Part shown: positions 1 to 64,000 of the stretch, in pieces
Position numbering within the stretch: position 1 is the stretch's first letter
Layout of the letters: each line of letters opens with the position of its first letter
Assembly (NCBI RefSeq): GCF_034087045.1
Contig: NZ_CP139247.1
Location: forward strand, 7,590,001-7,654,000
Direction: 5' to 3'
DNA length: 64,000 bases
Origin: Chitinophaga sancti
GTDB lineage: Bacteria > Bacteroidota > Bacteroidia > Chitinophagales > Chitinophagaceae
Notes under the pieces: model-generated
What the model saw: the letters and a program-made list of their open reading frames with translations, nothing else
Database searches by the model: none
What the model was told of the DNA's origin: nothing
Translations under genes and position numbers: made by a program

Positions 1-3000
1 GAGGTATATAAAGTATATGATCTTCGTGACCGGCTTGTTTTTACACAGGATGCTGAGCAACGAGCAAAGTCACCTATGGAATGGTATACAGTATTTTACG
101 ATAATACGAATCGTACTGTTATGACCGCCATTTATAAAAGTAATACTACGAGGGAAGCTTTGCAAACAGCTATGAATTCCGCTACGGCTACTTCGTCTAT
201 TTCTTACCAGGCCCCTGTGGAAAAAGAGCTGACTTTATATGCTGATGATGGCAGCACAAACTATAATGCAACCGATAATATTTATTTTATGCCTGGCTTT
301 GAATCCATTACAAATGCATCGTTTGAAGCTACAATAGTCACACCTACTTCTGGAATTTCTACCAGTATGACAACTACCTATTCGTTGCCTGGCATCAATA
401 TTTCTTCAATAACGCCATTAATTTATATGTATTATGATAATTATAATTATCCAGGTGTATATAAATTGAAGACTGATGATTTTGCAAAGTTGATTGTAGA
501 AGACAGCCTTTATCCTGAGCCGTTTTCAGGAAACTATAGTACGCTCTCAAATGACCTTCCCACAGGAATGAAAGTTCGTGTGCTTGGTACTGATCAATGG
601 ATCATGACGACTACTTATTATAATGACAAAAGTAGGCCTATACAAGTAATCAGCAGCAACAGCGTAGGGGGAAAAGATATAACGACCTTTTTATACAGCT
701 TTGGTGGCAATATCCTGGCAAACTACATGAGGCACCAGGCCCCTAAAAACATTATTCCTGAAATTAGGTTGTTAACCACTCTGACATATGATCATCGGGA
801 TAGATTAATCAGTGTGACAAAGAAGCTAAATGATGACTCAAGGTTTGAACGGACCATTGCAACTTATACGTATGATGAGCTGAACCGGGTGAGTAAGAAA
901 CGGTTGGGTATTTCAAATGGTGGTACACCAATAGACTCAATGATACTGACGTACAATGTACGTGGTTGGTTAAATAGTATCAATAAAGATTATGTAGGAA
1001 CGGATGGTAGCCTGAAAAATTGGTTTGGGGAAGAACTGAGTTATGACTATGGATTTACCTCTAATTACTATAATGGTTCTATAGCCGGTAAAAAATGGAA
1101 GACCCGCTCAGATGGTATTCCGCGTTCTTATGGTTATTCTTATGATAAAACAAACCGTTTAACGGCGGCAGATTTTTCACAGCAGGATGTAGCTGGGGCA
1201 GCCTGGGGTAATGTTAAGATGGATTTCTCTGTAAATAACCTGGCGTACGATGCTAATGGAGGCATACAAAGGATGGTACAGCAGGGGATGAATGGTCTTT
1301 CCAAAGAGACAATGGATAATCTGACTTATCAATATGCTAATCATTCTAACAAGTTAGCGGCGGTTACAGACGGAAATACAAAGACTACTACTACATTAGG
1401 CGATTTCATCAATGGTACGAACACAGGAGATGATTACACCTATAACCTGAATGGTAATTTGAATTCAGATGAGAACAGAAATATATCTTCTATTACCTAT
1501 AATTATCTGAATCTACCCGATGTTATAACTGTAAGAGGAAAAGGAACTATTACCTATCAGTATGATGCTTTGGGGAATAAAATCCGTAAGATAGTAGTTA
1601 ATAATGGTAGTGGAACGACGGTAAAAACAGTAACAGATTATTCCGGAGGGTTCACTTATCAGAATGATAGTCTCCGTACCATCGGACAAGAGGAAGGCAG
1701 GATACGTCCATTGTATATTACCGGAAAGCCTGTTAGCTACGCTTTTGATTACTTTGAGAAAGACCATCTAGGGAATATCCGAATGGTATTGACCGATCAG
1801 CCAGATTCCAGTGCATATGCAGCTACGATGGAAACAGAGAATAATACAATAGAAAGTGCTACTTTCAGTAATATCGAAACTACCCGGGTAGAAACACCAG
1901 CAGGGTATAATCAGGCAGGTTCAACAACTATTAACAAATATGTAGCTAAAACAAATAATAGTGGCAATAAAATAGGTCCTTCCATTGTATTGCGGGTAAT
2001 GGCAGGGGATACTATTCAGATCGGTGCAGATGCTTTTTATAAATCTTCTGCGTCAGTTGGAAATACGAATAATTCTCCTGTATCCTCAATAGTAACAGGA
2101 TTTTTGCAGGCACTTAAAGGAAGTAGTGCTACAAATGGGGAACATAGTCTGACAGCAGCAGATAATTCCGTAATCACTAGCAGTCTGAACAACAATGATT
2201 ATAGTCAATTGATAAATAGTGATAATGGGGATACTGATTCTAATCGCCCGAAAGCTTATTTGAATTATGTCCTTTTTGATGATCAGTTTAATATGGTTAA
2301 TCAGAATAGTGGTTTGAAGCGGATAGCAGTTAACCCGGATGCGGTACAGCATTTGGGAGTTGATAAAATGGTGATCCAGAGAACAGGGTTCTTGTATATA
2401 TATACAGATAATGAAACTACAGAAAATGTTTATTTTGATAATGTGCAGGTATTGTTACTGAATGGGCCAGCATTGGAGGAAACGCATTATTATCCTTACG
2501 GTTTGACAATGGAGGCGATTTCTTATAATGCGTTGAAAGGGATGAATTATGAGGAGAATAAGTATAAATTTAATGGTATTGAATTAAACCAGGATCTAGG
2601 ACTGAATCAGTATGATGCGTTTTACAGGAACTATGATCCACAGATTGGAAGGTGGATGGAGATAGATCCGAAGCCTAATGAAAGTTCCAGTCTATATTCA
2701 GGTATGGGGAATAATCCGGTATTATTGAGTGATTTGTTGGGGGATACTGCTATAGTAGGAACGATGACATTACCTGTTGTGGTGGTCAATGGGCGATCTT
2801 ATCGTAAGGATGACCTTATCCAGGCGTTGGTTGACCAATGGTCCAGAATATCAGGACTTGATTTGAGTGTTATAAATAATAGTATCCAAAATAATGGTAT
2901 AAAAACTAACAAAGGTATAAGTATGGAGGCACGTGCGAATATATTAAAGGCACTTGGTGAAGGTAAAATATATATCGATTTTCGTGGCGGAGGATCAAAA

Positions 3001-3468
3001 ACATTACCACATTGGGCATTTAATATTGTAGATCCACAAACAGATTATATAATAATCGACCCGAATCAGATTGAAAAATTTGTAATGGGTACTTCATCAG
3101 ATCTGGATCCGATGACATTTGGCATAGGTATGGCTGTATTGCATGAAATGGAGCATACATTTTTATTTAATAATCTTACCCACAATGGATACACTGTGTT
3201 CTATTTAGGGAATATTGATCGGTCTGATGAAAGAATGAATAGAATAAGAGTTGAACTAGGTGCAAATTGGGGCCAACGATTATCTTATAAATTAGAAACT
3301 TTTGGTCGTAACAGTTACTTACCGATGTCTAAAAGCGCTTTACAACTGTTGCAAACAGCAGCAAAATATAAGGAAATAAGAAGAAAGGCCATTACTCCTT
3401 TTGGGGCATTTAATGCAGAGAGTAAGATAGTATTGCCCACTAAAGGTGTAATAATTTACAGAAACTAA
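1..3468 (+). CDS. RHS repeat-associated core protein with zincin-like C-terminal domain (5' partial)
   Basis: The frame is open from the first base of the window, so the gene begins upstream; 1155 residues are visible. The body is rich in Tyr/Asp (YD) repeats typical of RHS shell proteins (for example YDYGFTSNYYNG, YSYDKTNRL, YQYDALGNK). An RHS-core signature follows: FNGIELNQDLGLNQYDAFYRNYDPQIGRW ends with GRWMEIDP near visible residue 883, then SGMGNNPVLLSDLLGD. Everything after the core (about residues 920-1155) is a separate C-terminal domain, as in polymorphic toxins. It contains VLHEMEHTF (HExxH at residues 1048-1052, bases 3142-3156), a zinc metallopeptidase-type motif. Known of the family: RHS proteins encapsulate a variable C-terminal effector. 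Inferred: the tip is a metallopeptidase-like toxin. A housekeeping zincin or an inactive domain cannot be excluded. Confidence 0.85.
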   Translation, partial: EVYKVYDLRDRLVFTQDAEQRAKSPMEWYTVFYDNTNRTVMTAIYKSNTTREALQTAMNSATATSSISYQAPVEKELTLYADDGSTNYNATDNIYFMPGFESITNASFEATIVTPTSGISTSMTTTYSLPGINISSITPLIYMYYDNYNYPGVYKLKTDDFAKLIVEDSLYPEPFSGNYSTLSNDLPTGMKVRVLGTDQWIMTTTYYNDKSRPIQVISSNSVGGKDITTFLYSFGGNILANYMRHQAPKNIIPEIRLLTTLTYDHRDRLISVTKKLNDDSRFERTIATYTYDELNRVSKKRLGISNGGTPIDSMILTYNVRGWLNSINKDYVGTDGSLKNWFGEELSYDYGFTSNYYNGSIAGKKWKTRSDGIPRSYGYSYDKTNRLTAADFSQQDVAGAAWGNVKMDFSVNNLAYDANGGIQRMVQQGMNGLSKETMDNLTYQYANHSNKLAAVTDGNTKTTTTLGDFINGTNTGDDYTYNLNGNLNSDENRNISSITYNYLNLPDVITVRGKGTITYQYDALGNKIRKIVVNNGSGTTVKTVTDYSGGFTYQNDSLRTIGQEEGRIRPLYITGKPVSYAFDYFEKDHLGNIRMVLTDQPDSSAYAATMETENNTIESATFSNIETTRVETPAGYNQAGSTTINKYVAKTNNSGNKIGPSIVLRVMAGDTIQIGADAFYKSSASVGNTNNSPVSSIVTGFLQALKGSSATNGEHSLTAADNSVITSSLNNNDYSQLINSDNGDTDSNRPKAYLNYVLFDDQFNMVNQNSGLKRIAVNPDAVQHLGVDKMVIQRTGFLYIYTDNETTENVYFDNVQVLLLNGPALEETHYYPYGLTMEAISYNALKGMNYEENKYKFNGIELNQDLGLNQYDAFYRNYDPQIGRWMEIDPKPNESSSLYSGMGNNPVLLSDLLGDTAIVGTMTLPVVVVNGRSYRKDDLIQALVDQWSRISGLDLSVINNSIQNNGIKTNKGISMEARANILKALGEGKIYIDFRGGGSKTLPHWAFNIVDPQTDYIIIDPNQIEKFVMGTSSDLDPMTFGIGMAVLHEMEHTFLFNNLTHNGYTVFYLGNIDRSDERMNRIRVELGANWGQRLSYKLETFGRNSYLPMSKSALQLLQTAAKYKEIRRKAITPFGAFNAESKIVLPTKGVIIYRN

Positions 3469-3479
3469 AAAAAAATAAT

Positions 3480-3854
3480 ATGGTGAAATATTTAGTAATA
3501 ATGGCATTATTTAATTTTTTTCAGCGTGGTATTGAAGGAGTTTATACTAAGTCAATACAAGAAGCTTCTATCGCTGAGGCAGCGAATAAAAGGTGGGAAT
3601 TGACAATAAAACATGATTCGAGCTTTAATTATACTATTCATGAAAGATTCTCATCATCCAACCTGGATTCTACCTATCTCACCACTGGAAAATGGACTTT
3701 AGTTCATGATACGCTGATACTAAAAACGTACACTTTCCCCTACCTCTATGAGTTTGTTGTGAAAGGTGATAAACTGATACCAATTGCTGATAAGCCGGTA
3801 ATAAGAGGAAGTCTTATCATCAAGCTGGATTATCTGTTAAGAGATCCATCGTAA
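3480..3854 (+). CDS. Small hypothetical protein, possible partner or immunity protein of the upstream RHS gene
   Basis: This 124-residue protein starts 11 bp after the stop of the RHS-core gene on the same strand, so it is probably cotranscribed. The first ~20 residues are hydrophobic (KYLVIMALFNFFQ), suggesting a weak signal peptide or membrane anchor. The rest is beta-rich, with alternating polar/hydrophobic stretches and a T-T-G-K-W-T-L motif, reminiscent of small lipocalin-like or NlpE-like secreted proteins. I do not recognise a family with confidence. The position directly after a polymorphic-toxin-like C-terminus is where immunity genes normally sit, so an immunity role is a contextual inference only. 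Confidence 0.6.
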   Translation: MVKYLVIMALFNFFQRGIEGVYTKSIQEASIAEAANKRWELTIKHDSSFNYTIHERFSSSNLDSTYLTTGKWTLVHDTLILKTYTFPYLYEFVVKGDKLIPIADKPVIRGSLIIKLDYLLRDPS

Positions 3855-3860
3855 ATTATT

Positions 3861-3981
3861 ATTCAATGAGGTTGTATCAAAAGTAAAAATTCCGGGATTT
3901 TATTCGGATAGCTGATAGAGAGTTTTCTTTAAGATATTCTAAATGTCATTAAATTACTTTTGATACGGCCTTTATTGAATA
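3861..3981. repeat. 121-bp inverted-repeat element (MITE-like or large hairpin)
   Basis: The left arm (3861-3887) and right arm (3954-3981) are imperfect inverted repeats of about 27 bp. Both contain a perfect TATCAAAAGTAA core and its complement, flanked by ATTCAAT/ATTGAAT. The two mismatched positions are TT versus CC next to the core. The 66-nt centre is AT-rich and has no reading frame. Termini of this type resemble those of Bacteroidota insertion sequences, so a MITE or an internally deleted IS is likely. A long transcription-terminating hairpin after the small gene is the alternative. Confidence 0.55.
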
Positions 3982-4068
3982 TTTGAAATCTTTTGCAATT
4001 AACCTTTTCAAGTAATCAGATCCCTTCGAATGTTATTTTTAATAGTTAGACCTACCCATCCCTATGTT

Positions 4069-7000
4069 ATGAATAGAATTAGTAGCTTTTTTATTCTTGC
4101 TGTTATTTGCATGCTCCCATTATTAACGAGCGCCCAGACAATGAAGACAACCGTTGATGCTAAGACTCCCGAAGTGTCCGCGTTTAACCGATTTATTGAA
4201 ACCCCTGTATCCTACTTTACAGGTGTTCCTGCAATCAGCATTCCGTTATATGAAATCACGATAAATGGTATCGCTGTGCCCATCTCATTAGATTATCATG
4301 CTGGTGGTATACGTGTAGATCAGGATGCAACCTGGGTAGGACTAGGATGGAGTCTTAACTACGGAGGACAAATATCCAGAACAGTAAGAGGCGGAATTGC
4401 TGATGAGAAATGCTTTTTCTTGGATACAACTATCAAACGTTATCTGGCCCTGCCCAATGCAGCAGCAGATCAATACTTGTCTCAAAGGGGTATGTTTATG
4501 TGGTATGCGAAGCATCCGGCACTTAACCAGAATGATTTGATGCCTGACGAATTTTATTACAACTTTCTTGGATTTTCCGGAAGATACATGTACGATCAAA
4601 ACAACAAAAAGTTCGTGCTCTTCCCAAAAGAAGATCTTACAGTTAAATACCAGCTTAAAAACACAAATAATATTGATTGTTGGACTTTGCAGCTACCAGA
4701 TGGCACAAAAGGCACCTTTAAAAGAGGTACAGAAAGCTCTATTGGCGGCCCCAATTCCTATTCAGATAATAGCTGGCTGCCAACCAGGATAGAAAATCAG
4801 TATAATGATAGTATCACCTTCTCTTACGATACACTCCCAGCTTATACAATTGATAAAGTATTAAATGAAAGTTTTACTAAATACAGAAGTATAAGTTCTC
4901 CTGGATATGTGATCAGTTTAGCCACATGTTACTATCATGAAAATATCCTAAAGCAAATAAAATTTAAGGACGGTAAGATTGATTTTTATACCACTACCAG
5001 GCTAGATATGCCCAATAAAGCATTAAGTAAAATAGTAGTATCAGACAATCAGGGTAAAGTAGTAAAATCAATCGTTTTTAATTATAGTTACTTCATTGCA
5101 GATGCATACAAGTCAGTAAACTATACCTGGCCTGTAGCTACTTCAGATTATGCCAATAAGCGTTTGAAACTTGATTCACTGGATATTTATGGTAGTGATA
5201 TTTCAAAGGTCAATACTTATAAGTTCGACTATTATACTTATAGTCAAATGCCATCTAAGTTTTCTGCCGCGCAGGATCATTGGGGATTTTTTAATGCTTA
5301 TTCAAATGCTACAACTATCCCTAATATTTCTCCTGATTACATTGTAGGAGGAGACCGAAGGGTAAAAGGAGATACCAGTAAGGTTTTTTCACTGAAAAGC
5401 ATCACCTTCCCGGAAGGAGGCAAAACTGAATATATTTATGAAGGAAACAATATAGCTAAGGGATATGGGCAAAACAATATCCCATGGGAACTTGAGTCTA
5501 CATATCAGGATGATAATTTCACAGAGAAAAGTATGTCAATCAGCGTATCTGGTTACGATAGAAACTATTTCACACCCGCTCCCGATTCTACAACTGCTAT
5601 AGCAGGAGAACGGTATTATAAGAAATATTTCACAGTGCCGGAAGGTAGCTTTTTCACATTGGATTGGAGCTTTATTTCTTCTACGAACATCGGTCAGACT
5701 ACAATTGATAAAAGCCTTAATATCAGCTGTAATTCGGCTAATGTAAATTTTGATCTGTATCTGCTCAATAATGATGGCAGCATTTCGAGAAGAATAACCA
5801 GTCATACGGCTGTTGACTGTAGTTCAGGAACAAGAACACCTTCCACTAACCAATTTGTGAAAATATCTGCGGGTAAATATCTTATGCAGGTGCAGATATT
5901 GTCAAATATGAGTGGTACTGCTCTGAATCAGCCACACAGTACATTTTTTCAGATCAAATGGAGAGAGCCGGATGTCAATGGCCATAAGTTAAATATCGGA
6001 GGTGTCAGGGCGAAACAGATTAACACCTATGATATGGACGGAAGTTTAGCATTACAGAAGAAGTATGATTATACTGATCCTAATACGAAAGTTACTTCCG
6101 GACAGGTATTATCCATGCCACAGTACATGAAGTATATGTATAAGCAGGAATCCTCTGGTAATGGGGGCTATGGTTTGCAATTCCTGGCTACATCCAGTTT
6201 GCCGCTGGAATCTACTTCCGGCTCTTATGCAGGTTATAAATACGTGACAGAGAAAGCAGTCGGTAAGGCTGGTGATACTCTGATAACAAGATATAGTTTT
6301 GATTTTAGTCCATCTCTTTTTAGTGAATTTTACAACGGTACAGATTTGTGGCAATATGAACAGAAGGAATGGTCAAGAGGTAAATTATTGACAAAAGAAT
6401 ACTTGAAGGGAAGTGCTACTATCGCAAAAGAAGAATATACCTATAACTCCTATTCCCCTCATTTGAATGGAAATAGTTATGAAGATACAGTCAGAGAAAT
6501 TAATACCGATTTTATCAGCTTATGGAAAGTGACTTATCAGGTAACACCGAGTGAAACAGAAGATTTCTATGATCCACTTGTAAACCCTGGAGGGGTATAT
6601 CCTGGATTTCATTATGGAGAGGATGATTACAAAACATATACGATATCTGGTAACCCTATTGAATATTATCAGGTACAACTGCCAATATTTTATCGCCTTA
6701 CCGGATTTGATAAAATCCAATCTAAAAAAATAACTACATACGATGATAGCGGTAATAGTATCGTTCAAACAGAGAATTATTTCTATGATAAAACACCTGG
6801 TCATTACCAATTAACACGTATGGAAACAACAGACAGTAAAAATAATGTACTGAAAACTGTACTTAAATATCCTTTGGATAAAGCATCCCTTTCAGGAACT
6901 ACTACCAATTCCTCCAGGGCGATTGACAGTCTGGTAAAAAGAGAAATTAAAAATACTGTGCTGGAAACTGATAAGTTTAAAGCAGGCACATTAGTGGAAC

Positions 7001-7719
7001 GTGTCCGAAATGATTATAAGGTATGGCCTACCGGTAATACTATCCTACAAGAATACAGTCAATTTCAGAAAGGAACGGCAACAATGACTACACAGTGGCA
7101 GGCATTTAATTATGATAGCTCAGGTAATCTGTTGGAACAGGCTAATTATAATGACGCTCATACTGTATATATCTGGAATTACAATCGTACAAGTCCGATC
7201 GCTATTATACATAATGCAACTATTGCTGATGTCGCTTATTGCGGGTTTGAGGATGCCGGAGCTGGCAACTGGGCTGTGCCATCTACAGGTATCAGCGTTA
7301 CTGGAGGAATTACAGGAAATAAGTCCTGGACCATTAGTGGCAATATTACAAAAGCAGGACTAGCAGCTTCTCAGGCATATATCGTTTCTTATTGGAGTAA
7401 AACAGGTTCTGCTACAGTGAATGGATCAATAGCTACTTCAACTGTCAGCAAAAGAGGGTGGAATTACTTTGAGCATAAAGTGTCAGGTGTTACATCTGTG
7501 ACCCTTACTGGAAGTGTAACCATCGACGAATTGAGGCTTTATCCTGCTGATGCGAAGATGACTACTAATACCTATAACCCACTGGTGGGGATGACTAGTC
7601 AGTGTGATCCTGCGAGTCATATTTTTTACTATGAGTATGATGGAATAGGCCGGTTGAAAGTAGTGAGAGATATGGATGGTAATGTGATGAAAGTACATGA
7701 TTACCATTATAAAAATTAG
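4069..7719 (+). CDS. RHS/YD-repeat secreted protein, N-terminal shell type
   Basis: I chose the ATG at 4069 rather than 4030 because it gives a clean signal peptide (MNRISSFFILAVICMLPLLTSAQ) and a protein of 1216 residues. The N-terminal block (PEVSAFNRFIETPVSYFTGVPAISIPLY, then GLGWSLNYGGQISR) is the conserved start of Bacteroidota RHS-associated secreted proteins. Long beta-rich YD-type repeats follow, and the protein ends with a classic RHS repeat, YYEYDGIGRLKVVRDMDGN, close to its stop. It has no RHS-core or toxin tip of its own. Proteins like this usually precede a second gene that carries the core and tip. Here the next gene is an IS remnant, so the protein appears to have lost its partner or to have had it replaced (inference). 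Confidence 0.8.
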   Translation: MNRISSFFILAVICMLPLLTSAQTMKTTVDAKTPEVSAFNRFIETPVSYFTGVPAISIPLYEITINGIAVPISLDYHAGGIRVDQDATWVGLGWSLNYGGQISRTVRGGIADEKCFFLDTTIKRYLALPNAAADQYLSQRGMFMWYAKHPALNQNDLMPDEFYYNFLGFSGRYMYDQNNKKFVLFPKEDLTVKYQLKNTNNIDCWTLQLPDGTKGTFKRGTESSIGGPNSYSDNSWLPTRIENQYNDSITFSYDTLPAYTIDKVLNESFTKYRSISSPGYVISLATCYYHENILKQIKFKDGKIDFYTTTRLDMPNKALSKIVVSDNQGKVVKSIVFNYSYFIADAYKSVNYTWPVATSDYANKRLKLDSLDIYGSDISKVNTYKFDYYTYSQMPSKFSAAQDHWGFFNAYSNATTIPNISPDYIVGGDRRVKGDTSKVFSLKSITFPEGGKTEYIYEGNNIAKGYGQNNIPWELESTYQDDNFTEKSMSISVSGYDRNYFTPAPDSTTAIAGERYYKKYFTVPEGSFFTLDWSFISSTNIGQTTIDKSLNISCNSANVNFDLYLLNNDGSISRRITSHTAVDCSSGTRTPSTNQFVKISAGKYLMQVQILSNMSGTALNQPHSTFFQIKWREPDVNGHKLNIGGVRAKQINTYDMDGSLALQKKYDYTDPNTKVTSGQVLSMPQYMKYMYKQESSGNGGYGLQFLATSSLPLESTSGSYAGYKYVTEKAVGKAGDTLITRYSFDFSPSLFSEFYNGTDLWQYEQKEWSRGKLLTKEYLKGSATIAKEEYTYNSYSPHLNGNSYEDTVREINTDFISLWKVTYQVTPSETEDFYDPLVNPGGVYPGFHYGEDDYKTYTISGNPIEYYQVQLPIFYRLTGFDKIQSKKITTYDDSGNSIVQTENYFYDKTPGHYQLTRMETTDSKNNVLKTVLKYPLDKASLSGTTTNSSRAIDSLVKREIKNTVLETDKFKAGTLVERVRNDYKVWPTGNTILQEYSQFQKGTATMTTQWQAFNYDSSGNLLEQANYNDAHTVYIWNYNRTSPIAIIHNATIADVAYCGFEDAGAGNWAVPSTGISVTGGITGNKSWTISGNITKAGLAASQAYIVSYWSKTGSATVNGSIATSTVSKRGWNYFEHKVSGVTSVTLTGSVTIDELRLYPADAKMTTNTYNPLVGMTSQCDPASHIFYYEYDGIGRLKVVRDMDGNVMKVHDYHYKN

Positions 7720-7893
7720 GGTTTTATTAATAAATGAATGCCTGTCTTTACGTTCAACAAAAGCTTCCAATTAAAAAATAATAAATAAGATAGCCGTCAC
7801 AACAACACATAAATTATTTTATAGAATTACCCATTTACGGGGTGTTAAGTAAATATACAGCGTAGTGTCGGATTAGCTTTATAAAAAAAAGCT

Positions 7894-8345
7894 ATGTTTA
7901 AAGGAGTAACACCAGATAGTTTTCATAAACAGTTCCCAAACGAAGAGGCCTGTTTGCAATACCTGGCCGGAATGAAGTGGCAGAAGGGGTATAAGTGCAA
8001 AAAGTCTGGCGGCAAACTGTGGTGGAAAGGGAAAAGTTGGCTTGACAGACGTTGTCAGGATTGTAATTATAATGAGTATCCAACAGCAGGCACCTCGTTC
8101 CACAAAGTAAAATTAGTCTGCTAATAGCTTTCCAGATTTGTTTCCGTTTGAGTGTTAGTAAAAAGGGAATGTCAGGTTGCGAACTAAGCAGAGAATATGG
8201 CATCCGACAAACAAGTGCCTGGTATTTTAAGCGCAAAGTGCAGCAGGGGATGCAGAGTAGTGAACAGTTCCCATTAGCAGGTCGCGTAGTGGTGGATGAA
8301 TTTGTGATTGGCGGCAAGGAACAAGGGAATGTGATCAGTAATTAA
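7894..8345 (+). pseudogene. IS1595-family transposase, frameshifted and 3'-truncated
   Basis: The first piece (7894-8124) holds the zinc-ribbon start of an IS1595-type transposase (PNEEACLQYLAGMKW, then C-K-K-S...CQDCNY). The second piece (8148-8345) continues in another frame with KGMSGCELSREYGIRQTSAWYFKRKVQ and VVVDEFVIGGKEQGN, which is the beginning of the DDE nuclease domain with its first Asp. A frameshift lies near 8120 and the gene stops soon after the first catalytic motif, so most of the catalytic domain is gone. A GGGTGTTAAGTAAATA string near 7840 may be the left IS end; no matching right end is visible. Confidence 0.8.
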
Positions 8346-8446
8346 CAATGGTTCTTCGCCAAATTTGATGCACTTAATTAATTGAAAAAACTTGACTCAT
8401 AAATAATATCTGTATCTTAACTAATTGATAATTATATGATTTTATA

Positions 8447-8647
8447 GTGCCCCCTTCTAGTATTTTAGTTTTAAAAGACGCAGTGTTATTTTACGGAGAA
8501 CGTGAAATAAAGATATACCGTTCGGAAATTCAAGATAAAACCATACGTCTATTTGCAAAAAAGACAGGAGCCCACTCAAAGTGCCCAAGTTGTATGAAAA
8601 GCAGTGGCCGCGTACGCTCTTCATACGTAAGAACACTAATGGATTAA
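8447..8647 (+). pseudogene. ISL3-family transposase, N-terminal fragment
   Basis: Only about 66 residues remain. They carry the N-terminal zinc-finger part of ISL3 transposases: a CPSCMKSSGRVRSSY stretch with a C-x2-C pair, followed by RTLMD where complete proteins read on into RTLxDLPW. No ATG precedes the conserved part; a GTG at 8447 is the only in-frame start. The frame stops exactly where the helix-turn-helix should begin, so this is a remnant and not a functional gene. Confidence 0.65.
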
Positions 8648-9021
8648 CAACTAAGTCTTCTCATATATCCATAAGAACAAAGAATTGATACATTAATATC
8701 AAGATACCTAAGCAATGTAAATTACCGATACTTATGATATAAGAAATACCAAGTAGTTGGTATTTCTTAGAAGATAATTAAATTATACTTCAAAATAAGG
8801 AGGATAACATAATACTCTAAGTAGTTGTTTGATTTTCTATATTCTTTAGTGATTTTGCCTCATAGCGCAAAGTCTACCCTTATTCCCGATCCAGACAACA
8901 TCTACCAACCTCGAACTTTTTTTTAGCATACAATATTCACCCAATTTGGCCTAAATAACTCCCAAATCCATCCAATCCTGCATAATCTGGTTCGAGGTTC
9001 CGATACCTGGGGCCGCTAAGT
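8648..9021. other. Non-coding interval with one perfect hairpin
   Basis: No credible gene is seen here. A perfect 10-bp inverted repeat AAGAAATACC / GGTATTTCTT (8741-8750 and 8759-8768) encloses an 8-nt loop. It lacks a T-tract, so it is not an obvious terminator and could be an end of the decayed ISL3 element. The right part of the interval carries copy A of the GGTTCGA motif, listed separately. Confidence 0.5.
8989..9016 (+). repeat. GGTTCGA-type 28-nt motif, copy A
   Basis: The unit begins GGTTCGAGGTTCC and ends GGGGCCGC. Its last 24 bases (8993-9016) are identical to 12639-12662 (copy D), and the 28-nt unit shares its two ends with the copies at 10765 and 22135. It lies 11 nt before a strong forward terminator. 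Its nature is unknown; the start resembles a tRNA T-arm but no tRNA can be folded around it. Confidence 0.6.
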
Positions 9022-9027
9022 TTGATT

Positions 9028-9060
9028 GAAACCCCGCGCTACGCGCGGGGTTTCTTTTTT
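9028..9060 (+). terminator. Strong intrinsic terminator
   Basis: A 12-bp GC-rich perfect stem (9028-9039 with 9043-9054, arms GAAACCCCGCGC / GCGCGGGGTTTC) with a 3-nt loop is followed by TTTTTT. It is oriented forward and would end a transcript containing motif copy A. It could also weakly block read-through from the opposite strand. Confidence 0.85.
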
Positions 9061-9216
9061 AGTCGAGTGGATAGTCGAGTTCCGGCAGGCTCAAAACTAT
9101 TTCTTCAAATCTATTTCTTACGCCTTTTTACGAAGATTGACAGATTTTTTATTTCTAGAGTTAATTATTTGGTTCGAAATCCACTACTCATCATGTCTGC
9201 CCTCGTCTGTTTCTGA

Positions 9217-10545
9217 TCAATGATTTATTTTATTTTTTTGACGTTTAAAAAACTCAATTCGTTTCTTATACTCCGTTTCACTTTGTTGCTTTGTCCTAGA
9301 GTCCCAATTTGTTCTCTTTTGATCTATTGAAATAGCCAAAGTAGCACAGTCAATCGCTTCTTCATATTTCTTTTGCATTTCCAGGATGTCAACTTTTTGT
9401 CTGTAGTACCAAGATTCCTCTTTCATTGCAATTGCCTTGTCAATGAGTAGCACCGCTCGATCTAAATCCTTATTTAAGTAGTAATAATACTCTGCAGCCG
9501 CTGCGTATTCGTCTGAATTTCGTGACTTATCTGTTAATAGATATTGTTGAATAAAACCATTGGCTAGTTTGTCTGATTCTGTTTTTACCTGGAATGAAAT
9601 CTGGGTATTCTCCCATGAAAGGTAGACAATAGCATTGTTGGGTACTATGTCGATGTCTATGGTTAGTGATTCGTAGTATCGATCTGTCGAGTGCGCCTTT
9701 ACTTTGAGTCGAATTATATCCTTTGTCGCGTCATACGAAGTTAGTCCGTAAAGAGTCGTGTCCTTATTCAATATCAAAGTCCATTCGCTGGTTCCCGGAA
9801 TAGTAAAGATTGAATAAGTCCCTTTGCTTATGCTTTTATTGCCGATAACAACAGCCTCACTGAATCCAATCTTTGTACAATTTCCTGCACCAGTTCTCCA
9901 CAATTTGTCGTACTTGACCAATTCGCCAAATACTTTGCGCCCTCGAGCTGCTGGTCTCTCGTAGTCTACTGAAATGTTCGTTAGCCCAATCTTTTGCTCA
10001 ATTCTTCCTTTCGGACTTAGACTGGGAAAGATAGTTTGCGAAAAAGAAACAAATGTCAGAGTTAGAAAAAATATAACTAAAAGTGCCCTCATTTTTAGTC
10101 TTTTTCGATACCTCAATATCGGACAGTACCTTGCCCGTAACATCTTATTTCTGCAATCAAGACTCCATTTGCCTGAACCTGCAAAAAAGAATGCCGCAAA
10201 TAATAATAGTAATAAGAACGACAATATCTCTTCTCCTGGAAGCTTTGCGTTTCCCATTATAAAAGTTATGAATGACATGTTTATAACCAAAAGAATAGAT
10301 ATAGTTCGAGTAAATAGTCCAGGAATCAGAGAAATTCCCCCCAATAATTCTGTTGTTTTCCCAACATAGGCCATGAACAAGGGTAGAGGAAATTGGATAT
10401 CTTTTAACCATGCCGTATTCCCCTCCATGTACTTTTTGCTAAAAACTTCCAGTCCATATTCCATTATAATAATAACGGTAATCGCCCTGAGAATAACAAG
10501 CCATTTATCAAGGTAGAGGCTGGAAGAAAATAGTTTTCTGATCAT
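9217..10545 (-). CDS. DoxX-type membrane protein fused in frame to a secreted DUF2911 protein
   Basis: The first ~150 residues are a DoxX-like four-helix membrane protein (LVILRAITVIIIMEYGLEVF, LLGGISLIPGLFTR, EEILSFLLLLLFAAFFF). At residue 152 a new Met begins a typical signal peptide (MRALLVIFFLTLTFVSFSQ; codon at 10092-10090). A DUF2911 domain follows (SLSPKGRIEQKIGLTNISVDY, RGRKVFGELVKYDKLWRTG), then a helical tail with TPR-like spacing (DRAVLLIDKAIAMKEESWY). No stop separates the two halves. Either this is a true fusion in which the signal peptide serves as a further membrane helix, or it is two genes with an internal start at 10092 and a lost stop codon. DUF2911 has no known enzymatic role. 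The upstream region to 10817 shows no other gene. Confidence 0.75.
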   Translation of the reverse strand: MIRKLFSSSLYLDKWLVILRAITVIIIMEYGLEVFSKKYMEGNTAWLKDIQFPLPLFMAYVGKTTELLGGISLIPGLFTRTISILLVINMSFITFIMGNAKLPGEEILSFLLLLLFAAFFFAGSGKWSLDCRNKMLRARYCPILRYRKRLKMRALLVIFFLTLTFVSFSQTIFPSLSPKGRIEQKIGLTNISVDYERPAARGRKVFGELVKYDKLWRTGAGNCTKIGFSEAVVIGNKSISKGTYSIFTIPGTSEWTLILNKDTTLYGLTSYDATKDIIRLKVKAHSTDRYYESLTIDIDIVPNNAIVYLSWENTQISFQVKTESDKLANGFIQQYLLTDKSRNSDEYAAAAEYYYYLNKDLDRAVLLIDKAIAMKEESWYYRQKVDILEMQKKYEEAIDCATLAISIDQKRTNWDSRTKQQSETEYKKRIEFFKRQKNKINH

Positions 10546-10764
10546 AAGTTAATTTTAAATTTTTTGATCAAGCAAACCTAATCTACCTGATTTCAAAACC
10601 CAGAAACTAACTGTAAAAAAGTGTAAATTGGAATGTAAAATCTTTGTAAACATGCATTCACGGATGTTTTTACTCGTTGCAATCATCGTTGTCCTTGCTA
10701 CGATTTTAGCTTTTATTAATATACCTTGTAAACGCATGAATTACAGATAGATCTTCCGTAAACC

Positions 10765-10792
10765 GGTTCGAACTTCGTCCCCCGTAGCCCGC
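10765..10792 (+). repeat. GGTTCGA-type 28-nt motif, copy B
   Basis: The unit begins GGTTCGAACTTCG and ends GTAGCCCGC, the same layout as copies A and C. It lies 8 nt before the AAAACCCGCTCT arm of a terminator palindrome that is now split by the IS at 10818. Confidence 0.5.
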
Positions 10793-10800
10793 GAAAAAGC

Positions 10801-10817
10801 AAAACCCGCTCTAAGAG
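10801..10817 (+). terminator. Left half of a terminator split by an IS insertion
   Basis: Bases 10801-10817 joined to 12260 onward give AAAACCCGCTCTAAGAG plus CGGGTTTT, a near-perfect palindrome with a 1-nt centre. The 9 bases CTCTAAGAG (10809-10817) are repeated at 12251-12259 as the target duplication of the IS. The terminator can no longer form as a local hairpin. Confidence 0.7.
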
Positions 10818-12207
10818 CTACCGTCTGGACACATCTCTAAAAAGAATCCAGCCTTGCATGACTGCAGTAAATTTCTGCAGCCCCATCCAAAAGGTAGTGA
10901 TGCCGGGCTTACGTTCAGATAGATAGCCTTTCCAGCCACCCAATCTGGCTATAGCCCATATATACCTTCTCAGATCGGAAGATGTATATGGGTTTTTTAG
11001 TTTATCCGTTTTGCCTTCTAACTGTTCGATCTGCTGTTCCAGACATTCTATTTCTTCAGCAGAAAAGCAACTCTGAGGACAGGATTCTTCAGGTATTGAG
11101 TATGCTATCTGCATAATGAAAAGTTTGATGATGGTTTCGAGCATCATTAAACATAACTTTCTTATGGCTTTGGGTTGCGATAATTCACTCGCTTCAATAT
11201 TAAACCCTTCTTTCTTCAAAATTCGAAATACTTCTTCGATGACCCACCGGCAGGTATACCATTCTATGCAAAGCAATGCTGTTTGTAAATCCTCTACTTT
11301 TTTTGTAGTCAGTAACCTCCAATGAATGGGGTTCTTTATATCATCTCCCACTTCTTTAGCTTCTATAGCGTATAAGGTGATATTTCTCGGAAGATTTCTA
11401 TCGATGTATTGATTGCCTCTGATTGTTACTGTTGAAAAACGAACCTCTATTGTTGCTGTTCTTTTGGTTGTACTTCTTCTTTTATCGCCTTCTACTTTGA
11501 CCTCATAAGAACCTTGCAAAGGCTGGCTGCCAAGGTATTCAAAAAGCTTTTGTTTTTCCTGGACTATCCGATTGGTTTTTGCCCTTATAAGCAAGTGGGT
11601 CTTAGAATCAGGAACAAGTGCAAATTGTTCATAAATATCACCTTCTCTGTCCTGGATGATAATAATCTCGCTTGCAGACTGTAGAATATTTTTACTTTTC
11701 AGGGAACTCTCTATCCATCTATAAGATTCCTTACCCTCTATGGGAAGCATCTTTTTGATGGCTCACATCTTTTTTAGCTTGTTCATGTGATCTGTTCCAA
11801 ATCTTTATTGTGGAAAACCCATAAGGCATAAAACTTTCCGCATCTATAACAAATCCTGGATGTATATGAAACCCAAGACCATTAGTCGCAGCATTTGTCG
11901 TACCGATATAATCGTCCTTTTTTATCCTATTCTTGTGATTGTAAAGATTTACATCACTGGTGTCCTGAATGCACAACACTGGCCTGTTTCCAACACAACT
12001 AACACAATTGGAGGACATGTTTCTGATGATGTCATCTTCACTGACATGGTCATTTTGTAGAAAACGGTAAATGGCTTTGGCTTCTGAATCATTGCTAGCT
12101 AACCGTCTAATCGAATGTACACTATTAGCAAACAAGCGATTAAGAATGGAGTTACCTCTATTCATTAATCGCTTGTCTTTTATCTCGTAAAAATGCCTGC
12201 TTTGCAC
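10818..12207 (-). pseudogene. IS50-like transposase, disrupted by a +1 frameshift
   Basis: The N-terminal piece (12207 to 11731, GTG start) has the Tn5-type opening (RRLASNDSEAKAIYRFLQND) and the first catalytic Asp in VLCIQDTSD. The C-terminal piece (11750 to 10818) has the second Asp in IIIIQDREGD and the Y-2-R-3-E-6-K signature in YTCRWVIEEVFRILKK. The pieces overlap near 11745. On the coding strand the junction reads CAAAAAGATG; removing one A restores Q-K-M-L-P-I-E-G-K, the expected junction. So a single extra A in a short A-run breaks a protein of about 463 residues. The stop codon TAG lies in the terminal inverted repeat. Nothing suggests programmed frameshifting, because the shift is +1 rather than -1. 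Confidence 0.85.
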
Positions 12208-12250
12208 CTTTTTATTTCAAAAATAGAAATAAATTGTGTCCAGACGGTAG
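10818..12250 (-). mobile_element. IS4-family, IS50-like insertion sequence, 1433 bp
   Basis: The ends are 16-bp perfect inverted repeats (10818-10833 and 12235-12250) beginning CTACCGTCTGGACACA. The left end reads CTACCGTCTGGACACATCT, sharing CT at its start and ACACATCT at its end with the Tn5 mosaic end, as expected for the IS50 group. A 9-bp direct repeat CTCTAAGAG flanks it, the duplication size of this group. The element carries one transposase gene on the reverse strand, broken by a frameshift. The intact ends and duplication indicate a relatively recent insertion. Confidence 0.88.
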
Positions 12251-12271
12251 CTCTAAGAGCGGGTTTTGTAG

Positions 12272-12439
12272 TTTTATCCAACTTTCTCTTTTTGCCCCAA
12301 AGAATTAGAATTCAAACTAGCAAAGGATTCTGTTGGTTCGAAATCAATGTTTGATCTTTCTGTTTATCCGGCAGGGATGTATTGGGTGCAGGTACAGGAT
12401 GCAGGACATCCTTATGTGTTCAAAGTGATCAAGCAATGA
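12272..12439 (+). pseudogene. Orphan type IX secretion C-terminal sorting domain fragment
   Basis: About 55 codons end in DLSVYPAGMYWVQVQ and then VFKVIKQ-stop, the typical end of a T9SS type A sorting domain (beta strands, YPAGxYWVxV, terminal K-rich strand). No start codon or upstream domain remains; the frame is closed by a stop at 12269, next to the IS scar. It is followed directly by a good terminator. It is the tail of a lost surface or secreted protein. Confidence 0.7.
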
Positions 12440-12466
12440 TAATAAGGAGCTGTAATAATAATTCAT

Positions 12467-12499
12467 AACGGCTGGCGATGGCCAGCCGTTCCTTTTTTT
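12467..12499 (+). terminator. Intrinsic terminator after the sorting-domain fragment
   Basis: A perfect 10-bp stem AACGGCTGGC / GCCAGCCGTT (12467-12476, 12481-12490) with loop GATG is followed by CC and seven T. Confidence 0.9.
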
Positions 12500-12638
12500 G
12501 ATAGACTTCTTTTTAGGATTAGCTGAAAAATGAAATTGGTTTTAATGGGTCGAAATGCCTCTTTTTTCTATCAAACAAAATCCCCTCTGGAAATATCAGT
12601 TTTTGCAGTAAATCTTTCACCCCTATTTCGCTAGAATC

Positions 12639-12662
12639 CGAGGTTCCGATACCTGGGGCCGC
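12639..12662 (+). repeat. GGTTCGA-family motif, copy D
   Basis: These 24 bases are identical to 8993-9016 of copy A. As in the other copies, a terminator-like hairpin follows within 10 nt. Confidence 0.6.
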
Positions 12663-12670
12663 AAGCTTTA

Positions 12671-12704
12671 AAGCCTTCAAGTCGAAAGATTTGGAGGCTT
12701 TTCG
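12671..12704 (+). terminator. Terminator-like hairpin after motif copy D
   Basis: Arms AAGCCTTCAAGTC and GATTTGGAGGCTT pair with two G-U wobbles around a GAAA tetraloop, then TTTT. The same hairpin type occurs at 55489-55521 after the desaturase gene. Confidence 0.7.
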
Positions 12705-12912
12705 TATAACTCCTACACTATAGAACTTAGACCTATAATGAATCTTCGCCTCCTACGCTTTACCCGGAAAATAACAAATCTACTTTTAGTATTGGACCAG
12801 GAATAAAAGTGCATGAGAGCGTTCTCCGGTCAAAAAACCGAAGACGCCCTTATTACTTATAATTTTCTGTGCTGTGAAAACAATTATGAGAATATTCTAT
12901 AGTTAATCTACT

Positions 12913-12933
12913 ATATTTGCAACAATGATGCAA
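12913..12933 (+). promoter_or_regulatory. Candidate promoter -7 box with overlapping Zur-like operator
   Basis: TATATTTG at 12913-12920 fits the Bacteroidota -7 consensus TAnnTTTG and lies 26 bp before the GTPase start codon. Overlapping it, 12917-12933 reads TTGCAACAATGATGCAA, an inverted repeat with TTGCA/TGCAA ends. It matches the box at 20002-20018 upstream of the opposite operon at most positions. Sharing between two metal-related operons and the overlap with the promoter suggest a repressor site. Zur is the guess; binding is unproven. Confidence 0.55.
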
Positions 12934-12946
12934 TAATACAAAACTC

Positions 12947-13933
12947 ATGAATACAATCAATCCAAAACCTGTAACAATCATTACAGGGTTTTTAGGCGCA
13001 GGTAAAACCACTTTTCTAAATGCTATACTATCCGGGAGCAAGACAGGAAAATACGCCATTATTGAAAATGAATTTGGTAAAGAATCTATTGATGGCGAAC
13101 TGGTGTTAGAGGTCGCCGACAGTATTTTTGAAATGAGCAGCGGGTGCCTATGTTGCAGTCTGAATGAAGATCTGGTAGAACTCCTCATCTCTCTTTCCAA
13201 AAAGGCAGTAAATTTTAAGGAACTGATTATTGAAACAACGGGAATCGCTGATCCGGCATCAATAGGTGTACCCTTTTTGGTAGACCCGTTGGTTACCCGG
13301 TATTATGAATTGCAACGTGTTGTTTGCGTCGTTGATGCACAAAATATTGCTTACGAACTGGCATCAACAGAGGAAGCCAGAAAACAAATCAGCTTCAGTG
13401 ATATATTATTGATCTCCAAAACGGACATAGTCAACCCCAATGAACTTGAAAACATAAAAAGTCTACTATACAATATTAATCCGTTTGCCATTGTTTTGTT
13501 TGTTACTGACGGCAAATACCCTATTGATTCAATAATGAATTTTAAAAGAAACGTTGAGCAGGTTACTGCTAATGAAGATCCTTCACTTAGCAAACATAAG
13601 GAACATCATCACCATGGTTTATCATCTCTTACTTTTTTATTTGATGACCCATTTGATCTACCAAAACTACATCATACTCTAATGATATTTCTGGCTGTTC
13701 AGGCGAAAGATGTTTATAGAGTAAAAGGAATCTTAAATGCTCAAGATGAAGATCAGAAAGTCATTGTTCAGTCGGTAGCGCAGTATCTGTCCCTATCACA
13801 TGGCAAACATTGGGAAGATGATGAAATAAAAAGAAGCCGGATCGTATTTATTGGTAAGGATCTGCAGTCTAAAGGTTTCGAAAAACTACTCAGACAATGT
13901 CTTTATAAAGCTGAATTGGATAAAAACGTATAA
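12947..13933 (+). CDS. COG0523 (CobW/ZNG1-like) GTPase metallochaperone
   Basis: The protein is 328 residues. It has a P-loop GFLGAGKT at residues 14-21, the diagnostic GCLCC metal-binding motif at 66-70, a GTPase base-recognition SKTD near 155, and a C-terminal CobW-type domain ending in RIVFIGKDLQSKGFEKLL. A His-rich stretch (KHKEHHHHG) lies between the domains. COG0523 proteins hydrolyse GTP and deliver zinc or another metal to client proteins; many are induced by zinc starvation. It opens a run of five tightly packed genes (10 bp to the ABC ATPase) and has a candidate zinc-type operator over its promoter. Metal identity is inferred from motif and context. Confidence 0.9.
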   Translation: MNTINPKPVTIITGFLGAGKTTFLNAILSGSKTGKYAIIENEFGKESIDGELVLEVADSIFEMSSGCLCCSLNEDLVELLISLSKKAVNFKELIIETTGIADPASIGVPFLVDPLVTRYYELQRVVCVVDAQNIAYELASTEEARKQISFSDILLISKTDIVNPNELENIKSLLYNINPFAIVLFVTDGKYPIDSIMNFKRNVEQVTANEDPSLSKHKEHHHHGLSSLTFLFDDPFDLPKLHHTLMIFLAVQAKDVYRVKGILNAQDEDQKVIVQSVAQYLSLSHGKHWEDDEIKRSRIVFIGKDLQSKGFEKLLRQCLYKAELDKNV

Positions 13934-13942
13934 ATAATCAAT

Positions 13943-14548
13943 ATGCTAGCTGTCAGGAACTTAACTTATACATACGATAATGCTGTCACCCTACGCTATC
14001 CTGATTTTTCATGTGCGAGAGAAGAAACCCTGCTTATAACAGGACGCAGTGGTTGTGGTAAAACTACACTACTACATATACTGGGAGGTCTAATAAATAA
14101 TTATAAAGGAGAAGTATGTATTGATGATTTGCTTATCAGCGGGCAAAGCACTCAATTACAAAACAGGAAAATGGGTATTATATTTCAGCATAGCCATTTT
14201 ATAAAAGGACTAACCGTTCGTGACAACATTCTTGTTGCTGTAAAACGGGATAAGTACAAATTTCTGCCTGTATTTTCCGAAGATCTTGGCATTGCACATT
14301 TGCTAAATAAATTCCCTTCGCAATTAAGCCAGGGAGAAAAGCAACGCGTTGGTATTGCAAGAGCATTGATAGGCCATCCAATGGTTCTATTAGCAGATGA
14401 ACCGACCAGTAGTCTTGATGATGAAAATACGGACGCTGTTTTAAGCCTGCTGAGGGAACAAGCTACTATATATCATAGTGCGCTAATCATTGTATCCCAT
14501 GATGACCGGATTAAAAAAGCACTAAATAGCCATATTGAATTGACATGA
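13943..14548 (+). CDS. ABC transporter ATP-binding protein, LolD/MacB type
   Basis: The 201-residue nucleotide-binding domain has Walker A GRSGCGKTT, signature LSQGEKQRVGIARAL and Walker B VLLADEPTSSLDDE, then an H-loop in IIVSHDD. It is short, as usual for LolD-like ATPases that work with FtsX-type permeases rather than as substrate importers with binding proteins. It overlaps the permease start by 4 bp, so the two are translationally coupled. Within this cluster it most likely powers a mechanotransmission or envelope step linked to metal supply. It resembles the ABC part of Zur-controlled operons described in proteobacteria (from memory). Confidence 0.9.
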   Translation: MLAVRNLTYTYDNAVTLRYPDFSCAREETLLITGRSGCGKTTLLHILGGLINNYKGEVCIDDLLISGQSTQLQNRKMGIIFQHSHFIKGLTVRDNILVAVKRDKYKFLPVFSEDLGIAHLLNKFPSQLSQGEKQRVGIARALIGHPMVLLADEPTSSLDDENTDAVLSLLREQATIYHSALIIVSHDDRIKKALNSHIELT

Positions 14549-15738
14549 TTATAAAACTCATTTTCGCCAACCTAAGATACAAATGGTTATCAACATTATT
14601 GAGTTGGATATTATTACTCTTCGGAGTAGCTATCATCTCACTGCTATGGACGCTGCAACAGCAATTAGAGCATAAATTTGACAATGAACTGAAGAATATT
14701 GATCTGGTCGTAGGTGCAAAGGGAAGCCCCCTTCAACTTGTACTCTCAGCTGTATATCATGTAGATGCGCCCACCGGAAATATTAACGAGATAGAGGCGG
14801 CCCGACTCACTCATAATCCAATGATCGAATGGAGTATTCCACTGGCTTACGGCGATAACTATAAAGGATATAGCATTGTTGGCACAACACTCAAGTATAT
14901 TATTAATGAGAATGGCCGTTTGGCAAATGGAAGAATTTTTCAGGAGCCGATGGAAGCAGTCATTGGAAGCAATGTCAAAGCTTCTGAGGGTCTAGAGATT
15001 GGTAGTACGTTTTTAGGGACACATGGGCAAGACGAACATGGGCACCAACATAAGGGACTTCCTTATAAGGTTGTTGGTATTCTTAAACCAGCAGGAACAA
15101 TGGCAGATAATCTTATACTAACAGATATTGCTACAGTCAGACTTATCCATGAACACCATGATATAGATGACAAAGATGAGGATGAGGGAAAACAGGTTGA
15201 AACCGAAATTACGGCTCTTTTAATCAAGTTTCGTAGTCCAATGGGCATGATGACTTTTCCACGTACAATAAACCAAACAACCAATATGCAGGCGGCCGTT
15301 CCAACGCTGGAAATCAACAGGCTGATGGGATTAATAGGAATAGGTATTGATACTTTGCAGTACGTCGCGCTGGCTATTATGATGATGGCAGGACTAAGTG
15401 TATTTATTTCCCTGCTGAACAGACTCAAAGAAAGAAAGTATGAGCTTGCATTACTTCGCTCACTAGGCTATTCACGCCTTCAGCTTTTTCTGATTGTGAT
15501 ATCTGAAGCCATGCTACTGTCATTCGCTGGCTTTTTAAGTGGTGTTGCTGTCAGCAGATTAGGGTTAATACTGCTAAACTATCAATCCAACACTAATTTT
15601 AAATTCTACATCTCAGTTATTTCGAAAGGAGAAATCATATTACTTGGCATTACCCTATTGATCGGTCTGGTAGCGTCCTTGATTCCTGCATTAACTATTT
15701 ACTGGCTTAATATTTCAAAAATCCTTTCCGATGAATAA
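14545..15738 (+). CDS. FtsX-family ABC permease with histidine-rich loop
   Basis: At 397 residues it has the MacB/LolC layout: one N-terminal membrane helix (STLLSWILLLFGVAIISLLW), a large extracytoplasmic domain, then three helices (YVALAIMMMAGLSVFISLL, LFLIVISEAMLLSFAGFLSG, IILLGITLLIGLVASLIPAL) and the coupling stretch RLKERKYELALLRSLGYSR. In the external domain, about residues 159-172, THGQDEHGHQHKG is rich in His and acidic residues, as expected for metal contact. It overlaps the ATPase by 4 bp and the next gene by 8 bp. Confidence 0.88.
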   Translation: MIIKLIFANLRYKWLSTLLSWILLLFGVAIISLLWTLQQQLEHKFDNELKNIDLVVGAKGSPLQLVLSAVYHVDAPTGNINEIEAARLTHNPMIEWSIPLAYGDNYKGYSIVGTTLKYIINENGRLANGRIFQEPMEAVIGSNVKASEGLEIGSTFLGTHGQDEHGHQHKGLPYKVVGILKPAGTMADNLILTDIATVRLIHEHHDIDDKDEDEGKQVETEITALLIKFRSPMGMMTFPRTINQTTNMQAAVPTLEINRLMGLIGIGIDTLQYVALAIMMMAGLSVFISLLNRLKERKYELALLRSLGYSRLQLFLIVISEAMLLSFAGFLSGVAVSRLGLILLNYQSNTNFKFYISVISKGEIILLGITLLIGLVASLIPALTIYWLNISKILSDE

Positions 15739-16186
15739 GTTTAAACTATTTGTATGTTATGTAATTTCTTCTTCAATTTTTCTTATTACAGCAGGCCAGC
15801 AAAAAGCAATAAATGTAAACTGGGATCTGTTGCAGAATATTCAGTTCAAGGAACGCTTCGTTAAGGAGATCGGCGGTTATATGCTATTTCCAACCTTCCC
15901 TGTAAATATTAAAAAATTAAATGGAACGGAGGTCATCATCGAAGGATATGTAGTCCCCTTTGATATTAAAGGTGAGAAGATCGCATTATCTGCGAATTCC
16001 TACGCAGCTTGTTATTTCTGTGGAAAGGCTGGTCCTGCCTCCGTTATGACTATTAATCTCAAAGTTTCAAACAAAAAATACAGAACAGACCAATACCGCA
16101 CCTTTAAGGGAAAACTCAGACTCAATGAAAATGACATTAATGAATTCTATTACATTATGGATGATGCAGTACAAATAAAAAATTGA
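15731..16186 (+). CDS. Secreted DUF3299-like protein
   Basis: A signal peptide (KLFVCYVISSSIFLITAGQQ) precedes a small beta-rich domain of about 125 residues with IEGYVVPFDI, and a two-Cys motif with ACYFCGKAGPASVM, the pattern of DUF3299-type periplasmic proteins. It overlaps the permease gene by 8 bp. Similar small proteins travel with LolD/FtsX ABC genes in zinc-responsive operons (recollection, not checked). The Cys/Gly motif could bind metal or haem-like ligands, but this is unproven. Confidence 0.7.
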   Translation: MNKFKLFVCYVISSSIFLITAGQQKAINVNWDLLQNIQFKERFVKEIGGYMLFPTFPVNIKKLNGTEVIIEGYVVPFDIKGEKIALSANSYAACYFCGKAGPASVMTINLKVSNKKYRTDQYRTFKGKLRLNENDINEFYYIMDDAVQIKN

Positions 16187-16190
16187 ATTT

Positions 16191-17024
16191 ATGACATATA
16201 TAAAATGGAATATAGATCCGGTTTTTTTTGAGATTGGAGGCCATTCTTTACGTTATTACTCCCTTTTTTTTGCACTGGGCTTTATATTAAGCTTTCAGAC
16301 ACTTCGGCAGATATTTATAAGCCAAGGTATACCCGAAAAATTGCTGGAACAACTAAGCATTTATATAATAGCTGGGACACTCATAGGTGCAAGGCTGGGC
16401 CATTGTTTATTTTATGAAGCCCAATATTATCTGGTTCACCCACTTGAGATAGTACTTCCGTTCAGATGGACAAGTGGCAGATTCACAATAACCGGCTTTC
16501 AGGGACTTGCCAGTCATGGAGGTGCCATAGGAATTTTTACTGGGCTCTTATTATATGCGCGTAAATACAAGTTACCCTTTTTGTGGCTGCTGGATAAATT
16601 ATGTATAGTTATTCCCTTATGCGGTGCCTGCATACGCATAGGCAACTTTTTTAACTCAGAGATCATAGGCAAAACGTCATCGGTGCAATGGGCAATTATA
16701 TTTGAGAGGGTAGACCAGATGCCACGCCATCCGGCTCAACTATACGAAGCCATCTGCTATCTTGGTTTATTTCTAATATTTAGGTTTCTATTACTGAATT
16801 TTCACACTCAGCGAAGGCCAGGGCGGTTGTCCGGTTATTTTATCATTAGCCTTTTTACCATTCGCTTCCTGATGGAATTTCTTAAAGCGAACCAGGAAAC
16901 TTTTGAGGATCATCTGCCCTTAAATATGGGGCAACTCTTAAGCATTCCGTTCATAATGTGGGGTGTTTATCTCGTGATTAGAACCGGGCGTTTAAAAAAT
17001 AGCAGCAGCAGTTTCATCTCATAA
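16191..17024 (+). CDS. lgt: Prolipoprotein diacylglyceryl transferase
   Basis: The 277-residue integral membrane protein has Lgt hallmarks: GLASHGGAIG, RIGNFFNSEIIGK, HPAQLYEA and RFLMEFLKANQE. Seven or so hydrophobic segments cross the inner membrane. Lgt transfers diacylglycerol from phosphatidylglycerol to the lipobox Cys of prelipoproteins. It begins 4 bp after the DUF3299-like gene, so it belongs to the same operon. Its presence in a metal cluster is unusual, and it may be a second copy beside a housekeeping lgt elsewhere (inference). The active-site His and Arg regions look intact. Confidence 0.92.
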   Translation: MTYIKWNIDPVFFEIGGHSLRYYSLFFALGFILSFQTLRQIFISQGIPEKLLEQLSIYIIAGTLIGARLGHCLFYEAQYYLVHPLEIVLPFRWTSGRFTITGFQGLASHGGAIGIFTGLLLYARKYKLPFLWLLDKLCIVIPLCGACIRIGNFFNSEIIGKTSSVQWAIIFERVDQMPRHPAQLYEAICYLGLFLIFRFLLLNFHTQRRPGRLSGYFIISLFTIRFLMEFLKANQETFEDHLPLNMGQLLSIPFIMWGVYLVIRTGRLKNSSSSFIS

Positions 17025-17187
17025 TCAATTTACGAATTAATTATTCATCAAATTTTTACCCTTCGACTAGCAGCCCCTGTTTGGCATAATAACACACTTA
17101 ACTGAAGATAAGTATAGGTATGTTAAACCCAAACATTCAACTATTTTTCAACACTGTTTCATGTGAAAATTTAAAATAAATCTGCAA

Positions 17188-17582
17188 ATGAAAGACGTTA
17201 CTACAATCAAACGATTACCCGTTACTGTATTAAGTGTTTTTCCAGGAAGCGGTAAGACAACGTTATTAAGTAATATCCTGCACAACAGAGATTCCCTTCC
17301 AATATCATTCGTTCAAAAGGCATTTTCCGGGTATCCGATAAGCCTCATAAAGCACAAAAATTATCACAGGCCGGAGGATCTTCCAGATTAGAGCTCGCCG
17401 GTATATGGTAGAGTAGCATGTCTTATGCTGACCGAATAAGTTATGGTGCATTTATAGAAAATATAGACCTTATTGAGTCCAGATGGGACAAAGACTTTGG
17501 AGACCGGGAAAATGAGCTTGTGTTTATAGGCCAGGATTTGAATAAAATAAATTGCAGGCAGCACTGGAATCATGTCTACTAA
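17188..17582 (+). pseudogene. Degraded second COG0523 GTPase gene
   Basis: The 5' piece (17188-17391) starts KRLPVTVLSVFPGSGKTTLL, a COG0523 P-loop in which the usual GFLGAGKT is changed to VFPGSGKT. The 3' piece, in another frame up to 17582, reads ESRWDKDFGDRENELVFIGQDL, the C-terminal end of the same family. The central ~200 residues, including the CxCC motif, are missing, so an internal deletion and a frame change have destroyed the gene. It indicates that the metal cluster once carried two such GTPases. Confidence 0.75.
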
Positions 17583-17661
17583 ATTATATAGGAATTGAAC
17601 TACTTAAAAAATAAGAAGCCAATCCTGATCAGGTTAAAATCCTTTCATCAAAATAATAGCT

Positions 17662-17889
17662 ATGAATATGCAACAAATAATCCCAACCAATTTTGTGGAA
17701 TGGAAATTCTGTATCACACAACAATGTCAAATACAGTTGACTTCGCATTTCATAAATAGTCGTATTTCAGAACTGGAAAATTTAAACAGCAAATCAACTA
17801 CTGATTTTATTGCCTTGTATGGGGACAAGCACTGGCAAAATGTGTTGACATGGTTTAAAAAAGCGCTGAGTGAACAAATGCAGATTTAA
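17662..17889 (+). CDS. Small hypothetical protein (75 aa)
   Basis: No family is recognised. The protein is soluble, without signal peptide, and has two Cys in WKFCITQQCQIQ and an aromatic C-terminal stretch (YGDKHWQNVLTWFKKAL). It follows the broken COG0523 gene by 80 bp and precedes a bidirectional terminator, so it was probably the partner of that lost gene. Coding potential looks reasonable but it could be non-functional. Confidence 0.5.
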   Translation: MNMQQIIPTNFVEWKFCITQQCQIQLTSHFINSRISELENLNSKSTTDFIALYGDKHWQNVLTWFKKALSEQMQI

Positions 17890-17998
17890 TCTTAATTGCG
17901 GTGAAACAGGAAAAGCAATTTAAAGCTCAAACAATTATAAAAAATGGTTTGCATTATAAAGTAACGGGGTGTTTAAATTTAGAGCGGTTTCTCATCAT

Positions 17999-18029
17999 CA
18001 ATAACCGGAACGTCTTGTTCCGGTTATTG
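17999..18029. terminator. Bidirectional terminator-like hairpin
   Basis: A perfect 13-bp stem (CAATAACCGGAAC / GTTCCGGTTATTG) with a 5-nt loop lies between convergent transcription units. Confidence 0.75.
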
Positions 18030-18097
18030 ATTGTCGTTTATTGCCAGTTAATTGATTGATACTGCAAAAATCTTAAGCAATAAGAAACCGTTGATAC

Positions 18098-19510
18098 TCA
18101 TCCCGCTAACCCCGCAGCATGGAGCATGAGCTGGTGTAAATCAGTATTCCTTACAAAAGGCTTCAGTGACTTACTGCCAGGTCCAAACATAGCTAATTCC
18201 ACATAGTCTGCAGAATGATCCATTGCCCCCCACCCTATGGAAGTATGGGCACTTTGTAATCCAGCCAGTTGTTTAAATGGAAGCTTACGTGGATTATAAA
18301 GACCCGGAGCATCAATATCTTTGAAATGCGTCAAAAGATCTGCTGCATCTTCTTTTGAAAGCACAATGCCCTGCGCTCCCTCAATACGTTCTATTAATCG
18401 GGCAGGTGTAAACGAATTAGTGACACCTGAAAGTATCCATTCATTAGTATATTTAAAATGTTGCAACTTATCAAAATTCTCGTTAGCTGCATCACCATAA
18501 AATAATCCCGGATTTGAATTACCATGATCCGTTGTTATAATAACCAGTGTATCGTTGTTCTTTTCAGCAAACGCTATTGCAATACCAATTGCATCATCAA
18601 ATGCCAACTGATCATAGATGAGTGCTCCTGCATCGTTGGCATGGGCAGCCCAGTCAACCTTTCCTCCTTCTACCTGTAATATAAATCCATTGCGATTCTT
18701 ATCTAAATGATGAATAGCCTGTTTGGTCATTTCGGCAAGTGTTGGCACTGATGACTGCAACTCTTTATCCTGCTCAAGATCCAGGGAAAATGGTAATCCA
18801 TTTTCAGTAAAAACACCGAGTACTGGCGTACCTGTTGGTTCTTTTAGATTTATCATTTCCGTACGGTTGCGCAATACTTTATAACCATTCGATCTGAAGT
18901 CACTTAATACATCTCTACCGTCTTTGCGCTTTTCAGCGGAGAAAAATTCCAGACCACCTCCCATCATAATGTCAAACTTCAGTGGAAGATATTGCAAGGC
19001 TATCTCTGCCTGATCACCACGACTGCTATTGCTAATACAAAACCCAGCTGGTGTTGCGTGCGTGATCGGAACCGTAGTAACACAGCCAACTGCTTTTCCC
19101 GCAGCTTTAAACTTGTTCAGAATCGTCTGATGATGTATACCATTCTCACTCACGTTTAAGACACCATTTTTCACCCTCACTCCTCCCCCCCAGGCAGAAC
19201 TAGCGGCAGATGAATCGGTGATTAAGGAACTAGCAGAGGCTGTATCCATCAAGGCTCTTACCACTTTCTGTTGCTCATACAATTTTATCCAGTTACATTG
19301 ACGACCAAACTTACGCATCGAAAGCAGACTAGCCATGTTTAGCGTACCAATACTCATCCCATCACTAACCATAAAAATGATATTCTTTGCCTGCTTGCCA
19401 TAGGAATACGCCAGCGGACCTTCATTTCCTGAACGCTGTAAGCTACCTGGCAGAAAAACCCCGCCTAAAAAGCTTAACGATGAATTTTTAAAGAATTCTC
19501 TTCTTTTCAT
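18098..19510 (-). CDS. Alkaline phosphatase (PhoA family), Tat-type signal
   Basis: The 470-residue protein begins MKRREFFKNSSLSFLGG, a twin-arginine export signal. The nucleophile region TDSSAASSAWGGG matches the DSxA motif of alkaline phosphatases. Metal ligands appear in MVSDGM, THATPAGFC, EGGKVDWAAHANDA, ITTDHGN and AHTSIGWGAMDHS. The enzyme hydrolyses phosphomonoesters in the periplasm and needs two zinc ions and magnesium. Its start lies 4 bp after the MerC-like gene, so both share the promoter with the zinc-type box. Export by Tat implies that it folds and is metallated in the cytoplasm, which would link it to a metallochaperone (inference). Confidence 0.92.
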   Translation of the reverse strand: MKRREFFKNSSLSFLGGVFLPGSLQRSGNEGPLAYSYGKQAKNIIFMVSDGMSIGTLNMASLLSMRKFGRQCNWIKLYEQQKVVRALMDTASASSLITDSSAASSAWGGGVRVKNGVLNVSENGIHHQTILNKFKAAGKAVGCVTTVPITHATPAGFCISNSSRGDQAEIALQYLPLKFDIMMGGGLEFFSAEKRKDGRDVLSDFRSNGYKVLRNRTEMINLKEPTGTPVLGVFTENGLPFSLDLEQDKELQSSVPTLAEMTKQAIHHLDKNRNGFILQVEGGKVDWAAHANDAGALIYDQLAFDDAIGIAIAFAEKNNDTLVIITTDHGNSNPGLFYGDAANENFDKLQHFKYTNEWILSGVTNSFTPARLIERIEGAQGIVLSKEDAADLLTHFKDIDAPGLYNPRKLPFKQLAGLQSAHTSIGWGAMDHSADYVELAMFGPGSKSLKPFVRNTDLHQLMLHAAGLAG

Positions 19511-19514
19511 GAAC

Positions 19515-19913
19515 CTATTTTATGTTGATGGAGTAATTATTGCAGGCATTACAAGAGCGCCAGTTCCCAACATGTGCCCCGATAATAGAAATGCTTCCAA
19601 TTAGTTTAAAGATTATTTCAAGCGGTGCTGAGGATACCATGTTACCAGCAATCATCAAACACAATCCTGCTGAAAAAAACAATACAAGAGACAAACGGTG
19701 ATGATGCTTTTTATATCCTTTATAAATAGCCCATCCGCCAACACTCATTGATACTATTATGGTAAGTATTTCCAAATAGATATTCTCAATCACCTCAATA
19801 CCAAATAAAGTGAACGTAGTAGTTATCAGCGGCAATAAAACGCAGTGTACAGCACAGGCAAATGACGCTCCTATGCCAATGGCATCTAACTTAATACGAT
19901 AAACCGTTTTCAT
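19515..19913 (-). CDS. MerC-domain membrane protein
   Basis: The 132-residue protein with about four membrane helices carries the MerC-type motif ASFACAVHCVLLP (two Cys and a His in the first helix). Further His (KKHHHR) and a Cys pair near the end (RSCNACNN) are consistent with metal handling. MerC proteins move mercury or other soft metals across the inner membrane; relatives in Bacteroidota are linked to zinc. It heads a two-gene operon with alkaline phosphatase. The promoter carries a candidate zinc operator. The metal is inferred. Confidence 0.8.
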   Translation of the reverse strand: MKTVYRIKLDAIGIGASFACAVHCVLLPLITTTFTLFGIEVIENIYLEILTIIVSMSVGGWAIYKGYKKHHHRLSLVLFFSAGLCLMIAGNMVSSAPLEIIFKLIGSISIIGAHVGNWRSCNACNNYSINIK

Positions 19914-19978
19914 AATTATACTCTTAAAAGCTCTAATAAACCCTTCATTCTCAAAGAAGTTTTGCTATGATAGCAATG

Positions 19979-20018
19979 CAAAGTTACAACATTTTACTTA
20001 TTTGCAACCAAGTTGCAT
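19979..20018 (-). promoter_or_regulatory. Reverse promoter with overlapping Zur-like operator
   Basis: On the reverse strand TAACTTTG (19986-19979) fits the -7 consensus, and a TTG of the -33 box lies about 21 nt upstream. The -33 element falls inside 20002-20018, which reads TTGCAACCAAGTTGCAT, an inverted repeat with 6-bp arms TGCAAC/GTTGCA. The same pattern stands over the promoter of the forward operon at 12917-12933. This is consistent with a common repressor. Confidence 0.6.
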
Positions 20019-20093
20019 ATTAATAATTATCTTTAATAAACAATTGTATCATGTGTAAACTCACCTGTTGCGTTTATCATTTGAACTTACATA

Positions 20094-20882
20094 ATGAAAA
20101 GCATAAACTTATTTTCATTTGATCTGAAAGCACAAGCCCGCAAAAAGATGATGATAGAAAAATTTAGTCCTGAGTTAATCTCAGCTCAGTGGCGCAAGGA
20201 CGGGACTCCGGGTGTAAGTCATGAGACAATTTATAAATGGGTATGGCAGTGTAAATTTGGCAACCGAAGAGATGATATACAGGACAAACGACTTTATTTG
20301 CATCTGAAGCATGCCCGTAGGAGACGTAAGCGGGGCAATTATAAAGATAATAGAGGATTAATATCCCACCGCGTTTCTATTGAAAAGCGGCCTAAAATAG
20401 TAAATAAACGGAAGCGGTTGGGTGATATGGAGGTCGATTTAATTATTGGTAAAAATCATCAGTCAGGCCTTCTGGTAACCCTTGACAGGGCAAGCTTGAT
20501 AACGACTATTGATAAAATAAACTCTAAAAAGCCAAAAAATATAAAAAGACTCTTGATGAAAAGACTGTCAGGTAATAAATTCATAAAGACTATTACATTT
20601 GACAATGACCAGGCATTAAGCCTTCATCACGAAATCGCAGCTGAACTTGGAGTAAAGACTTATTTTACCAGACCCTATACTTCTCAGGACAAGGGTAGTA
20701 TTGAAAACAGAAATGGCGTCATAAGGCGATTTTACCCAAAAAAAGACGGACTTCTGTGAGGTTTCTGTAAAAGATGTAAAAGCCGTAGAGAAAATGATTA
20801 ACAACAGACCTGTTAGAAAGTTTGATTACAAAACTCCTAATGAGGTATATTTACTAAAATCACGTGTTGCACTTATTGATTG
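20094..20882 (+). pseudogene. IS30-family transposase, 5'-truncated and frameshifted
   Basis: The reading frame (20094-20759) holds FSPELISAQWRKDG, VSHETIYKWVW and the DDE core: GDMEVDLIIGK with the first Asp, TFDNDQ with the second, and DKGSIENRNGVIRRF with the Glu. The N-terminal helix-turn-helix is missing. At about 20745 a run of seven A breaks the frame; with six A it reads on as P-K-K-T-D-F-C-E-V and ends at 20882 with VALID-stop. So one A insertion disrupts the 3' end. The catalytic core is intact but the protein is unlikely to be active. Confidence 0.85.
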
Positions 20883-20897
20883 AACACAGCTTATGCC

Positions 20898-21803
20898 TTA
20901 AGTCAGTCTTTTCCTGTGCCCGGAAAGCATGCCATATACATGATTAACGTACAAGGAAAACCTGGTCAAAAAACCTCCTGCGAAAATCTCTTTGTCGGTA
21001 GTGCCCCAGTCTCGTTTTACTGGGGTATATTTCCCTTCCTGGAGGTTTACAAAACCATACCTGTTCTTTGTCATTTCGTAGACTTTTCCGTCATTCGTCA
21101 AAAAAACATTATCCCCAAAATCAGGTATCAAGGCATGCTGTCTGCCGGAAAAAAGTTCGAGAACAAGAAGTTTACCCACAGAAAGCGACAGCACTGCAAA
21201 GTCTTGATGGATGAGAACCTCCCCGTAGATGCGGCACGGTTCATCAGACAAGAAGGGATTGATCTTGGCGGTTCCATAGTTCGAAACGTCTACCGTCCAC
21301 AGCTTTTCGCCGGTTACACCGGAATATCCGATTAAGGTATGTGGCCTGTCTTCCTTCAACGATGCTACCAGGTATTTTTCAGCACACTTTACAAAAGCAT
21401 TGGGAAAGTCCGGAATGGTCCAATGAATCTCGTCATGTTCGAGACTGCGTTTCACAAGATTGAACGTTGAACCGTCAGCAACTTCCATTATAAAAGATTC
21501 AGCATCGCTGTAGTGATATGCGCCCTTATGAATTGCATGGAGGCTGGCATCGGCCACTCGATAGATATGAAGGCTTCCTGAGAAATTCAGAAAAATATAG
21601 CCGTGGCTAACATACCACGAAGTAAAAAATGTATTTTCCGGGAGGGCAATGTGGATTTTCCAAGACGTTATCTCAAACCTGGAAACATCCATACAAAAGA
21701 TCGTCAGACCTCCCGTCTCATGCTGAATATAATAAATAATATTCTGACTTTCATCTGTATAGAAACCATTGATTCCGGAAATCGACTTGGCGTGTTTTAT
21801 CAT
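20898..21803 (-). CDS. Beta-propeller-like protein (PQQ/WD-type repeats), probably 3'-truncated
   Basis: The 301-residue protein has no signal peptide. It shows repeated blade-like stretches with GxxLWTVDV (TGEKLWTVDVSNY), FSGSLHIYR and VGKLLVLELFSGR, suggesting a PQQ-like or WD-like propeller. The frame ends at 20898, 16 bp from the stop of the IS30 transposase remnant, and its last residues (GMLSGHRKRLT) do not look like a blade end. Truncation by the IS is likely. The overlapping forward frame at 20880-21335 has no recognisable features and was judged a shadow. Function unknown. Confidence 0.6.
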   Translation of the reverse strand: MIKHAKSISGINGFYTDESQNIIYYIQHETGGLTIFCMDVSRFEITSWKIHIALPENTFFTSWYVSHGYIFLNFSGSLHIYRVADASLHAIHKGAYHYSDAESFIMEVADGSTFNLVKRSLEHDEIHWTIPDFPNAFVKCAEKYLVASLKEDRPHTLIGYSGVTGEKLWTVDVSNYGTAKINPFLSDEPCRIYGEVLIHQDFAVLSLSVGKLLVLELFSGRQHALIPDFGDNVFLTNDGKVYEMTKNRYGFVNLQEGKYTPVKRDWGTTDKEIFAGGFLTRFSLYVNHVYGMLSGHRKRLT

Positions 21804-22134
21804 TGACCGGTAACTTTAAAATAATTATAAAAAAGTGCCTACCATTATATTTCCACTATTGTAAGCTTCTTTTAACAGAAAACGATTTTTGCAAGCTGTA
21901 TTTTTAACTACTTAAAAAATGTGCGGCTATTACCGGATAGCGAAAATACGATTCGGGTTAAGTTTAAATCCTTCACCGAACTTATTATTTTTAATAAATC
22001 TTTATTTGGAATTGCCTTTTTGTTCGAACTCGATCCCCATCACCGATGCATATGTCTTTTTCACGATAATGTTTGACTCTTTGTCAGATACTTATTATAA
22101 AAAAATACAACCTCATTGAGATCCTCTCCAAACC
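21804..22134. other. AT-rich interval without a supported gene
   Basis: A short forward frame (21919-22119) starts MCGYY but shows no further similarity to SRAP-type MCG proteins. I see no other gene. Confidence 0.4.
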
Positions 22135-22162
22135 GGTTCGAAAGTTGTAACCTACAGCCCGC
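22135..22162 (+). repeat. GGTTCGA-type 28-nt motif, copy C
   Basis: The unit begins GGTTCGAAAG and ends CCTACAGCCCGC. Like copy B it is preceded by AAACC, and it lies 10 nt before a forward terminator. Confidence 0.5.
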
Positions 22163-22172
22163 AAGAATCCGA

Positions 22173-22219
22173 AATGGGACTAATTAAGTCAATTATTGCT
22201 TAATTAGCCCATTATTTTT
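22173..22219 (+). terminator. Intrinsic terminator after motif copy C
   Basis: Arms AATGGGACTAATTAAG and CTTAATTAGCCCATT pair with one bulged A around a 10-nt loop, followed by ATTTTTT. From 22220 to 22435 nothing else is seen. Confidence 0.8.
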
Positions 22220-22435
22220 TATCTATCACAAAAGAAGCATTGACGCCAAACTCCTTCAAACTTAAATGAATTTCATTTCCGATTTAACAGAAAAAATCAT
22301 TAAGACAGTTTAATGCATAAAATTTTATCCAGGATGATTGCTGTTACACCTTCATTTTTAACATTACGAGTACTAAATGAGTAATTCTATTTTTTATTAA
22401 ATAAATAGTCGTATTGAGTTTTTTCAGAACAAATT

Positions 22436-22789
22436 TTAAAAGAAAAATTGTTCCGAAATTATTTTTCCATCTTTGACCTCGTACACAGCCACTTCATCAA
22501 ATTTCTGCCTGCCTACTCCTTTTAAGGAAACATCCATTCCCATTGTACAAGCAAAGAAGTTGCCAGCGACAATAGGGGTATTTGTATAAGATCCGTGCAT
22601 TTCTTCAATCAAATCATGAAACTGTTTGCCTTTTGCAATAATATTATCGAGCCCCTGTACACTTTGAAAAGGTGCATGAGCAGGCTCAATACTTTTCGCA
22701 TCACTACTAAACAATTCCAGGAGAATTTCCTCGAAAAGACCGGCCTGTGCCAGCTCATTAAAACGATCTGCTACCTGTTGTGTTTCCAT
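22436..22789 (-). CDS. SnoaL-like / NTF2-fold small protein
   Basis: The 117-residue protein has the alpha+beta cone pattern of SnoaL-like proteins: an N-terminal helix (ADRFNELAQAGLFEEILLELF), a conserved EPAHAPFQSVQGLDNIIAKG segment and C-terminal strands with DEVAVYEVKDGKIISEQFF. Such proteins bind small hydrophobic molecules or act as isomerases or cyclases; no catalytic pair can be assigned. It is divided by 97 bp from an AraC regulator on the same strand, which may control it. Confidence 0.85.
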   Translation of the reverse strand: METQQVADRFNELAQAGLFEEILLELFSSDAKSIEPAHAPFQSVQGLDNIIAKGKQFHDLIEEMHGSYTNTPIVAGNFFACTMGMDVSLKGVGRQKFDEVAVYEVKDGKIISEQFFF

Positions 22790-22886
22790 TCAATTTTTTT
22801 TAGATGCATTTAAATAAAATAATATTTTGATTATGCAACAAAAATAAAACGACATGTCGGGTAATAATTGTAAAAATGGGAAATAG

Positions 22887-23708
22887 CTATTTTTTATAGA
22901 AGATTTTTCCGAAATCATTTTTCATTTGTGCATAGTTACGGGGGGAATAACCGGTATATTTTTTAAATTCCTTTATAAATTGAGCCTGATCGTAATACAT
23001 CTCGTAAATATCTTCCTGATAAAATTTTTTGTCATCGGTATTGGCCCAGCGTGTATAAAATTCCTGAAACCGAATAAGGCCAGCATAGGTTTTTGGCGAA
23101 ATACCCAGGTGATCTTTAAAAAGCATATCGAGATATCGCCTTGAGTATCCCATTCTTTTAACAAGTTGATTTATGGTCAATAATCCTGAAGTGTTTTTGA
23201 TTAACTGAACGGAATGATCGATCAACAGATTATTCCTGTCTATCATTCTTATTATCCGTATAAGAAAATTTTGAAGTACTTCAATTTTATCGTCAAGTTT
23301 GCCGGTATTAGCCAGTCTTTCTAACAGCTCCCTGCCTGCCGCGCCGTAGATATCTGTAAAACTGTAAATTTTATTCACGATTTCAGCTGCTGATAATTGC
23401 GTAAAACGATGCAACCCGTTTGCTGTAAGTTCAATACCGACAGTACCAGTTATGCTGTTTTTCGAAACAAGCGTAACAGGTTTGTTCCAAATACCAATAA
23501 AAAAAATATCCTGTTCTTTGTGGTCAGTTTGAATACCACAATCTATGGTAGATAATCCATTTAAATAGGTGTATATGAACTTAGCTTTCCCATTTGGGGC
23601 AATTACCCTGCTATCTTCTGTGGGTAAACCAACATCATTCTCAAATACCCAAAAGTTGTCAATAAATTTCGTAAGTTCAGGTTTTGGAGTTATTTGCCTA
23701 AGTATCAT
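22887..23708 (-). CDS. AraC-family transcriptional regulator
   Basis: The 273-residue protein has an N-terminal DUF6597-like sensor domain (PELTKFIDNFWVFEN) and a C-terminal double helix-turn-helix of AraC type: LLTINQLVKRMGYSRRYLDMLFKDHLGISPKTYAGLIRFQ and DQAQFIKEFKKYTGYSPRNY. It is expected to bind DNA as an activator responding to a small ligand. It lies directly upstream of the SnoaL-like gene on the same strand. Confidence 0.9.
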   Translation of the reverse strand: MILRQITPKPELTKFIDNFWVFENDVGLPTEDSRVIAPNGKAKFIYTYLNGLSTIDCGIQTDHKEQDIFFIGIWNKPVTLVSKNSITGTVGIELTANGLHRFTQLSAAEIVNKIYSFTDIYGAAGRELLERLANTGKLDDKIEVLQNFLIRIIRMIDRNNLLIDHSVQLIKNTSGLLTINQLVKRMGYSRRYLDMLFKDHLGISPKTYAGLIRFQEFYTRWANTDDKKFYQEDIYEMYYDQAQFIKEFKKYTGYSPRNYAQMKNDFGKIFYKK

Positions 23709-23940
23709 TCTGTGTTATTTTTAGCTAATAAAGATACCCGCCACTGTAGTATGCTAACAATTTATAAAATTCCTTTAAATAAGTAAACATTATGTGGTTT
23801 ACAGAATGTAATATTTCTTTTATTAACAATTGTAAATCAGTGATAAATTTCACTAATCCGTTGGTAGATTTTAGATCTTTGCACAGCGCAATCGAAATAC
23901 TTCCTGTGCATTTTCCCAGTTTGGTGGAAATAAGATTCCG

Positions 23941-24156
23941 CTACTTACTATACCGAGAATAAAACTTATTAAACGTCTCCTGCCTTATTTCTTTTAATAC
24001 ATACCTACTCTCCTCCAAGCTGTCGATCTTGTTCTCGACATCCTCTAATTGGTCGGATAATATTTTCTGTTGTTCCAGGTTTTCCCTGTTCATTTCATAA
24101 TACTCCTCAATAAGAACCTTTCTAAGGGTATCAAACAGAATTGACTTAATAACTGC
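23941..24156 (-). pseudogene. C-terminal coiled-coil fragment of a serine recombinase
   Basis: A 71-codon frame without start reads LFDTLRKVLIEEYYEM, a Leu/Glu heptad stretch (LEQQKILSDQLEDVENKIDS) and ETFNKFYSRYSK-stop. This matches the coiled-coil tail of large serine recombinases. The catalytic, zinc-ribbon and recombinase domains are absent. Call is moderate because coiled coils are weak evidence. Confidence 0.45.
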
Positions 24157-24254
24157 TCAAATAATTCGTGTATCCTTTTGGTGCTTTTATTGCATTTACA
24201 ACCATCCTTCCGGCAATTGTAATACCACAGGAAGAATGAGGGGCAAAAAAGAAA

Positions 24255-24286
24255 CGGCTTATACTGAAATAAATCAATATAAGCCG
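24255..24286 (-). terminator. Terminator of the SusC-SusD-TlpA operon
   Basis: A 9-bp stem CGGCTTATA / TATAAGCCG with a 14-nt loop lies 26 bp past the TlpA-like gene. On the reverse strand it is followed by TTTCTTTTTT. Confidence 0.8.
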
Positions 24287-24312
24287 CGTATAATTCAGGA
24301 TTAAGTAATCAG

Positions 24313-25734
24313 TTAATATTTAACTTTTCTCACCTCGTCAATCATTGCAGATAACCTTTCTACAGCAGCATCAATTCCTTCTTCATATCCTACCATCCGA
24401 AAACGGATCACCCCGTTTTTATCAATGATGATTTTATTAGGAATACCTTTCACACCATAATGATCGGCCACAATTGATTCGCTATCCAGCAGTACGGTAA
24501 AAGGATACTCATTCTTTGAGAGAAAGCTCCTGATCATACCTGTCGGGTCTTTTACACGTTCCATGCAGTCAATAAATAAAAATACGACATTCGAATCAGC
24601 TGCATACTTTTTAAGGGTAGTCTTCATAGCAGGGAAAGAGGCCTTACATGGGCCACACCAGGTAGCCCAGAAGTCAAGAATAACCGTTTTACCTTTCAGC
24701 TTTTCCAAAGAAATCGTATCTCCGTCCAATACACGTAATGAGAACCAAGGGGCTTTTTCATCCAGCATTTTCAGGTCAAGCCCCTCTCTCACCTTCACTT
24801 TCATGGTGTCAATCAGCGGCTGAAGATAAGCGTCGTATCCTGTTACACTTCCATTCACCTGTTGGTAGGCATTTTTCAGATCATGCAGCAACTTTTCATC
24901 TCCCTTTCCTTTTTTCAGTAAACCGGATAATACAACCATTGCTTCTTTGCTCTTGTTATTTTCCACTAATATATTTGCATATAACCGCTCCAGTTCAGGA
25001 GATTTATCATCTGTATGGTTATAAACATCCGTAATTACTTTGAGTGACTGATCATAACGTTTCAGCTGATATAAAAAATCTGCATACTTCATCTTATAGT
25101 TAAGCCGGTAGTTGTTGAACATACTATCGGTTAGTAAACTGATCTTTTCCATCCCTGCCTCCATTGACTTTGTGGCCTGTACGGTATCTTTTGCACTCAG
25201 CGCAAGCCCGGCGATGGTTGCATCTGTGTTGGCTATCAACATGGTATCCTTCACAGCGGACAGCCATTTCTGTGTTTGTGTATAGTTACGCTCCTTTGCA
25301 TAGATAGTAGCAATGTGCGCCCGGGCGTTTTCATACAAATCCTTATTATCTCCTTTATCGGGAAATTCCTTTAACCATTTATAGTAGGCAGCTTCCACCT
25401 TACTGCTATTCTCTTCCATTTTTATAATCTTGCTAAACGCTACGGTTCGGGCTGCAGCACCCTTTGGGTATTTTTTGGCAGCAACCATATAAATAGAATC
25501 GCTCGCAACAGGCATGCCCATATAAAAAAGTACGGTGGCTGCGTTTAAAAGACTTGGCTCATCACCGTTTTTTGTATAAGTACGGACTTCATTGAGGATG
25601 GCTATATCCCTTTGTGGGGGCTCGAGCGTCAACAGTGCCGTACACTTCGCAATGAACAGGCTATCTTTTGGATTAGATTGGGCATGCAACGCCAGGGAAA
25701 GAAAAGAAAAGAGTATGAATAGAAAATATTTCAT
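24313..25734 (-). CDS. TlpA-like thioredoxin-fold protein with long N-terminal helical domain
   Basis: The 473-residue exported protein has signal peptide MKYFLFILFSFLSLALHAQ. Residues ~25-320 form a helical TPR-like domain with repeated AxxxY patterns. The C-terminal ~140 residues are an AhpC/TSA-TlpA thioredoxin domain with active site WATWCGPCKASFP. It probably acts as a periplasmic thiol-disulfide oxidoreductase. It is the last gene of the SusC-SusD operon (112 bp after SusD, with a hairpin between). Such genes often accompany SusCD pairs in Chitinophaga; the client is unknown. Confidence 0.9.
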   Translation of the reverse strand: MKYFLFILFSFLSLALHAQSNPKDSLFIAKCTALLTLEPPQRDIAILNEVRTYTKNGDEPSLLNAATVLFYMGMPVASDSIYMVAAKKYPKGAAARTVAFSKIIKMEENSSKVEAAYYKWLKEFPDKGDNKDLYENARAHIATIYAKERNYTQTQKWLSAVKDTMLIANTDATIAGLALSAKDTVQATKSMEAGMEKISLLTDSMFNNYRLNYKMKYADFLYQLKRYDQSLKVITDVYNHTDDKSPELERLYANILVENNKSKEAMVVLSGLLKKGKGDEKLLHDLKNAYQQVNGSVTGYDAYLQPLIDTMKVKVREGLDLKMLDEKAPWFSLRVLDGDTISLEKLKGKTVILDFWATWCGPCKASFPAMKTTLKKYAADSNVVFLFIDCMERVKDPTGMIRSFLSKNEYPFTVLLDSESIVADHYGVKGIPNKIIIDKNGVIRFRMVGYEEGIDAAVERLSAMIDEVRKVKY

Positions 25735-25766
25735 GATTGATTATTGAAAATGTAAGGAGGAACTTA

Positions 25767-25795
25767 CTTCCGGCCTCTTTACAGGAGACCGGAAG
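25767..25795 (-). promoter_or_regulatory. Intercistronic hairpin between susD-like and tlpA-like genes
   Basis: Arms CTTCCGGCCTC and GAGACCGGAAG pair with one G-U or mismatch. There is no T-tract. It may stabilise the upstream mRNA or reduce downstream expression. Confidence 0.45.
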
Positions 25796-25845
25796 CAGTA
25801 TTCCATTGGGTTGGTTCTTGAAGCACAGGTTATGATAGAAAAATA

Positions 25846-27267
25846 TTATGGATTATTGACAAGACCGGTACTTTGTTCTACAATCTTTTGTGGAAACCGT
25901 AGCACCAGCCGTTCGGGTCTGAGTGAAATTTGTGTGGAGGAACCATCTTCGTTATAAATGGTATGTACATATGATTTGCTGCTAAAAAGAGGATCTGTTG
26001 AAAGTCGTCTCATGTCAAACCAACGTGTTCCTGTTACCGCAAATTCCCTGGTTCTTTCGTCCAGGATAAAATTCAACAGTTTTATTTTATTTCCTGATAC
26101 GCTATCAGGAACTCCGGCGTCATTGATCGGCAGCCGTTTTTGCCGTAATGTCTCTACGTCTGTTTGAGCACCCACCAGGTCATCGAGCCGGCATGCACAT
26201 TCTGCACGTAATAAGTATAAATCAGGTACTACAACTCCGAAATCAAACGCGGAGAAACGGTTTTTTCTCAAGACGCCGCTGACGGGGTAAGAGGAGCCGC
26301 CATAGGTTTTATCTGTATAGAATTTCAGCCGGAAGTCCGAGGCGTCAAACAGGGCTGCAGCAGCCGGTGTTAATACCAATTCGTTATTGATGTATGACCA
26401 GTAACTGGTAGACCGCTTAACCAGCAGATCTTCGATATTCGCTGTCATAGGAGGCACAGCTGTACCGCCATACACACCATCATCCGCTGTAGCAGTTTGC
26501 AGATCATATAGTCCTACCGGAATTTTCGAATTGCTCATGTCGTTGATCGCGGCATTGAGCCAGGTCAGGCCATTCTGGTAGTTGCCCATAAAGACGTATA
26601 CCTTACCCAGAATACCTTCAGCTGCAGCCTTAGACATTCTTAATCTCGAAGTAGTTTGTGCAGGAAGATTCGGTATGGCAGCAGTCAGGTCATTGATGAT
26701 AAAATCATATACTTCTTTGACCGTGGCTCTCTTGAATGCTGTCTGGGTGATATCTGATGTGGTGATAATTGGAAAACCTAAATCGGTTGCTGAATTAGCA
26801 CTATAGGGCAATCCGAAGTAGTTGATCATTAAAAAGTAGGTCCATGCCCTGCCGGCCTGTGCCTCGGCTTTTAAAGATGCCTTCTGGATAGTGGTGCCAT
26901 CTGTCGCATTATCTACCTCATTAATGATCTTATTGAATTCATAAACATTCTGCATGGTAATCGTGAACTCAGGCGCATCGTCATTACGCTCATAGATCAC
27001 GTCATCCCACCGGAATAACCTTTGTGTGCGATAGTTGGCCTGTGTAAAGTAGGGCTCCATGGCAGCTACTTCATCACCCATCGGTACCTGCGCATTACTA
27101 TTAATGTAGATTACATATAGATTGTTCAGTAAAAGATCGTAGTCACTCAGCGACTGCGCGATCAATGATCCCTTTGGCTCCACTTCCAGGAAGCGGTTGG
27201 AACAGGAAGTAATGACCAGCAGTGAAATAATTAAAGCTATAATCTTTTTATTTATAATATAGTTCAT
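25846..27267 (-). CDS. SusD/RagB-family outer-membrane lipoprotein
   Basis: The ATG at 27267 is preferred over 27291: it follows the SusC stop by 10 bp and gives a lipoprotein signal MNYIINKKIIALIISLLVITSC with lipobox Cys. The mature protein of ~450 residues has SusD marks: FLEVEPKG near the start, TPR-rich N-half (AEAQAGRAWTYFLMINYFG) and a C-terminal DERTREFAVTGTRWFDMRR motif. SusD proteins cap the SusC channel and bind the nutrient at the cell surface. The ligand is not predictable. Confidence 0.95.
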   Translation of the reverse strand: MNYIINKKIIALIISLLVITSCSNRFLEVEPKGSLIAQSLSDYDLLLNNLYVIYINSNAQVPMGDEVAAMEPYFTQANYRTQRLFRWDDVIYERNDDAPEFTITMQNVYEFNKIINEVDNATDGTTIQKASLKAEAQAGRAWTYFLMINYFGLPYSANSATDLGFPIITTSDITQTAFKRATVKEVYDFIINDLTAAIPNLPAQTTSRLRMSKAAAEGILGKVYVFMGNYQNGLTWLNAAINDMSNSKIPVGLYDLQTATADDGVYGGTAVPPMTANIEDLLVKRSTSYWSYINNELVLTPAAAALFDASDFRLKFYTDKTYGGSSYPVSGVLRKNRFSAFDFGVVVPDLYLLRAECACRLDDLVGAQTDVETLRQKRLPINDAGVPDSVSGNKIKLLNFILDERTREFAVTGTRWFDMRRLSTDPLFSSKSYVHTIYNEDGSSTQISLRPERLVLRFPQKIVEQSTGLVNNP

Positions 27268-27277
27268 GAGATCTCTT

Positions 27278-30200
27278 TTAGAATTTGGCATTTATTCCTA
27301 CAGTGAAAGACTTTTGTCCGACCGGCATTGTCAGTACACCATTATTGGCATCCTGGAATTCCGGGTCAATACCATATTTATTCGCTTTCCAGAGCATGAT
27401 ATTGGAAACCTGCCCACGAAGTGCGATCTGTTCTGCGCGCAGTTTTTTGAGTATAAATGATGGAAGCGTATAACTTAAAGAAATATCTCTGAGTTTTACA
27501 TAAGCTGCACTTACCACATTGATATCGCCATAAGTATAGTAACTCACGTCACGGCGACTATAACTGGTATAGCTATCGGCTACATAAGAAGGAATATTTG
27601 TCCGCTTTTCATCTCCCGGAGTCTTCCAGCGATTCGCAAACTCACTGTGGAAATCGCCGCTGAACGAGCTATGTGTCGGATCGCCGGTATATAACAGGTT
27701 GCCTTCTCTTCTCATGACATGGCCCAGGTTGAAAACGGCGTTTGCGCTCAGCATCCAGTTACCGTAATTGAAGATATTGGTAAGACCTCCGTTCACAACA
27801 GGTTGTGTAGTGCCTTTGTATTGAACATCTGCCGTAGAGGATATGTACGGAGATTTCGTCAATGTACCATCCTTTAGTTTGATCTGCGGATCTCCCTCGT
27901 TGTCCAGCCCCATATATTGATAGGCAAAAACACTATATGCAGCATATCCCTTCACATAGCTCTGATAAATTCTCAGGTAACCTTCCGTGGTATTATAAGC
28001 AGAGGTGACATTTATGAGCTTGTTCTTGTTATAGGACATATTCAGCATAGTGCTCCATCTGAAAGATCCTCTTTTGAGGTTGTTGGAGGTCAGGCTGAGT
28101 TCAACGCCTTTGTTACTGAGGTCACCCACGTTACCGATAACGGAGGTATACCCTGTCAGTGCATTGACAGGCATATATCCCAGCAGGTTAGAGGTCGCTT
28201 TGTTATAAAGATCCAGTGTACCTGACAGCACGTTATTCAGCATGGAGAAATCCACACCCAGGTTGATTGTTTTGGTGCTTTCCCAACTCAGCTTTCTATT
28301 TGCCGGAGAAGATATATACAGCCCTGCGCCGTTAGGCAGGTAGGCGCTGGGATATCTCGTTAAAATATCAAAGGAAGCAGAGGTACCCGGACTAGGTGCA
28401 TTGCCCGACAATCCATAGGTGGCGCGGAAGGCAAGGTTGTTTAACCAGGCAGACCTGGAAAGGAAAGGTTCATCTGATACAATCCATTTTGCACCTACGC
28501 TCCAAACCGGTTTATTCTGTGCTGACTGATCCAGGCCAAACAGGTTGCTTTTGTCAATACGGAAACTTCCATTGATTGAATATTTTCTATTGTAGGTATA
28601 AGCACCATTAGCAAAGTAGGATCTGAACCTTGAAATTGATTCTGTCTGCGTAAAGTAGTTATCACTCAGCAGGCTGACGATGCCGTAGTTAGGAATAATT
28701 GTGCCGGCCACCCCAATCGTACTGAGTGTTTGGTAATCCAGCATGGAAAATGTCTGTAACTGCCGGTTATAACCACGCACCTGGGTGGTATTCGCCAGAC
28801 TTTGTTGTTCCTGCAATTCCTGCCCGGCAAGTATACTCAGCTGATGTAGTGCGTTATCCCAGCTATTGTTGTAATTCAACTGGTTTCTAACGGTCCAGGT
28901 TCGGCTGGTAGAATTGTTGGTGGCAAAGGAACCGCCGGTAGCAGGCAGGTAATAAACAGGGGTAGAACCGGCAGTAGGAGCTACTGTAAACTGAAGCAGC
29001 TCATATCGCATATTATAGCTTTTGATATCATCATAAGCTTCCCCCCTGGTACTACCATTGATAAATCCATAAGTACCAGAGAAGCTGAGTCCTTTTGTCA
29101 ATGAGATATTGACATTCAGTATATTCCTGGCATTCAGCTGGTTTGATTTCGTATATCCATAGTTCAATTCATCCAGTGGTATATAATCCAGGTTGATACC
29201 GCTTCTGTCCTGGTAGTCCTGCCTGATAGAGTCGCTCAGCGTACCCATATAAGGCATGGACAGGTTGTGGCCACCCGCATCTCTGAACAGCTGGTAAGGA
29301 TAGAACCGGGAATCAGCGGTAACAGGTCGCTTTGCGCTTGAGAGCGTATTGGTCAGGTCTGTGACCAGGTCGAAATGCACATGAGGACCGGCGGCAAACT
29401 CCTGCCTGAGATTAAGTTTGTACGTATTGGTATTGTTACCTGGCTGGTAGCCGGTATTCCGGGTATAGGCAAGGGAGCCATAAAAAGAATAGAGCTTGTT
29501 GCCGCCTGTTACCGAAATCGTTTGATTGGATAATAAGGCATTGGCATAAAGGAGATCTTTGATTTGTTTCCGGTTGTCAATGGCCGATAAGCTATCAAGA
29601 CTTTTGGTCGCCTGATCATTACTAATGATTCCTCTGTAGCGGTTGTAGAGGATCACCTCATGCGGCGGCATGCCGGAAAGAGGATAACTGGTCAGGGATT
29701 CCCAGGGATAGGTTTCCGGATCAAAAATTTCCTCCGCATTCTTAATGAAATCCCGGCTGTTCATACCGGGGTAATAGTTGGTATTAGGCTTTCCCTGGTA
29801 GTTCAGGAAGGCATCATATTGTACTCTTAGTCTTCCGCCGGTACTTCCTTTTTTCGTATTAATAACGATTACGCCGTTGGCTGCTCTGGCCCCCCATATA
29901 GAGGCAGCGGTTGCATCTTTCAAAACGGTCACGTCGGCTACGTCCTGTGGGTTGATGGTATTAATATCATTAATAGGAATACCATCCACAACATATAGCG
30001 GGTTCCTGTTAGTGCCATTGCCATATATGCCAAGTCCTGGTAGCACCTCCGTACCCACAGTGGTAAGACCTCTTATCAGAATGGGATTTTGTGAGGCGCT
30101 CGGGCTATTGTTAATGACTAAACCCGGCACCAGTCCATCTAACCGTTGCAGGATATTCACACTAAAAGATCGTTCATATACCAGTGACATGTCTGGCTTT

Positions 30201-30907
30201 CCGAAGGCGCCGGCGCTTCTCTCTTTTGGAAGTGTCTGATAGCCATTGGAAACAACAGCAATTTCGGTAAGCTTATTAATTTCAGCTTTCAGGACGATGT
30301 TTAGATAATTCGTCGATTCGCCAGTCACAATAATTTCCCGGGTCTGATACCCCACAAAGCTGATGATGATGACATCTCCTGATTTTAAACCTGATAGCGT
30401 AAATTCTCCGTTACCATCCGTCCCGATCACGTTGGGCGTTTTCCTGAGACGGATAGTAGCCCCTTTGAGTGGGGTACCGGTAGAATCCGTAATACGGCCC
30501 TTTAGTGTAATGGGCGGAATTGAAAAATCGACAGGTGCTGCGATATCCTCTTTCTTCCGGAACAATACGACATTGTTCTTAATTTCATAGGTAATGGGTA
30601 AACCGGACAGACAACTATCCAATACTTTTTCGATGGCGACATTGTTGCAGGAAAGACTGATCATCCTGGCATCTTTCAGTAAGTCTTTGCTGTAAAAAAA
30701 GTCATAGCCTGTTTGATGCCTGATTGCCTTCAGGACACTACTGACCGGGGTGTTCTTTACATTGATACTTACAGTCTGACCCATCGAACTGGCGCTGACC
30801 TGCATGACAGCCACCAAAAGCAGCATTGCGCTGAAATTCATAATTAGCAGGGATTTTTTGGCATGATGAATCCATCTGCCCGATTTCTTGGCAAAATTTA
30901 AATACAT
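27278..30907 (-). CDS. SusC/RagA-family TonB-dependent outer-membrane receptor with STN domain
   Basis: The 1209-residue protein has a signal peptide ending in QVSASSMGQ, an N-terminal STN domain (VSSVLKAIRHQTGYDFFYSKDLL), a carboxypeptidase-regulatory-like beta domain (ITLKGRITDSTGTPLKGATIRL), a plug with the SusC motif (GLTTVGTEVLPG, PLYVVDGIPINDINTINPQDV, VLKDATAASIWGARAANGVIVI) and a ~800-residue barrel. It imports an oligomer across the outer membrane using TonB energy. The STN domain passes ligand status to the FecR protein encoded next to it. First gene of the three-gene operon. Confidence 0.96.
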   Translation of the reverse strand: MYLNFAKKSGRWIHHAKKSLLIMNFSAMLLLVAVMQVSASSMGQTVSINVKNTPVSSVLKAIRHQTGYDFFYSKDLLKDARMISLSCNNVAIEKVLDSCLSGLPITYEIKNNVVLFRKKEDIAAPVDFSIPPITLKGRITDSTGTPLKGATIRLRKTPNVIGTDGNGEFTLSGLKSGDVIIISFVGYQTREIIVTGESTNYLNIVLKAEINKLTEIAVVSNGYQTLPKERSAGAFGKPDMSLVYERSFSVNILQRLDGLVPGLVINNSPSASQNPILIRGLTTVGTEVLPGLGIYGNGTNRNPLYVVDGIPINDINTINPQDVADVTVLKDATAASIWGARAANGVIVINTKKGSTGGRLRVQYDAFLNYQGKPNTNYYPGMNSRDFIKNAEEIFDPETYPWESLTSYPLSGMPPHEVILYNRYRGIISNDQATKSLDSLSAIDNRKQIKDLLYANALLSNQTISVTGGNKLYSFYGSLAYTRNTGYQPGNNTNTYKLNLRQEFAAGPHVHFDLVTDLTNTLSSAKRPVTADSRFYPYQLFRDAGGHNLSMPYMGTLSDSIRQDYQDRSGINLDYIPLDELNYGYTKSNQLNARNILNVNISLTKGLSFSGTYGFINGSTRGEAYDDIKSYNMRYELLQFTVAPTAGSTPVYYLPATGGSFATNNSTSRTWTVRNQLNYNNSWDNALHQLSILAGQELQEQQSLANTTQVRGYNRQLQTFSMLDYQTLSTIGVAGTIIPNYGIVSLLSDNYFTQTESISRFRSYFANGAYTYNRKYSINGSFRIDKSNLFGLDQSAQNKPVWSVGAKWIVSDEPFLSRSAWLNNLAFRATYGLSGNAPSPGTSASFDILTRYPSAYLPNGAGLYISSPANRKLSWESTKTINLGVDFSMLNNVLSGTLDLYNKATSNLLGYMPVNALTGYTSVIGNVGDLSNKGVELSLTSNNLKRGSFRWSTMLNMSYNKNKLINVTSAYNTTEGYLRIYQSYVKGYAAYSVFAYQYMGLDNEGDPQIKLKDGTLTKSPYISSTADVQYKGTTQPVVNGGLTNIFNYGNWMLSANAVFNLGHVMRREGNLLYTGDPTHSSFSGDFHSEFANRWKTPGDEKRTNIPSYVADSYTSYSRRDVSYYTYGDINVVSAAYVKLRDISLSYTLPSFILKKLRAEQIALRGQVSNIMLWKANKYGIDPEFQDANNGVLTMPVGQKSFTVGINAKF

Positions 30908-30963
30908 TTGTTTGGCTGGTTTGGTTGATTATACTCGTTTAATTCAAACTATTACTGGCTCTT

Positions 30964-30991
30964 AGCCGATTTGTGTTCCACCACAATCGGC
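30964..30991 (-). promoter_or_regulatory. Hairpin between fecR-like and susC-like genes
   Basis: An 8-bp stem AGCCGATT / AATCGGCT encloses 12 nt. Without a T-tract on the coding strand it is a weak terminator, perhaps allowing partial read-through. Confidence 0.4.
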
Positions 30992-31000
30992 TTTTCAGTA

Positions 31001-32173
31001 TTAGTCTTCTACTGTTATGGTTCTTCCATTAATAATAAAATGTACTTTACCTGATTTTTCTATAATATTTAATACATCTTCCAGACTTCGACTTCTTAAG
31101 ATTTCTCCCTCAAAAATTTCATTAGACCTGGTATTCCTATAGACGATTTTAACATCATACCATCTTGCGATATCGTTCATTATTTCCGGGAGGCTACCAT
31201 TAAATTTAAAGTACCCATCTTTCCAGGATATGGCTTCCTCAATGTCTACTCCATGCTTTATGTGCAGCTGATCGTCCATGTTGCTGGACTGGTCTCCCGG
31301 GGCCATTTGCAGCCGCTGTTGTCCGCTTGTTACCACCACAGCGCCCTTCACGAGCGTCGTCGTTACAGCCGGCGCATCGGGATAGGCCATGATATTAAAG
31401 GCAGTACCCAGTACTAATACTTCCTGGTTGCGGCAGGTGATCTTTAAAGGATGCTCACTGTTCCTGCTGACTTCAAAATATGCTTCACCTGAAAGTTCAA
31501 TATTCCTGTCCTGTCCCTCAAAAGGAAGATAGTAGGTAATAGTAGAGGAGGCATTTAACCATATATGGGTCTGATCCGGAAGTACGACCTGCCATTGTCC
31601 ACCGGCAGGTGTCCTGACCATATTGCGCTCTCTGCTGTTGCTGCTATGGGCATTTCCAGGAAGGTCATATATTATTTGTCCATTTGACAGTTTCTTAATC
31701 CGGCCTCCACCCTGGAGGGGAACATCCAGCTGTTTGATATTGTTCAGTACGATCGTCTGTCCATTCCCCGTGGTGAGGGTAGCCTGGTCGGTGCCGGGTA
31801 CTATTTGCGTGATTGATCCTGGTTGTTGCATGGGCAGGCTTTCCTTCCGGGTCATCCAAAACGCACCTGCGGCTATCATCACCAGGACGGCGGCAGCTAT
31901 TTTTAACGGCCACGATTTATAATACCGGAGTCCGGGCCTGTTTTCGTTTTTTATCAACAGTTCCAGGTGCTGATACACCTTTTGCAGGCGAATATCTGTA
32001 TCCTGCGGTTGGTAAGCAGGTGTATCTTCCTGTTGTAATTCTTTTATAATCAAGTCCTTAAGAAGGAGTTCTTCTGCCGGAATGTTGAAGTGGTCCAATA
32101 AGATGCTGATCTCTTCTTCTGTGCAATCATCATTGACATATCTTCTGAAAATTTCATGTAATGAAGATTCCAT
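31001..32173 (-). CDS. FecR-family anti-sigma factor
   Basis: At 390 residues it has a cytoplasmic N-terminal domain, one membrane helix (WPLKIAAAVLVMIAAGAFWM) and a periplasmic FecR domain (NMVRTPAGGQWQVVLPDQTHIWLNASS, GEAYFEVSRNSEHPLKI) with a C-terminal DUF4974-like secretin fold (PEIMNDIARWYDVKIVY). It would hold the divergently encoded ECF sigma factor and release it when the SusC STN domain signals substrate. Confidence 0.94.
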   Translation of the reverse strand: MESSLHEIFRRYVNDDCTEEEISILLDHFNIPAEELLLKDLIIKELQQEDTPAYQPQDTDIRLQKVYQHLELLIKNENRPGLRYYKSWPLKIAAAVLVMIAAGAFWMTRKESLPMQQPGSITQIVPGTDQATLTTGNGQTIVLNNIKQLDVPLQGGGRIKKLSNGQIIYDLPGNAHSSNSRERNMVRTPAGGQWQVVLPDQTHIWLNASSTITYYLPFEGQDRNIELSGEAYFEVSRNSEHPLKITCRNQEVLVLGTAFNIMAYPDAPAVTTTLVKGAVVVTSGQQRLQMAPGDQSSNMDDQLHIKHGVDIEEAISWKDGYFKFNGSLPEIMNDIARWYDVKIVYRNTRSNEIFEGEILRSRSLEDVLNIIEKSGKVHFIINGRTITVED

Positions 32174-32289
32174 TGAATGTTTTTTTATTAATAAACAGCA
32201 GATTCAAAAAACAATGAATGGTTTAGAAAAAAAATATTGGGCTACAGCAGCGGGAGTGAAAGACAGATTTTGGTAAAATATAAAATAAT

Positions 32290-32916
32290 ATGTTTTATGT
32301 TTGTCCATTCTCCATAAATACTTTGGAATTTATAGATATAAAATATCAGGAAGAGTTACTCATTCAGCTCAGAAATGGTGCCGAAACGGCTTTTAATGCA
32401 CTGTATCATGCTTATAGTAAGCCCATTTGGCTGAGAATTTTGCGTTTGGTAAAAGACAAAGATGTCGCAGATGAGTTACTACAGGAGGTATTTATTAATA
32501 TATGGAAGAACAGGCAGCAGATAGATTCGGAAAAATCTTTCAAGGCCTTCATTTATACAGTCGCCCAGAACCTGGTATATAATTACTTCCGGAAAAATGC
32601 GTCGGATTCCAATCTTTTGCAAAACCTGCTTTTACAGAGCTCTCAGCATTACCTGAATGTAGAGCAGCTCATGGAGGAGCGGGAGCTCAGGCGATTTTTG
32701 GATAAAGCGATAGACCAGTTGTCTCCACAACGTAAGCGGGCTTTTATATTATGTAAGGTAGAAGGACGTAGTTACGAGGAGGCCAGTAAAATAATGGGGG
32801 TTTCCACAGCAACTATCAATAGCCATATTACGCAGTCCCTGCAATTCTTAAAAGAATATACACTTAAGCATCTTAAATTTATTATCCTGATCCTGTTCAC
32901 GGGGTTGGATCGATAA
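32290..32916 (+). CDS. ECF-type RNA polymerase sigma-70 factor
   Basis: The 208-residue protein has sigma region 2 (AFNALYHAYSKPIWLRILRL, VADELLQEVFINIWKNR) and region 4 (QLSPQRKRAFILCKVEGRSYEEASKIMGVSTATINSHI). It is divergent from the FecR gene with a 116-bp shared intergenic region, the standard arrangement for SusCD regulation. The last residues (LILFTGLDR) run into an oppositely oriented gene remnant, so the natural C-terminus may have been altered slightly. The start may lie at a later Met or Ile; the conserved part begins near residue 20. Confidence 0.92.
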   Translation: MFYVCPFSINTLEFIDIKYQEELLIQLRNGAETAFNALYHAYSKPIWLRILRLVKDKDVADELLQEVFINIWKNRQQIDSEKSFKAFIYTVAQNLVYNYFRKNASDSNLLQNLLLQSSQHYLNVEQLMEERELRRFLDKAIDQLSPQRKRAFILCKVEGRSYEEASKIMGVSTATINSHITQSLQFLKEYTLKHLKFIILILFTGLDR

Positions 32917-33241
32917 TTTTATTATTGATGCGGCGCATAAGGTAGCCAGTTTGAAACAGTACAGGTATCACAGCAATATGTTCTACATTACAACTACTCA
33001 GTGCATTTTCGCCAATATGTACATTTTCCAGATCATATTCCTTGTTTTGCTTCATCATGTTCACCAACCAGGCAGGCGTACCTGTATGTAACCAATAATT
33101 CCTGAAATCACGACCATCCATATATTTCAATAAAGAAAATGGATTGTATACACGTTCAGCTTCTTCATGCCAGGCATAACCATTATACCATGATTTTAGC
33201 TTCCCTAAAAAATCAGGCTGATTAAATAAATGGGTTATGGA
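32897..33241 (-). pseudogene. Fragment of an AAA-ATPase/PD-(D/E)XK (DUF1703-type) protein
   Basis: The open frame without proper start reads KLKSWYNGYAWHEEAERVYN, PFSLLKYMDGRDFRNYWLHT, GTPAWLV and VIPVLFQTGYL, the mid-portion of the large Bacteroidota 'AAA family ATPase' proteins whose 5' half (P-loop) and 3' nuclease half are lacking. It is closed upstream by a stop at 33242-33244. It overlaps the 3' end of the sigma gene by 20 bp on the opposite strand. Confidence 0.7.
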
Positions 33242-33430
33242 TTAATGGCACCAAATGATTGCTATCAACATATCAACTCGCATATCTGATGCGTAATCTA
33301 AAATTAATTTGGGGAAAGGTCAATATAAAGATCCTTATTCGCTTTAAATGAATTAGTAGTTGTTGTTATGCATCCATATATTCCGCATTTATTTTAAGAT
33401 ATTACTGCTGCTCATCGCACAGAAAAACCA

Positions 33431-33655
33431 CTTGAAAAAAGAGAGATTACAAAGATATTTGATACTACACCTGAAAAGTGGTTACAACAAAAGCGTTTGG
33501 AGTAAGCGCACTATTTGATCTTAAATAAAAAACAACGCCCTTCAGAAGTATATCTAGCGGTAGAGTTTGAAAACCTATCTCACTTTTCCTTTGCGTTTAA
33601 GAAACAATATGGGCTAACACCCACTGAGTTATCTGAACAGCATCAGGATAATTAA
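33431..33655 (+). pseudogene. AraC-type DNA-binding domain remnant with in-frame stop
   Basis: One frame reads ITKIFDTTPEKWLQQKRLE, a TAA stop, AHYLILNKKQRPSEV and then FENLSHFSFAFKKQYGLTP-TEL. This is the second half of an AraC helix-turn-helix domain. Only the single stop (33503-33505) interrupts the similarity. No N-terminal sensor domain remains. Flanking bases 33245-33430 and 33656-33758 show nothing else. Confidence 0.7.
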
Positions 33656-33758
33656 GCCGTCCGACACGTTATATTCCCTTTTGACTACAACAATATGACT
33701 TTTGCATACAGTTGCTTTTTGAATACGATAGACCTTTACAGTATCAAAATCAGCAATC

Positions 33759-34538
33759 ATGCAGTTACAAAACAACACGATTCTCATTACAGGAGGAACC
33801 AGCGGGTTTGGCTATGAATTTGCATCCAGGCTTCTTGCTCTTGGTAATACCGTTATCATCACTGGCAGGAATGCAGTAAAGTTACAGGCAACAAAACAGC
33901 TGCTACCAGCTGTGCATACTATAGAAAGCGATGTGAGCAAAGCTGAGGATATCGCTCATTTATATGACGTAGTTACCAGGCAATTCCCCCGGCTGAATAT
34001 TATCATTAACAATGCCGGAGAGATGCGGAAGATGAGCCTGCAACAACCACGTGAACTGACGGATATTACCCGTGAAATAGAGATCAACTTAATGGGCCCT
34101 ATACGTATGGTACAACAGTTTCTTCCTCATTTGATAAAACAGCAAAACCCGGCTATCATTAATGTTACATCAGGTATAGCATTATCTCCCTTACCGGTAT
34201 CGCCTATTTACAGTAGCAGCAAATCGGGCCTGCGGGCATATACACAGGCCTTAAGAATGCAGCTAAGGAAAACCAATATCAAAGTAATTGAGTTGATCGC
34301 ACCCGGCGCTGCTACCCCACTGAATGATATTTTCATCCAAGAAGATGGTTTCAATGCGAAGTTATTGATGGACCCGGTAAAACTGGTTGATGTAGCTATC
34401 AAAGGCATACAAAAAGGGAAGGATGAAATATTCCCGGGGTTATCAAAAATGATTCGTATACTGAGCAGAATTGCTCCTAAATTCATGATTTCTCAACTAG
34501 CTGCCATGGGGGCATCCACCATGTATGGCAAAAACTAA
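33759..34538 (+). CDS. SDR-family NAD(P)-dependent oxidoreductase (DltE-like)
   Basis: The 259-residue protein has the Rossmann motif TGGTSGFGYEFA, NNAGE, and the active-site pattern Ser in NVTSGIALS with YSSSKSGLRAY (Tyr-x3-Lys). It lacks a signal peptide. SDR enzymes reduce or oxidise carbonyl compounds with NAD(P)H; the substrate is unknown. It overlaps the next membrane-protein gene by 14 bp, and an AraC gene follows, forming a three-gene unit. Confidence 0.93.
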   Translation: MQLQNNTILITGGTSGFGYEFASRLLALGNTVIITGRNAVKLQATKQLLPAVHTIESDVSKAEDIAHLYDVVTRQFPRLNIIINNAGEMRKMSLQQPRELTDITREIEINLMGPIRMVQQFLPHLIKQQNPAIINVTSGIALSPLPVSPIYSSSKSGLRAYTQALRMQLRKTNIKVIELIAPGAATPLNDIFIQEDGFNAKLLMDPVKLVDVAIKGIQKGKDEIFPGLSKMIRILSRIAPKFMISQLAAMGASTMYGKN

Positions 34539-34887
34539 CTTTATGAAGTTCATCACTATCGCACTCATGCTGATTTCCACATTCCTGACCTTTAAACACG
34601 GTTGGGATGCTTTTCAGCCAGCACAACCTGCGCAGGTAAAAATGATGACGGATTTAGGTATTAATGCTTCAATCGTTCCGTATTTCGGCGTGCTATTGTT
34701 GATTATAGGGGTCATGCTGTTTTTTCCCCAGACGTTTTTTATTAGTAATCTCGTAAATGCTATCCTCATTTTACTAATTATGGCATTATCCTTAAGAGGA
34801 GGAAATATAAAAATGGCATTGATAGAAATACCTTTTCTCACCTTACCTTTGGTACTGATCTGGTTAAAGTATCCGATTAAATTTTAA
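34525..34887 (+). CDS. Small four-helix membrane protein (DoxX-like)
   Basis: The 120-residue protein is almost entirely hydrophobic: FITIALMLISTFLTF, VPYFGVLLLIIGVMLFF, NLVNAILILLIMALSL and IPFLTLPLVLIWL. The length and helix spacing resemble DoxX-like proteins, but no diagnostic motif is clear. Translational coupling to the SDR gene and position before the AraC gene suggest a shared stress-response role (inference). Confidence 0.75.
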   Translation: MAKTNFMKFITIALMLISTFLTFKHGWDAFQPAQPAQVKMMTDLGINASIVPYFGVLLLIIGVMLFFPQTFFISNLVNAILILLIMALSLRGGNIKMALIEIPFLTLPLVLIWLKYPIKF

Positions 34888-34889
34888 CG

Positions 34890-35798
34890 ATGGCAAATAA
34901 TAAACCATACAGGATCAAATCTATCACTGAGATACACAGGTTACTCGGGTTACCCCAACCTCATCATCCGTTGATTGGCATGATTGACCTGAAAGGCTTA
35001 AAAATTGATACCAATATTGATAGCGTTGTATTTGATCTGTATGTGGTATCGTTGAAAAGAGGTTGTGATAAATTGCTCTATGGGCAGCAGAAATATGATT
35101 TTGACGAGGGGTTAATGGCGTTTATGGCACCCGGACAGATCATGCGCGGAGAAGATGATGGCGTACCTGCACAACTGGAAGGCTGGATGTTATTTATTCA
35201 TCCCGATTTTCTTTGGAATACCCCACTCGGCAAACAGATCAGGCAATTTGAATTCTTTGGCTATTCTACCAATGAGGCTTTATTCCTTTCAGAAAAAGAA
35301 GAGAACATTATCAATGGTATCATTGAAAATATCAAACTTGAATACAACTCCAATATTGACAAGTTCAGCCAGGATGTTATTATTGCCCAGTTAGGGGTAT
35401 TGTTTACCTATGCACAAAGGTTTTACGAACGGCAGTTCCTGACGAGAAAGATTACTAACAGTAAAATAATCGGGCGACTGGAAGAGGTATTGACAGCTTA
35501 TTTCAACAATGAAGAGTTGCTATCAAAGGGATTGCCGACTGTGCAATACATTGCCCGTACACTTAATATTTCAACTAAATATCTGGGGAGTTTACTAAAA
35601 CAACTTACCGGGCTAACTACGCAACAACATATTCATGAAAAGCTCATTGAGAAAGCCAAGGAGAAGCTGACCACTACAGACCTGACTGTGAGTGAAATCG
35701 CCTATGAGTTAGGTTTTGAGCATTCCCAATCATTTAGCAAGTTATTTAAAACAAAAACGAAGCAAAGTCCTTTAGCGTTCAGGTCTTCCTTCAATTAG
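34890..35798 (+). CDS. AraC-family regulator (subfamily A)
   Basis: The 302-residue protein has an N-terminal cupin-like ligand domain (KLLYGQQKYDFDEGLMAFMAPGQ, WMLFIHPDFLWNTPLG, FGYSTNEALFLS) and a C-terminal AraC domain (YIARTLNISTKYLGSLLKQLTG, IAYELGFEHSQSFSKLFKTKT). It is closely similar along its length to the regulators at 41167 and 61189. It begins 2 bp after the membrane-protein gene, so it is probably autoregulated with the SDR gene. Confidence 0.93.
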   Translation: MANNKPYRIKSITEIHRLLGLPQPHHPLIGMIDLKGLKIDTNIDSVVFDLYVVSLKRGCDKLLYGQQKYDFDEGLMAFMAPGQIMRGEDDGVPAQLEGWMLFIHPDFLWNTPLGKQIRQFEFFGYSTNEALFLSEKEENIINGIIENIKLEYNSNIDKFSQDVIIAQLGVLFTYAQRFYERQFLTRKITNSKIIGRLEEVLTAYFNNEELLSKGLPTVQYIARTLNISTKYLGSLLKQLTGLTTQQHIHEKLIEKAKEKLTTTDLTVSEIAYELGFEHSQSFSKLFKTKTKQSPLAFRSSFN

Positions 35799-36643
35799 AT
35801 CTTATTCGCCAATACGTTCTTAAGATATTCCCCAGGATTTACTTTGTAGTATTTTTTGAAGGCTTTTGCAAAATGCGTCATGTTGCTATACCCTACCATA
35901 TAACCGACTTCAGATACGGTGTATTTCCCGGAATTCAGCAGGTCTTTTGCTTTGATGACCTTCGCCTTTTGGGCAAACTGGTAAATGGTACGGTTAAAGA
36001 CCTGTTTAAATAATTTAACCATCTTACTCTGCCCCATTCCAACCTCTTTGGAAAGCGCTGCAATCTTTATTGTCAGGTGACTATTTTCCATTAGGATCTT
36101 CCTGATAGCGTATAACTTCTCTACATCCTCCTTTAAAAGACCGGATGAGTTGTAACGTTCTTTGATTACAAAAGTGCGGTACAGCGTTAGCTTAAGGAGA
36201 TGTAGGAGGGTAATGTACGTTTCGAACCGGGAAGGTCCATCCTGATCGAAAACAGCAGCTAGTTTATGGATGTACCTCTCTGCCTCCGGCACTGTTTCAT
36301 CTAAATATAGAAATGGCAAACCGTTATCAAGCCCATTCAGCACGTCAGGCTGATCTATAATAGCACGTACGGTATCCCGGGTAAAGGTGATGGTAATCGT
36401 CTTAATAGGCTCTTTTTCAGGAAATGCGATTTCGACAGCTGAACCGGATGAATAGAATAATAGTGTATTGGGACCATGACGATTTACAGATACCCATTCA
36501 CCATTATTTTTGATGGTGATCTTATTGGATACGATGCTGGCAAAAATGCAGAATGTATGGCTTTGCAGCGGTTCATAATTATGGTGATCGCCAACATACA
36601 AATTTAAACCTGGTGGAAAATACAGCTCTTTTGTATTCTTCAT
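35795..36643 (-). CDS. AraC-family regulator
   Basis: The ATG at 36643 gives 282 residues; a TTG 69 bp upstream is a less likely start. The N-terminal domain is unlike subfamily A (LNLYVGDHHNYEPLQSHTFC). The C-terminal AraC domain has ALSKEVGMGQSKMVKLFKQV and SEVGYMVGYSNMTHFAKAFKKYYKVNPGEY. It converges on the preceding AraC gene with a 4-bp overlap, and lies downstream of the EthD-like gene on the same strand. Confidence 0.9.
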   Translation of the reverse strand: MKNTKELYFPPGLNLYVGDHHNYEPLQSHTFCIFASIVSNKITIKNNGEWVSVNRHGPNTLLFYSSGSAVEIAFPEKEPIKTITITFTRDTVRAIIDQPDVLNGLDNGLPFLYLDETVPEAERYIHKLAAVFDQDGPSRFETYITLLHLLKLTLYRTFVIKERYNSSGLLKEDVEKLYAIRKILMENSHLTIKIAALSKEVGMGQSKMVKLFKQVFNRTIYQFAQKAKVIKAKDLLNSGKYTVSEVGYMVGYSNMTHFAKAFKKYYKVNPGEYLKNVLANKI

Positions 36644-36723
36644 AATCTGACAAACTAATGATGCGGGTATTGCAATTGGGACACAGCCGTCCGGCAATTG
36701 CAATATCCGCAAAAAATGTTGGT

Positions 36724-37059
36724 TTATATTACCACAATTTCTTCTGTAACCAATCTCACCACCGCAGATATATCCAGGAAATTTATATGGTCAGGGTCTA
36801 CAATGTTTACAAAATTATCTGACTGAAAGAATGTATTCAGATCTTCTACACTATCGAACCACGCTTCTACCATGGCATCATAAGCAGCAGCAGGGTACAT
36901 AGATGCCGGAACGGGGGCTGATACGATAAACTTTCTCACATATTGTTCCGTTTCTGGAATTGAGAGCAGCAGTGGCGCATGGATATCTCTCCGGTAATCT
37001 AAAAACTCCTGATGAGTCATGCCTTCTCTGCGTGTTAATAAAATAGCTAACTTAACCAT
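36724..37059 (-). CDS. EthD-domain protein
   Basis: The 111-residue ferredoxin-like (dimeric alpha-beta barrel) protein has EthD marks: VKLAILLTRREGMTHQEFLDYRRDIHAPL and a C-terminal F-F-x-S-D-N-F motif. EthD-like proteins accompany degradation pathways, with unclear chemistry. An AraC gene follows 80 bp downstream on the same strand and could be its regulator. From 37060 to 37277 nothing is seen. Confidence 0.85.
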   Translation of the reverse strand: MVKLAILLTRREGMTHQEFLDYRRDIHAPLLLSIPETEQYVRKFIVSAPVPASMYPAAAYDAMVEAWFDSVEDLNTFFQSDNFVNIVDPDHINFLDISAVVRLVTEEIVVI

Positions 37060-37277
37060 AATGTTCTTTAATGGAGGATTATTTCCTCTGTTTTAAGATG
37101 AAGTTAACTGCGCAGTATAACCGTATTTGTTACATATAGCAAAGGTCTGGGATTGTTTTCAAAGTGAATAGCCCGAAACAGTCAAAATGTAGCCCGAAAA
37201 TGGAAATTCAATGCTGACACACAAAGGGAGGTAGTGGTTAGAATGAGTTTGCAGGAACTGAAAATTCTTAATTGTCT

Positions 37278-37436
37278 TTAGTGAGATGACAAAATGCTGA
37301 CCTTCCCGCAATAAAGCTCATTCTTTTTGAGATGTATAATGGAGGTATATGAAAGCATCTCTGACATATCGTTGTCATCTACAGCAGTAAAACTGCGTAT
37401 TGTCTGAATGAGGTTTTTAAGGCCCCAATCATCCAT
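37278..37436 (-). pseudogene. Crp/Fnr-family regulator, N-terminal fragment
   Basis: The short frame (MDDWGLKNLIQTIRSFTAV, then MSEMLSYTSIIHLKKNELYC) matches the start of Bacteroidota Crp/Fnr-type cyclic-nucleotide-binding proteins up to the first beta strand, then diverges (GKVSILSSH) and stops. The rest of the sensor and the helix-turn-helix are missing. Confidence 0.55.
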
Positions 37437-37531
37437 TTCTCTTGTCTGTTTTATTATAAAGCAATATAAATTAATTAAAGCTATGAGCATACGGGAACTT
37501 ATCCCTAAGAACAAGAGCGGGATTGAGCAGC

Positions 37532-37996
37532 TTAAACAAATGGCATTCGGATCAGGTTGAGCAGGTATTCTTCGATTATTTCTCTTTCCGCATCAATTGT
37601 CAATTTTAACTTCAGCACATGATCGTCGAAATACACGGCATCTACATTATAAGAGCCGTAGCCGCCGTGTATGGTGTAACGTGTTGATTTTAATCCATAC
37701 CCTAAATCCTGGCTGAAGCTTCTGCAATTACAATTTCCGTCTATGAAATGAGGAAGTAATTTTAGAAGGGCAGCAATGCTGGAGCCATTTGCTGGTATAT
37801 CATTGAGTTGATCTTTTACAATGTCCTGGTCTATTTGGAAATAATCCATATGGATGGGTTTATCGACCGTATCAGTGATAGACTTGTAAAAAGGAATGGA
37901 ATGCCAATAGGAGGAGTCTACGGCTATGGTCTGTGCGGAAACAACCTTAGGAATGATCAGGCATAAAAAAGCAATGCAGGTAAAAATATGCTTCAT
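37532..37996 (-). CDS. Secreted hypothetical protein
   Basis: The 154-residue protein has signal peptide MKHIFTCIAFLCLIIPKVVSAQ. The mature part is beta-rich with a two-Cys motif DGNCNCRSF and a repeated aromatic/Gly stretch (YTIHGGYGSYNVDAVYF). I do not recognise a family. It shares strand and neighbourhood with the secreted protein at 38060-38518. Confidence 0.65.
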   Translation of the reverse strand: MKHIFTCIAFLCLIIPKVVSAQTIAVDSSYWHSIPFYKSITDTVDKPIHMDYFQIDQDIVKDQLNDIPANGSSIAALLKLLPHFIDGNCNCRSFSQDLGYGLKSTRYTIHGGYGSYNVDAVYFDDHVLKLKLTIDAEREIIEEYLLNLIRMPFV

Positions 37997-38059
37997 TGTT
38001 TTTTACGTATGAGGCGGGAGGATGGAGATAATCCAAAAGGCGTTTTTGTTAATCTTAAG

Positions 38060-38518
38060 TTATGAGATCATATGCAATCTTCTCGCAAACATGAATTTTT
38101 TCCCTTTTTTACGATATTCTCTTATAGAAGAAATGAGCCATTTCGAATAGCTAGCGAAGTCTGCATCATTTTCTTTGGAAAAAAGTTCAAATATTTCACC
38201 ATGCCAGTCTACTACTACATAAGAGTAATATCCATTTATTTTCCCCGTTCCCCACAAGAGGCTATCCTTTGTCTGATAAACCGGGTATCCAATACCTTCT
38301 GCAATGTGCTGCCTATATTTATCATCGTTCCAGGTGAAATCTCCATCATAGGATCTCCAATAGAAATGCATCTGGAAAACATCTTTTCCATTAGAGTATC
38401 TATCATCTTCCCCGGTCATATTGTCGCCTTCTATTAATTTAAAACCTTTGGGAAAGGATGCTTGTCCTAAAGTGGACATCGTGTAGAGCAGGAAAAGAAA
38501 ACTAAAAAAATACTTCAT
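38060..38518 (-). CDS. Secreted hypothetical protein
   Basis: The 152-residue protein begins with signal peptide MKYFFSFLFLLYTMSTLGQA and continues with FPKGFKLIEGDN, a YSNGKDVFQMHFYW stretch and paired aromatic strands (GYYSYVVVDWHGEIFELFS). No family is recognised. It lies 63 bp upstream of the next secreted gene, so the pair may be cotranscribed. Confidence 0.65.
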   Translation of the reverse strand: MKYFFSFLFLLYTMSTLGQASFPKGFKLIEGDNMTGEDDRYSNGKDVFQMHFYWRSYDGDFTWNDDKYRQHIAEGIGYPVYQTKDSLLWGTGKINGYYSYVVVDWHGEIFELFSKENDADFASYSKWLISSIREYRKKGKKFMFARRLHMIS

Positions 38519-39012
38519 AAGTTGGTATGGATTAGTTGCTAAATTTATTAATTCCTTATTTAATTTGCAGTATCGTCAGATCAAAATAAAAGATCAGGCA
38601 ATACTACTAATTTACAATCTAAATGAGCCAGGACACTCCCCAACTTCACCTGTTATATAATTTAATGCCCTTGTTTCGCAATAATCCTTGTCAAACACAA
38701 GGTTCAAAGCCATTCCCATCTCTCCTTCCCCATACTACACCACCAATATACAGTCCTACAAAAGCACTATCATTCACATACCCTCCCCTCCATTACGTTG
38801 CTCAGAAACCGGTATGGGAAGTGCCAACCGCATATAAATACTTTTATCCTCGTTATAAATAACCGCATTGCTGGGTGAATTGAACTCCGGATGGTCATAA
38901 GGAAGTAGCATTCATTATAGTCTTTGTTAGATTGAATAAACAAATTAACCAATTTTACAATACACCAGAAATAAAATAGAGATATTACCAAAACTGATTT
39001 TTCAAACGTCTT
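38519..39012. other. Interval with a possible decayed gene on the reverse strand
   Basis: Between about 38930 and 38660 the reverse strand has two short adjoining frames (SNAVIYNEDKSIYMRLALPI, then NDSAFVGLYIGGVVWGRRDG) that look protein-like and are separated by a frame change near 38770. No family is recognised. Forward frames here lack features. Confidence 0.25.
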
Positions 39013-39846
39013 TTAAACATGATAAATTAGTCCACTACCTTTATCCAGCGATTTGATAGTCGTCATATCATCAGAAGACAATTCAAAGTCAAATACATTG
39101 AAATTTTCACTTATCCTTTTCATATTTGCTGATTTCGGGATAGCCACAACTTCTTTTTGAATTAACCATCGTAGCACCACCTGGGCAATGCTCTTATTAT
39201 ATTTGCCTGAAAGCGCTTTTAAAAGTTCATTATTAAAAAGATTGTTTTTACCCTGAGCAAAGGGGGCCCATGACTCCAACTGGATGCCTTGAGCTTTCAA
39301 AGCTTTCTGCATTTCTGTTTTTTGCGAAAATGGATGTGTCTCCACTTGATTGATTGCTGGTATCACACTATGTTGCTTGAGTAAATTCTGAATCTGATTC
39401 ATATTGAAATTACTTATACCTATAGCCCTTACTTTACCTTCTTTATATAATTCTTCCATTGCTGTCCAGGAGGAATTTACGTCTCCCTGAGGGAGATGAA
39501 TCAAGTATAGATCAATATAGTCAAGACCCAATTTTTTTAGTGATGCTTCAAAGGCGTGCTTTGTTTTTTCATGCCCGGGATCCATTGGCAAAAATTTTGT
39601 GGTCACAAAGATTTCGTCCCGTTTGACATTACTTTTTTTAATCGCTCTGCCCACTGATTCTTCATTAAAGTAAGCCGCAGCTGTGTCGATCAGTCTGTAG
39701 CCAATATTTAAAGCATTCAGCACAGACTGCTCACACTCTAAACCATCCCGAAGCAGGTAAGTGCCAAAACCAAGCAGCGGCATTTTTATGCCGTTATTTA
39801 ATGTTATGTCCATCACTTTATAACTATCTGTATGCTGTTTTTCCAT
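39013..39846 (-). CDS. Aldo/keto reductase (small type)
   Basis: The 277-residue TIM-barrel enzyme has GFGTYLLRDG, LIDTAAAYFNEESVG (catalytic Asp and Tyr), VTTKFL (Lys), LYLIHLPQGD (His) and GISNF, plus IPKSANMKRISEN for NADPH binding. It reduces aldehydes or ketones with NADPH. Neighbouring aldo/keto and SDR enzymes suggest a carbonyl-detoxification region (inference). Confidence 0.93.
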   Translation of the reverse strand: MEKQHTDSYKVMDITLNNGIKMPLLGFGTYLLRDGLECEQSVLNALNIGYRLIDTAAAYFNEESVGRAIKKSNVKRDEIFVTTKFLPMDPGHEKTKHAFEASLKKLGLDYIDLYLIHLPQGDVNSSWTAMEELYKEGKVRAIGISNFNMNQIQNLLKQHSVIPAINQVETHPFSQKTEMQKALKAQGIQLESWAPFAQGKNNLFNNELLKALSGKYNKSIAQVVLRWLIQKEVVAIPKSANMKRISENFNVFDFELSSDDMTTIKSLDKGSGLIYHV

Positions 39847-39920
39847 AAATTTTCAATAACCGGAAGTGTGTAGATTGATGAGCGTCCATGCCCCGTTTTT
39901 GGCCTGTACTACTGCAAAGA

Positions 39921-39982
39921 TTAACCTTTTACCTAAGTACAAAGGTTAAAATGTAACCGGCTCTATTTGTAGAGCCGGTTAC
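39921..39982 (-). terminator. Two adjacent hairpins, terminator region
   Basis: A perfect 12-bp stem GTAACCGGCTCT / AGAGCCGGTTAC (39953-39964, 39971-39982) is followed, read on the reverse strand, by ATTTTAA and a second 9-bp stem TTAACCTTT / AAAGGTTAA (39921-39949). It would end transcription from the aldo/keto reductase at 40018-41004. Confidence 0.7.
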
Positions 39983-40017
39983 ATATCTCGTTGGAAATCT
40001 CCACCAGGTCAAATCGT

Positions 40018-41115
<1,098 letters not shown>

Positions 41116-41166
41116 TCAAAAAGGATTGCAGGAACCTGTAATTTTGTAGCGATAAAAGAATAAGGT

Positions 41167-42063
41167 ATGGAAGAGATTGTAAAAATTAGCAGCATCGCGC
41201 AATACAATACCATGCGGGGCGTAACTACCAAACATCCCCTGGTTACGGTGATTGACATCTCTAAAGCGCAACCGATGCCCGCCAGGTCATACAACTTTGG
41301 TTTGTATGCGGTGGGGCTGAAAGAACTGAACTGTGGCCAATTGCGCTATGGAAGAAAGCACTACGACTACCAGGAAGGAAGCCTGGTATGTGTAGCGCCC
41401 GGGCAAATGTTAGGTGTGGAACCCGGCGTTGAACCATTTGCCCCGAAAGGCTGGGTATTGGTCTTTCATCCCGACCTGATAAACGGCACTCCGTTGGGCA
41501 AACACATTCAGGATTATTCTTTCTTTTCGTATGATGTAAATGAAGCACTTCACCTGTCGGATAAAGAAAGAAATATTGTGATTGATTGCTTCTCAAAAAT
41601 CGAGTATGAACTCGATCAGAATATAGACAAGCACAGCAAAGGACTGATTGCATCCAACATCGAGTTGCTACTCAATTACTGCATTCGTTTTTACGACCGC
41701 CAGTTCATTACGCGCGACAATGCAAACAAAGGAATCCTGGAACGGTTTGAACACTTATTGAAAGACTATTTTTCATCCGATAAACCGCAGATCGAAGGCT
41801 TGCCTTCCGTAGCTTATTGCGCCGAAGCACTACATTTATCACCCAACTATTTTGGTGACCTGGTGAAGAAAGAAACCGGCAGATCTGCCCAGGAATACAT
41901 TCAATCAAAAGTGATAGATGTGGCGAAAGAGAGAGTGTTTGATATGAATAAATCTGTGAGTGAAATTGCCTACGAGTTGGGATTTAAATATCCACAGCAC
42001 TTCACCCGTTTATTCAAACAAAAAATAGGCGTTACGCCGAATGATTACCGGATGATGAATTAA
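41167..42063 (+). CDS. AraC-family regulator (subfamily A)
   Basis: The 298-residue protein is a paralogue of those at 34890 and 61189: GLKELNCGQLRYGRKHYDYQ, WVLVFHPDLINGTPLG and FFSYDVNEALHLSDKERNIV in the ligand domain, then HLSPNYFGDLVKKETG and YELGFKYPQHFTRLFKQKIG in the DNA-binding domain. TAATTTTG about 30 bp before the start resembles a -7 box. From 42064 to 42343 nothing else is seen. Confidence 0.93.
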   Translation: MEEIVKISSIAQYNTMRGVTTKHPLVTVIDISKAQPMPARSYNFGLYAVGLKELNCGQLRYGRKHYDYQEGSLVCVAPGQMLGVEPGVEPFAPKGWVLVFHPDLINGTPLGKHIQDYSFFSYDVNEALHLSDKERNIVIDCFSKIEYELDQNIDKHSKGLIASNIELLLNYCIRFYDRQFITRDNANKGILERFEHLLKDYFSSDKPQIEGLPSVAYCAEALHLSPNYFGDLVKKETGRSAQEYIQSKVIDVAKERVFDMNKSVSEIAYELGFKYPQHFTRLFKQKIGVTPNDYRMMN

Positions 42064-42343
42064 ATGAACTCATTTAAAATTTCATCTTTAGGGATTTTGA
42101 AATATTCGTGCCAGCCCGATCATTACGCTTCAATGTTACAGGCAAACTGAAACTCGCCCACTGATGCCTTTGCCTTTTTTCGTTTGAGGGTGTATTCCCC
42201 GATAGATGGGCAATCCGGGTTAAAATGTAGTAAAATTTTGAAGTTCGATATGCCTCAATTTGCCGGTCATAGACAATCCCATTGGCAATACGAGGGTTTG
42301 CAGTTTTCTTTTTGCACCTGTATTGCTGGCATAAGTGCCCTTA

Positions 42344-43108
42344 TTAACGATCATCGAGCCAGGACAGGAACAGCGTTGTCTTATCTTTACCTACCAGTAG
42401 CTTTTCTTCTGTTGTCACTTTAAGGGTAATACATAACTTCCTCGCGAAGTAATGTTCAACCTCTTTAATTGCTCTGAATGCAATAAGGTATTGACGGTTG
42501 AGCCGGAAAAAATCATGTCCATCTAACTGGCGCTGCACTTCTTCCAATGACTGGGGCACCTGATATTGTTGACCATCCATGGTCACTATCTTAGTAGACT
42601 CGTTACGGATAAAAAAATAAGCGATGGTGTCAGTGTTGATCGTATGATATTTCTGGCCGTTGATTACCAGGAAGGATTTTTTGTATGAACGGGGTTGAAG
42701 CTTTTCAATCAATTGCGAAAAGTTTGCCAAGGTATTGCCCGTTTGCTGGAAAAAGTTTTTGAGATTACGGACTTTCGATAATGCTGCCGCGATTGTTTCA
42801 GCTGAAAATGGTTTTAATACATAATCTACACCATTGGCTTTAAAAGCCTCCATCATATAATCATCGAATGCCGTGCAAAAAATAACAGGAACATTCACGC
42901 GGATACGATTAAATATTTCAAAGCAAAGGCCATCAGCCAGTTGTACATCCATGAATATAAGATCTGGTTGTGTCTCCTGGAGAAAGTCTACAGCAGATTG
43001 GACACTTTGAATAGTCTTTACGATGCGACTATCCGGTTCCGCAGCCGTAATAAGCCTGGCAAGCGCCCTCGCCGTTTTTAACTCATCTTCTATAATCAGT
43101 ATTTCCAT
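42344..43108 (-). CDS. LytTR-family response regulator
   Basis: The 254-residue protein has a receiver domain (MEILIIEDELKTARALARL, phospho-acceptor Asp in LIFMDVQLADG, FCTAFDDYMMEAF, VLKPFS) and a C-terminal LytTR DNA-binding domain (FFRLNRQYLIAFRAIKEVEH). It overlaps the kinase gene by 13 bp and forms a two-component system with it. Confidence 0.94.
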   Translation of the reverse strand: MEILIIEDELKTARALARLITAAEPDSRIVKTIQSVQSAVDFLQETQPDLIFMDVQLADGLCFEIFNRIRVNVPVIFCTAFDDYMMEAFKANGVDYVLKPFSAETIAAALSKVRNLKNFFQQTGNTLANFSQLIEKLQPRSYKKSFLVINGQKYHTINTDTIAYFFIRNESTKIVTMDGQQYQVPQSLEEVQRQLDGHDFFRLNRQYLIAFRAIKEVEHYFARKLCITLKVTTEEKLLVGKDKTTLFLSWLDDR

Positions 43109-44136
43109 GGAACATTAGGAAGTTTAACTTTAAAAATATCAGCTCCCTTTTCCACAATGATCGGGCTATGGTTTAGGTGCAGGTAACGCTGATTTATATT
43201 CTCCAGCCCCATACCGGTTGAAGGCTCTGGTTTTAGTTTTGGTTGTATATTGTTTTCCATGATAATAAAGTCACCTTCCGCATATAATTTTATCTGCAGT
43301 GGCATTTCGAGTGAAATTACATTATGCTTGATACAATTTTCAGCCAGCAGTTGTAATGTAAAGGGTGGTATAGCTATACCGGATTGGTTTAAAGGCAAAT
43401 CAATCTTTATGGCTATTCCATCCTCAAATCGCGCTTTTAACAAAAACAGGTAAGCGTCCAGTATCTGTAATTCTTCATCAAGGGCAATCAGGTCATTCAC
43501 GCGATTTTCAAGCGTGAACCGATAAAAATCGGATAACTTCAGAATAAACTCAGAGGCATGAGCATCCTGCATATCGACCATCGATTTTAGCGTATTCAGG
43601 CTATTAAAAAGAAAATGTGGATTTACCTGCTGTTTAAGCAGATCAAATTTAGCACTTACATGGTCTGCTTTTGTGCGCTCCAGCTCAATGCTGATTAATT
43701 GTGTATGAAAACTTTGATAAAGCAGGAATAAAAATACGTAAATCGTTAAATTGATTAATACACCCCGGAACTCATACATCATGAGCATCGTATTGAGGGG
43801 ATAACCAGGTACCAATAACTGGTGCAGTAACACTAGGACGATCATCAGTCCAATTCCAACAAGCAGGCTTAATGCCAACCTGCGGTTGAAAAAATGGTCG
43901 TCAATTGGCTCCCCCGAGTATTTGGGCAATTGATATAAATTAAAGTACCAGGTAAATAATGTAAAAAGGAACGCAATGGATGCATCGATCATCAGTTCGC
44001 CCATGGTTATATGCAATTGCAATATTTTTGGAATGGATGCCAATACACCCATAAATACCGCGCTAAACCAGATCATTCGGGCAGAAACCTTAAAAACATT
44101 CCCTGATGCTTTATCTGTTTTTTTTGAATAAATCAT
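43096..44136 (-). CDS. LytS/YehU-type membrane sensor histidine kinase
   Basis: The 346-residue protein has four hydrophobic segments in its N-terminal half (MIWFSAVFMGVLASI, SIAFLFTLFTWYFNL, LALSLLVGIGLMIVLVLL, LINLTIYVFLFLLYQ). The His_kinase domain follows, with the phosphorylated His in QVNPHFLFNSLNTLKSMV and a degenerate ATPase with LAENCIKHNVI and GMGLENINQRY. It lacks an extracellular sensor domain, so the membrane part may sense directly. The signal is unknown. Confidence 0.93.
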   Translation of the reverse strand: MIYSKKTDKASGNVFKVSARMIWFSAVFMGVLASIPKILQLHITMGELMIDASIAFLFTLFTWYFNLYQLPKYSGEPIDDHFFNRRLALSLLVGIGLMIVLVLLHQLLVPGYPLNTMLMMYEFRGVLINLTIYVFLFLLYQSFHTQLISIELERTKADHVSAKFDLLKQQVNPHFLFNSLNTLKSMVDMQDAHASEFILKLSDFYRFTLENRVNDLIALDEELQILDAYLFLLKARFEDGIAIKIDLPLNQSGIAIPPFTLQLLAENCIKHNVISLEMPLQIKLYAEGDFIIMENNIQPKLKPEPSTGMGLENINQRYLHLNHSPIIVEKGADIFKVKLPNVPWKY

Positions 44137-44590
44137 AGCATGACCCTCGCTTGAATTTCAAATTTAGTATTTATTAGCAGGCATTGACTGGTATCCATAG
44201 CCCCCAGTACCAGGCCTTGCGCTACATACCTCATATATCCAGGAAGGATAATTAGTTGAACATGATCCTCCATAACCCCGCAAATATACAACGTAATGTA
44301 TCCATCTAAATTAAGAATAAACCTATGCCCGGCGAATTTAAACCTGAGCACGGCAATTCACGCGATGAAGCTGCCAGGCACGTCATTTAATCCCTGCGTA
44401 TAAAGAAGATTTTTCAATGTAGTGTAGATGTCGTGATCATCCTTTCGAACATTTACACGATATGGATGGTTGATTCATTGTTACAGCTCTTCAATTGCCG
44501 AATTCAGGATCAAATTTGCCGGACACGCGTTTTTCTTCTTTTGGCAAACCAAAGGAATGCTTCTCTTTGTAAGAAAAAATAACAGCGCAC
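44137..44590. other. Interval upstream of the DUF305 gene
   Basis: No full gene is seen. On the reverse strand, 44358-44474, a 38-codon frame (PYRVNVRKDDHDIYTTLKNL and following) looks protein-like and may be a gene end, but I cannot place it. The rest probably includes the divergent promoters. Confidence 0.3.
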
Positions 44591-45229
44591 ATGAATAATC
44601 TAAGCAAATTCATTAAACCGCTTCTTCCCGGCTTGTTGATCACAATAGTATTAATCAAAGCGGATGCCCAGAAGATGGACATGTCAATGCCAATGCATCA
44701 CCAAATGTCCGCAGTACAAAAACCAGTATTTCTGGCAATGATGGACACTATGATGGTACAAATGGATAAAGCAACCAAAGGTCAATCGGCAGATGCTGAA
44801 TTCATTCTTCAAATGATTCCACATCATCAGGGAGCAATTAGTATGGCGCGGTATGAAATCACCCACGGTAAAAATTTCACAATGATTCAGCTGGCTAAAA
44901 GCATTCTTGCCGAACAGAGTTCGGAATTGTTACAAATGGAATTATGGTTAAATCAACACGCTTCCAAAGAAGGATCGCTTCCATCAGCTGTTGAGGATGG
45001 CTTCAATCAGTGCATGGAAACAATGATGGCGCAAATGCCGCCTGCTGGAAAACTTACGAATACGGATTATGCTTTTGCTGCGGTAATGCTTCCGCATCAC
45101 CAGGCAGCAGTTGATATGGCGAAAGTCTTATTGAAACATGGCCAGGATGTCCAGGCATTAGCCTTTGCAAAAAGCCTTATTTCCAATGAACAAATTGAAA
45201 TCGAACAAATGTCTGCTTATATTCAATAA
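44591..45229 (+). CDS. DUF305-domain exported protein
   Basis: The signal peptide MNNLSKFIKPLLPGLLITIVLIKADAQ precedes a Met/His-rich start (KMDMSMPMHHQM). Two DUF305 halves follow, each with the IPHHQGAISMARYE or LPHHQAAVDMAKVLL motif and an AEQ or NEQ helix. DUF305 proteins are four-helix, ferritin-like folds linked to copper or other metal stress. The Met/His-rich N-terminus supports metal contact. It is followed 4 bp later by the propeller protein gene. Confidence 0.92.
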   Translation: MNNLSKFIKPLLPGLLITIVLIKADAQKMDMSMPMHHQMSAVQKPVFLAMMDTMMVQMDKATKGQSADAEFILQMIPHHQGAISMARYEITHGKNFTMIQLAKSILAEQSSELLQMELWLNQHASKEGSLPSAVEDGFNQCMETMMAQMPPAGKLTNTDYAFAAVMLPHHQAAVDMAKVLLKHGQDVQALAFAKSLISNEQIEIEQMSAYIQ

Positions 45230-45233
45230 TATC

Positions 45234-46649
45234 ATGAAAAATTACAAAATCATATTAACACTTAGTTGTGCTTCATTTGCCATTGCTGCTAAAGCACAAA
45301 GCCCATATGCTCACGACAGGGTATATACTGCAAACCAGGTATCAAATTCTGTGTCTGTGGTCGACCCGTCCACCAATACATTCCTCGGAGAGATCAAATT
45401 AGGCAAGCCATACCCTAATGTATTAAGCCCCTTGTACAAAGGACAAGCTTTGGTGCACGGCTTGCGTTATTCCGAAGCAAAGAAAATGCTCGCCGTGGTT
45501 TCCATTGGTTCCAATTCGGTTACGTTGGTTTCCACCGAGACGAACAAGGTGATCAAAACTATCTACGTCGGGCGTTCTCCCCACGAACCTACTTTTACAC
45601 CAGACAGTAAGCAAATATGGGTGTCCGTACGTGGAGAGGCTTATGTAAGCGTAATTGATGTTGCAAAAATGCAGGAAGTGAAACAGGTGCAGGTTGCTGA
45701 TGGCCCCGGTATGATAGCATTTACTCCTGATGGTAAACTAGCCTATGTTTGCTCCAGCTTTACGCCTGAAGTGGATATTGTCAATACATCCAACTACAAA
45801 ATCATCAAAAAGATCCCGGTTGTCAGTCCGTTTTCCCCCAACATCTTTACCAGCCCAAAAGGTGAATGGATAGCCATGACTCATAAAGACGTAGGCAAGG
45901 TAACAGTGATCAATACCGCTACGCAAACTGTAAGTAAAGTACTAACTACCGGCGCCATCACCAATCACGTTACGTTTACTTATGTAAAAAACAAACTGAT
46001 GATGTTGGTAACAGTTGGTGGGGAAAACAAGGTACGGGTATTTGACGTTGCGCAGGATTTCAAGCAAACGGACACGATCAATGTTGGTGCATTGCCGCAT
46101 GGCTTATGGCCCTCAGCAAATGGAAAGCTACTATATGTGGGCCTGGAATATGGCGATCAGGTTCAGGCTATTGACCTGGAAACTATGAAAGCACTACAGC
46201 CGGTTAAGATAGGCCAAAGCCCACAAGCACTGGTATATGCTGATCATGCAGTTACAGATGCAGCCAATAAAACCGGGTTATCAGCCCTCAATGACACTGC
46301 TGAAACTCAAATTCTCACGATGAAAAATCCTGAGCAAGCAGGAAAGGCAATAGGTAGAATTGCTGTAAGGCCGGTTGGGCTGGCAGACCTGGTAGAACAA
46401 ATATTCTCCGGCCTGACTCCAAACACTTCATATACGCTGGCATTAACGCGGTCAAATACCGCTCCCTACAAATTAAACTACGAGATCAACACATTTACCA
46501 CTGATACGCTGGGCAAATATGCAGGACAATCAACAGGTTTAGTTAAAACGATAAACAGTACCAAAAATGATGGTGATTACACCCATATCGTTCTCATTGA
46601 TCAGGCAAGCAAGCAAACGGTGTTAATCGATCAGGCATTATCTAAGTAA
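45234..46649 (+). CDS. YncE-like beta-propeller exported protein
   Basis: The ATG at 45234 gives signal peptide MKNYKIILTLSCASFAIAAKA. Then come seven-blade-type repeats: VYTANQVSNSVSVVDPSTNT, VVSIGSNSVTLVSTETNKVI, IWVSVRGEAYVSVIDVAKM, AYVCSSFTPEVDIVNTSNY, and so on (cytochrome d1-like or YncE family). Residues ~380-470 form a C-terminal extension with a beta domain not typical of the family. It is transcribed with the DUF305 gene. YncE-like proteins are often metal-regulated, but the function here is unknown. Confidence 0.9.
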   Translation: MKNYKIILTLSCASFAIAAKAQSPYAHDRVYTANQVSNSVSVVDPSTNTFLGEIKLGKPYPNVLSPLYKGQALVHGLRYSEAKKMLAVVSIGSNSVTLVSTETNKVIKTIYVGRSPHEPTFTPDSKQIWVSVRGEAYVSVIDVAKMQEVKQVQVADGPGMIAFTPDGKLAYVCSSFTPEVDIVNTSNYKIIKKIPVVSPFSPNIFTSPKGEWIAMTHKDVGKVTVINTATQTVSKVLTTGAITNHVTFTYVKNKLMMLVTVGGENKVRVFDVAQDFKQTDTINVGALPHGLWPSANGKLLYVGLEYGDQVQAIDLETMKALQPVKIGQSPQALVYADHAVTDAANKTGLSALNDTAETQILTMKNPEQAGKAIGRIAVRPVGLADLVEQIFSGLTPNTSYTLALTRSNTAPYKLNYEINTFTTDTLGKYAGQSTGLVKTINSTKNDGDYTHIVLIDQASKQTVLIDQALSK

Positions 46650-46663
46650 AAACTATTTCTTTT

Positions 46664-46798
46664 AATGAATCCTTTGGCAGACTGGATGTATTGATCAACA
46701 ATGCTGGACACAGCTTATGAGGAGCCATCGAGGATACAACAGAGGAAGCGATCCGCGCACAAAATGTATCCTTAAGTGTCTCTAAATTACGAGATTAA
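46664..46798 (+). pseudogene. SDR oxidoreductase fragment with internal stop
   Basis: One frame reads ESFGRLDVLINNAGHSL, a TGA stop, then GAIEDTTEEAIRAQNVS. This is the NNAG region of a classical SDR enzyme, closely resembling the 60299 gene. No Rossmann start or active site remains. Confidence 0.75.
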
Positions 46799-47369
46799 TA
46801 CATCCGGGCTGACATTGTCAATAGCCGCTTGATTTCCTTCCTGATTCTCCGAAAAAGATCATTCATATCCCGATCTTCATCTAAGATCAATGCCTCCCCA
46901 ATAACAATACAATATTTTGATCGCCACTGTCTTATTCCGGAGACTACCATTAGCCGATAACTTACAAATCAATCATTGATAAAATAGTATTAAATGTGGT
47001 TAAATTAGAATAACCACACCTGCCATAATATTCTTATCATTCTGTTTATTCCTTTATTGGCAAGCCATTTACAGGGAAAACCTATTAGCTTCAAACCAGA
47101 AGGTTAGATTATTAAGTTGATAAAAATTTGTGTATTTTCCCCAACTTATAGCCTTAATCAGGGCTGAACCAAATTACACTTTATTCTTCCCTCACATTTG
47201 GCTTATATGATGGCTGTCTGCTGTAAATATTTATCTTAGATTAATTTTCTTTTGATTTAATCATATTTGCTGATGTAAAATCAGGGTCTCAATTTGCTCA
47301 ATGTGTTAAATCTTTTTTGTGTTAAATCGAATAAATAGGGTTTCAACTAAAAAATTAAAATTAGATGAT
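46799..47369. other. AT-rich interval, no gene seen
   Basis: I see neither a coding frame with features nor a clear terminator. The part next to 47370 presumably holds the promoter of the GH97 gene; sequences resembling TTTG boxes are present but none is convincing. Confidence 0.4.
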
Positions 47370-49256
47370 ATGCGATACCTGAAACATGGTCTTTTAACTT
47401 TCCTAATGTGGGGAATATGCACAACTACTGTTAATGCTAACAAACAGGTAAATGAAATTCAGGTCAATAGTCCGAACAAACAAATTATCGTTAATGTATT
47501 TATTGAAAATGAAAGACTTTCCTACTCTATCCTATATGGGAATGTAAAAGTTATTAATACGTCTCCATTAGGCCTAACCGTTGATCATATAGATTTAGGC
47601 TATAAAACAACCATTCCTGGAAGACCTGAAGTAAGTTCGCTAAATGAAAGGTATTCAATTTTAGGGAATCACCCATTGGTCACTAATCATGCAAATGAAA
47701 CAAGTATTCCTTTGGAAGCGGCAGGTAAGAAATTCAATCTTATTATAAGAGTATATGACGATGGAGTAGCGATCCGTTATACTATTCCCATTGGAACCAC
47801 ATATATTGATAGTGAATCTACCGCATGGAATCTTCCTGAAAATGCTACAAACATAGCATGGTCAGGATTCAGTCAATCGTATGAAGAGTTGAGCCATGTA
47901 ACATCATTAAATAAGGTTCCGGAGAACCAGCCAATAATGGGGCCGCTTACTTTTGAAGTATCTGGAAAATATCTATCTATTTCGGAGGCTGACTGCGAAA
48001 ACTTTTCTGATATGTCATTCATGCGCAATGGGCATGTTTTAAAAGCTTATTTCCCTTTTGCAAAAGATGGATGGCAATTCAAACACCTGGCAGAAAATGG
48101 GCCTTCTGTTCCGGATGGTTCATATAAAGGGCAAAAAGTAACTCCATGGCGGACCACGATCATTTCCCCCAATTTAAATGGCCTTGTGAATTCGGATCTG
48201 CTGATGAATGTGTGCCCACCTCCTAAGAAAGGGCGTGACTTTTCCTGGGTAAAACCTGGCAGATGTTTATGGCAATGGTGGAGTATTGGTGCACCACAAT
48301 TGGAAGACCAAAAAAACTGGTATGATGCCGCTGCTAAGTTAAAATGGGAATACTACCTGGTAGACGATGGCTGGCGTGATTGGAGAAAAGATGGGAAAGA
48401 TCAGTGGACATTATTAAAAGAAGTGATCGACTATGGTAAAAGCGTGGGGGTACAATCAATAGTATGGGTAGATTCAAAAGAATGCAGGAATGCTATAGAA
48501 CGCCACAAATACCTGGAAAAGATAAAGGCTATAGGTGCCTCCGGGATAAAAATTGACTTTATCCCTGATGCAACAGCCGATATTATGCAGTGGTATGTAG
48601 GAACGATGGAGGATTGCGCCGAATTAAAATTACTCCTGAACTTTCATGGCAGTGTAAAACCTACCGGATTGAGGCGTACTTATCCAAATGATATCACAAG
48701 GGAGGCTGTACGTGGTAATGAATACCACATGTCAAGGTATGACCGGGTAATGCCTTTCCAGCAGGATGTTTGCCTACCCTTCACACGACTGATGGCAGGT
48801 GCGGCAGATGTTACGCCAGTCATGTTAAATCCCGCAGAATTGACCACCGCAAAATATACATGGGCACATGAATTTGCCCAGGCGATTGTTTATCTTTCGC
48901 CGGTAACGCATTTTTGTGACCAGTATAAATTCTATCTTGAAAGCCCCCTGTTTGACCTGTTCCAGACGCTCCCTACTACCTGGGATGAAACCAGGGTACT
49001 TCCATGTACCCAAATGGGTGAAGTCGTTGCTTTTGCACGTCGTAAAGGAGATACCTGGTGGATTGGAATAATGAATGGTACGACTGAAAGGGAAATAAAA
49101 ATACCGCTATCTTTTCTGTCTAAAAAAGCAAAAGCAACCCTTGTTTATGACACCCTAACGAATACAAGCGTTAACAGAGAAACAAAATTCTTATCTCCCA
49201 AGGATGTCTTAACTATTAAAATGGCACCTGGTGGAGGGTTTACAGCTAAAATGTAA
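47370..49256 (+). CDS. Glycoside hydrolase family 97 enzyme
   Basis: The ATG at 47370 gives signal peptide MRYLKHGLLTFLMWGICTTTVNA; the frame extends 51 bp upstream only through a GTG. The 628-residue protein has the GH97 layout: N-terminal beta-sandwich, a TIM barrel with WQWWSIGAPQLEDQKNWYDA, YYLVDDGWRDW, GIKIDFIPDA (Asp near residue 396, candidate nucleophile of the retaining subgroup), NFHGSVKPTGLRRTYPN, and TREAVRGNEY, then a C-terminal beta domain. GH97 enzymes are alpha-glucosidases or alpha-galactosidases. The Asp in this position suggests the retaining (alpha-galactosidase-like) type. It stands alone, with no SusCD next to it. Confidence 0.93.
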   Translation: MRYLKHGLLTFLMWGICTTTVNANKQVNEIQVNSPNKQIIVNVFIENERLSYSILYGNVKVINTSPLGLTVDHIDLGYKTTIPGRPEVSSLNERYSILGNHPLVTNHANETSIPLEAAGKKFNLIIRVYDDGVAIRYTIPIGTTYIDSESTAWNLPENATNIAWSGFSQSYEELSHVTSLNKVPENQPIMGPLTFEVSGKYLSISEADCENFSDMSFMRNGHVLKAYFPFAKDGWQFKHLAENGPSVPDGSYKGQKVTPWRTTIISPNLNGLVNSDLLMNVCPPPKKGRDFSWVKPGRCLWQWWSIGAPQLEDQKNWYDAAAKLKWEYYLVDDGWRDWRKDGKDQWTLLKEVIDYGKSVGVQSIVWVDSKECRNAIERHKYLEKIKAIGASGIKIDFIPDATADIMQWYVGTMEDCAELKLLLNFHGSVKPTGLRRTYPNDITREAVRGNEYHMSRYDRVMPFQQDVCLPFTRLMAGAADVTPVMLNPAELTTAKYTWAHEFAQAIVYLSPVTHFCDQYKFYLESPLFDLFQTLPTTWDETRVLPCTQMGEVVAFARRKGDTWWIGIMNGTTEREIKIPLSFLSKKAKATLVYDTLTNTSVNRETKFLSPKDVLTIKMAPGGGFTAKM

Positions 49257-49310
49257 GTGCTCTTACGGGAAATAGCTTTGCTGATATTACAGGGTATACG
49301 ATAATAAAAA

Positions 49311-49351
49311 GCAATAAAGCCTTCAGATGGAAAATCTGAAGGCTTTATTGC
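49311..49351. terminator. Perfect 18-bp terminator hairpin
   Basis: GCAATAAAGCCTTCAGAT (49311-49328) and its exact complement (49334-49351) enclose GGAAA. It is strong and symmetric, so it may work in both directions after the GH97 gene. Confidence 0.9.
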
Positions 49352-49459
49352 TTTCCCATTCATGCCAGCGCATCCTCATTATAATCTCTCTCAATGGCCA
49401 AAGAACTCCGCAAACAAACATTTGCAAGCCCACAATAAAAAGTAATATATATTTACACC

Positions 49460-50275
49460 ATGCAGTATCAAACCTATTTAGCTGGTATCGACCTGGATCC
49501 TATGATACAATGTTATTGGACCCTGGAAGGTCCTGCAGGTAGCATTCCACAAAAACAGACCATCATACCTGATGGCTGTATGGAAATGATTTTTCATTAC
49601 GGGGATCTGTATGAGCAATACCTGGAAGATGGCAGCATTATTTTACAACCCCGGTGCTTTGTAATCGGGCAATTAACCCGTCCACTTGAAATAGTGGCAA
49701 CTGGCAAAACAGGCATTTTTTCAGTTCGTTTCCATCCGGATGGTTTTTCCCCATTTACACAATTGCCTTTATCCGAAATGGAAAACACAGCTATCCCACT
49801 TGAAAGACTTTTCGGTAATGATGGGAAAAGTTTAGAAGTGGCAATCCTTACCGCTCCTACTGTATCAGATAGAATCAAAGAGGTAGAACAATTTCTCACC
49901 AATAGGCTTGCAACTGCTGAAACGATCGACCACATCACCAGGTCCCTGATAGAGGCGATCCTGCATTCCAATGGACAATTATCTGTAACAGCACTATCCA
50001 GAAAAAGTCAGATCAATAGCAGACGGCTTGAGCGCAGGTTCTTATCAGACGTAGGCATGAGCCCCAAACAATTATCCAGGGTAATAAGACTAAATAATAT
50101 ATTTAAAAAACTCATTAGCGGAAAAGAGCCCTCTCTTACAGCCTTAGCCTATGAAGGAAATTATTTTGACCAGTCACATTTTATAAAAGAGTTTAAGCAA
50201 CTGACGGGCTATACCCCGAAGCAGTATTACAACGATAACCTTAAAATGTCGGCGTTGTTATATGGCAGAAAATGA
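49460..50275 (+). CDS. AraC-family regulator with DUF6597-like domain
   Basis: The 271-residue protein has a sensor domain beginning LAGIDLDPMIQCYWTLEGPA and IPDGCMEMIFHYGD, and an AraC domain LSRKSQINSRRLERRFLSDV, with DQSHFIKEFKQLTGYTPKQYY. The DUF6265 gene lies 63 bp downstream on the same strand and is its likely target. Confidence 0.92.
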   Translation: MQYQTYLAGIDLDPMIQCYWTLEGPAGSIPQKQTIIPDGCMEMIFHYGDLYEQYLEDGSIILQPRCFVIGQLTRPLEIVATGKTGIFSVRFHPDGFSPFTQLPLSEMENTAIPLERLFGNDGKSLEVAILTAPTVSDRIKEVEQFLTNRLATAETIDHITRSLIEAILHSNGQLSVTALSRKSQINSRRLERRFLSDVGMSPKQLSRVIRLNNIFKKLISGKEPSLTALAYEGNYFDQSHFIKEFKQLTGYTPKQYYNDNLKMSALLYGRK

Positions 50276-50338
50276 CTTGTCGCTTTTTTACAATTTCCAC
50301 ACTGGCTTTTTTCGCACTTTCGTATAAAATTGAAGTCT

Positions 50339-50776
50339 ATGTTAAGATTATTAATCGCCCTATGTTTTATCGGGCCCATTAACAAAGCCGCCTGGTTGAT
50401 AGGTACCTGGGAACGTGAGACATCCAAAGGAACTATTTACGAAAGCTGGAAAAGGGAATCATCGAATGAGCTAAGCGGCAAAAGCTATATGCTGAAGGGA
50501 AAAGATACATTGATATTTGAAACCATCCGATTAACAGCAGAACAACATCAATTGTATTATATCCCTACTGTAAAAAATCAAAACAATGGACAGCCGGTGC
50601 GTTTTGCATTAACAAAAATATCAGATAAACAGCTCGTATTTGAAAATTCTGAACATGATTTTCCACAAATTATCACTTATAGAAAATTGGATGCAGATAG
50701 CCTGATAGCTGAAATTTCAGGGATGGTAGACGGACGGCTTCGCAAAGAGATCTTCCCAATGAGAAAAGTGCATTAA
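50339..50776 (+). CDS. DUF6265-family exported protein
   Basis: The ATG at 50339 is preferred to the TTG at 50330. A weak signal (MLRLLIALCFIGPINKAA) precedes a lipocalin-like beta barrel: WLIGTWERETSKGTIYESW, SGKSYMLKGKDTLIFETI and FENSEHDFPQIITYRKL are DUF6265 marks. Function unknown; probably a small periplasmic ligand binder. From 50777 to 50915 nothing is seen. Confidence 0.85.
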   Translation: MLRLLIALCFIGPINKAAWLIGTWERETSKGTIYESWKRESSNELSGKSYMLKGKDTLIFETIRLTAEQHQLYYIPTVKNQNNGQPVRFALTKISDKQLVFENSEHDFPQIITYRKLDADSLIAEISGMVDGRLRKEIFPMRKVH

Positions 50777-50915
50777 GATCTGCTATAATGCCCGTGTTTT
50801 TGGTTTGATAGCAGTGCCTATCAAATAGCCACTATCACCACCGTTGTAAAAGGGTCATCAGTATCTACTTCTTCCTCCGAATATTGTTTGTAATCATTGT
50901 GGTGTGAAATTTACC

Positions 50916-53900
50916 TCAAAGGCAATTTAGATAAATGGTAAATTTACTTCCTTTACCAACCGTGCTTTCAACTTTCAATTCTCCCCCCGATGCATTTATA
51001 ATTTTCCTTGCCAGATATAAACCTACTCCATGTCCTTCCACATGCTGGTTTAGCCTACCATAAATAGTGAATATCTTCCTCAGTCCATCCTTAGTAATAC
51101 CTATTCCATTATCTTCTACACTGATGACAATATATTTCCCTTCCCGCCTGGTATGAATGTGAATCTTCGGGTCGTCATGCCCTGCAAATTTCATAGCATT
51201 AGAAATGAGATTATACAATATACTCCTCAGGTTCCTGTGAGAAAAGGATATCTCTTTTACATCAAGTTGGGTTATTATGGCAGCATGCGTATCTTTTATC
51301 TTTTTTTCAAGGCTCCATTCAATATTACTGATCACGTCTCCAATATCAACCCGCTCCACATCCGTCAAATCGTTTTCCATTTTGGCTATCGTGCTAATAT
51401 TCTTTATCAATAAACTAAACTTCTTAATGGAGGAATTGATAATTTGTATAAAATCCATCAATTCTGAATTCTCATTATCCACCAGGTTCATCAATGCTAT
51501 ACTTGATTCTATATTATTCAGGGGATCTAACAAATCATGTGATGCCATATGAATAAAATGGTCCAGATCTGCATTTATACGTAGCAAACTTTCATTTTTT
51601 TCATCCAATTCAATTTTCGCATTTTTCAGCGCGGTAATATCATTAAATGAAATAACTGCACCATTACGCCTGTTTTCTACCTGTTGTATATAAGGTACCA
51701 GCATCATTTGGTACCAATGACCGTCGTTGGTTTCAATTTCCCGGGTCACTTCCAGTCCATCTATCAGTACATTCTTTACATCATCTATGATAGTGCTCAG
51801 TTTAATATTAGTGGAGATGTGGCTGATTGGTCTTCCGATATCAGCCTCCTGCAGATTGATCAGTTTAACAGCAGCAGGCGAAAACTTCATTAACTCAAGT
51901 TGTTCATTCAAAAATATCTGCCCATTGATATTACTTCTGAAATAGTTGTTCAAATCATCATTAATTTCAAGCAACTGTTTATTCTTCAATTGGTAGTCGG
52001 CATTTATGGTATGCAGCTCTTCATTGACGGATTGCATTTCTTCATTCGTACTTTGCATTTCTTCATTCGATGAAATGAGTTCTTCGTTGAAGGATTGCAT
52101 ATTTTCATTGTACGCATCAATTCTTTCATAGGCTGCTGAAAGTTTTTCCCTGACCTCTTTCAATTCATGCTCGAGGTTTGATACGTATTTTACATTGTAA
52201 GCCTGTTCATTGAACACCTGGTAATCCTTATTAACGTCATATGTGTTTGCATCTTCTTTGAAGATGACTAAATAAGATAGAGGATTTCCCTTTTTTGCCT
52301 GCAATGGGCAAATGGTGAGGCTAACGTAAATATTTTCACCATTGACATCGACAGGAATACCTTTAACCCCAATTTTCTTATTTGTAATAGATACCTGACT
52401 TATTAATGTATTAAATGCAAGTTCCAGTTGTTCTGGCAGCAACTGCATCAGGTTTGAATTAAAGTTTTGTTGCAGCAGGTATTTGGTAGTATTACCAAAT
52501 GATTTGACTACCTGGTAGTTGTCGTCTATGCATACCGCCAGGTAATCCAATTCATTCGCCAGCATATCATTTATAGTTTCTGCTACATCATATCCTCTGT
52601 TCCTGCCGGCATTTTCACGAATAGGTTCGATTGTAGCCGATCCTAGCGATTCTGGTATTGAAAATGAATCGAAATTAATGATCCGTTTTTCACTGATGTT
52701 TTTATATAATCTCCACTTTTTACTGATCACTTCCAGGTGGCTAATAATGGGATTGGGAGTTTCACTCGAACCTAAAAACAGGTAGCCATTGAATTTAATC
52801 CCGAAGAGCAGCATTGAAAATACCTTCTTCTGCAAAAAGGGAGTCATGTAGATCAGCAGGTTCCGACAACTGATGAAGTGCATGTTGCAGTAAGGAGGAT
52901 TTTTCACCAGATCGTGCTGTGCAAATATCACCATTTGGCGTATCAGAGGATTTATCCTGTAGCTTTCATTTTCTTTTAGAAAATACTTCTGCAATCTTTC
53001 AGGGGAGATATCCTTTACACTACTCCAATGATAAAGCCCCTTGCCCGCATGTAATAAAGCAGCACTATCAAGATCTGTGGCAAAAAGTTTTACAGGGATA
53101 TCTTTGTAGGGACCGGTCAACTGCTCTTTGATCAGTATCGCCATTGAATAAACCTCTTCACCTGTAGCACAACCAGCAATCCACATTTTAAGTTCCTCGC
53201 CGGGATTAAGCCTTGAAAGCAAATCTGGCAGAATATTTTTTTCAATTATTTCAAAGGCTTCCGCATCTCTGAAAAAAGATGTAACGCTGATAAGAAAATC
53301 TTTTGCCAGGGTCACTACCTCAGCAGGGCTTGTACGCAAAAATTCATAATAATCCTCCAGTGTAATAAAATTAGCGTATGCAGCTCTTCTCTTGGTGCGG
53401 CGAAGGAGGGTAGATAGTTTGTAATCTGAAAAATCAAGCGGCAATTGATTCTTTATATAATCTATAATTGTCACAATGGTATTTTCATTTTCCTGAATGC
53501 CTACTTCCAGTTCCCGCTGGTGCAATACGTAATCTTCGATCACTTCGGGCATAGCAGGAGGTTCTAATACAAAATCAACCATTCCGGTGGCGATTGCATT
53601 TGAAGGCATGCCGGGAAATCTGGACGTTAATGGTTCTCTGGCAATCACCAGGCCACCAGCCCGCTTTATTGCGATAATGCCATCTGTACCATCTGCACCT
53701 AATCCTGAGAGTACAACGGCAACCGCTCTTTTGCCATGACTGGCAGCAAGAGAATTAAAGAAAATATTGATTGTGAGATGAGGCGGCTTTTCATTTTCCT
53801 TGCCCGTTAAGTATAACCGGGTATTCCAAATGGTCATGAACTTATCATTGGGAATCAGGTAAACATGATTGGCCTGGATGTCCATCCCGTTTTCAGCTTC

Positions 53901-54089
53901 CTGCACCAACAATTTGCTATGCCTGACAAGTAACTCCACCATCCTGCTCTTAAAATCCGTTGAAAGGTGTTGGACAATTATATACGCAACACCGTCCAAT
54001 GGAGTATTATCAAAGATTGTGTTAATCTCCTCTATACCACCGGCAGAAGCACCAATGGCAATAATATGATGGGGTTCTATTGTAACCAT
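50916..54089 (-). CDS. CheB-CheR-PAS-histidine kinase hybrid
   Basis: The 1057-residue protein joins several signalling modules. Residues ~1-190 are a CheB methylesterase (IGASAGG with Ser15, QHLS with His41, VLSGLGADGTDG with Asp). Residues ~210-480 are a CheR methyltransferase (LKMWIAGCATGEEVYSMAIL). A PAS domain, a long coiled coil (NEEMQSTNEEMQSVNEELHT), a second PAS and a HisKA/HATPase kinase follow (phospho-His in HMASHDLLDPLNN, then NLISNAMKFAG, VEDNGIGITKDG, HGVGLYLARKI). The family couples chemotaxis-type modification enzymes to a kinase. No receiver protein or methyl-accepting protein gene lies nearby, so its partners are elsewhere. Confidence 0.94.
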   Translation of the reverse strand: MVTIEPHHIIAIGASAGGIEEINTIFDNTPLDGVAYIIVQHLSTDFKSRMVELLVRHSKLLVQEAENGMDIQANHVYLIPNDKFMTIWNTRLYLTGKENEKPPHLTINIFFNSLAASHGKRAVAVVLSGLGADGTDGIIAIKRAGGLVIAREPLTSRFPGMPSNAIATGMVDFVLEPPAMPEVIEDYVLHQRELEVGIQENENTIVTIIDYIKNQLPLDFSDYKLSTLLRRTKRRAAYANFITLEDYYEFLRTSPAEVVTLAKDFLISVTSFFRDAEAFEIIEKNILPDLLSRLNPGEELKMWIAGCATGEEVYSMAILIKEQLTGPYKDIPVKLFATDLDSAALLHAGKGLYHWSSVKDISPERLQKYFLKENESYRINPLIRQMVIFAQHDLVKNPPYCNMHFISCRNLLIYMTPFLQKKVFSMLLFGIKFNGYLFLGSSETPNPIISHLEVISKKWRLYKNISEKRIINFDSFSIPESLGSATIEPIRENAGRNRGYDVAETINDMLANELDYLAVCIDDNYQVVKSFGNTTKYLLQQNFNSNLMQLLPEQLELAFNTLISQVSITNKKIGVKGIPVDVNGENIYVSLTICPLQAKKGNPLSYLVIFKEDANTYDVNKDYQVFNEQAYNVKYVSNLEHELKEVREKLSAAYERIDAYNENMQSFNEELISSNEEMQSTNEEMQSVNEELHTINADYQLKNKQLLEINDDLNNYFRSNINGQIFLNEQLELMKFSPAAVKLINLQEADIGRPISHISTNIKLSTIIDDVKNVLIDGLEVTREIETNDGHWYQMMLVPYIQQVENRRNGAVISFNDITALKNAKIELDEKNESLLRINADLDHFIHMASHDLLDPLNNIESSIALMNLVDNENSELMDFIQIINSSIKKFSLLIKNISTIAKMENDLTDVERVDIGDVISNIEWSLEKKIKDTHAAIITQLDVKEISFSHRNLRSILYNLISNAMKFAGHDDPKIHIHTRREGKYIVISVEDNGIGITKDGLRKIFTIYGRLNQHVEGHGVGLYLARKIINASGGELKVESTVGKGSKFTIYLNCL

Positions 54090-54332
54090 TGAAATATCTT
54101 TTAACGTGTAACCAGATGTAATGGAGATTTAGAAAGCTGAGCGGTTGTAACCTAAGGTAGGATTATATTCCGAAAAGCTATTCCGCAAGTAAAATTCCAC
54201 GGGCATAAGCTGTTGTTGCTACTTCTAATGTCTTAAAAAGTAAATATCATTACTGCAAAAAAAAGCCGACCTTTAGAGAGATTGTCAACCCTAGGGTTCC
54301 TCCTCTTTCAATATCTTATTCAAATTTATCAT

Positions 54333-55451
54333 ATGAGCGTCACAAAGATAAATATAGTCCGGTTCGCATCAAAAGGAAACAGCAGTTTTATTGATACGGT
54401 AACAGCTAAAGTGCAGGATTATTTTCAAAGTACAAAGACCTCTCCATATGCCAATGGCGGTATGTGGAGAAAGACAATAATCATGATATTGTGTTATACT
54501 ATTCCCTATTTATTGATAATCAGTAGTGTTGGAGCTAATAGTCTGTTGCTGTTCTGGGCATTCTGGTTACTGATGGGTTTTGGTATAGTGGGAATTGGGA
54601 CTTCTGTTATGCACGATGCGAATCACGGTGCATATTCTCCTAATAAGAAAGTTAATGCTTTTTTGGGACATATGCTCGAAGTAATTGGTGGATATAGCGT
54701 CAATTGGAAGATCCAGCATAATTTACTGCATCATACTTATACAAATATAGAAGGGCTTGATGAGGATATTGATAGTATTGTACTTTTACGTCTCTCTCCC
54801 AGACAGCAGTGGTATTGGTTTCATCGTTACCAACACCTGTATGCCTGGTTCTTTTATATGCTAATGACCTTGTATTGGATGACGGCAAAAGACTATCTGC
54901 AGGTAATTCGTTATAAAAAGCGGGATCTGCTTGTCAAACAAAAAATATCTTTAAGGAGGGCTATTTTTCATATTACCTGGTACAAAATGTTTTATTACAG
55001 CTATGTATTAGTGTTACCAATTCTATTCTCTGGTCAGGCATGGTATTTTGTGCTGGCGGGGTTTGTAATTATGCATTTTACGGCTGGTTTTATGCTGGCA
55101 TGTATTTTTCAGCCAGCTCATGTTATGCCAGATTCTACGTTTCCGGAACCGATTGTTGAAGGTAGCAAACGACATATTAAAGATACCTGGGCCGTTCACG
55201 AACTCGCTAGTTCCACGAATTTTGCACCACGCAGCAGGGTGTTGTCCTGGTTTATAGGAGGTCTCAATTTTCAGATTGAACACCATTTGTTTTCGAATAT
55301 ATGTCATGTTCATTACCGGAAACTGGCACCTATTGTAAAACAGACGGCGGAGGAATTTGGATTACCTTATCACGTAAAGCGGACTTTCCTGATAGCGTTG
55401 ATTGAGCATGGAAGGATGTTGAAAATACTGGGCAAAAATCAGTTAGCCTAA
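54333..55451 (+). CDS. Membrane fatty acid (acyl-CoA/acyl-lipid) desaturase
   Basis: The ATG at 54333 is chosen; the frame upstream begins only with TTG. The 372-residue protein has the three di-iron histidine boxes HDANHG, HNLLHH and QIEHH (in FQIEHHLFSNICHVHY), and four membrane helices (MILCYTIPYLLIIS, LLLFWAFWLLMGFGIVGIG, and others). The QIEHH box and length match front-end or delta-type desaturases that introduce a double bond in membrane lipids, using oxygen and an electron donor. It stands alone with its own terminator. Confidence 0.93.
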   Translation: MSVTKINIVRFASKGNSSFIDTVTAKVQDYFQSTKTSPYANGGMWRKTIIMILCYTIPYLLIISSVGANSLLLFWAFWLLMGFGIVGIGTSVMHDANHGAYSPNKKVNAFLGHMLEVIGGYSVNWKIQHNLLHHTYTNIEGLDEDIDSIVLLRLSPRQQWYWFHRYQHLYAWFFYMLMTLYWMTAKDYLQVIRYKKRDLLVKQKISLRRAIFHITWYKMFYYSYVLVLPILFSGQAWYFVLAGFVIMHFTAGFMLACIFQPAHVMPDSTFPEPIVEGSKRHIKDTWAVHELASSTNFAPRSRVLSWFIGGLNFQIEHHLFSNICHVHYRKLAPIVKQTAEEFGLPYHVKRTFLIALIEHGRMLKILGKNQLA

Positions 55452-55488
55452 CATCGTTTCAGCGTGTTCTCTAACACATTTAAGATAT

Positions 55489-55521
55489 AAGCCTTCAGGT
55501 CGAAAGATCGGGGGCTTTTTT
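55489..55521 (+). terminator. Intrinsic terminator after the desaturase gene
   Basis: Arms AAGCCTTCAGGTC and GATCGGGGGCTT pair with an internal mismatch around GAAA, then TTTTTT. It resembles the hairpin at 12671-12704. Confidence 0.85.
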
Positions 55522-55529
55522 GTTTAAGA

Positions 55530-55731
55530 TTATGCTGGTTGATAGAAACGTTTTTTTAACCACATCGCTACCCGTACCAATATAATCAAAGCAGGAACTT
55601 CTACCAATGGCCCAATTACACCTGCAAATGCCTGTCCTGAATTAATCCCAAACACTCCAATGGATACTGCTATCGCCAGTTCAAAATTATTGCCCGATGC
55701 GGTGAACGCAATGGCAAATGGCGGGCCTCGT
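55530..55731 (-). pseudogene. C-terminal fragment of an ACR3-type arsenite efflux pump
   Basis: About 66 codons without start read [40 protein letters not shown] and [17 protein letters not shown], the last two membrane helices and the conserved end of ACR3 proteins. The remaining eight helices are missing. No other arsenic gene is near. Confidence 0.8.
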
Positions 55732-55752
55732 ACCAGTCAATGATATAATATC

Positions 55753-55760
55753 TATCTTTG
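55753..55760 (+). promoter_or_regulatory. Candidate -7 promoter box
   Basis: TATCTTTG fits the TAnnTTTG consensus and lies 31 bp before the monooxygenase start codon. No clear -33 TTG is seen at the expected distance. Confidence 0.45.
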
Positions 55761-55791
55761 TAACGGCTATTTTACAATCGAATAGAGACGT

Positions 55792-56814
55792 ATGAAGAAA
55801 ATAGGATTTTTATCGTTCGGACATTGGTCCAATCATCCCGCCTATCAGACCCGTACGGCAAGTGATACCTTACTTCAATCTATTGATTTGGCGGTCGCTG
55901 CCGAAGAAATCGGTTTAGATGGCGCATATTTTCGGGTACATCATTTTGCAGCTCAGTTAGCATCCCCATTTCCTTTGCTCTCTGCTATCGGCGCTAAAAC
56001 AAGCAAGATAGAGATTGGAACGGGTGTTATTGACATGCGTTATGAAAATCCCCTGTATATGGTGGAAGACGCCGGAGCGGCCGACTTGATTTCGGGAGGG
56101 CGATTACAACTGGGAATCAGCAGAGGGTCGCCGGAACAGGTGATCGATGGGTGGCGTTATTTTGGGTATGAACCAGCTGAAGGAGAAACGGATGCAGAAA
56201 TGGGCCGCAGGAAAGCGTTACAATTTCTGGATCAGCTTAAAGGCGTTGGATTTGCACAGCCCAATCCCTACCCAATGTTTCCTAATCCTCCAGGGTTATT
56301 AAGATTGGAACCCCACTCTGAAGGATTGCGGGATCGCATCTGGTGGGGAGCAGCTTCTAATGCTACCGCTGTTTGGGCAGCTGAAAATGGCATGTTCCTG
56401 CAAAGTTCTACTTTGAAATTGGATGAAAGTGGGAAGCCATTCCATGTACAACAGGCAGAACAGATCAGGTTGTACAAAGAAGCGTGGAAGAAAGCCGGGC
56501 ATCAACGTGAAGCAAGGGTTTCGGTGAGCCGGTCTATTTTTGCACTGATGAATGATCAGGATAGGTATTTCTTTGGGCGGGATAGTAATGGAGCTGACAA
56601 AATTGGAATGATCGAAAGTGACAAACGCGCTATTTTTGGAAGGAGCTATGCAGGAGAACCGGATCAGCTGATTAAGCAGCTGGTGCAGGATGAAGCTATA
56701 CAGGAGGCGGATACGGTGCTATTGACAATACCTAATACGTTGGGAATTGAGTATAATGTGCATATCCTGTCGTCGATTTTAGAGCATGTAGCACCGGGGT
56801 TAGGATGGAGGTAA
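55792..56814 (+). CDS. LLM-class flavin-dependent oxidoreductase (luciferase-like)
   Basis: The 340-residue TIM-barrel protein shows KIGFLSFGHWSNHPAYQTRT, DGAYFRVHHFAAQLASPFPLL and KIEIGTGVIDMRYENPLYMVE, then GGRLQLGISRGSPEQVI, all typical of bacterial luciferase-like monooxygenases. These use FMNH2 and oxygen to oxidise aldehydes, ketones or other carbon or sulfur substrates. Single gene with a candidate promoter and a downstream hairpin. Confidence 0.92.
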   Translation: MKKIGFLSFGHWSNHPAYQTRTASDTLLQSIDLAVAAEEIGLDGAYFRVHHFAAQLASPFPLLSAIGAKTSKIEIGTGVIDMRYENPLYMVEDAGAADLISGGRLQLGISRGSPEQVIDGWRYFGYEPAEGETDAEMGRRKALQFLDQLKGVGFAQPNPYPMFPNPPGLLRLEPHSEGLRDRIWWGAASNATAVWAAENGMFLQSSTLKLDESGKPFHVQQAEQIRLYKEAWKKAGHQREARVSVSRSIFALMNDQDRYFFGRDSNGADKIGMIESDKRAIFGRSYAGEPDQLIKQLVQDEAIQEADTVLLTIPNTLGIEYNVHILSSILEHVAPGLGWR

Positions 56815-56909
56815 GAGCTTCCTGGGGAAAACTGGTAACGACATGGAAGATGAGGGATAATAATTGGTGAAAAGTGAAGAGATTATTCCAGCAGGTCTGC
56901 AAGAGAAAA

Positions 56910-56939
56910 GGGACAAATTATCATTCGATAATTTGTCCC
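56910..56939. terminator. Terminator-like hairpin between convergent genes
   Basis: A perfect 13-bp stem GGGACAAATTATC / GATAATTTGTCCC with loop ATTC lies between convergent transcription units. There is no T-tract after it on the forward strand. Confidence 0.65.
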
Positions 56940-57027
56940 AACCTAATCGGAATTATAATATCTATATTATGAATTTTACCTGCATCATATTACAAAAGGC
57001 AGCAATTGGAACCTAAATCTGAAATGA

Positions 57028-58065
57028 TTAATCTAATAAATTCAATCTTATCAAACTCTCCGCTGTTGCCAATACCGCATCTTCTGTAGAACGAGGTGAC
57101 CAACCCAACATTCGGATGGCTTTCTCACTCGTCACATTCATCACCCTCCCTAATAATGGTATAATCGATTTCAACTTCGGATCTTTGAACGCTGCGATCC
57201 GCAGCAATATATTGGGTAATTCTTTAGCGTGTACTTTACTAGCAGCTTCGCCCAAATGTTGTTTCAGAATTTTTGCAACTTCTACTGACCAGATACTTTC
57301 ACCTGCAGTCGCAATAAATCGTTGCCCTTTTGCATCAGGATGCGTCATTGCACGAAGATGAAGATCAGCTACATCACGTACATCTACTAACCCGGAATTG
57401 ATCTTTGGACACCCCGGCGCTTTACCTGTTAAAAGATTTTTAATCAGGTGAATGGAATGTGAATAATCAGCTCCCAGTACAGGGCCTAAAACACCGACAG
57501 GGTTAACTGCTGACAGTTCCAGCCCATTGCCTTCTTTTTTTATAAATTCCCAGGCGGCCAGTTCTGCCAGGGTCTTTGATTTTTGATAGGCAGGTGCTTT
57601 ACCTGAAATATTGGTCCAGGTTGTTTCGTCAAATGGTGCTGCCTGATTAGGATGTCCATATACCACAGCACCGATAGCAGAGGTCAATACTACACGTTTT
57701 ACACCAGCATCTCTGGATGCGCGAAGTACACGAAGTACGCCTTCCCGTGCAGGAATGATCATTTCATCTTCGTGTTTATAATTGACAATCGGAGTAGGTG
57801 AAGCTACATGCAGCACATAGGTACATCCGCTTACAGCTTTATCCCAGTTAGCATCTGCAGATAGGTCTGCCACTATAAATGTTAAACGATCCCCGGCCTC
57901 TATACCGCCTTCTTTGAGCATAGCTCTTACCTCTGCCTCCCGGTTTAGAGAACGAAGCGTCGCCCGTACACGATAGCCTGCCTGTAATAATTGTAAAATA
58001 CAATGGACGGCTATAAAACCCGCGCCGCCAGTCACCAGGACTGTTTTATCAATATTTGTATTCAT
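57028..58065 (-). CDS. NAD(P)-dependent epimerase / dihydroflavonol reductase-like enzyme
   Basis: The ATG at 58065 is preferred over a TTG 21 bp upstream. The 345-residue extended SDR has VLVTGGAGFIAVHC, a conserved LHVASPTP, LTSAIGAVVYG and the Tyr-Lys pair in PAYQKSKTLAE. It reduces carbonyl groups on small molecules with NADPH. It may be cotranscribed after the FAD-dependent monooxygenase upstream (105-bp gap). Confidence 0.92.
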   Translation of the reverse strand: MNTNIDKTVLVTGGAGFIAVHCILQLLQAGYRVRATLRSLNREAEVRAMLKEGGIEAGDRLTFIVADLSADANWDKAVSGCTYVLHVASPTPIVNYKHEDEMIIPAREGVLRVLRASRDAGVKRVVLTSAIGAVVYGHPNQAAPFDETTWTNISGKAPAYQKSKTLAELAAWEFIKKEGNGLELSAVNPVGVLGPVLGADYSHSIHLIKNLLTGKAPGCPKINSGLVDVRDVADLHLRAMTHPDAKGQRFIATAGESIWSVEVAKILKQHLGEAASKVHAKELPNILLRIAAFKDPKLKSIIPLLGRVMNVTSEKAIRMLGWSPRSTEDAVLATAESLIRLNLLD

Positions 58066-58170
58066 CTCAATAATTTGATGAATCAAATCTCGGTGTAAAA
58101 CAGATTAGGAGGTTTGTTGAAAAGGCGTGTTTGGTTTGATTAAAAGTCAGGTATTTTTAAGCAGGCGTTT

Positions 58171-59262
58171 TTAAAACCCTTCCTGCCTCATCTGCTGAAT
58201 CCCATCTTCAGTTGAAGGAATTAATTTTTCTCTTACATTTTTCGCCGCGTCTGCCTGCACTTCTTCTATTAACGGACGTAGATTCTTATTATAATCCTGA
58301 AATGCCAATAAGTAATCCCCATTGTGTGCCAGCAGTGCATCAGCCAGTGCAGCGGCACCATCCATTGCCAATGAACCTCCTCTACCTGCAGCTGGCGAAG
58401 CACAATAAGCCGCATCACCCACTAAAGCAACCCTGCCTTTTGTCCAGGAAGGCATTTTGATCTGACAAAATTTATCGAAGTAGAAGTTTTCTGCATCGGC
58501 AACTTCTTTTAATAATCCGTTAGTTCTCCATCCCTGTTCTTTGAACTGCTCCAATATGATCTTTCTTTGTTGACCTACATCGCGATAATCGTATGGTATT
58601 TCCTGATCCGATAGAAAGCAAAATACAATATCGGTTTTATGCTTGTATGCATTCAACATATAAACCTTGCCAGGAACATTAAAGAATTGAATGGTATTTT
58701 GCTCCACCAGCAATTTATCCACGATGGAGATTGAAAAATATGCACCGAGAAAATGTGAAAATTCACTTTCATCACCAAACCATATTTTCCTTATCCCTGA
58801 ATGCGTGCCATCACAACCAAATACAAGGTCAAACGCTTTTTTCGAACCATCTTTAAAAGTTGCTATTATATTATCGGCGGTTTCATCTAACGCGGTAATG
58901 CTGTTATTAAAAACAAATGCTACTTCACCTTTTAATTGCTCTAATAAAATCCGGACTAATTCGCTTCTTTCAATTTCGATTTCTTCACCCTTCCGCTCTA
59001 CCGCAATGGAGCCGACTGTGGCATCATTCGTATCTTTGAATACGATGGTTTCCAGATTCAATGCACTTGATTTTAACTGCTCATAGATTCCCATCCGCTT
59101 CACCACATCAATCGTGGAACCTTGCAGATCTACTGCCGTACCACCCATTCTGGGTCCCGGAGCAACTTCCACTACCGATACTTTGTAACCTGCTCTATTC
59201 ATCCAATAAGCTATTGAAAGCCCTGCTATGCTTGCGCCCGAGACGAGTACTTCTTTTTGCAA
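58171..59262 (-). CDS. FAD-dependent monooxygenase (TetX/UbiH type)
   Basis: There is no ATG before the FAD motif; TTG at 59262 gives MQKEVLVSGASIAGLSIAYW, matching the family start (TTG at 59286 is an alternative). The ~363-residue protein has the dinucleotide motif GASIAGLS, LVFGCDGTHSGIRK and ALVGDAAYCASPAAGRGGSLAM. These enzymes hydroxylate aromatic or polyketide-like compounds, and some inactivate tetracycline. The close family and substrate cannot be told. The AraC gene 76 bp upstream on the same strand may control it. Confidence 0.9.
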   Translation of the reverse strand: MQKEVLVSGASIAGLSIAYWMNRAGYKVSVVEVAPGPRMGGTAVDLQGSTIDVVKRMGIYEQLKSSALNLETIVFKDTNDATVGSIAVERKGEEIEIERSELVRILLEQLKGEVAFVFNNSITALDETADNIIATFKDGSKKAFDLVFGCDGTHSGIRKIWFGDESEFSHFLGAYFSISIVDKLLVEQNTIQFFNVPGKVYMLNAYKHKTDIVFCFLSDQEIPYDYRDVGQQRKIILEQFKEQGWRTNGLLKEVADAENFYFDKFCQIKMPSWTKGRVALVGDAAYCASPAAGRGGSLAMDGAAALADALLAHNGDYLLAFQDYNKNLRPLIEEVQADAAKNVREKLIPSTEDGIQQMRQEGF

Positions 59263-59338
59263 TTTATTTCGTTTTTGTTGGTACAAAGTAAAGGCCCTTC
59301 ATGCAGGAAAATAAGATCTGAAAAAAGTAACTATTGGA

Positions 59339-60199
59339 CTAATCGAGGTTTTTGTTCCGGAATGCCAAAGGCGTTTTTCGGAGCATTTTGGTAAATAATC
59401 TTGAAAAATAGGGATAATCATCATAGCCTAATTCTGTGGCTATTTCTTTTACTGTCTTACCAGAATGCATGAGCAAACGCTTTGCTTCTAATATTACACG
59501 TTGCTGTATTAGATTGGAAACAGAATATCCTGTTGTGTTTTTGACACATTCATTCAGGTAAGGGATTGATATATTTAGTTGCTGTGCGTAGTCTGCCGGG
59601 CGTTTGGCAATGGTATAATTACGTTCTAATATTTTTTTGAAGCTTTTGGTGACGGTTTCAAATCGCGTCAGTTTTTGTGTGTATTGTGTTTGCGCCAGGT
59701 ATTCCGAAATCACTAATGCGACCAATGCATTGCAGCTATCTTTCAGGAGGGGGTGATATAGCCTGTCGTTCTGACGTTCAAAGTAACGGATGCTCAATGA
59801 TACGGCATCTGCAATAAGGGAGAATGTTTCTTTCTTTAATAAGAGAGGTTTTGCCGGTGTGATCTCTTCTAATAGTTGCAGGTATTCAGGATGCAGGTTT
59901 TCATTATTGAGGGACCAGACACTAACAGTTACATTTTTAAAGGACAATATACGATGTACCTGATTAGGATGTATATAAAGGATTTGCAATGGCCTGATGT
60001 TATATTGCTGAAAATCTATCTCCACTGTAACACTGCCTTTTTCAAGCAGAAAAAACGAATGTCCATCCTCCCTGTGTGGCCTTCCAGCCTCTTCCTTTTC
60101 CGGAGTACTTAACTCCTTCACAGCGAGTCGTTCAACAGCTATGCCTGAACCAAACTGGTTCGCCATCGGATTGACCGGAATGGATTTTCTTTTTTTCAC
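59339..60199 (-). CDS. AraC-family regulator
   Basis: GTG at 60199 gives MKKRKSIPVNPMANQFGSGI, the usual start of this subfamily; an ATG at 60166 is an alternative. The cupin-like N-terminal domain (HSFFLLEKGSVTVEIDFQQY, YIHPNQVHRIL) precedes an AraC domain (YAQQLNISIPYLNECVKNTT, ATELGYDDYPYFSRLFTKML). It is divergent from the SDR gene at 60299 and upstream of the monooxygenase, so it may regulate either. Confidence 0.92.
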   Translation of the reverse strand: MKKRKSIPVNPMANQFGSGIAVERLAVKELSTPEKEEAGRPHREDGHSFFLLEKGSVTVEIDFQQYNIRPLQILYIHPNQVHRILSFKNVTVSVWSLNNENLHPEYLQLLEEITPAKPLLLKKETFSLIADAVSLSIRYFERQNDRLYHPLLKDSCNALVALVISEYLAQTQYTQKLTRFETVTKSFKKILERNYTIAKRPADYAQQLNISIPYLNECVKNTTGYSVSNLIQQRVILEAKRLLMHSGKTVKEIATELGYDDYPYFSRLFTKMLRKTPLAFRNKNLD

Positions 60200-60298
60200 C
60201 TTACAAATATAATTTTTTGGCTACAAAGTGCCTCGATAGGGCTACAAGTGGAAAGCACCATATCCCGATCTTTGATCTACAATTAAAACATACATATT

Positions 60299-61129
60299 AT
60301 GGCAGGTAAAATATGGTTTATTACAGGAACCTCAAGAGGGTTTGGACGGGTTTGGACAGAAGCTGCACTTGAGCGGGGCGATAAGGTGGTAGCTACTGCA
60401 CGCAAGCTGGCCAGCATTGACGACTTTAATACTAAGTATGGTGAAAATGTGCTGACACTGGAAATGGATGTGACGAACGAGGAACAGGTGAAAGCGGCTG
60501 TGGCAAAAGCACATGCCCACTTTGGCAGATTGGATATCGTACTGAATAATGCAGGTTATTCTCTTGTGGGCACTATTGAAGAGGCTAGTGCTGATGATGT
60601 ACGGGCACTGTACGAAACGAATGTATTAGGTCCCCTTGCTGTGATTAAGGCCGCGCTGCCTTTTCTGAGAAAACAAGGTAGCGGTCATATTATTGGCGTA
60701 TCCAGTAACCTGGGGCATATTGTATTGCCGGTAATTGGCTACTATTGTTCTTCTAAATGGGCATTTGAAGCGATTCATGAAAGCCTGGCAGCCGAGGTAA
60801 AACCTTTCGGTATTAAAGTGACGATCATCGAACCAGGGGCCTATGCTACAGAATTCGGGACACAGGAGTCGCTGAAATTTGCTGCAGGACTTGACATTTA
60901 TGCAGATTTCAAACAGCAGTTTTTTGCACGGCTCACTTCGTTTGAAAGAGGCAATCCATCTGCTACACCTCCTTCCCTCTTTAAAATGGTAGATGCAGAC
61001 AATCCACCATTGCGCTTTAATTTGGGTAGTCATAACCTGGAAGGCCTGCGTGCAGCGTATGCTGAGCGTATAGCAACCTGGGAAGCCTGGGACGAGGTTT
61101 CCCGTGCAGCACAGGGAGAATCAAAATAA
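60299..61129 (+). CDS. SDR-family oxidoreductase
   Basis: The 276-residue protein has TGTSRGFGRVW, DVTNEEQVKAAV, NNAGYSLVGTIEEA, active Ser in IGVSSNLG and YYCSSKWAFEA (Tyr-x3-Lys). It resembles NADP-dependent carbonyl reductases. GATCTTTG about 30 bp upstream resembles a -7 box. A hairpin and then a subfamily-A AraC gene follow on the same strand. Confidence 0.94.
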   Translation: MAGKIWFITGTSRGFGRVWTEAALERGDKVVATARKLASIDDFNTKYGENVLTLEMDVTNEEQVKAAVAKAHAHFGRLDIVLNNAGYSLVGTIEEASADDVRALYETNVLGPLAVIKAALPFLRKQGSGHIIGVSSNLGHIVLPVIGYYCSSKWAFEAIHESLAAEVKPFGIKVTIIEPGAYATEFGTQESLKFAAGLDIYADFKQQFFARLTSFERGNPSATPPSLFKMVDADNPPLRFNLGSHNLEGLRAAYAERIATWEAWDEVSRAAQGESK

Positions 61130-61142
61130 TATAATTGAGAAT

Positions 61143-61168
61143 GATAACCGATCTTTATATCGGTTATC
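61143..61168 (+). terminator. Hairpin between SDR and AraC genes
   Basis: A perfect 10-bp stem GATAACCGAT / ATCGGTTATC is followed by ATTCTTT. It lies just before the chosen AraC start at 61189 and could be a weak terminator or attenuator. Confidence 0.65.
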
Positions 61169-61188
61169 ATTCTTTAATGTGCATAAAC

Positions 61189-62106
61189 ATGAAAAAAGAA
61201 GAAAATCTTCCTTATAAAATGGGATCTCTTTCTGAGATGCACCGCATACTTGGGTTACCGAATCCCAGGCATCCATTGGTGAGTTTGCTCAATGGACCGA
61301 CTACCCAAATAGAGAATATGCCTGCGGGACCTCATGTGCTCACGTACTATAAAATATCCTATAAACCGAGGCTTAGCGGAAAGATACGGTACGGCCAGAG
61401 CTACTATGATTTTGATGAGGGTGGTTTGCTATTCGCTTCCCCGGGTCAGATCATTGGTGAAAATTCCAACCATCCTGCGATCTGTTCTGCGTATGTGCTG
61501 CTGATACATCCGGACTTTCTACTGAATTACCCTATTGCCAAAAAGATCAGGCAATATGGGTATTTTTCTTATTCCACCAATGAGGCACTGCATCTTTCAG
61601 AAGAGGAAAAGAATACCATCATTTCCATTTTTCAGATGATTGATACGGAACTCAATAGCCGGATCGATGATTTTAGCCAGGATGTGATCATCTCTCATAT
61701 TGAGTTATTGCTGAACTATGCTAACCGGTTTTATAAGCGCCAGTTTTTGACGCGCAAGGTCATGCACTACGATCTGTTGCAACGCGTGGAAGACCTCTTT
61801 GATGATTATTTTAAACATGATTATCCATCATCCAAAGGATTGCCCTCTGTTCAATACCTGGCAGAACAACTGAACCTTTCCCCCAGTTACCTGAGCGATA
61901 TGCTTCGGTCCCTCACTGGCCAGAATGCGCAGCAGCTAATACAGGCACGGCTATTTGAAAAAGCAAAGGAGTTGTTGTCGACCACTACCCTATCTGCGTC
62001 TGAAATAGCTTTTCAGCTTGGGTTTGAGCACTCTCAATCTTTCAGCAAATTTTTTAAAGTAAAGGCAAAAGTGACTCCTTTGCAGTTCAGACAATCATTT
62101 AATTAG
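61189..62106 (+). CDS. AraC-family regulator (subfamily A)
   Basis: The ATG at 61189 is preferred; the longer frame starts with TTG and runs through the hairpin. The 305-residue protein matches its paralogues: SEMHRILGLPNPRHPLVSL, KIRYGQSYYDFDEGGLLFAS, LIHPDFLLNYPIAKKIR and YSTNEALHLS, then NLSPSYLSDMLRSLTG and IAFQLGFEHSQSFSKFFKVK. It probably controls the SDR gene upstream. Confidence 0.93.
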   Translation: MKKEENLPYKMGSLSEMHRILGLPNPRHPLVSLLNGPTTQIENMPAGPHVLTYYKISYKPRLSGKIRYGQSYYDFDEGGLLFASPGQIIGENSNHPAICSAYVLLIHPDFLLNYPIAKKIRQYGYFSYSTNEALHLSEEEKNTIISIFQMIDTELNSRIDDFSQDVIISHIELLLNYANRFYKRQFLTRKVMHYDLLQRVEDLFDDYFKHDYPSSKGLPSVQYLAEQLNLSPSYLSDMLRSLTGQNAQQLIQARLFEKAKELLSTTTLSASEIAFQLGFEHSQSFSKFFKVKAKVTPLQFRQSFN

Positions 62107-62123
62107 TCTATTTTTTAAAAAAA

Positions 62124-62154
62124 TTTGGCAGAGATATTTATTTTCTTAAATTTG
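62124..62154 (+). promoter_or_regulatory. Promoter of the initiator tRNA gene
   Basis: TTTG at 62124-62127 and TAAATTTG at 62147-62154 are separated by 19 bp, a full match to the Bacteroidota consensus TTG-N19-TAnnTTTG. Transcription would start about 5-8 bp later, next to the tRNA 5' end at 62164. Confidence 0.85.
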
Positions 62155-62163
62155 CACCCTCAT

Positions 62164-62235
<72 letters not shown>

Positions 62236-62244
62236 CAAAGTAAG

Positions 62245-62266
62245 TCCCGGTGATGCCGGGATTTTT
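62245..62266 (+). terminator. Terminator of the tRNA gene
   Basis: A 6-bp stem TCCCGG / CCGGGA with a 5-nt loop is followed by TTTTT, ending 1 bp before the crotonase stop codon on the other strand. Confidence 0.8.
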
Positions 62267-63067
62267 CTATTTTATACTCCTGAGTAGCGATTCTATTTCC
62301 AATTCTCCTGCTACTGTTTGTGCTCCATTTTCCATCGCCTTTTTCATGATCTCTGCGGTTCGCGGCGTGAATGCCAATGCAGCCCACCCATCATTCTCTG
62401 CTTTAAAGCCTGCTGCCAATACTTTCTTTGTTGTGGAAATGATTCCTTCTTCTAAGGCAGCTATGTTTTGTGCCAGCTGGTCTACGAAGGCGTCAATTTC
62501 GGCATCAGGCAGGGCACGGTTGATCCAACCATATTGCGCAGCGGTAGCGGCGTCGAAAAGATCAGCACCTAACATAATTTCCAATGCACGGCCACGGGTC
62601 ATTTTTGCAGGAAGGTATTGGGTAGCGCCACCACCGGGGATAATGCCCATCAATGCTTCGCATTGTGCAAGCTTTCCTTTTTCTAAAGAAGCAAAACTCA
62701 TATCTGCTGCGGTAACAAATTCAGCGCCACCACCACGGGCAATACCTTTTAGTTTTACGATAGTGACCTGCGGCAAGTTTCTCAGCATTTCGCCAACTGC
62801 CTGAAATATATTTAATCCTTCGGGCGCTGTTTGCAGTAATTCATTCAATACATCCTGTTCATCGAGAATATTGATATCTACGTGGGCAATGAAGAAATCG
62901 GGGTTCGCACTGTCAAAGACGATTACTTTTACATCATTGGATAATCCATGGAGGACTTCCTTTAAAGATTTCATCAATGAACCACTCAGTACATTCACAG
63001 GTGGATTATTGAAAGTAATATTTGCGACTCCGTTTTTTATGTGCAGATGTAATAACTTTGTTGTCAT
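62267..63067 (-). CDS. Enoyl-CoA hydratase/isomerase (crotonase) family protein
   Basis: The 266-residue protein has the crotonase pattern: NPPVNVLSGSLMKSL, oxyanion-hole segments FFIAHVDI and KGIARGGGAEF, and CEALMGIIPGGGATQYLP with the Glu position occupied. The exact reaction on acyl-CoA substrates is open. It is divergent from an HxlR-type regulator (72 bp), which probably controls it. Confidence 0.9.
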   Translation of the reverse strand: MTTKLLHLHIKNGVANITFNNPPVNVLSGSLMKSLKEVLHGLSNDVKVIVFDSANPDFFIAHVDINILDEQDVLNELLQTAPEGLNIFQAVGEMLRNLPQVTIVKLKGIARGGGAEFVTAADMSFASLEKGKLAQCEALMGIIPGGGATQYLPAKMTRGRALEIMLGADLFDAATAAQYGWINRALPDAEIDAFVDQLAQNIAALEEGIISTTKKVLAAGFKAENDGWAALAFTPRTAEIMKKAMENGAQTVAGELEIESLLRSIK

Positions 63068-63139
63068 TTCAGAAAAGTTTTAGCAAATGTAATTGCAGTA
63101 TTGACTGAGATTAAAACTGCTATTGTAAACTATAGCAAT

Positions 63140-63508
63140 ATGGAAAAGAAAAAACCGTACATCTGTACAATAAAGGATGAGAAGGAAATCAGGTATGCGC
63201 AGGATGCACTCTATGTGTTGAGTGGAAAGTGGCGAATACCTGTTGTATTAGCGTTGCATAATGGTTTGCGCAGGTATAGAGAGATTGCGCAAAGTATTCC
63301 GGGGATCACTTTTGCCATGCTGTCAAAAGAATTGCAGATGATGGAATTGAATAACCTGGTTGAAAGAAGAGAAGATCCAGATTTTCCCAGGAACGTAGAA
63401 TACAGGCTGACCGCCTATTGCGAGTCATTGTACCCGATTGTGGAAAGTTTGATCCACTGGGGAAGAGAACATCGTAAAGTGATTAGTACTTCCTCAACTT
63501 GTAACTGA
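63140..63508 (+). CDS. HxlR-family transcriptional regulator
   Basis: The ATG at 63140 gives MEKKKPYICTIKDEKEIRYA with the usual N-terminal Cys of redox or aldehyde-sensing HxlR proteins, followed by the winged helix ALYVLSGKWRIPVVLALHNG, RYREIAQSIPGITFAMLSKE and LVERREDPDFPRNVEYRLT. It is 122 residues and divergent from the crotonase gene. From 63509 to 63784 nothing else is seen. Confidence 0.93.
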   Translation: MEKKKPYICTIKDEKEIRYAQDALYVLSGKWRIPVVLALHNGLRRYREIAQSIPGITFAMLSKELQMMELNNLVERREDPDFPRNVEYRLTAYCESLYPIVESLIHWGREHRKVISTSSTCN

Positions 63509-63784
63509 TGTTTCCACAAAATGTGACTGGCGACAGTGCGCCATTGCACAAAATACAATTATCTGATTATTACTAATTTGGATAGTTTCTCATCCAATTA
63601 AAAACCTGTTTGTACCGTGGAATTTCACATGTGATTTATCTAATATGCAAAAGATAGCTTTTGCAACAGGCCATTGACTATCAATCATCTTCATTTTTTG
63701 CCAGCTCATACGGCATACTTATTGGCTAATTCCTCAATGCGTTTTTTTCCCATATATTTCTATTTGTAAATATTAATCAGAACT

Positions 63785-64000
63785 ATGCTACATCAACTTG
63801 CAAATATAGCAGACCATGAGCTCATGGCCAGAGCAAGAAAACTGAAAGATGAGGAAGCAGCAGGAATTTTACTTGAGAGATATAGCCATTTACTGGCGGC
63901 GGTTTCCTTGCCTTCTTTAAACAATTACGATAATACCCCTGATGAATTTTTCCCTTCTCTTTTAAAACGGCTATTTAAAAGTTTGCATACGCAGACGATT
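63785..64000 (+). CDS. Start of a probable sigma-70-like regulator (3' partial)
   Basis: The frame opens at 63785 and runs off the end with 72 codons. LMARARKLKDEEAAGILLERY-SHLLAAVSLPSL resembles the first helices of ECF-type sigma factors of Bacteroidota (helix, ERYSH turn, then L-x-L). The remainder is outside the window, so the family call is tentative. Confidence 0.4.
   Translation, partial: MLHQLANIADHELMARARKLKDEEAAGILLERYSHLLAAVSLPSLNNYDNTPDEFFPSLLKRLFKSLHTQTI

Follow-up and report, generated by a model that had tools for sequence, protein, structure and literature searches.

Zur regulons are known from proteobacteria, actinobacteria, firmicutes, and cyanobacteria. The closest described relatives of the locus studied here are Vibrio ZrgABCDE and P. 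aeruginosa PA4063-PA4066, in which an ABC ATPase, a MacB-type permease, and a DUF3299 protein are encoded in one zinc-starvation operon, according to the accessible parts of three reports (PMC9817125, PMC9820375, PMC10393844). During zinc shortage in Vibrio parahaemolyticus, zrgE was upregulated 76-fold, zrgB 105-fold, and zrgC 148-fold, with the operon under Zur (PMC9817125, accessible text). COG0523 GTPases have also been linked to zinc (PMC2770081, accessible text). For Bacteroidota, the word stem "Bacteroid" was absent from the accessible main text of a Zur-regulon review (PMC6103462), and the accessible portions of PMC9976891 contained nothing on a Bacteroidota Zur regulon. Those of the ZepA paper (PMC10957091) mentioned neither DUF3299 nor FtsX.

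We analysed a 64,000-nucleotide stretch of the Chitinophaga sancti genome (the window, to which positions refer). Five forward-strand genes (12947-17024), with neighbours at most 10 bp apart, encode a COG0523 (CobW/YjiA-type) GTPase with a GCLCC motif and a His-rich loop (12947..13933), a LolD-like, ZrgC-like ABC ATPase (13943..14548), a ZrgB-like FtsX/MacB-type permease with His-rich loops (14545..15738), a ZrgE/PA4066-like DUF3299-like OB-fold protein with an N-terminal hydrophobic segment (15731..16186), and one of the three Lgt paralogues of the genome (16191..17024). Convergent with them are two reverse-strand genes (18098-19913) for a MerC-family membrane protein with a CxxHC motif and a His-rich loop (19515..19913) and an alkaline phosphatase, AP, with a twin-arginine start and retained metal ligands (18098..19510). 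A recheck of the window genes bore out the coordinates, gaps, and facing two-operon arrangement of an earlier, sequence-only reading. Most of its family assignments were upheld by Pfam and NCBIfam, but the DUF3299-like protein fell below the Pfam cut-off and was placed mainly by structure. The GTPase possesses cobW and CobW_C domains and a CxCC motif, and shows the features of COG0523 metallochaperones; on the ZigA equivalog NF038288 (NCBIfam) it did not reach the cut-off (136.4 of 600 bits). The MerC-like protein scored 69.8 bits on PF03203 (27.6 needed), with C20, H23, and H114 invariant in 19 sequences, and Lgt scored 139.9 bits on TIGR00544 (cut-off 118.9).

Several features had gone unremarked in that reading. 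A decayed second COG0523 gene (17188..17546, forward strand), of which only N- and C-terminal pieces in different frames were recognisable, follows an operator-like relic with three mismatches (17146..17162). A conserved 75-aa protein is encoded at 17662..17889 on the forward strand; Cys17, Cys22, and His57 were invariant among four sequences, and its relatives in other genomes adjoin operators, MerC, and COG0523. The locus is flanked by insertion sequences, IS4-type on the left and IS30-type on the right.

The ABC pair had been proposed to be lipoprotein machinery that remodels the envelope. It shares the ATPase and FtsX-fold permease superfamily with LolCDE, but there is no second permease gene, and the scores were far below the cut-offs for LolD (ATPase, 141.7 of 307.75 bits) and LolCE (permease, 15.6 of 362.45 bits). 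A Lol-type identity was rejected on these scores. The ATPase adjoins the permease as in ZrgABCDE and PA4063-4066, and the predicted model of the DUF3299-like protein had as its top Foldseek match PA4066, from the zinc system PA4063-4066. As other OB-fold proteins scored as high as PA4066 in a separate structure comparison, the structure ranking alone is not specific; the likeness of the predicted fold to PA4066 is singled out by Foldseek E-value, profile match, and gene context taken together. The DUF3299 (ZrgE/PA4066) feature is present in the window system. ZrgA (DUF2796) was not recognised in this genome by a search that was also silent in 14 of 14 control genomes. The ATPase/permease/DUF3299-like part resembles the zinc-import system ZrgBCE/PA4063-4066 and not the Lol machinery.

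A second copy of the set lies 3 Mb away in the same genome as one run without Lgt, in the order AP-MerC-ATPase-permease-DUF3299-COG0523, with two operators upstream, and is accompanied by a TonB receptor that itself has two operators. The COG0523 copies of the two loci were 66% identical. The permeases were 52% identical and belonged to different clades, which rules out a recent duplication. The copy in the window, which lies between insertion sequences and has acquired an Lgt gene and a further, now decayed COG0523 gene, evolves separately as a second system.

Among the 80 best permease loci of other Bacteroidota, partners were called at E ≤ 1e-4 with home-made profiles, each made in one iteration from two starting sequences, or from a single one in the case of Lgt, Zur, and TBDR. 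They were the ATPase (72 loci), the DUF3299-like protein (68), MerC (31), a Zur-like protein (29), and COG0523 (22). More than half of the loci lacked MerC, and the same was true of the Zur-like and of the COG0523 genes. The sequence-only reading had made itself dependent on gene co-occurrence and operator conservation in relatives, and both were found at these loci. The inclusion of a MerC-type protein was likewise supported. Lgt fared otherwise: it was present in one of the 80 loci, and three of 117 family genomes contained close relatives; among those three, this genome alone has the permease. It is ruled out as a core member and is a rare accessory only.

One copy of the palindrome TTGCAAC-N3-GTTGCAA was found by pattern scan at the start of each window operon: a predicted Zur operator TTGCAACAATGATGCAA at 12917..12933 for the five-gene operon and another at 20002..20018 for the MerC-AP operon. 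The two copies sit at the ends of the stretch first described (12913, 20018). The motif TAnnTTTG, which we take to be the consensus of a promoter -7 element, is fused to the first operator (TATATTTG, 12912..12919, forward strand) and also occurs on the MerC-AP side (TAACTTTG, 19979..19986, reverse strand). The genome contained 34 palindrome sites at two or fewer mismatches versus 10 for the reversed pattern. None was perfect and 10, including both window copies, had one mismatch; eight of these 10 precede zinc-type genes. Surroundings were checked for 20 of the 34 sites (all 10 with one mismatch and 10 with two; the other 14 all have two). Ten of the 20 precede genes described here; the other 10 lack a zinc-type gene, except for one located 58 bp upstream of a heavy-metal P-type ATPase.

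Both here and in related genomes, the palindrome precedes genes of the same types, and it often overlaps TAnnTTTG. In the 80 permease loci, 50 operator sites were detected in 33 loci, and 44 of them lay within -80 to +250 bp of a module gene start (start of the longest frame; TonB receptor included), versus seven sites, one of them so placed, for the reversed pattern; the remaining 47 loci had no operator at the cut-off used. Of 61 operators, 30 had TAnnTTTG at offset -5, versus 35 of 1960 comparable words elsewhere, when both strands were counted in both sets (12 of 1029 in the one-strand control).

Taken at the level of the regulon, the zinc-scarcity reading is well supported by these sequence comparisons: the conserved operator, the second copy next to a Fur-family gene, the Zrg-type ABC, and COG0523 speak for it, and the parts of the original proposal that fell away are the ABC pair as envelope machinery and Lgt as a core member. 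The locus probably represents a Bacteroidota zinc-starvation module under a putative Zur acting at TTGCAAC-N3-GTTGCAA. The gene set, operators, conservation, promoter geometry, and predicted DUF3299-like fold were obtained directly. We infer that zinc is the metal and Zur the regulator, and likewise the direction of transport and all client relations. A Fur-family zinc sensor would repress the module by binding the palindrome where it covers the -7 promoter region, the -33 region, or both; zinc scarcity would release it and switch the module on. The ATPase, permease, and DUF3299-like protein would then import zinc in the manner of ZrgBCE/PA4064-4066, the MerC-like protein would carry metal into the inner membrane or through it, COG0523 would deliver scarce zinc to priority cytosolic proteins, and AP, in some lineages, would be exported in folded form via Tat.

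The place of AP in this module required separate consideration. Pfam Alk_phosphatase (PF00245) matched it over its full length, with metal and nucleophile residues present; on the NCBIfam PhoA equivalog it remained under the cut-off (147.7 of 540 bits). AP was found at the second locus and in six of the six permease-bearing genomes of the 117-genome family sample, but across the phylum permease and AP occurred together in seven of 345 genomes versus 4.9 expected (P 0.2), no more than by chance. AP as a phylum-wide permease partner is thereby ruled out, and its original inclusion holds for some lineages: it is a lineage-restricted regulon member. MerC is supported as belonging in the regulon, and so is AP in those lineages.

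As an addition to the main explanation, AP might, when zinc is scarce, be exported pre-metallated and hydrolyse zinc-chelating organic phosphates (phytate, nucleotides), the zinc then entering via the TonB receptor and the ABC system. All zinc ligands are present in 10 of 10 aligned members, several genomes have AP within the ABC operon or next to it, and operators precede both copies in this genome, all of which is consistent with such a role, but outside the family 17 of 20 loci of AP relatives were away from the module, and we consider it rather unlikely. We are similarly doubtful of the broader notion that some Bacteroidota meet zinc starvation by spending zinc. In that case a zinc phosphatase controlled by Zur, metallated in the cytosol, and exported by Tat would be a dedicated part of Zrg-type import that frees or relays periplasmic zinc, and the MerC-like proteins and the small Cys/His proteins would be additional novel components.

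In Tat substrates, folding and metal loading precede export. All 10 aligned APs have the twin-arginine start M-x-R-R, so loading before export would be expected, which is compatible with the sequence-only proposal that COG0523 metallates AP in the cytosol. The two genes are consecutive in two genomes (G002, locus L122; G320, locus L146), but AP loci L126 and L129 lack a COG0523 match, and the 22 permease loci with COG0523 compare with only two of 80 with AP; this client relation is unlikely. The AP motifs THATPA and VEGGKVDWAAH align with near-identical ones in the solved alkaline phosphatases 7qow and 6qsq, known as zinc enzymes, and zinc ligands were lost in none of the 10 members. Both observations make it improbable that AP is a back-up isozyme using another metal, like the zinc-free paralogues of other Zur regulons, despite a further PF00245 frame in the genome and the replacement paralogues that such regulons often contain (PMC6103462, accessible text). 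A literature search on the metal preference of D153H/K328W phosphatases yielded nothing useful.

The regulator gene of the second locus is of the Fur family and convergent with the module run. The Fur fold and the CxxC structural site are present, and the best PDB match of the regulator profile was E. coli Zur, followed by Fur and PerR. Judged by eye, 13 of 16 aligned relatives retain the His-rich sensing loop. Another Fur-family protein (L041:4294-4722) has it too; the second-locus protein is without the His cluster of most relatives. The fuller Fur-family protein of the genome scored 30.6 of 167 bits on the Zur model, slightly less than on the Irr and PerR models, and no canonical operator at four or fewer mismatches was detected upstream of its gene. 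The putative regulator is named Zur by context. That it responds to a different metal or to a stress (Mn, Co, Hg, peroxide), and the system is not a zinc system, is unlikely: the candidates are not told apart by Fur-family models and MerC is named after mercury, but COG0523 and the TonB receptor are targets that suit zinc, and published work on Zrg-type ABC systems that include DUF3299 concerns zinc in its accessible parts (PMC9817125, PMC9820375, PMC10393844).

New are the operator, the membership of MerC and of the small protein, and the presence of a zinc-type phosphatase among predicted zinc-starvation genes. For Bacteroidota, the analysis supplies an operator and a set of targets that can be tested. 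It also extends the range of the MacB-type zinc importers, a poorly understood group, to this phylum, where they have new partners, and it raises a sharp puzzle: why a cell short of zinc should produce a zinc enzyme and export it.

The predicted module can be compared with known systems. With ZrgABCDE/PA4063-4066 it shares the grouping of ATPase, MacB-type permease, and DUF3299 protein; it differs in that the window cluster has no recognised ZrgA (DUF2796) or DUF2607 gene, in the addition of COG0523, MerC, AP in some lineages, and Lgt here, and in the CxxC that is invariant in the alignment of the DUF3299-like family. The palindrome also differs in sequence from the Vibrio Zur site quoted in the accessible text of PMC9817125. 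As with the Zur-linked COG0523 GTPases of the YciC/ZigA group, a predicted zinc-type operator precedes its COG0523 gene, but the sole solved relative found was YjiA, and the score on the ZigA model was too low. AP resembles PhoA-type alkaline phosphatases in its full-length Pfam domain and retained metal ligands, but departs from them in its twin-arginine signal, its score on the PhoA equivalog, and its position in a predicted zinc-starvation regulon.

The five forward genes (12947–17024; COG0523 GTPase, LolD-like ATPase, FtsX/MacB-type permease, DUF3299-like protein, and Lgt) and the two reverse genes (18098–19913; MerC-like protein and twin-arginine alkaline phosphatase, AP) that the sequence-only reading had grouped as a candidate zinc-scarcity system were all recovered by gene and family checks. 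The source genome is a single contig of 8.32 Mb, of which the window covers 7590001–7654000. Each window operon starts at one copy of TTGCAAC-N3-GTTGCAA (12917–12933 and 20002–20018), a predicted Zur operator. Genome-wide, 34 sites matched this pattern with at most two mismatches versus 10 for the reversed pattern. Ten sites had one mismatch, and eight of them precede zinc-type genes: the two window operons, a second locus (two sites), the TonB receptor of that locus, a COG0523 gene standing alone, and two divergent genes for small Cys/His proteins (two sites). At two mismatches, one further site precedes the second-locus Fur-family gene and another the TonB receptor already counted, making ten operators at eight start points in all.

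Nine of these ten operators have TAnnTTTG, which we take to be the Bacteroidota -7 box, nearby on the gene strand. Measured from the operator start, this element lies 5 bp ahead in five cases, 31–34 bp beyond in three, and 16 bp beyond in one. In both promoters with paired sites, the two operators were measured to one shared element. No nearby TAnnTTTG was found on the gene strand at the operator before the second-locus Fur-family gene. Among loci from other genomes, 30 of 61 operators had the element at offset -5, versus 35 of 1960 WTGCAA words outside operators, and 44 of the 61 had it at -5 or +28 to +36, versus 55 of 5000 random positions. At such predicted operators, a bound repressor would lie over the -7 box or the -33 region, and over both where sites are paired. 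In the source genome, a two-mismatch operator-like site (L040:5027–5043) was also seen 58 bp upstream of the gene for a P-type ATPase that contains a heavy-metal domain.

Between the two window operons, a 74-aa frame matches positions 1–30 of the cobW family at 17218–17304 (E 5e-4). Intact COG0523 from another locus of the source genome (L030) aligned to this region in two pieces only, in different frames (residues 4–55 at 48% and 264–350 at 54% identity). The frame belongs to a second COG0523 gene that has decayed; upstream of it is an operator-like relic (17146–17162; three mismatches). A 75-aa frame 3' of this gene has relatives at 36–39% identity in three fetched loci (L121, L125, and L127). 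As those in L125 and L127 sit between an operator and a MerC or COG0523 gene, the 75-aa frame probably encodes a small protein belonging to the regulon of the window operons. The module is bracketed by insertion sequences: to the left, an IS4-type element (10800–12268) with its transposase in two frames (10818–12207) between inverted arms (10800–10833 and 12235–12268), and to the right, an IS30-type transposase (20094–20759).

The second locus (L029), three megabases from the window copy, carries AP, MerC, ATPase, permease, DUF3299-like, and COG0523 genes in a single run, with two operators upstream and a downstream end convergent with the Fur-family gene. Identity between the two copies was 66% for COG0523, 66% for AP, 54% for MerC, 52% for the permease, and 47% for the DUF3299-like protein. 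On the permease tree, the window copy clustered with P0002 (83% identical) and a Chitinophaga sp. CF118 protein (P0003), and the L029 copy with proteins of [Flexibacter] sp. ATCC 35208 and C. silvisoli. The best 80 of at least 583 confirmed permease relatives in a species-genome scan were all from Bacteroidota by title. Their loci contained matches to the ATPase (72), DUF3299-like protein (68), MerC (31), Zur-like protein (29), COG0523 (22), AP (two), and Lgt (one). Fifty operator sites were found in 33 of these loci, 44 of them at -80 to +250 bp from a module gene start, versus seven sites, one in that range, for the reversed pattern; at the cut-off used, the other 47 loci had none. Pedobacter loci (L057:10214–11528 and several others) carry two or three tandem DUF3299-like genes 3' of the permease.

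The predicted exported zinc-type phosphatase is the surprising element of the gene set. Among the matches listed for the open-access literature (subscription papers being outside its scope), we found no Bacteroidota Zur regulon with this operator, and no AP or MerC in a Zur regulon. In the family sample of 117 genomes, the permease (E ≤ 1e-60) was present in six and AP in seven, including all six with the permease (P 2e-9 by the hypergeometric test, or 4e-8 when the source genome is left out, with no correction for relatedness). In four of these seven genomes AP is adjacent to the ABC genes (the source genome's second locus, G002, G028, and G036); it lies away from them in G015 and G099. G106 lacks the permease, and its AP lies behind a two-mismatch site. 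AP also adjoins the ABC genes in [Flexibacter] sp. ATCC 35208 (L063) and, with one small frame between, lies beside them in Pedobacter quisquiliarum (L119). Outside the family, we inspected 20 AP loci in 19 genomes, drawn from the 34 other phylum-sample genomes with a match. Module genes adjoined AP in three of them, arranged as MerC-AP next to a Zur-like gene (G207), as Zur-like gene, operator, MerC, COG0523, AP (G320) and, at one of two AP loci in G292, as COG0523, ATPase, permease, DUF3299-like, AP; the remaining 17 lacked such neighbors. Across the 345 genomes of the phylum sample, AP occurred in 35 and the permease in 48, with both in seven versus 4.9 expected (P 0.2), so the two are paired in certain lineages only. 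All ten aligned APs kept the twin-arginine start and, with residue roles taken from E. coli PhoA, the zinc/magnesium ligands and the serine nucleophile, and none of the ten showed signs of a zinc-free enzyme.

Close relatives of the window Lgt (E ≤ 1e-30) were found in three of the 117 family genomes, the other two of which lack the permease. It is about 52–54% identical to the Lgt of those two and to that of a Mucilaginibacter MAG (L062), where a COG0523-Lgt pair faces the ABC genes. BLAST gave no match (E ≤ 1e-3) between the window Lgt and the two further Lgt proteins of its own genome. We read it as an accessory.

For the regulator, a profile of the module-linked regulators had E. coli Zur as its best PDB match (E 2.6e-16), with Fur and PerR close behind, and NCBIfam models did not decide among Fur-family types; its assignment as Zur rests on context. 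By Pfam, the source genome encodes two Fur-family proteins. The one beside the second locus (L029:5903–6313) has lost the His cluster of most relatives, and the other (L041:4294–4722) has kept it. The latter gene sits 3' of a SCO1/SenC gene, in an order similar to that in Chitinophaga deserti (L111).

Two divergent operators of the module type lie about 27–42 kb left of the window (L136:9679–18059 and L031:6709–13638). One precedes a gene for a small His/Cys protein; downstream on that strand come genes for a C39-peptidase ABC exporter, a split lanthipeptide dehydratase, and a LanC-like protein, and on the opposite strand nearby is a pinensin-family precursor with many His, Asp, Glu, and Cys residues in its C-terminal part. 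The other precedes genes for a small protein resembling the first, a TonB receptor, and an ABC-2 exporter. The lanthipeptide of this region is a candidate for zinc regulation and possibly binds zinc. In G028 (L137:12210–17537), a zero-mismatch operator precedes genes for a small protein, an outer-membrane beta-barrel protein, and a TonB receptor; by eye, this small protein is a relative of the 'PVQLWHHH...CPVCHHQYS' protein of L136/L031.

PDB matches to the permease profile (LolF, YtrF, MacB, LolE, and a further ABC permease) covered the C-terminal domain only. The DUF3299-like protein was predicted to adopt an OB fold (pLDDT 90.7), and the top Foldseek match of the model was PA4066. For Vibrio parahaemolyticus under zinc shortage, PMC9817125 (Table 1) gives increases of 76-fold for zrgE (DUF3299), 105-fold for zrgB (permease), and 148-fold for zrgC (ATPase), and PMC9820375 describes ZrgB as MacB-like. 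Based on the PA4066 match, these increases, and the MacB-like ZrgB, zinc import is our best guess for the function of the window ABC system, whose DUF3299-like, permease, and ATPase components are of the same types as ZrgE, ZrgB, and ZrgC of Vibrio.
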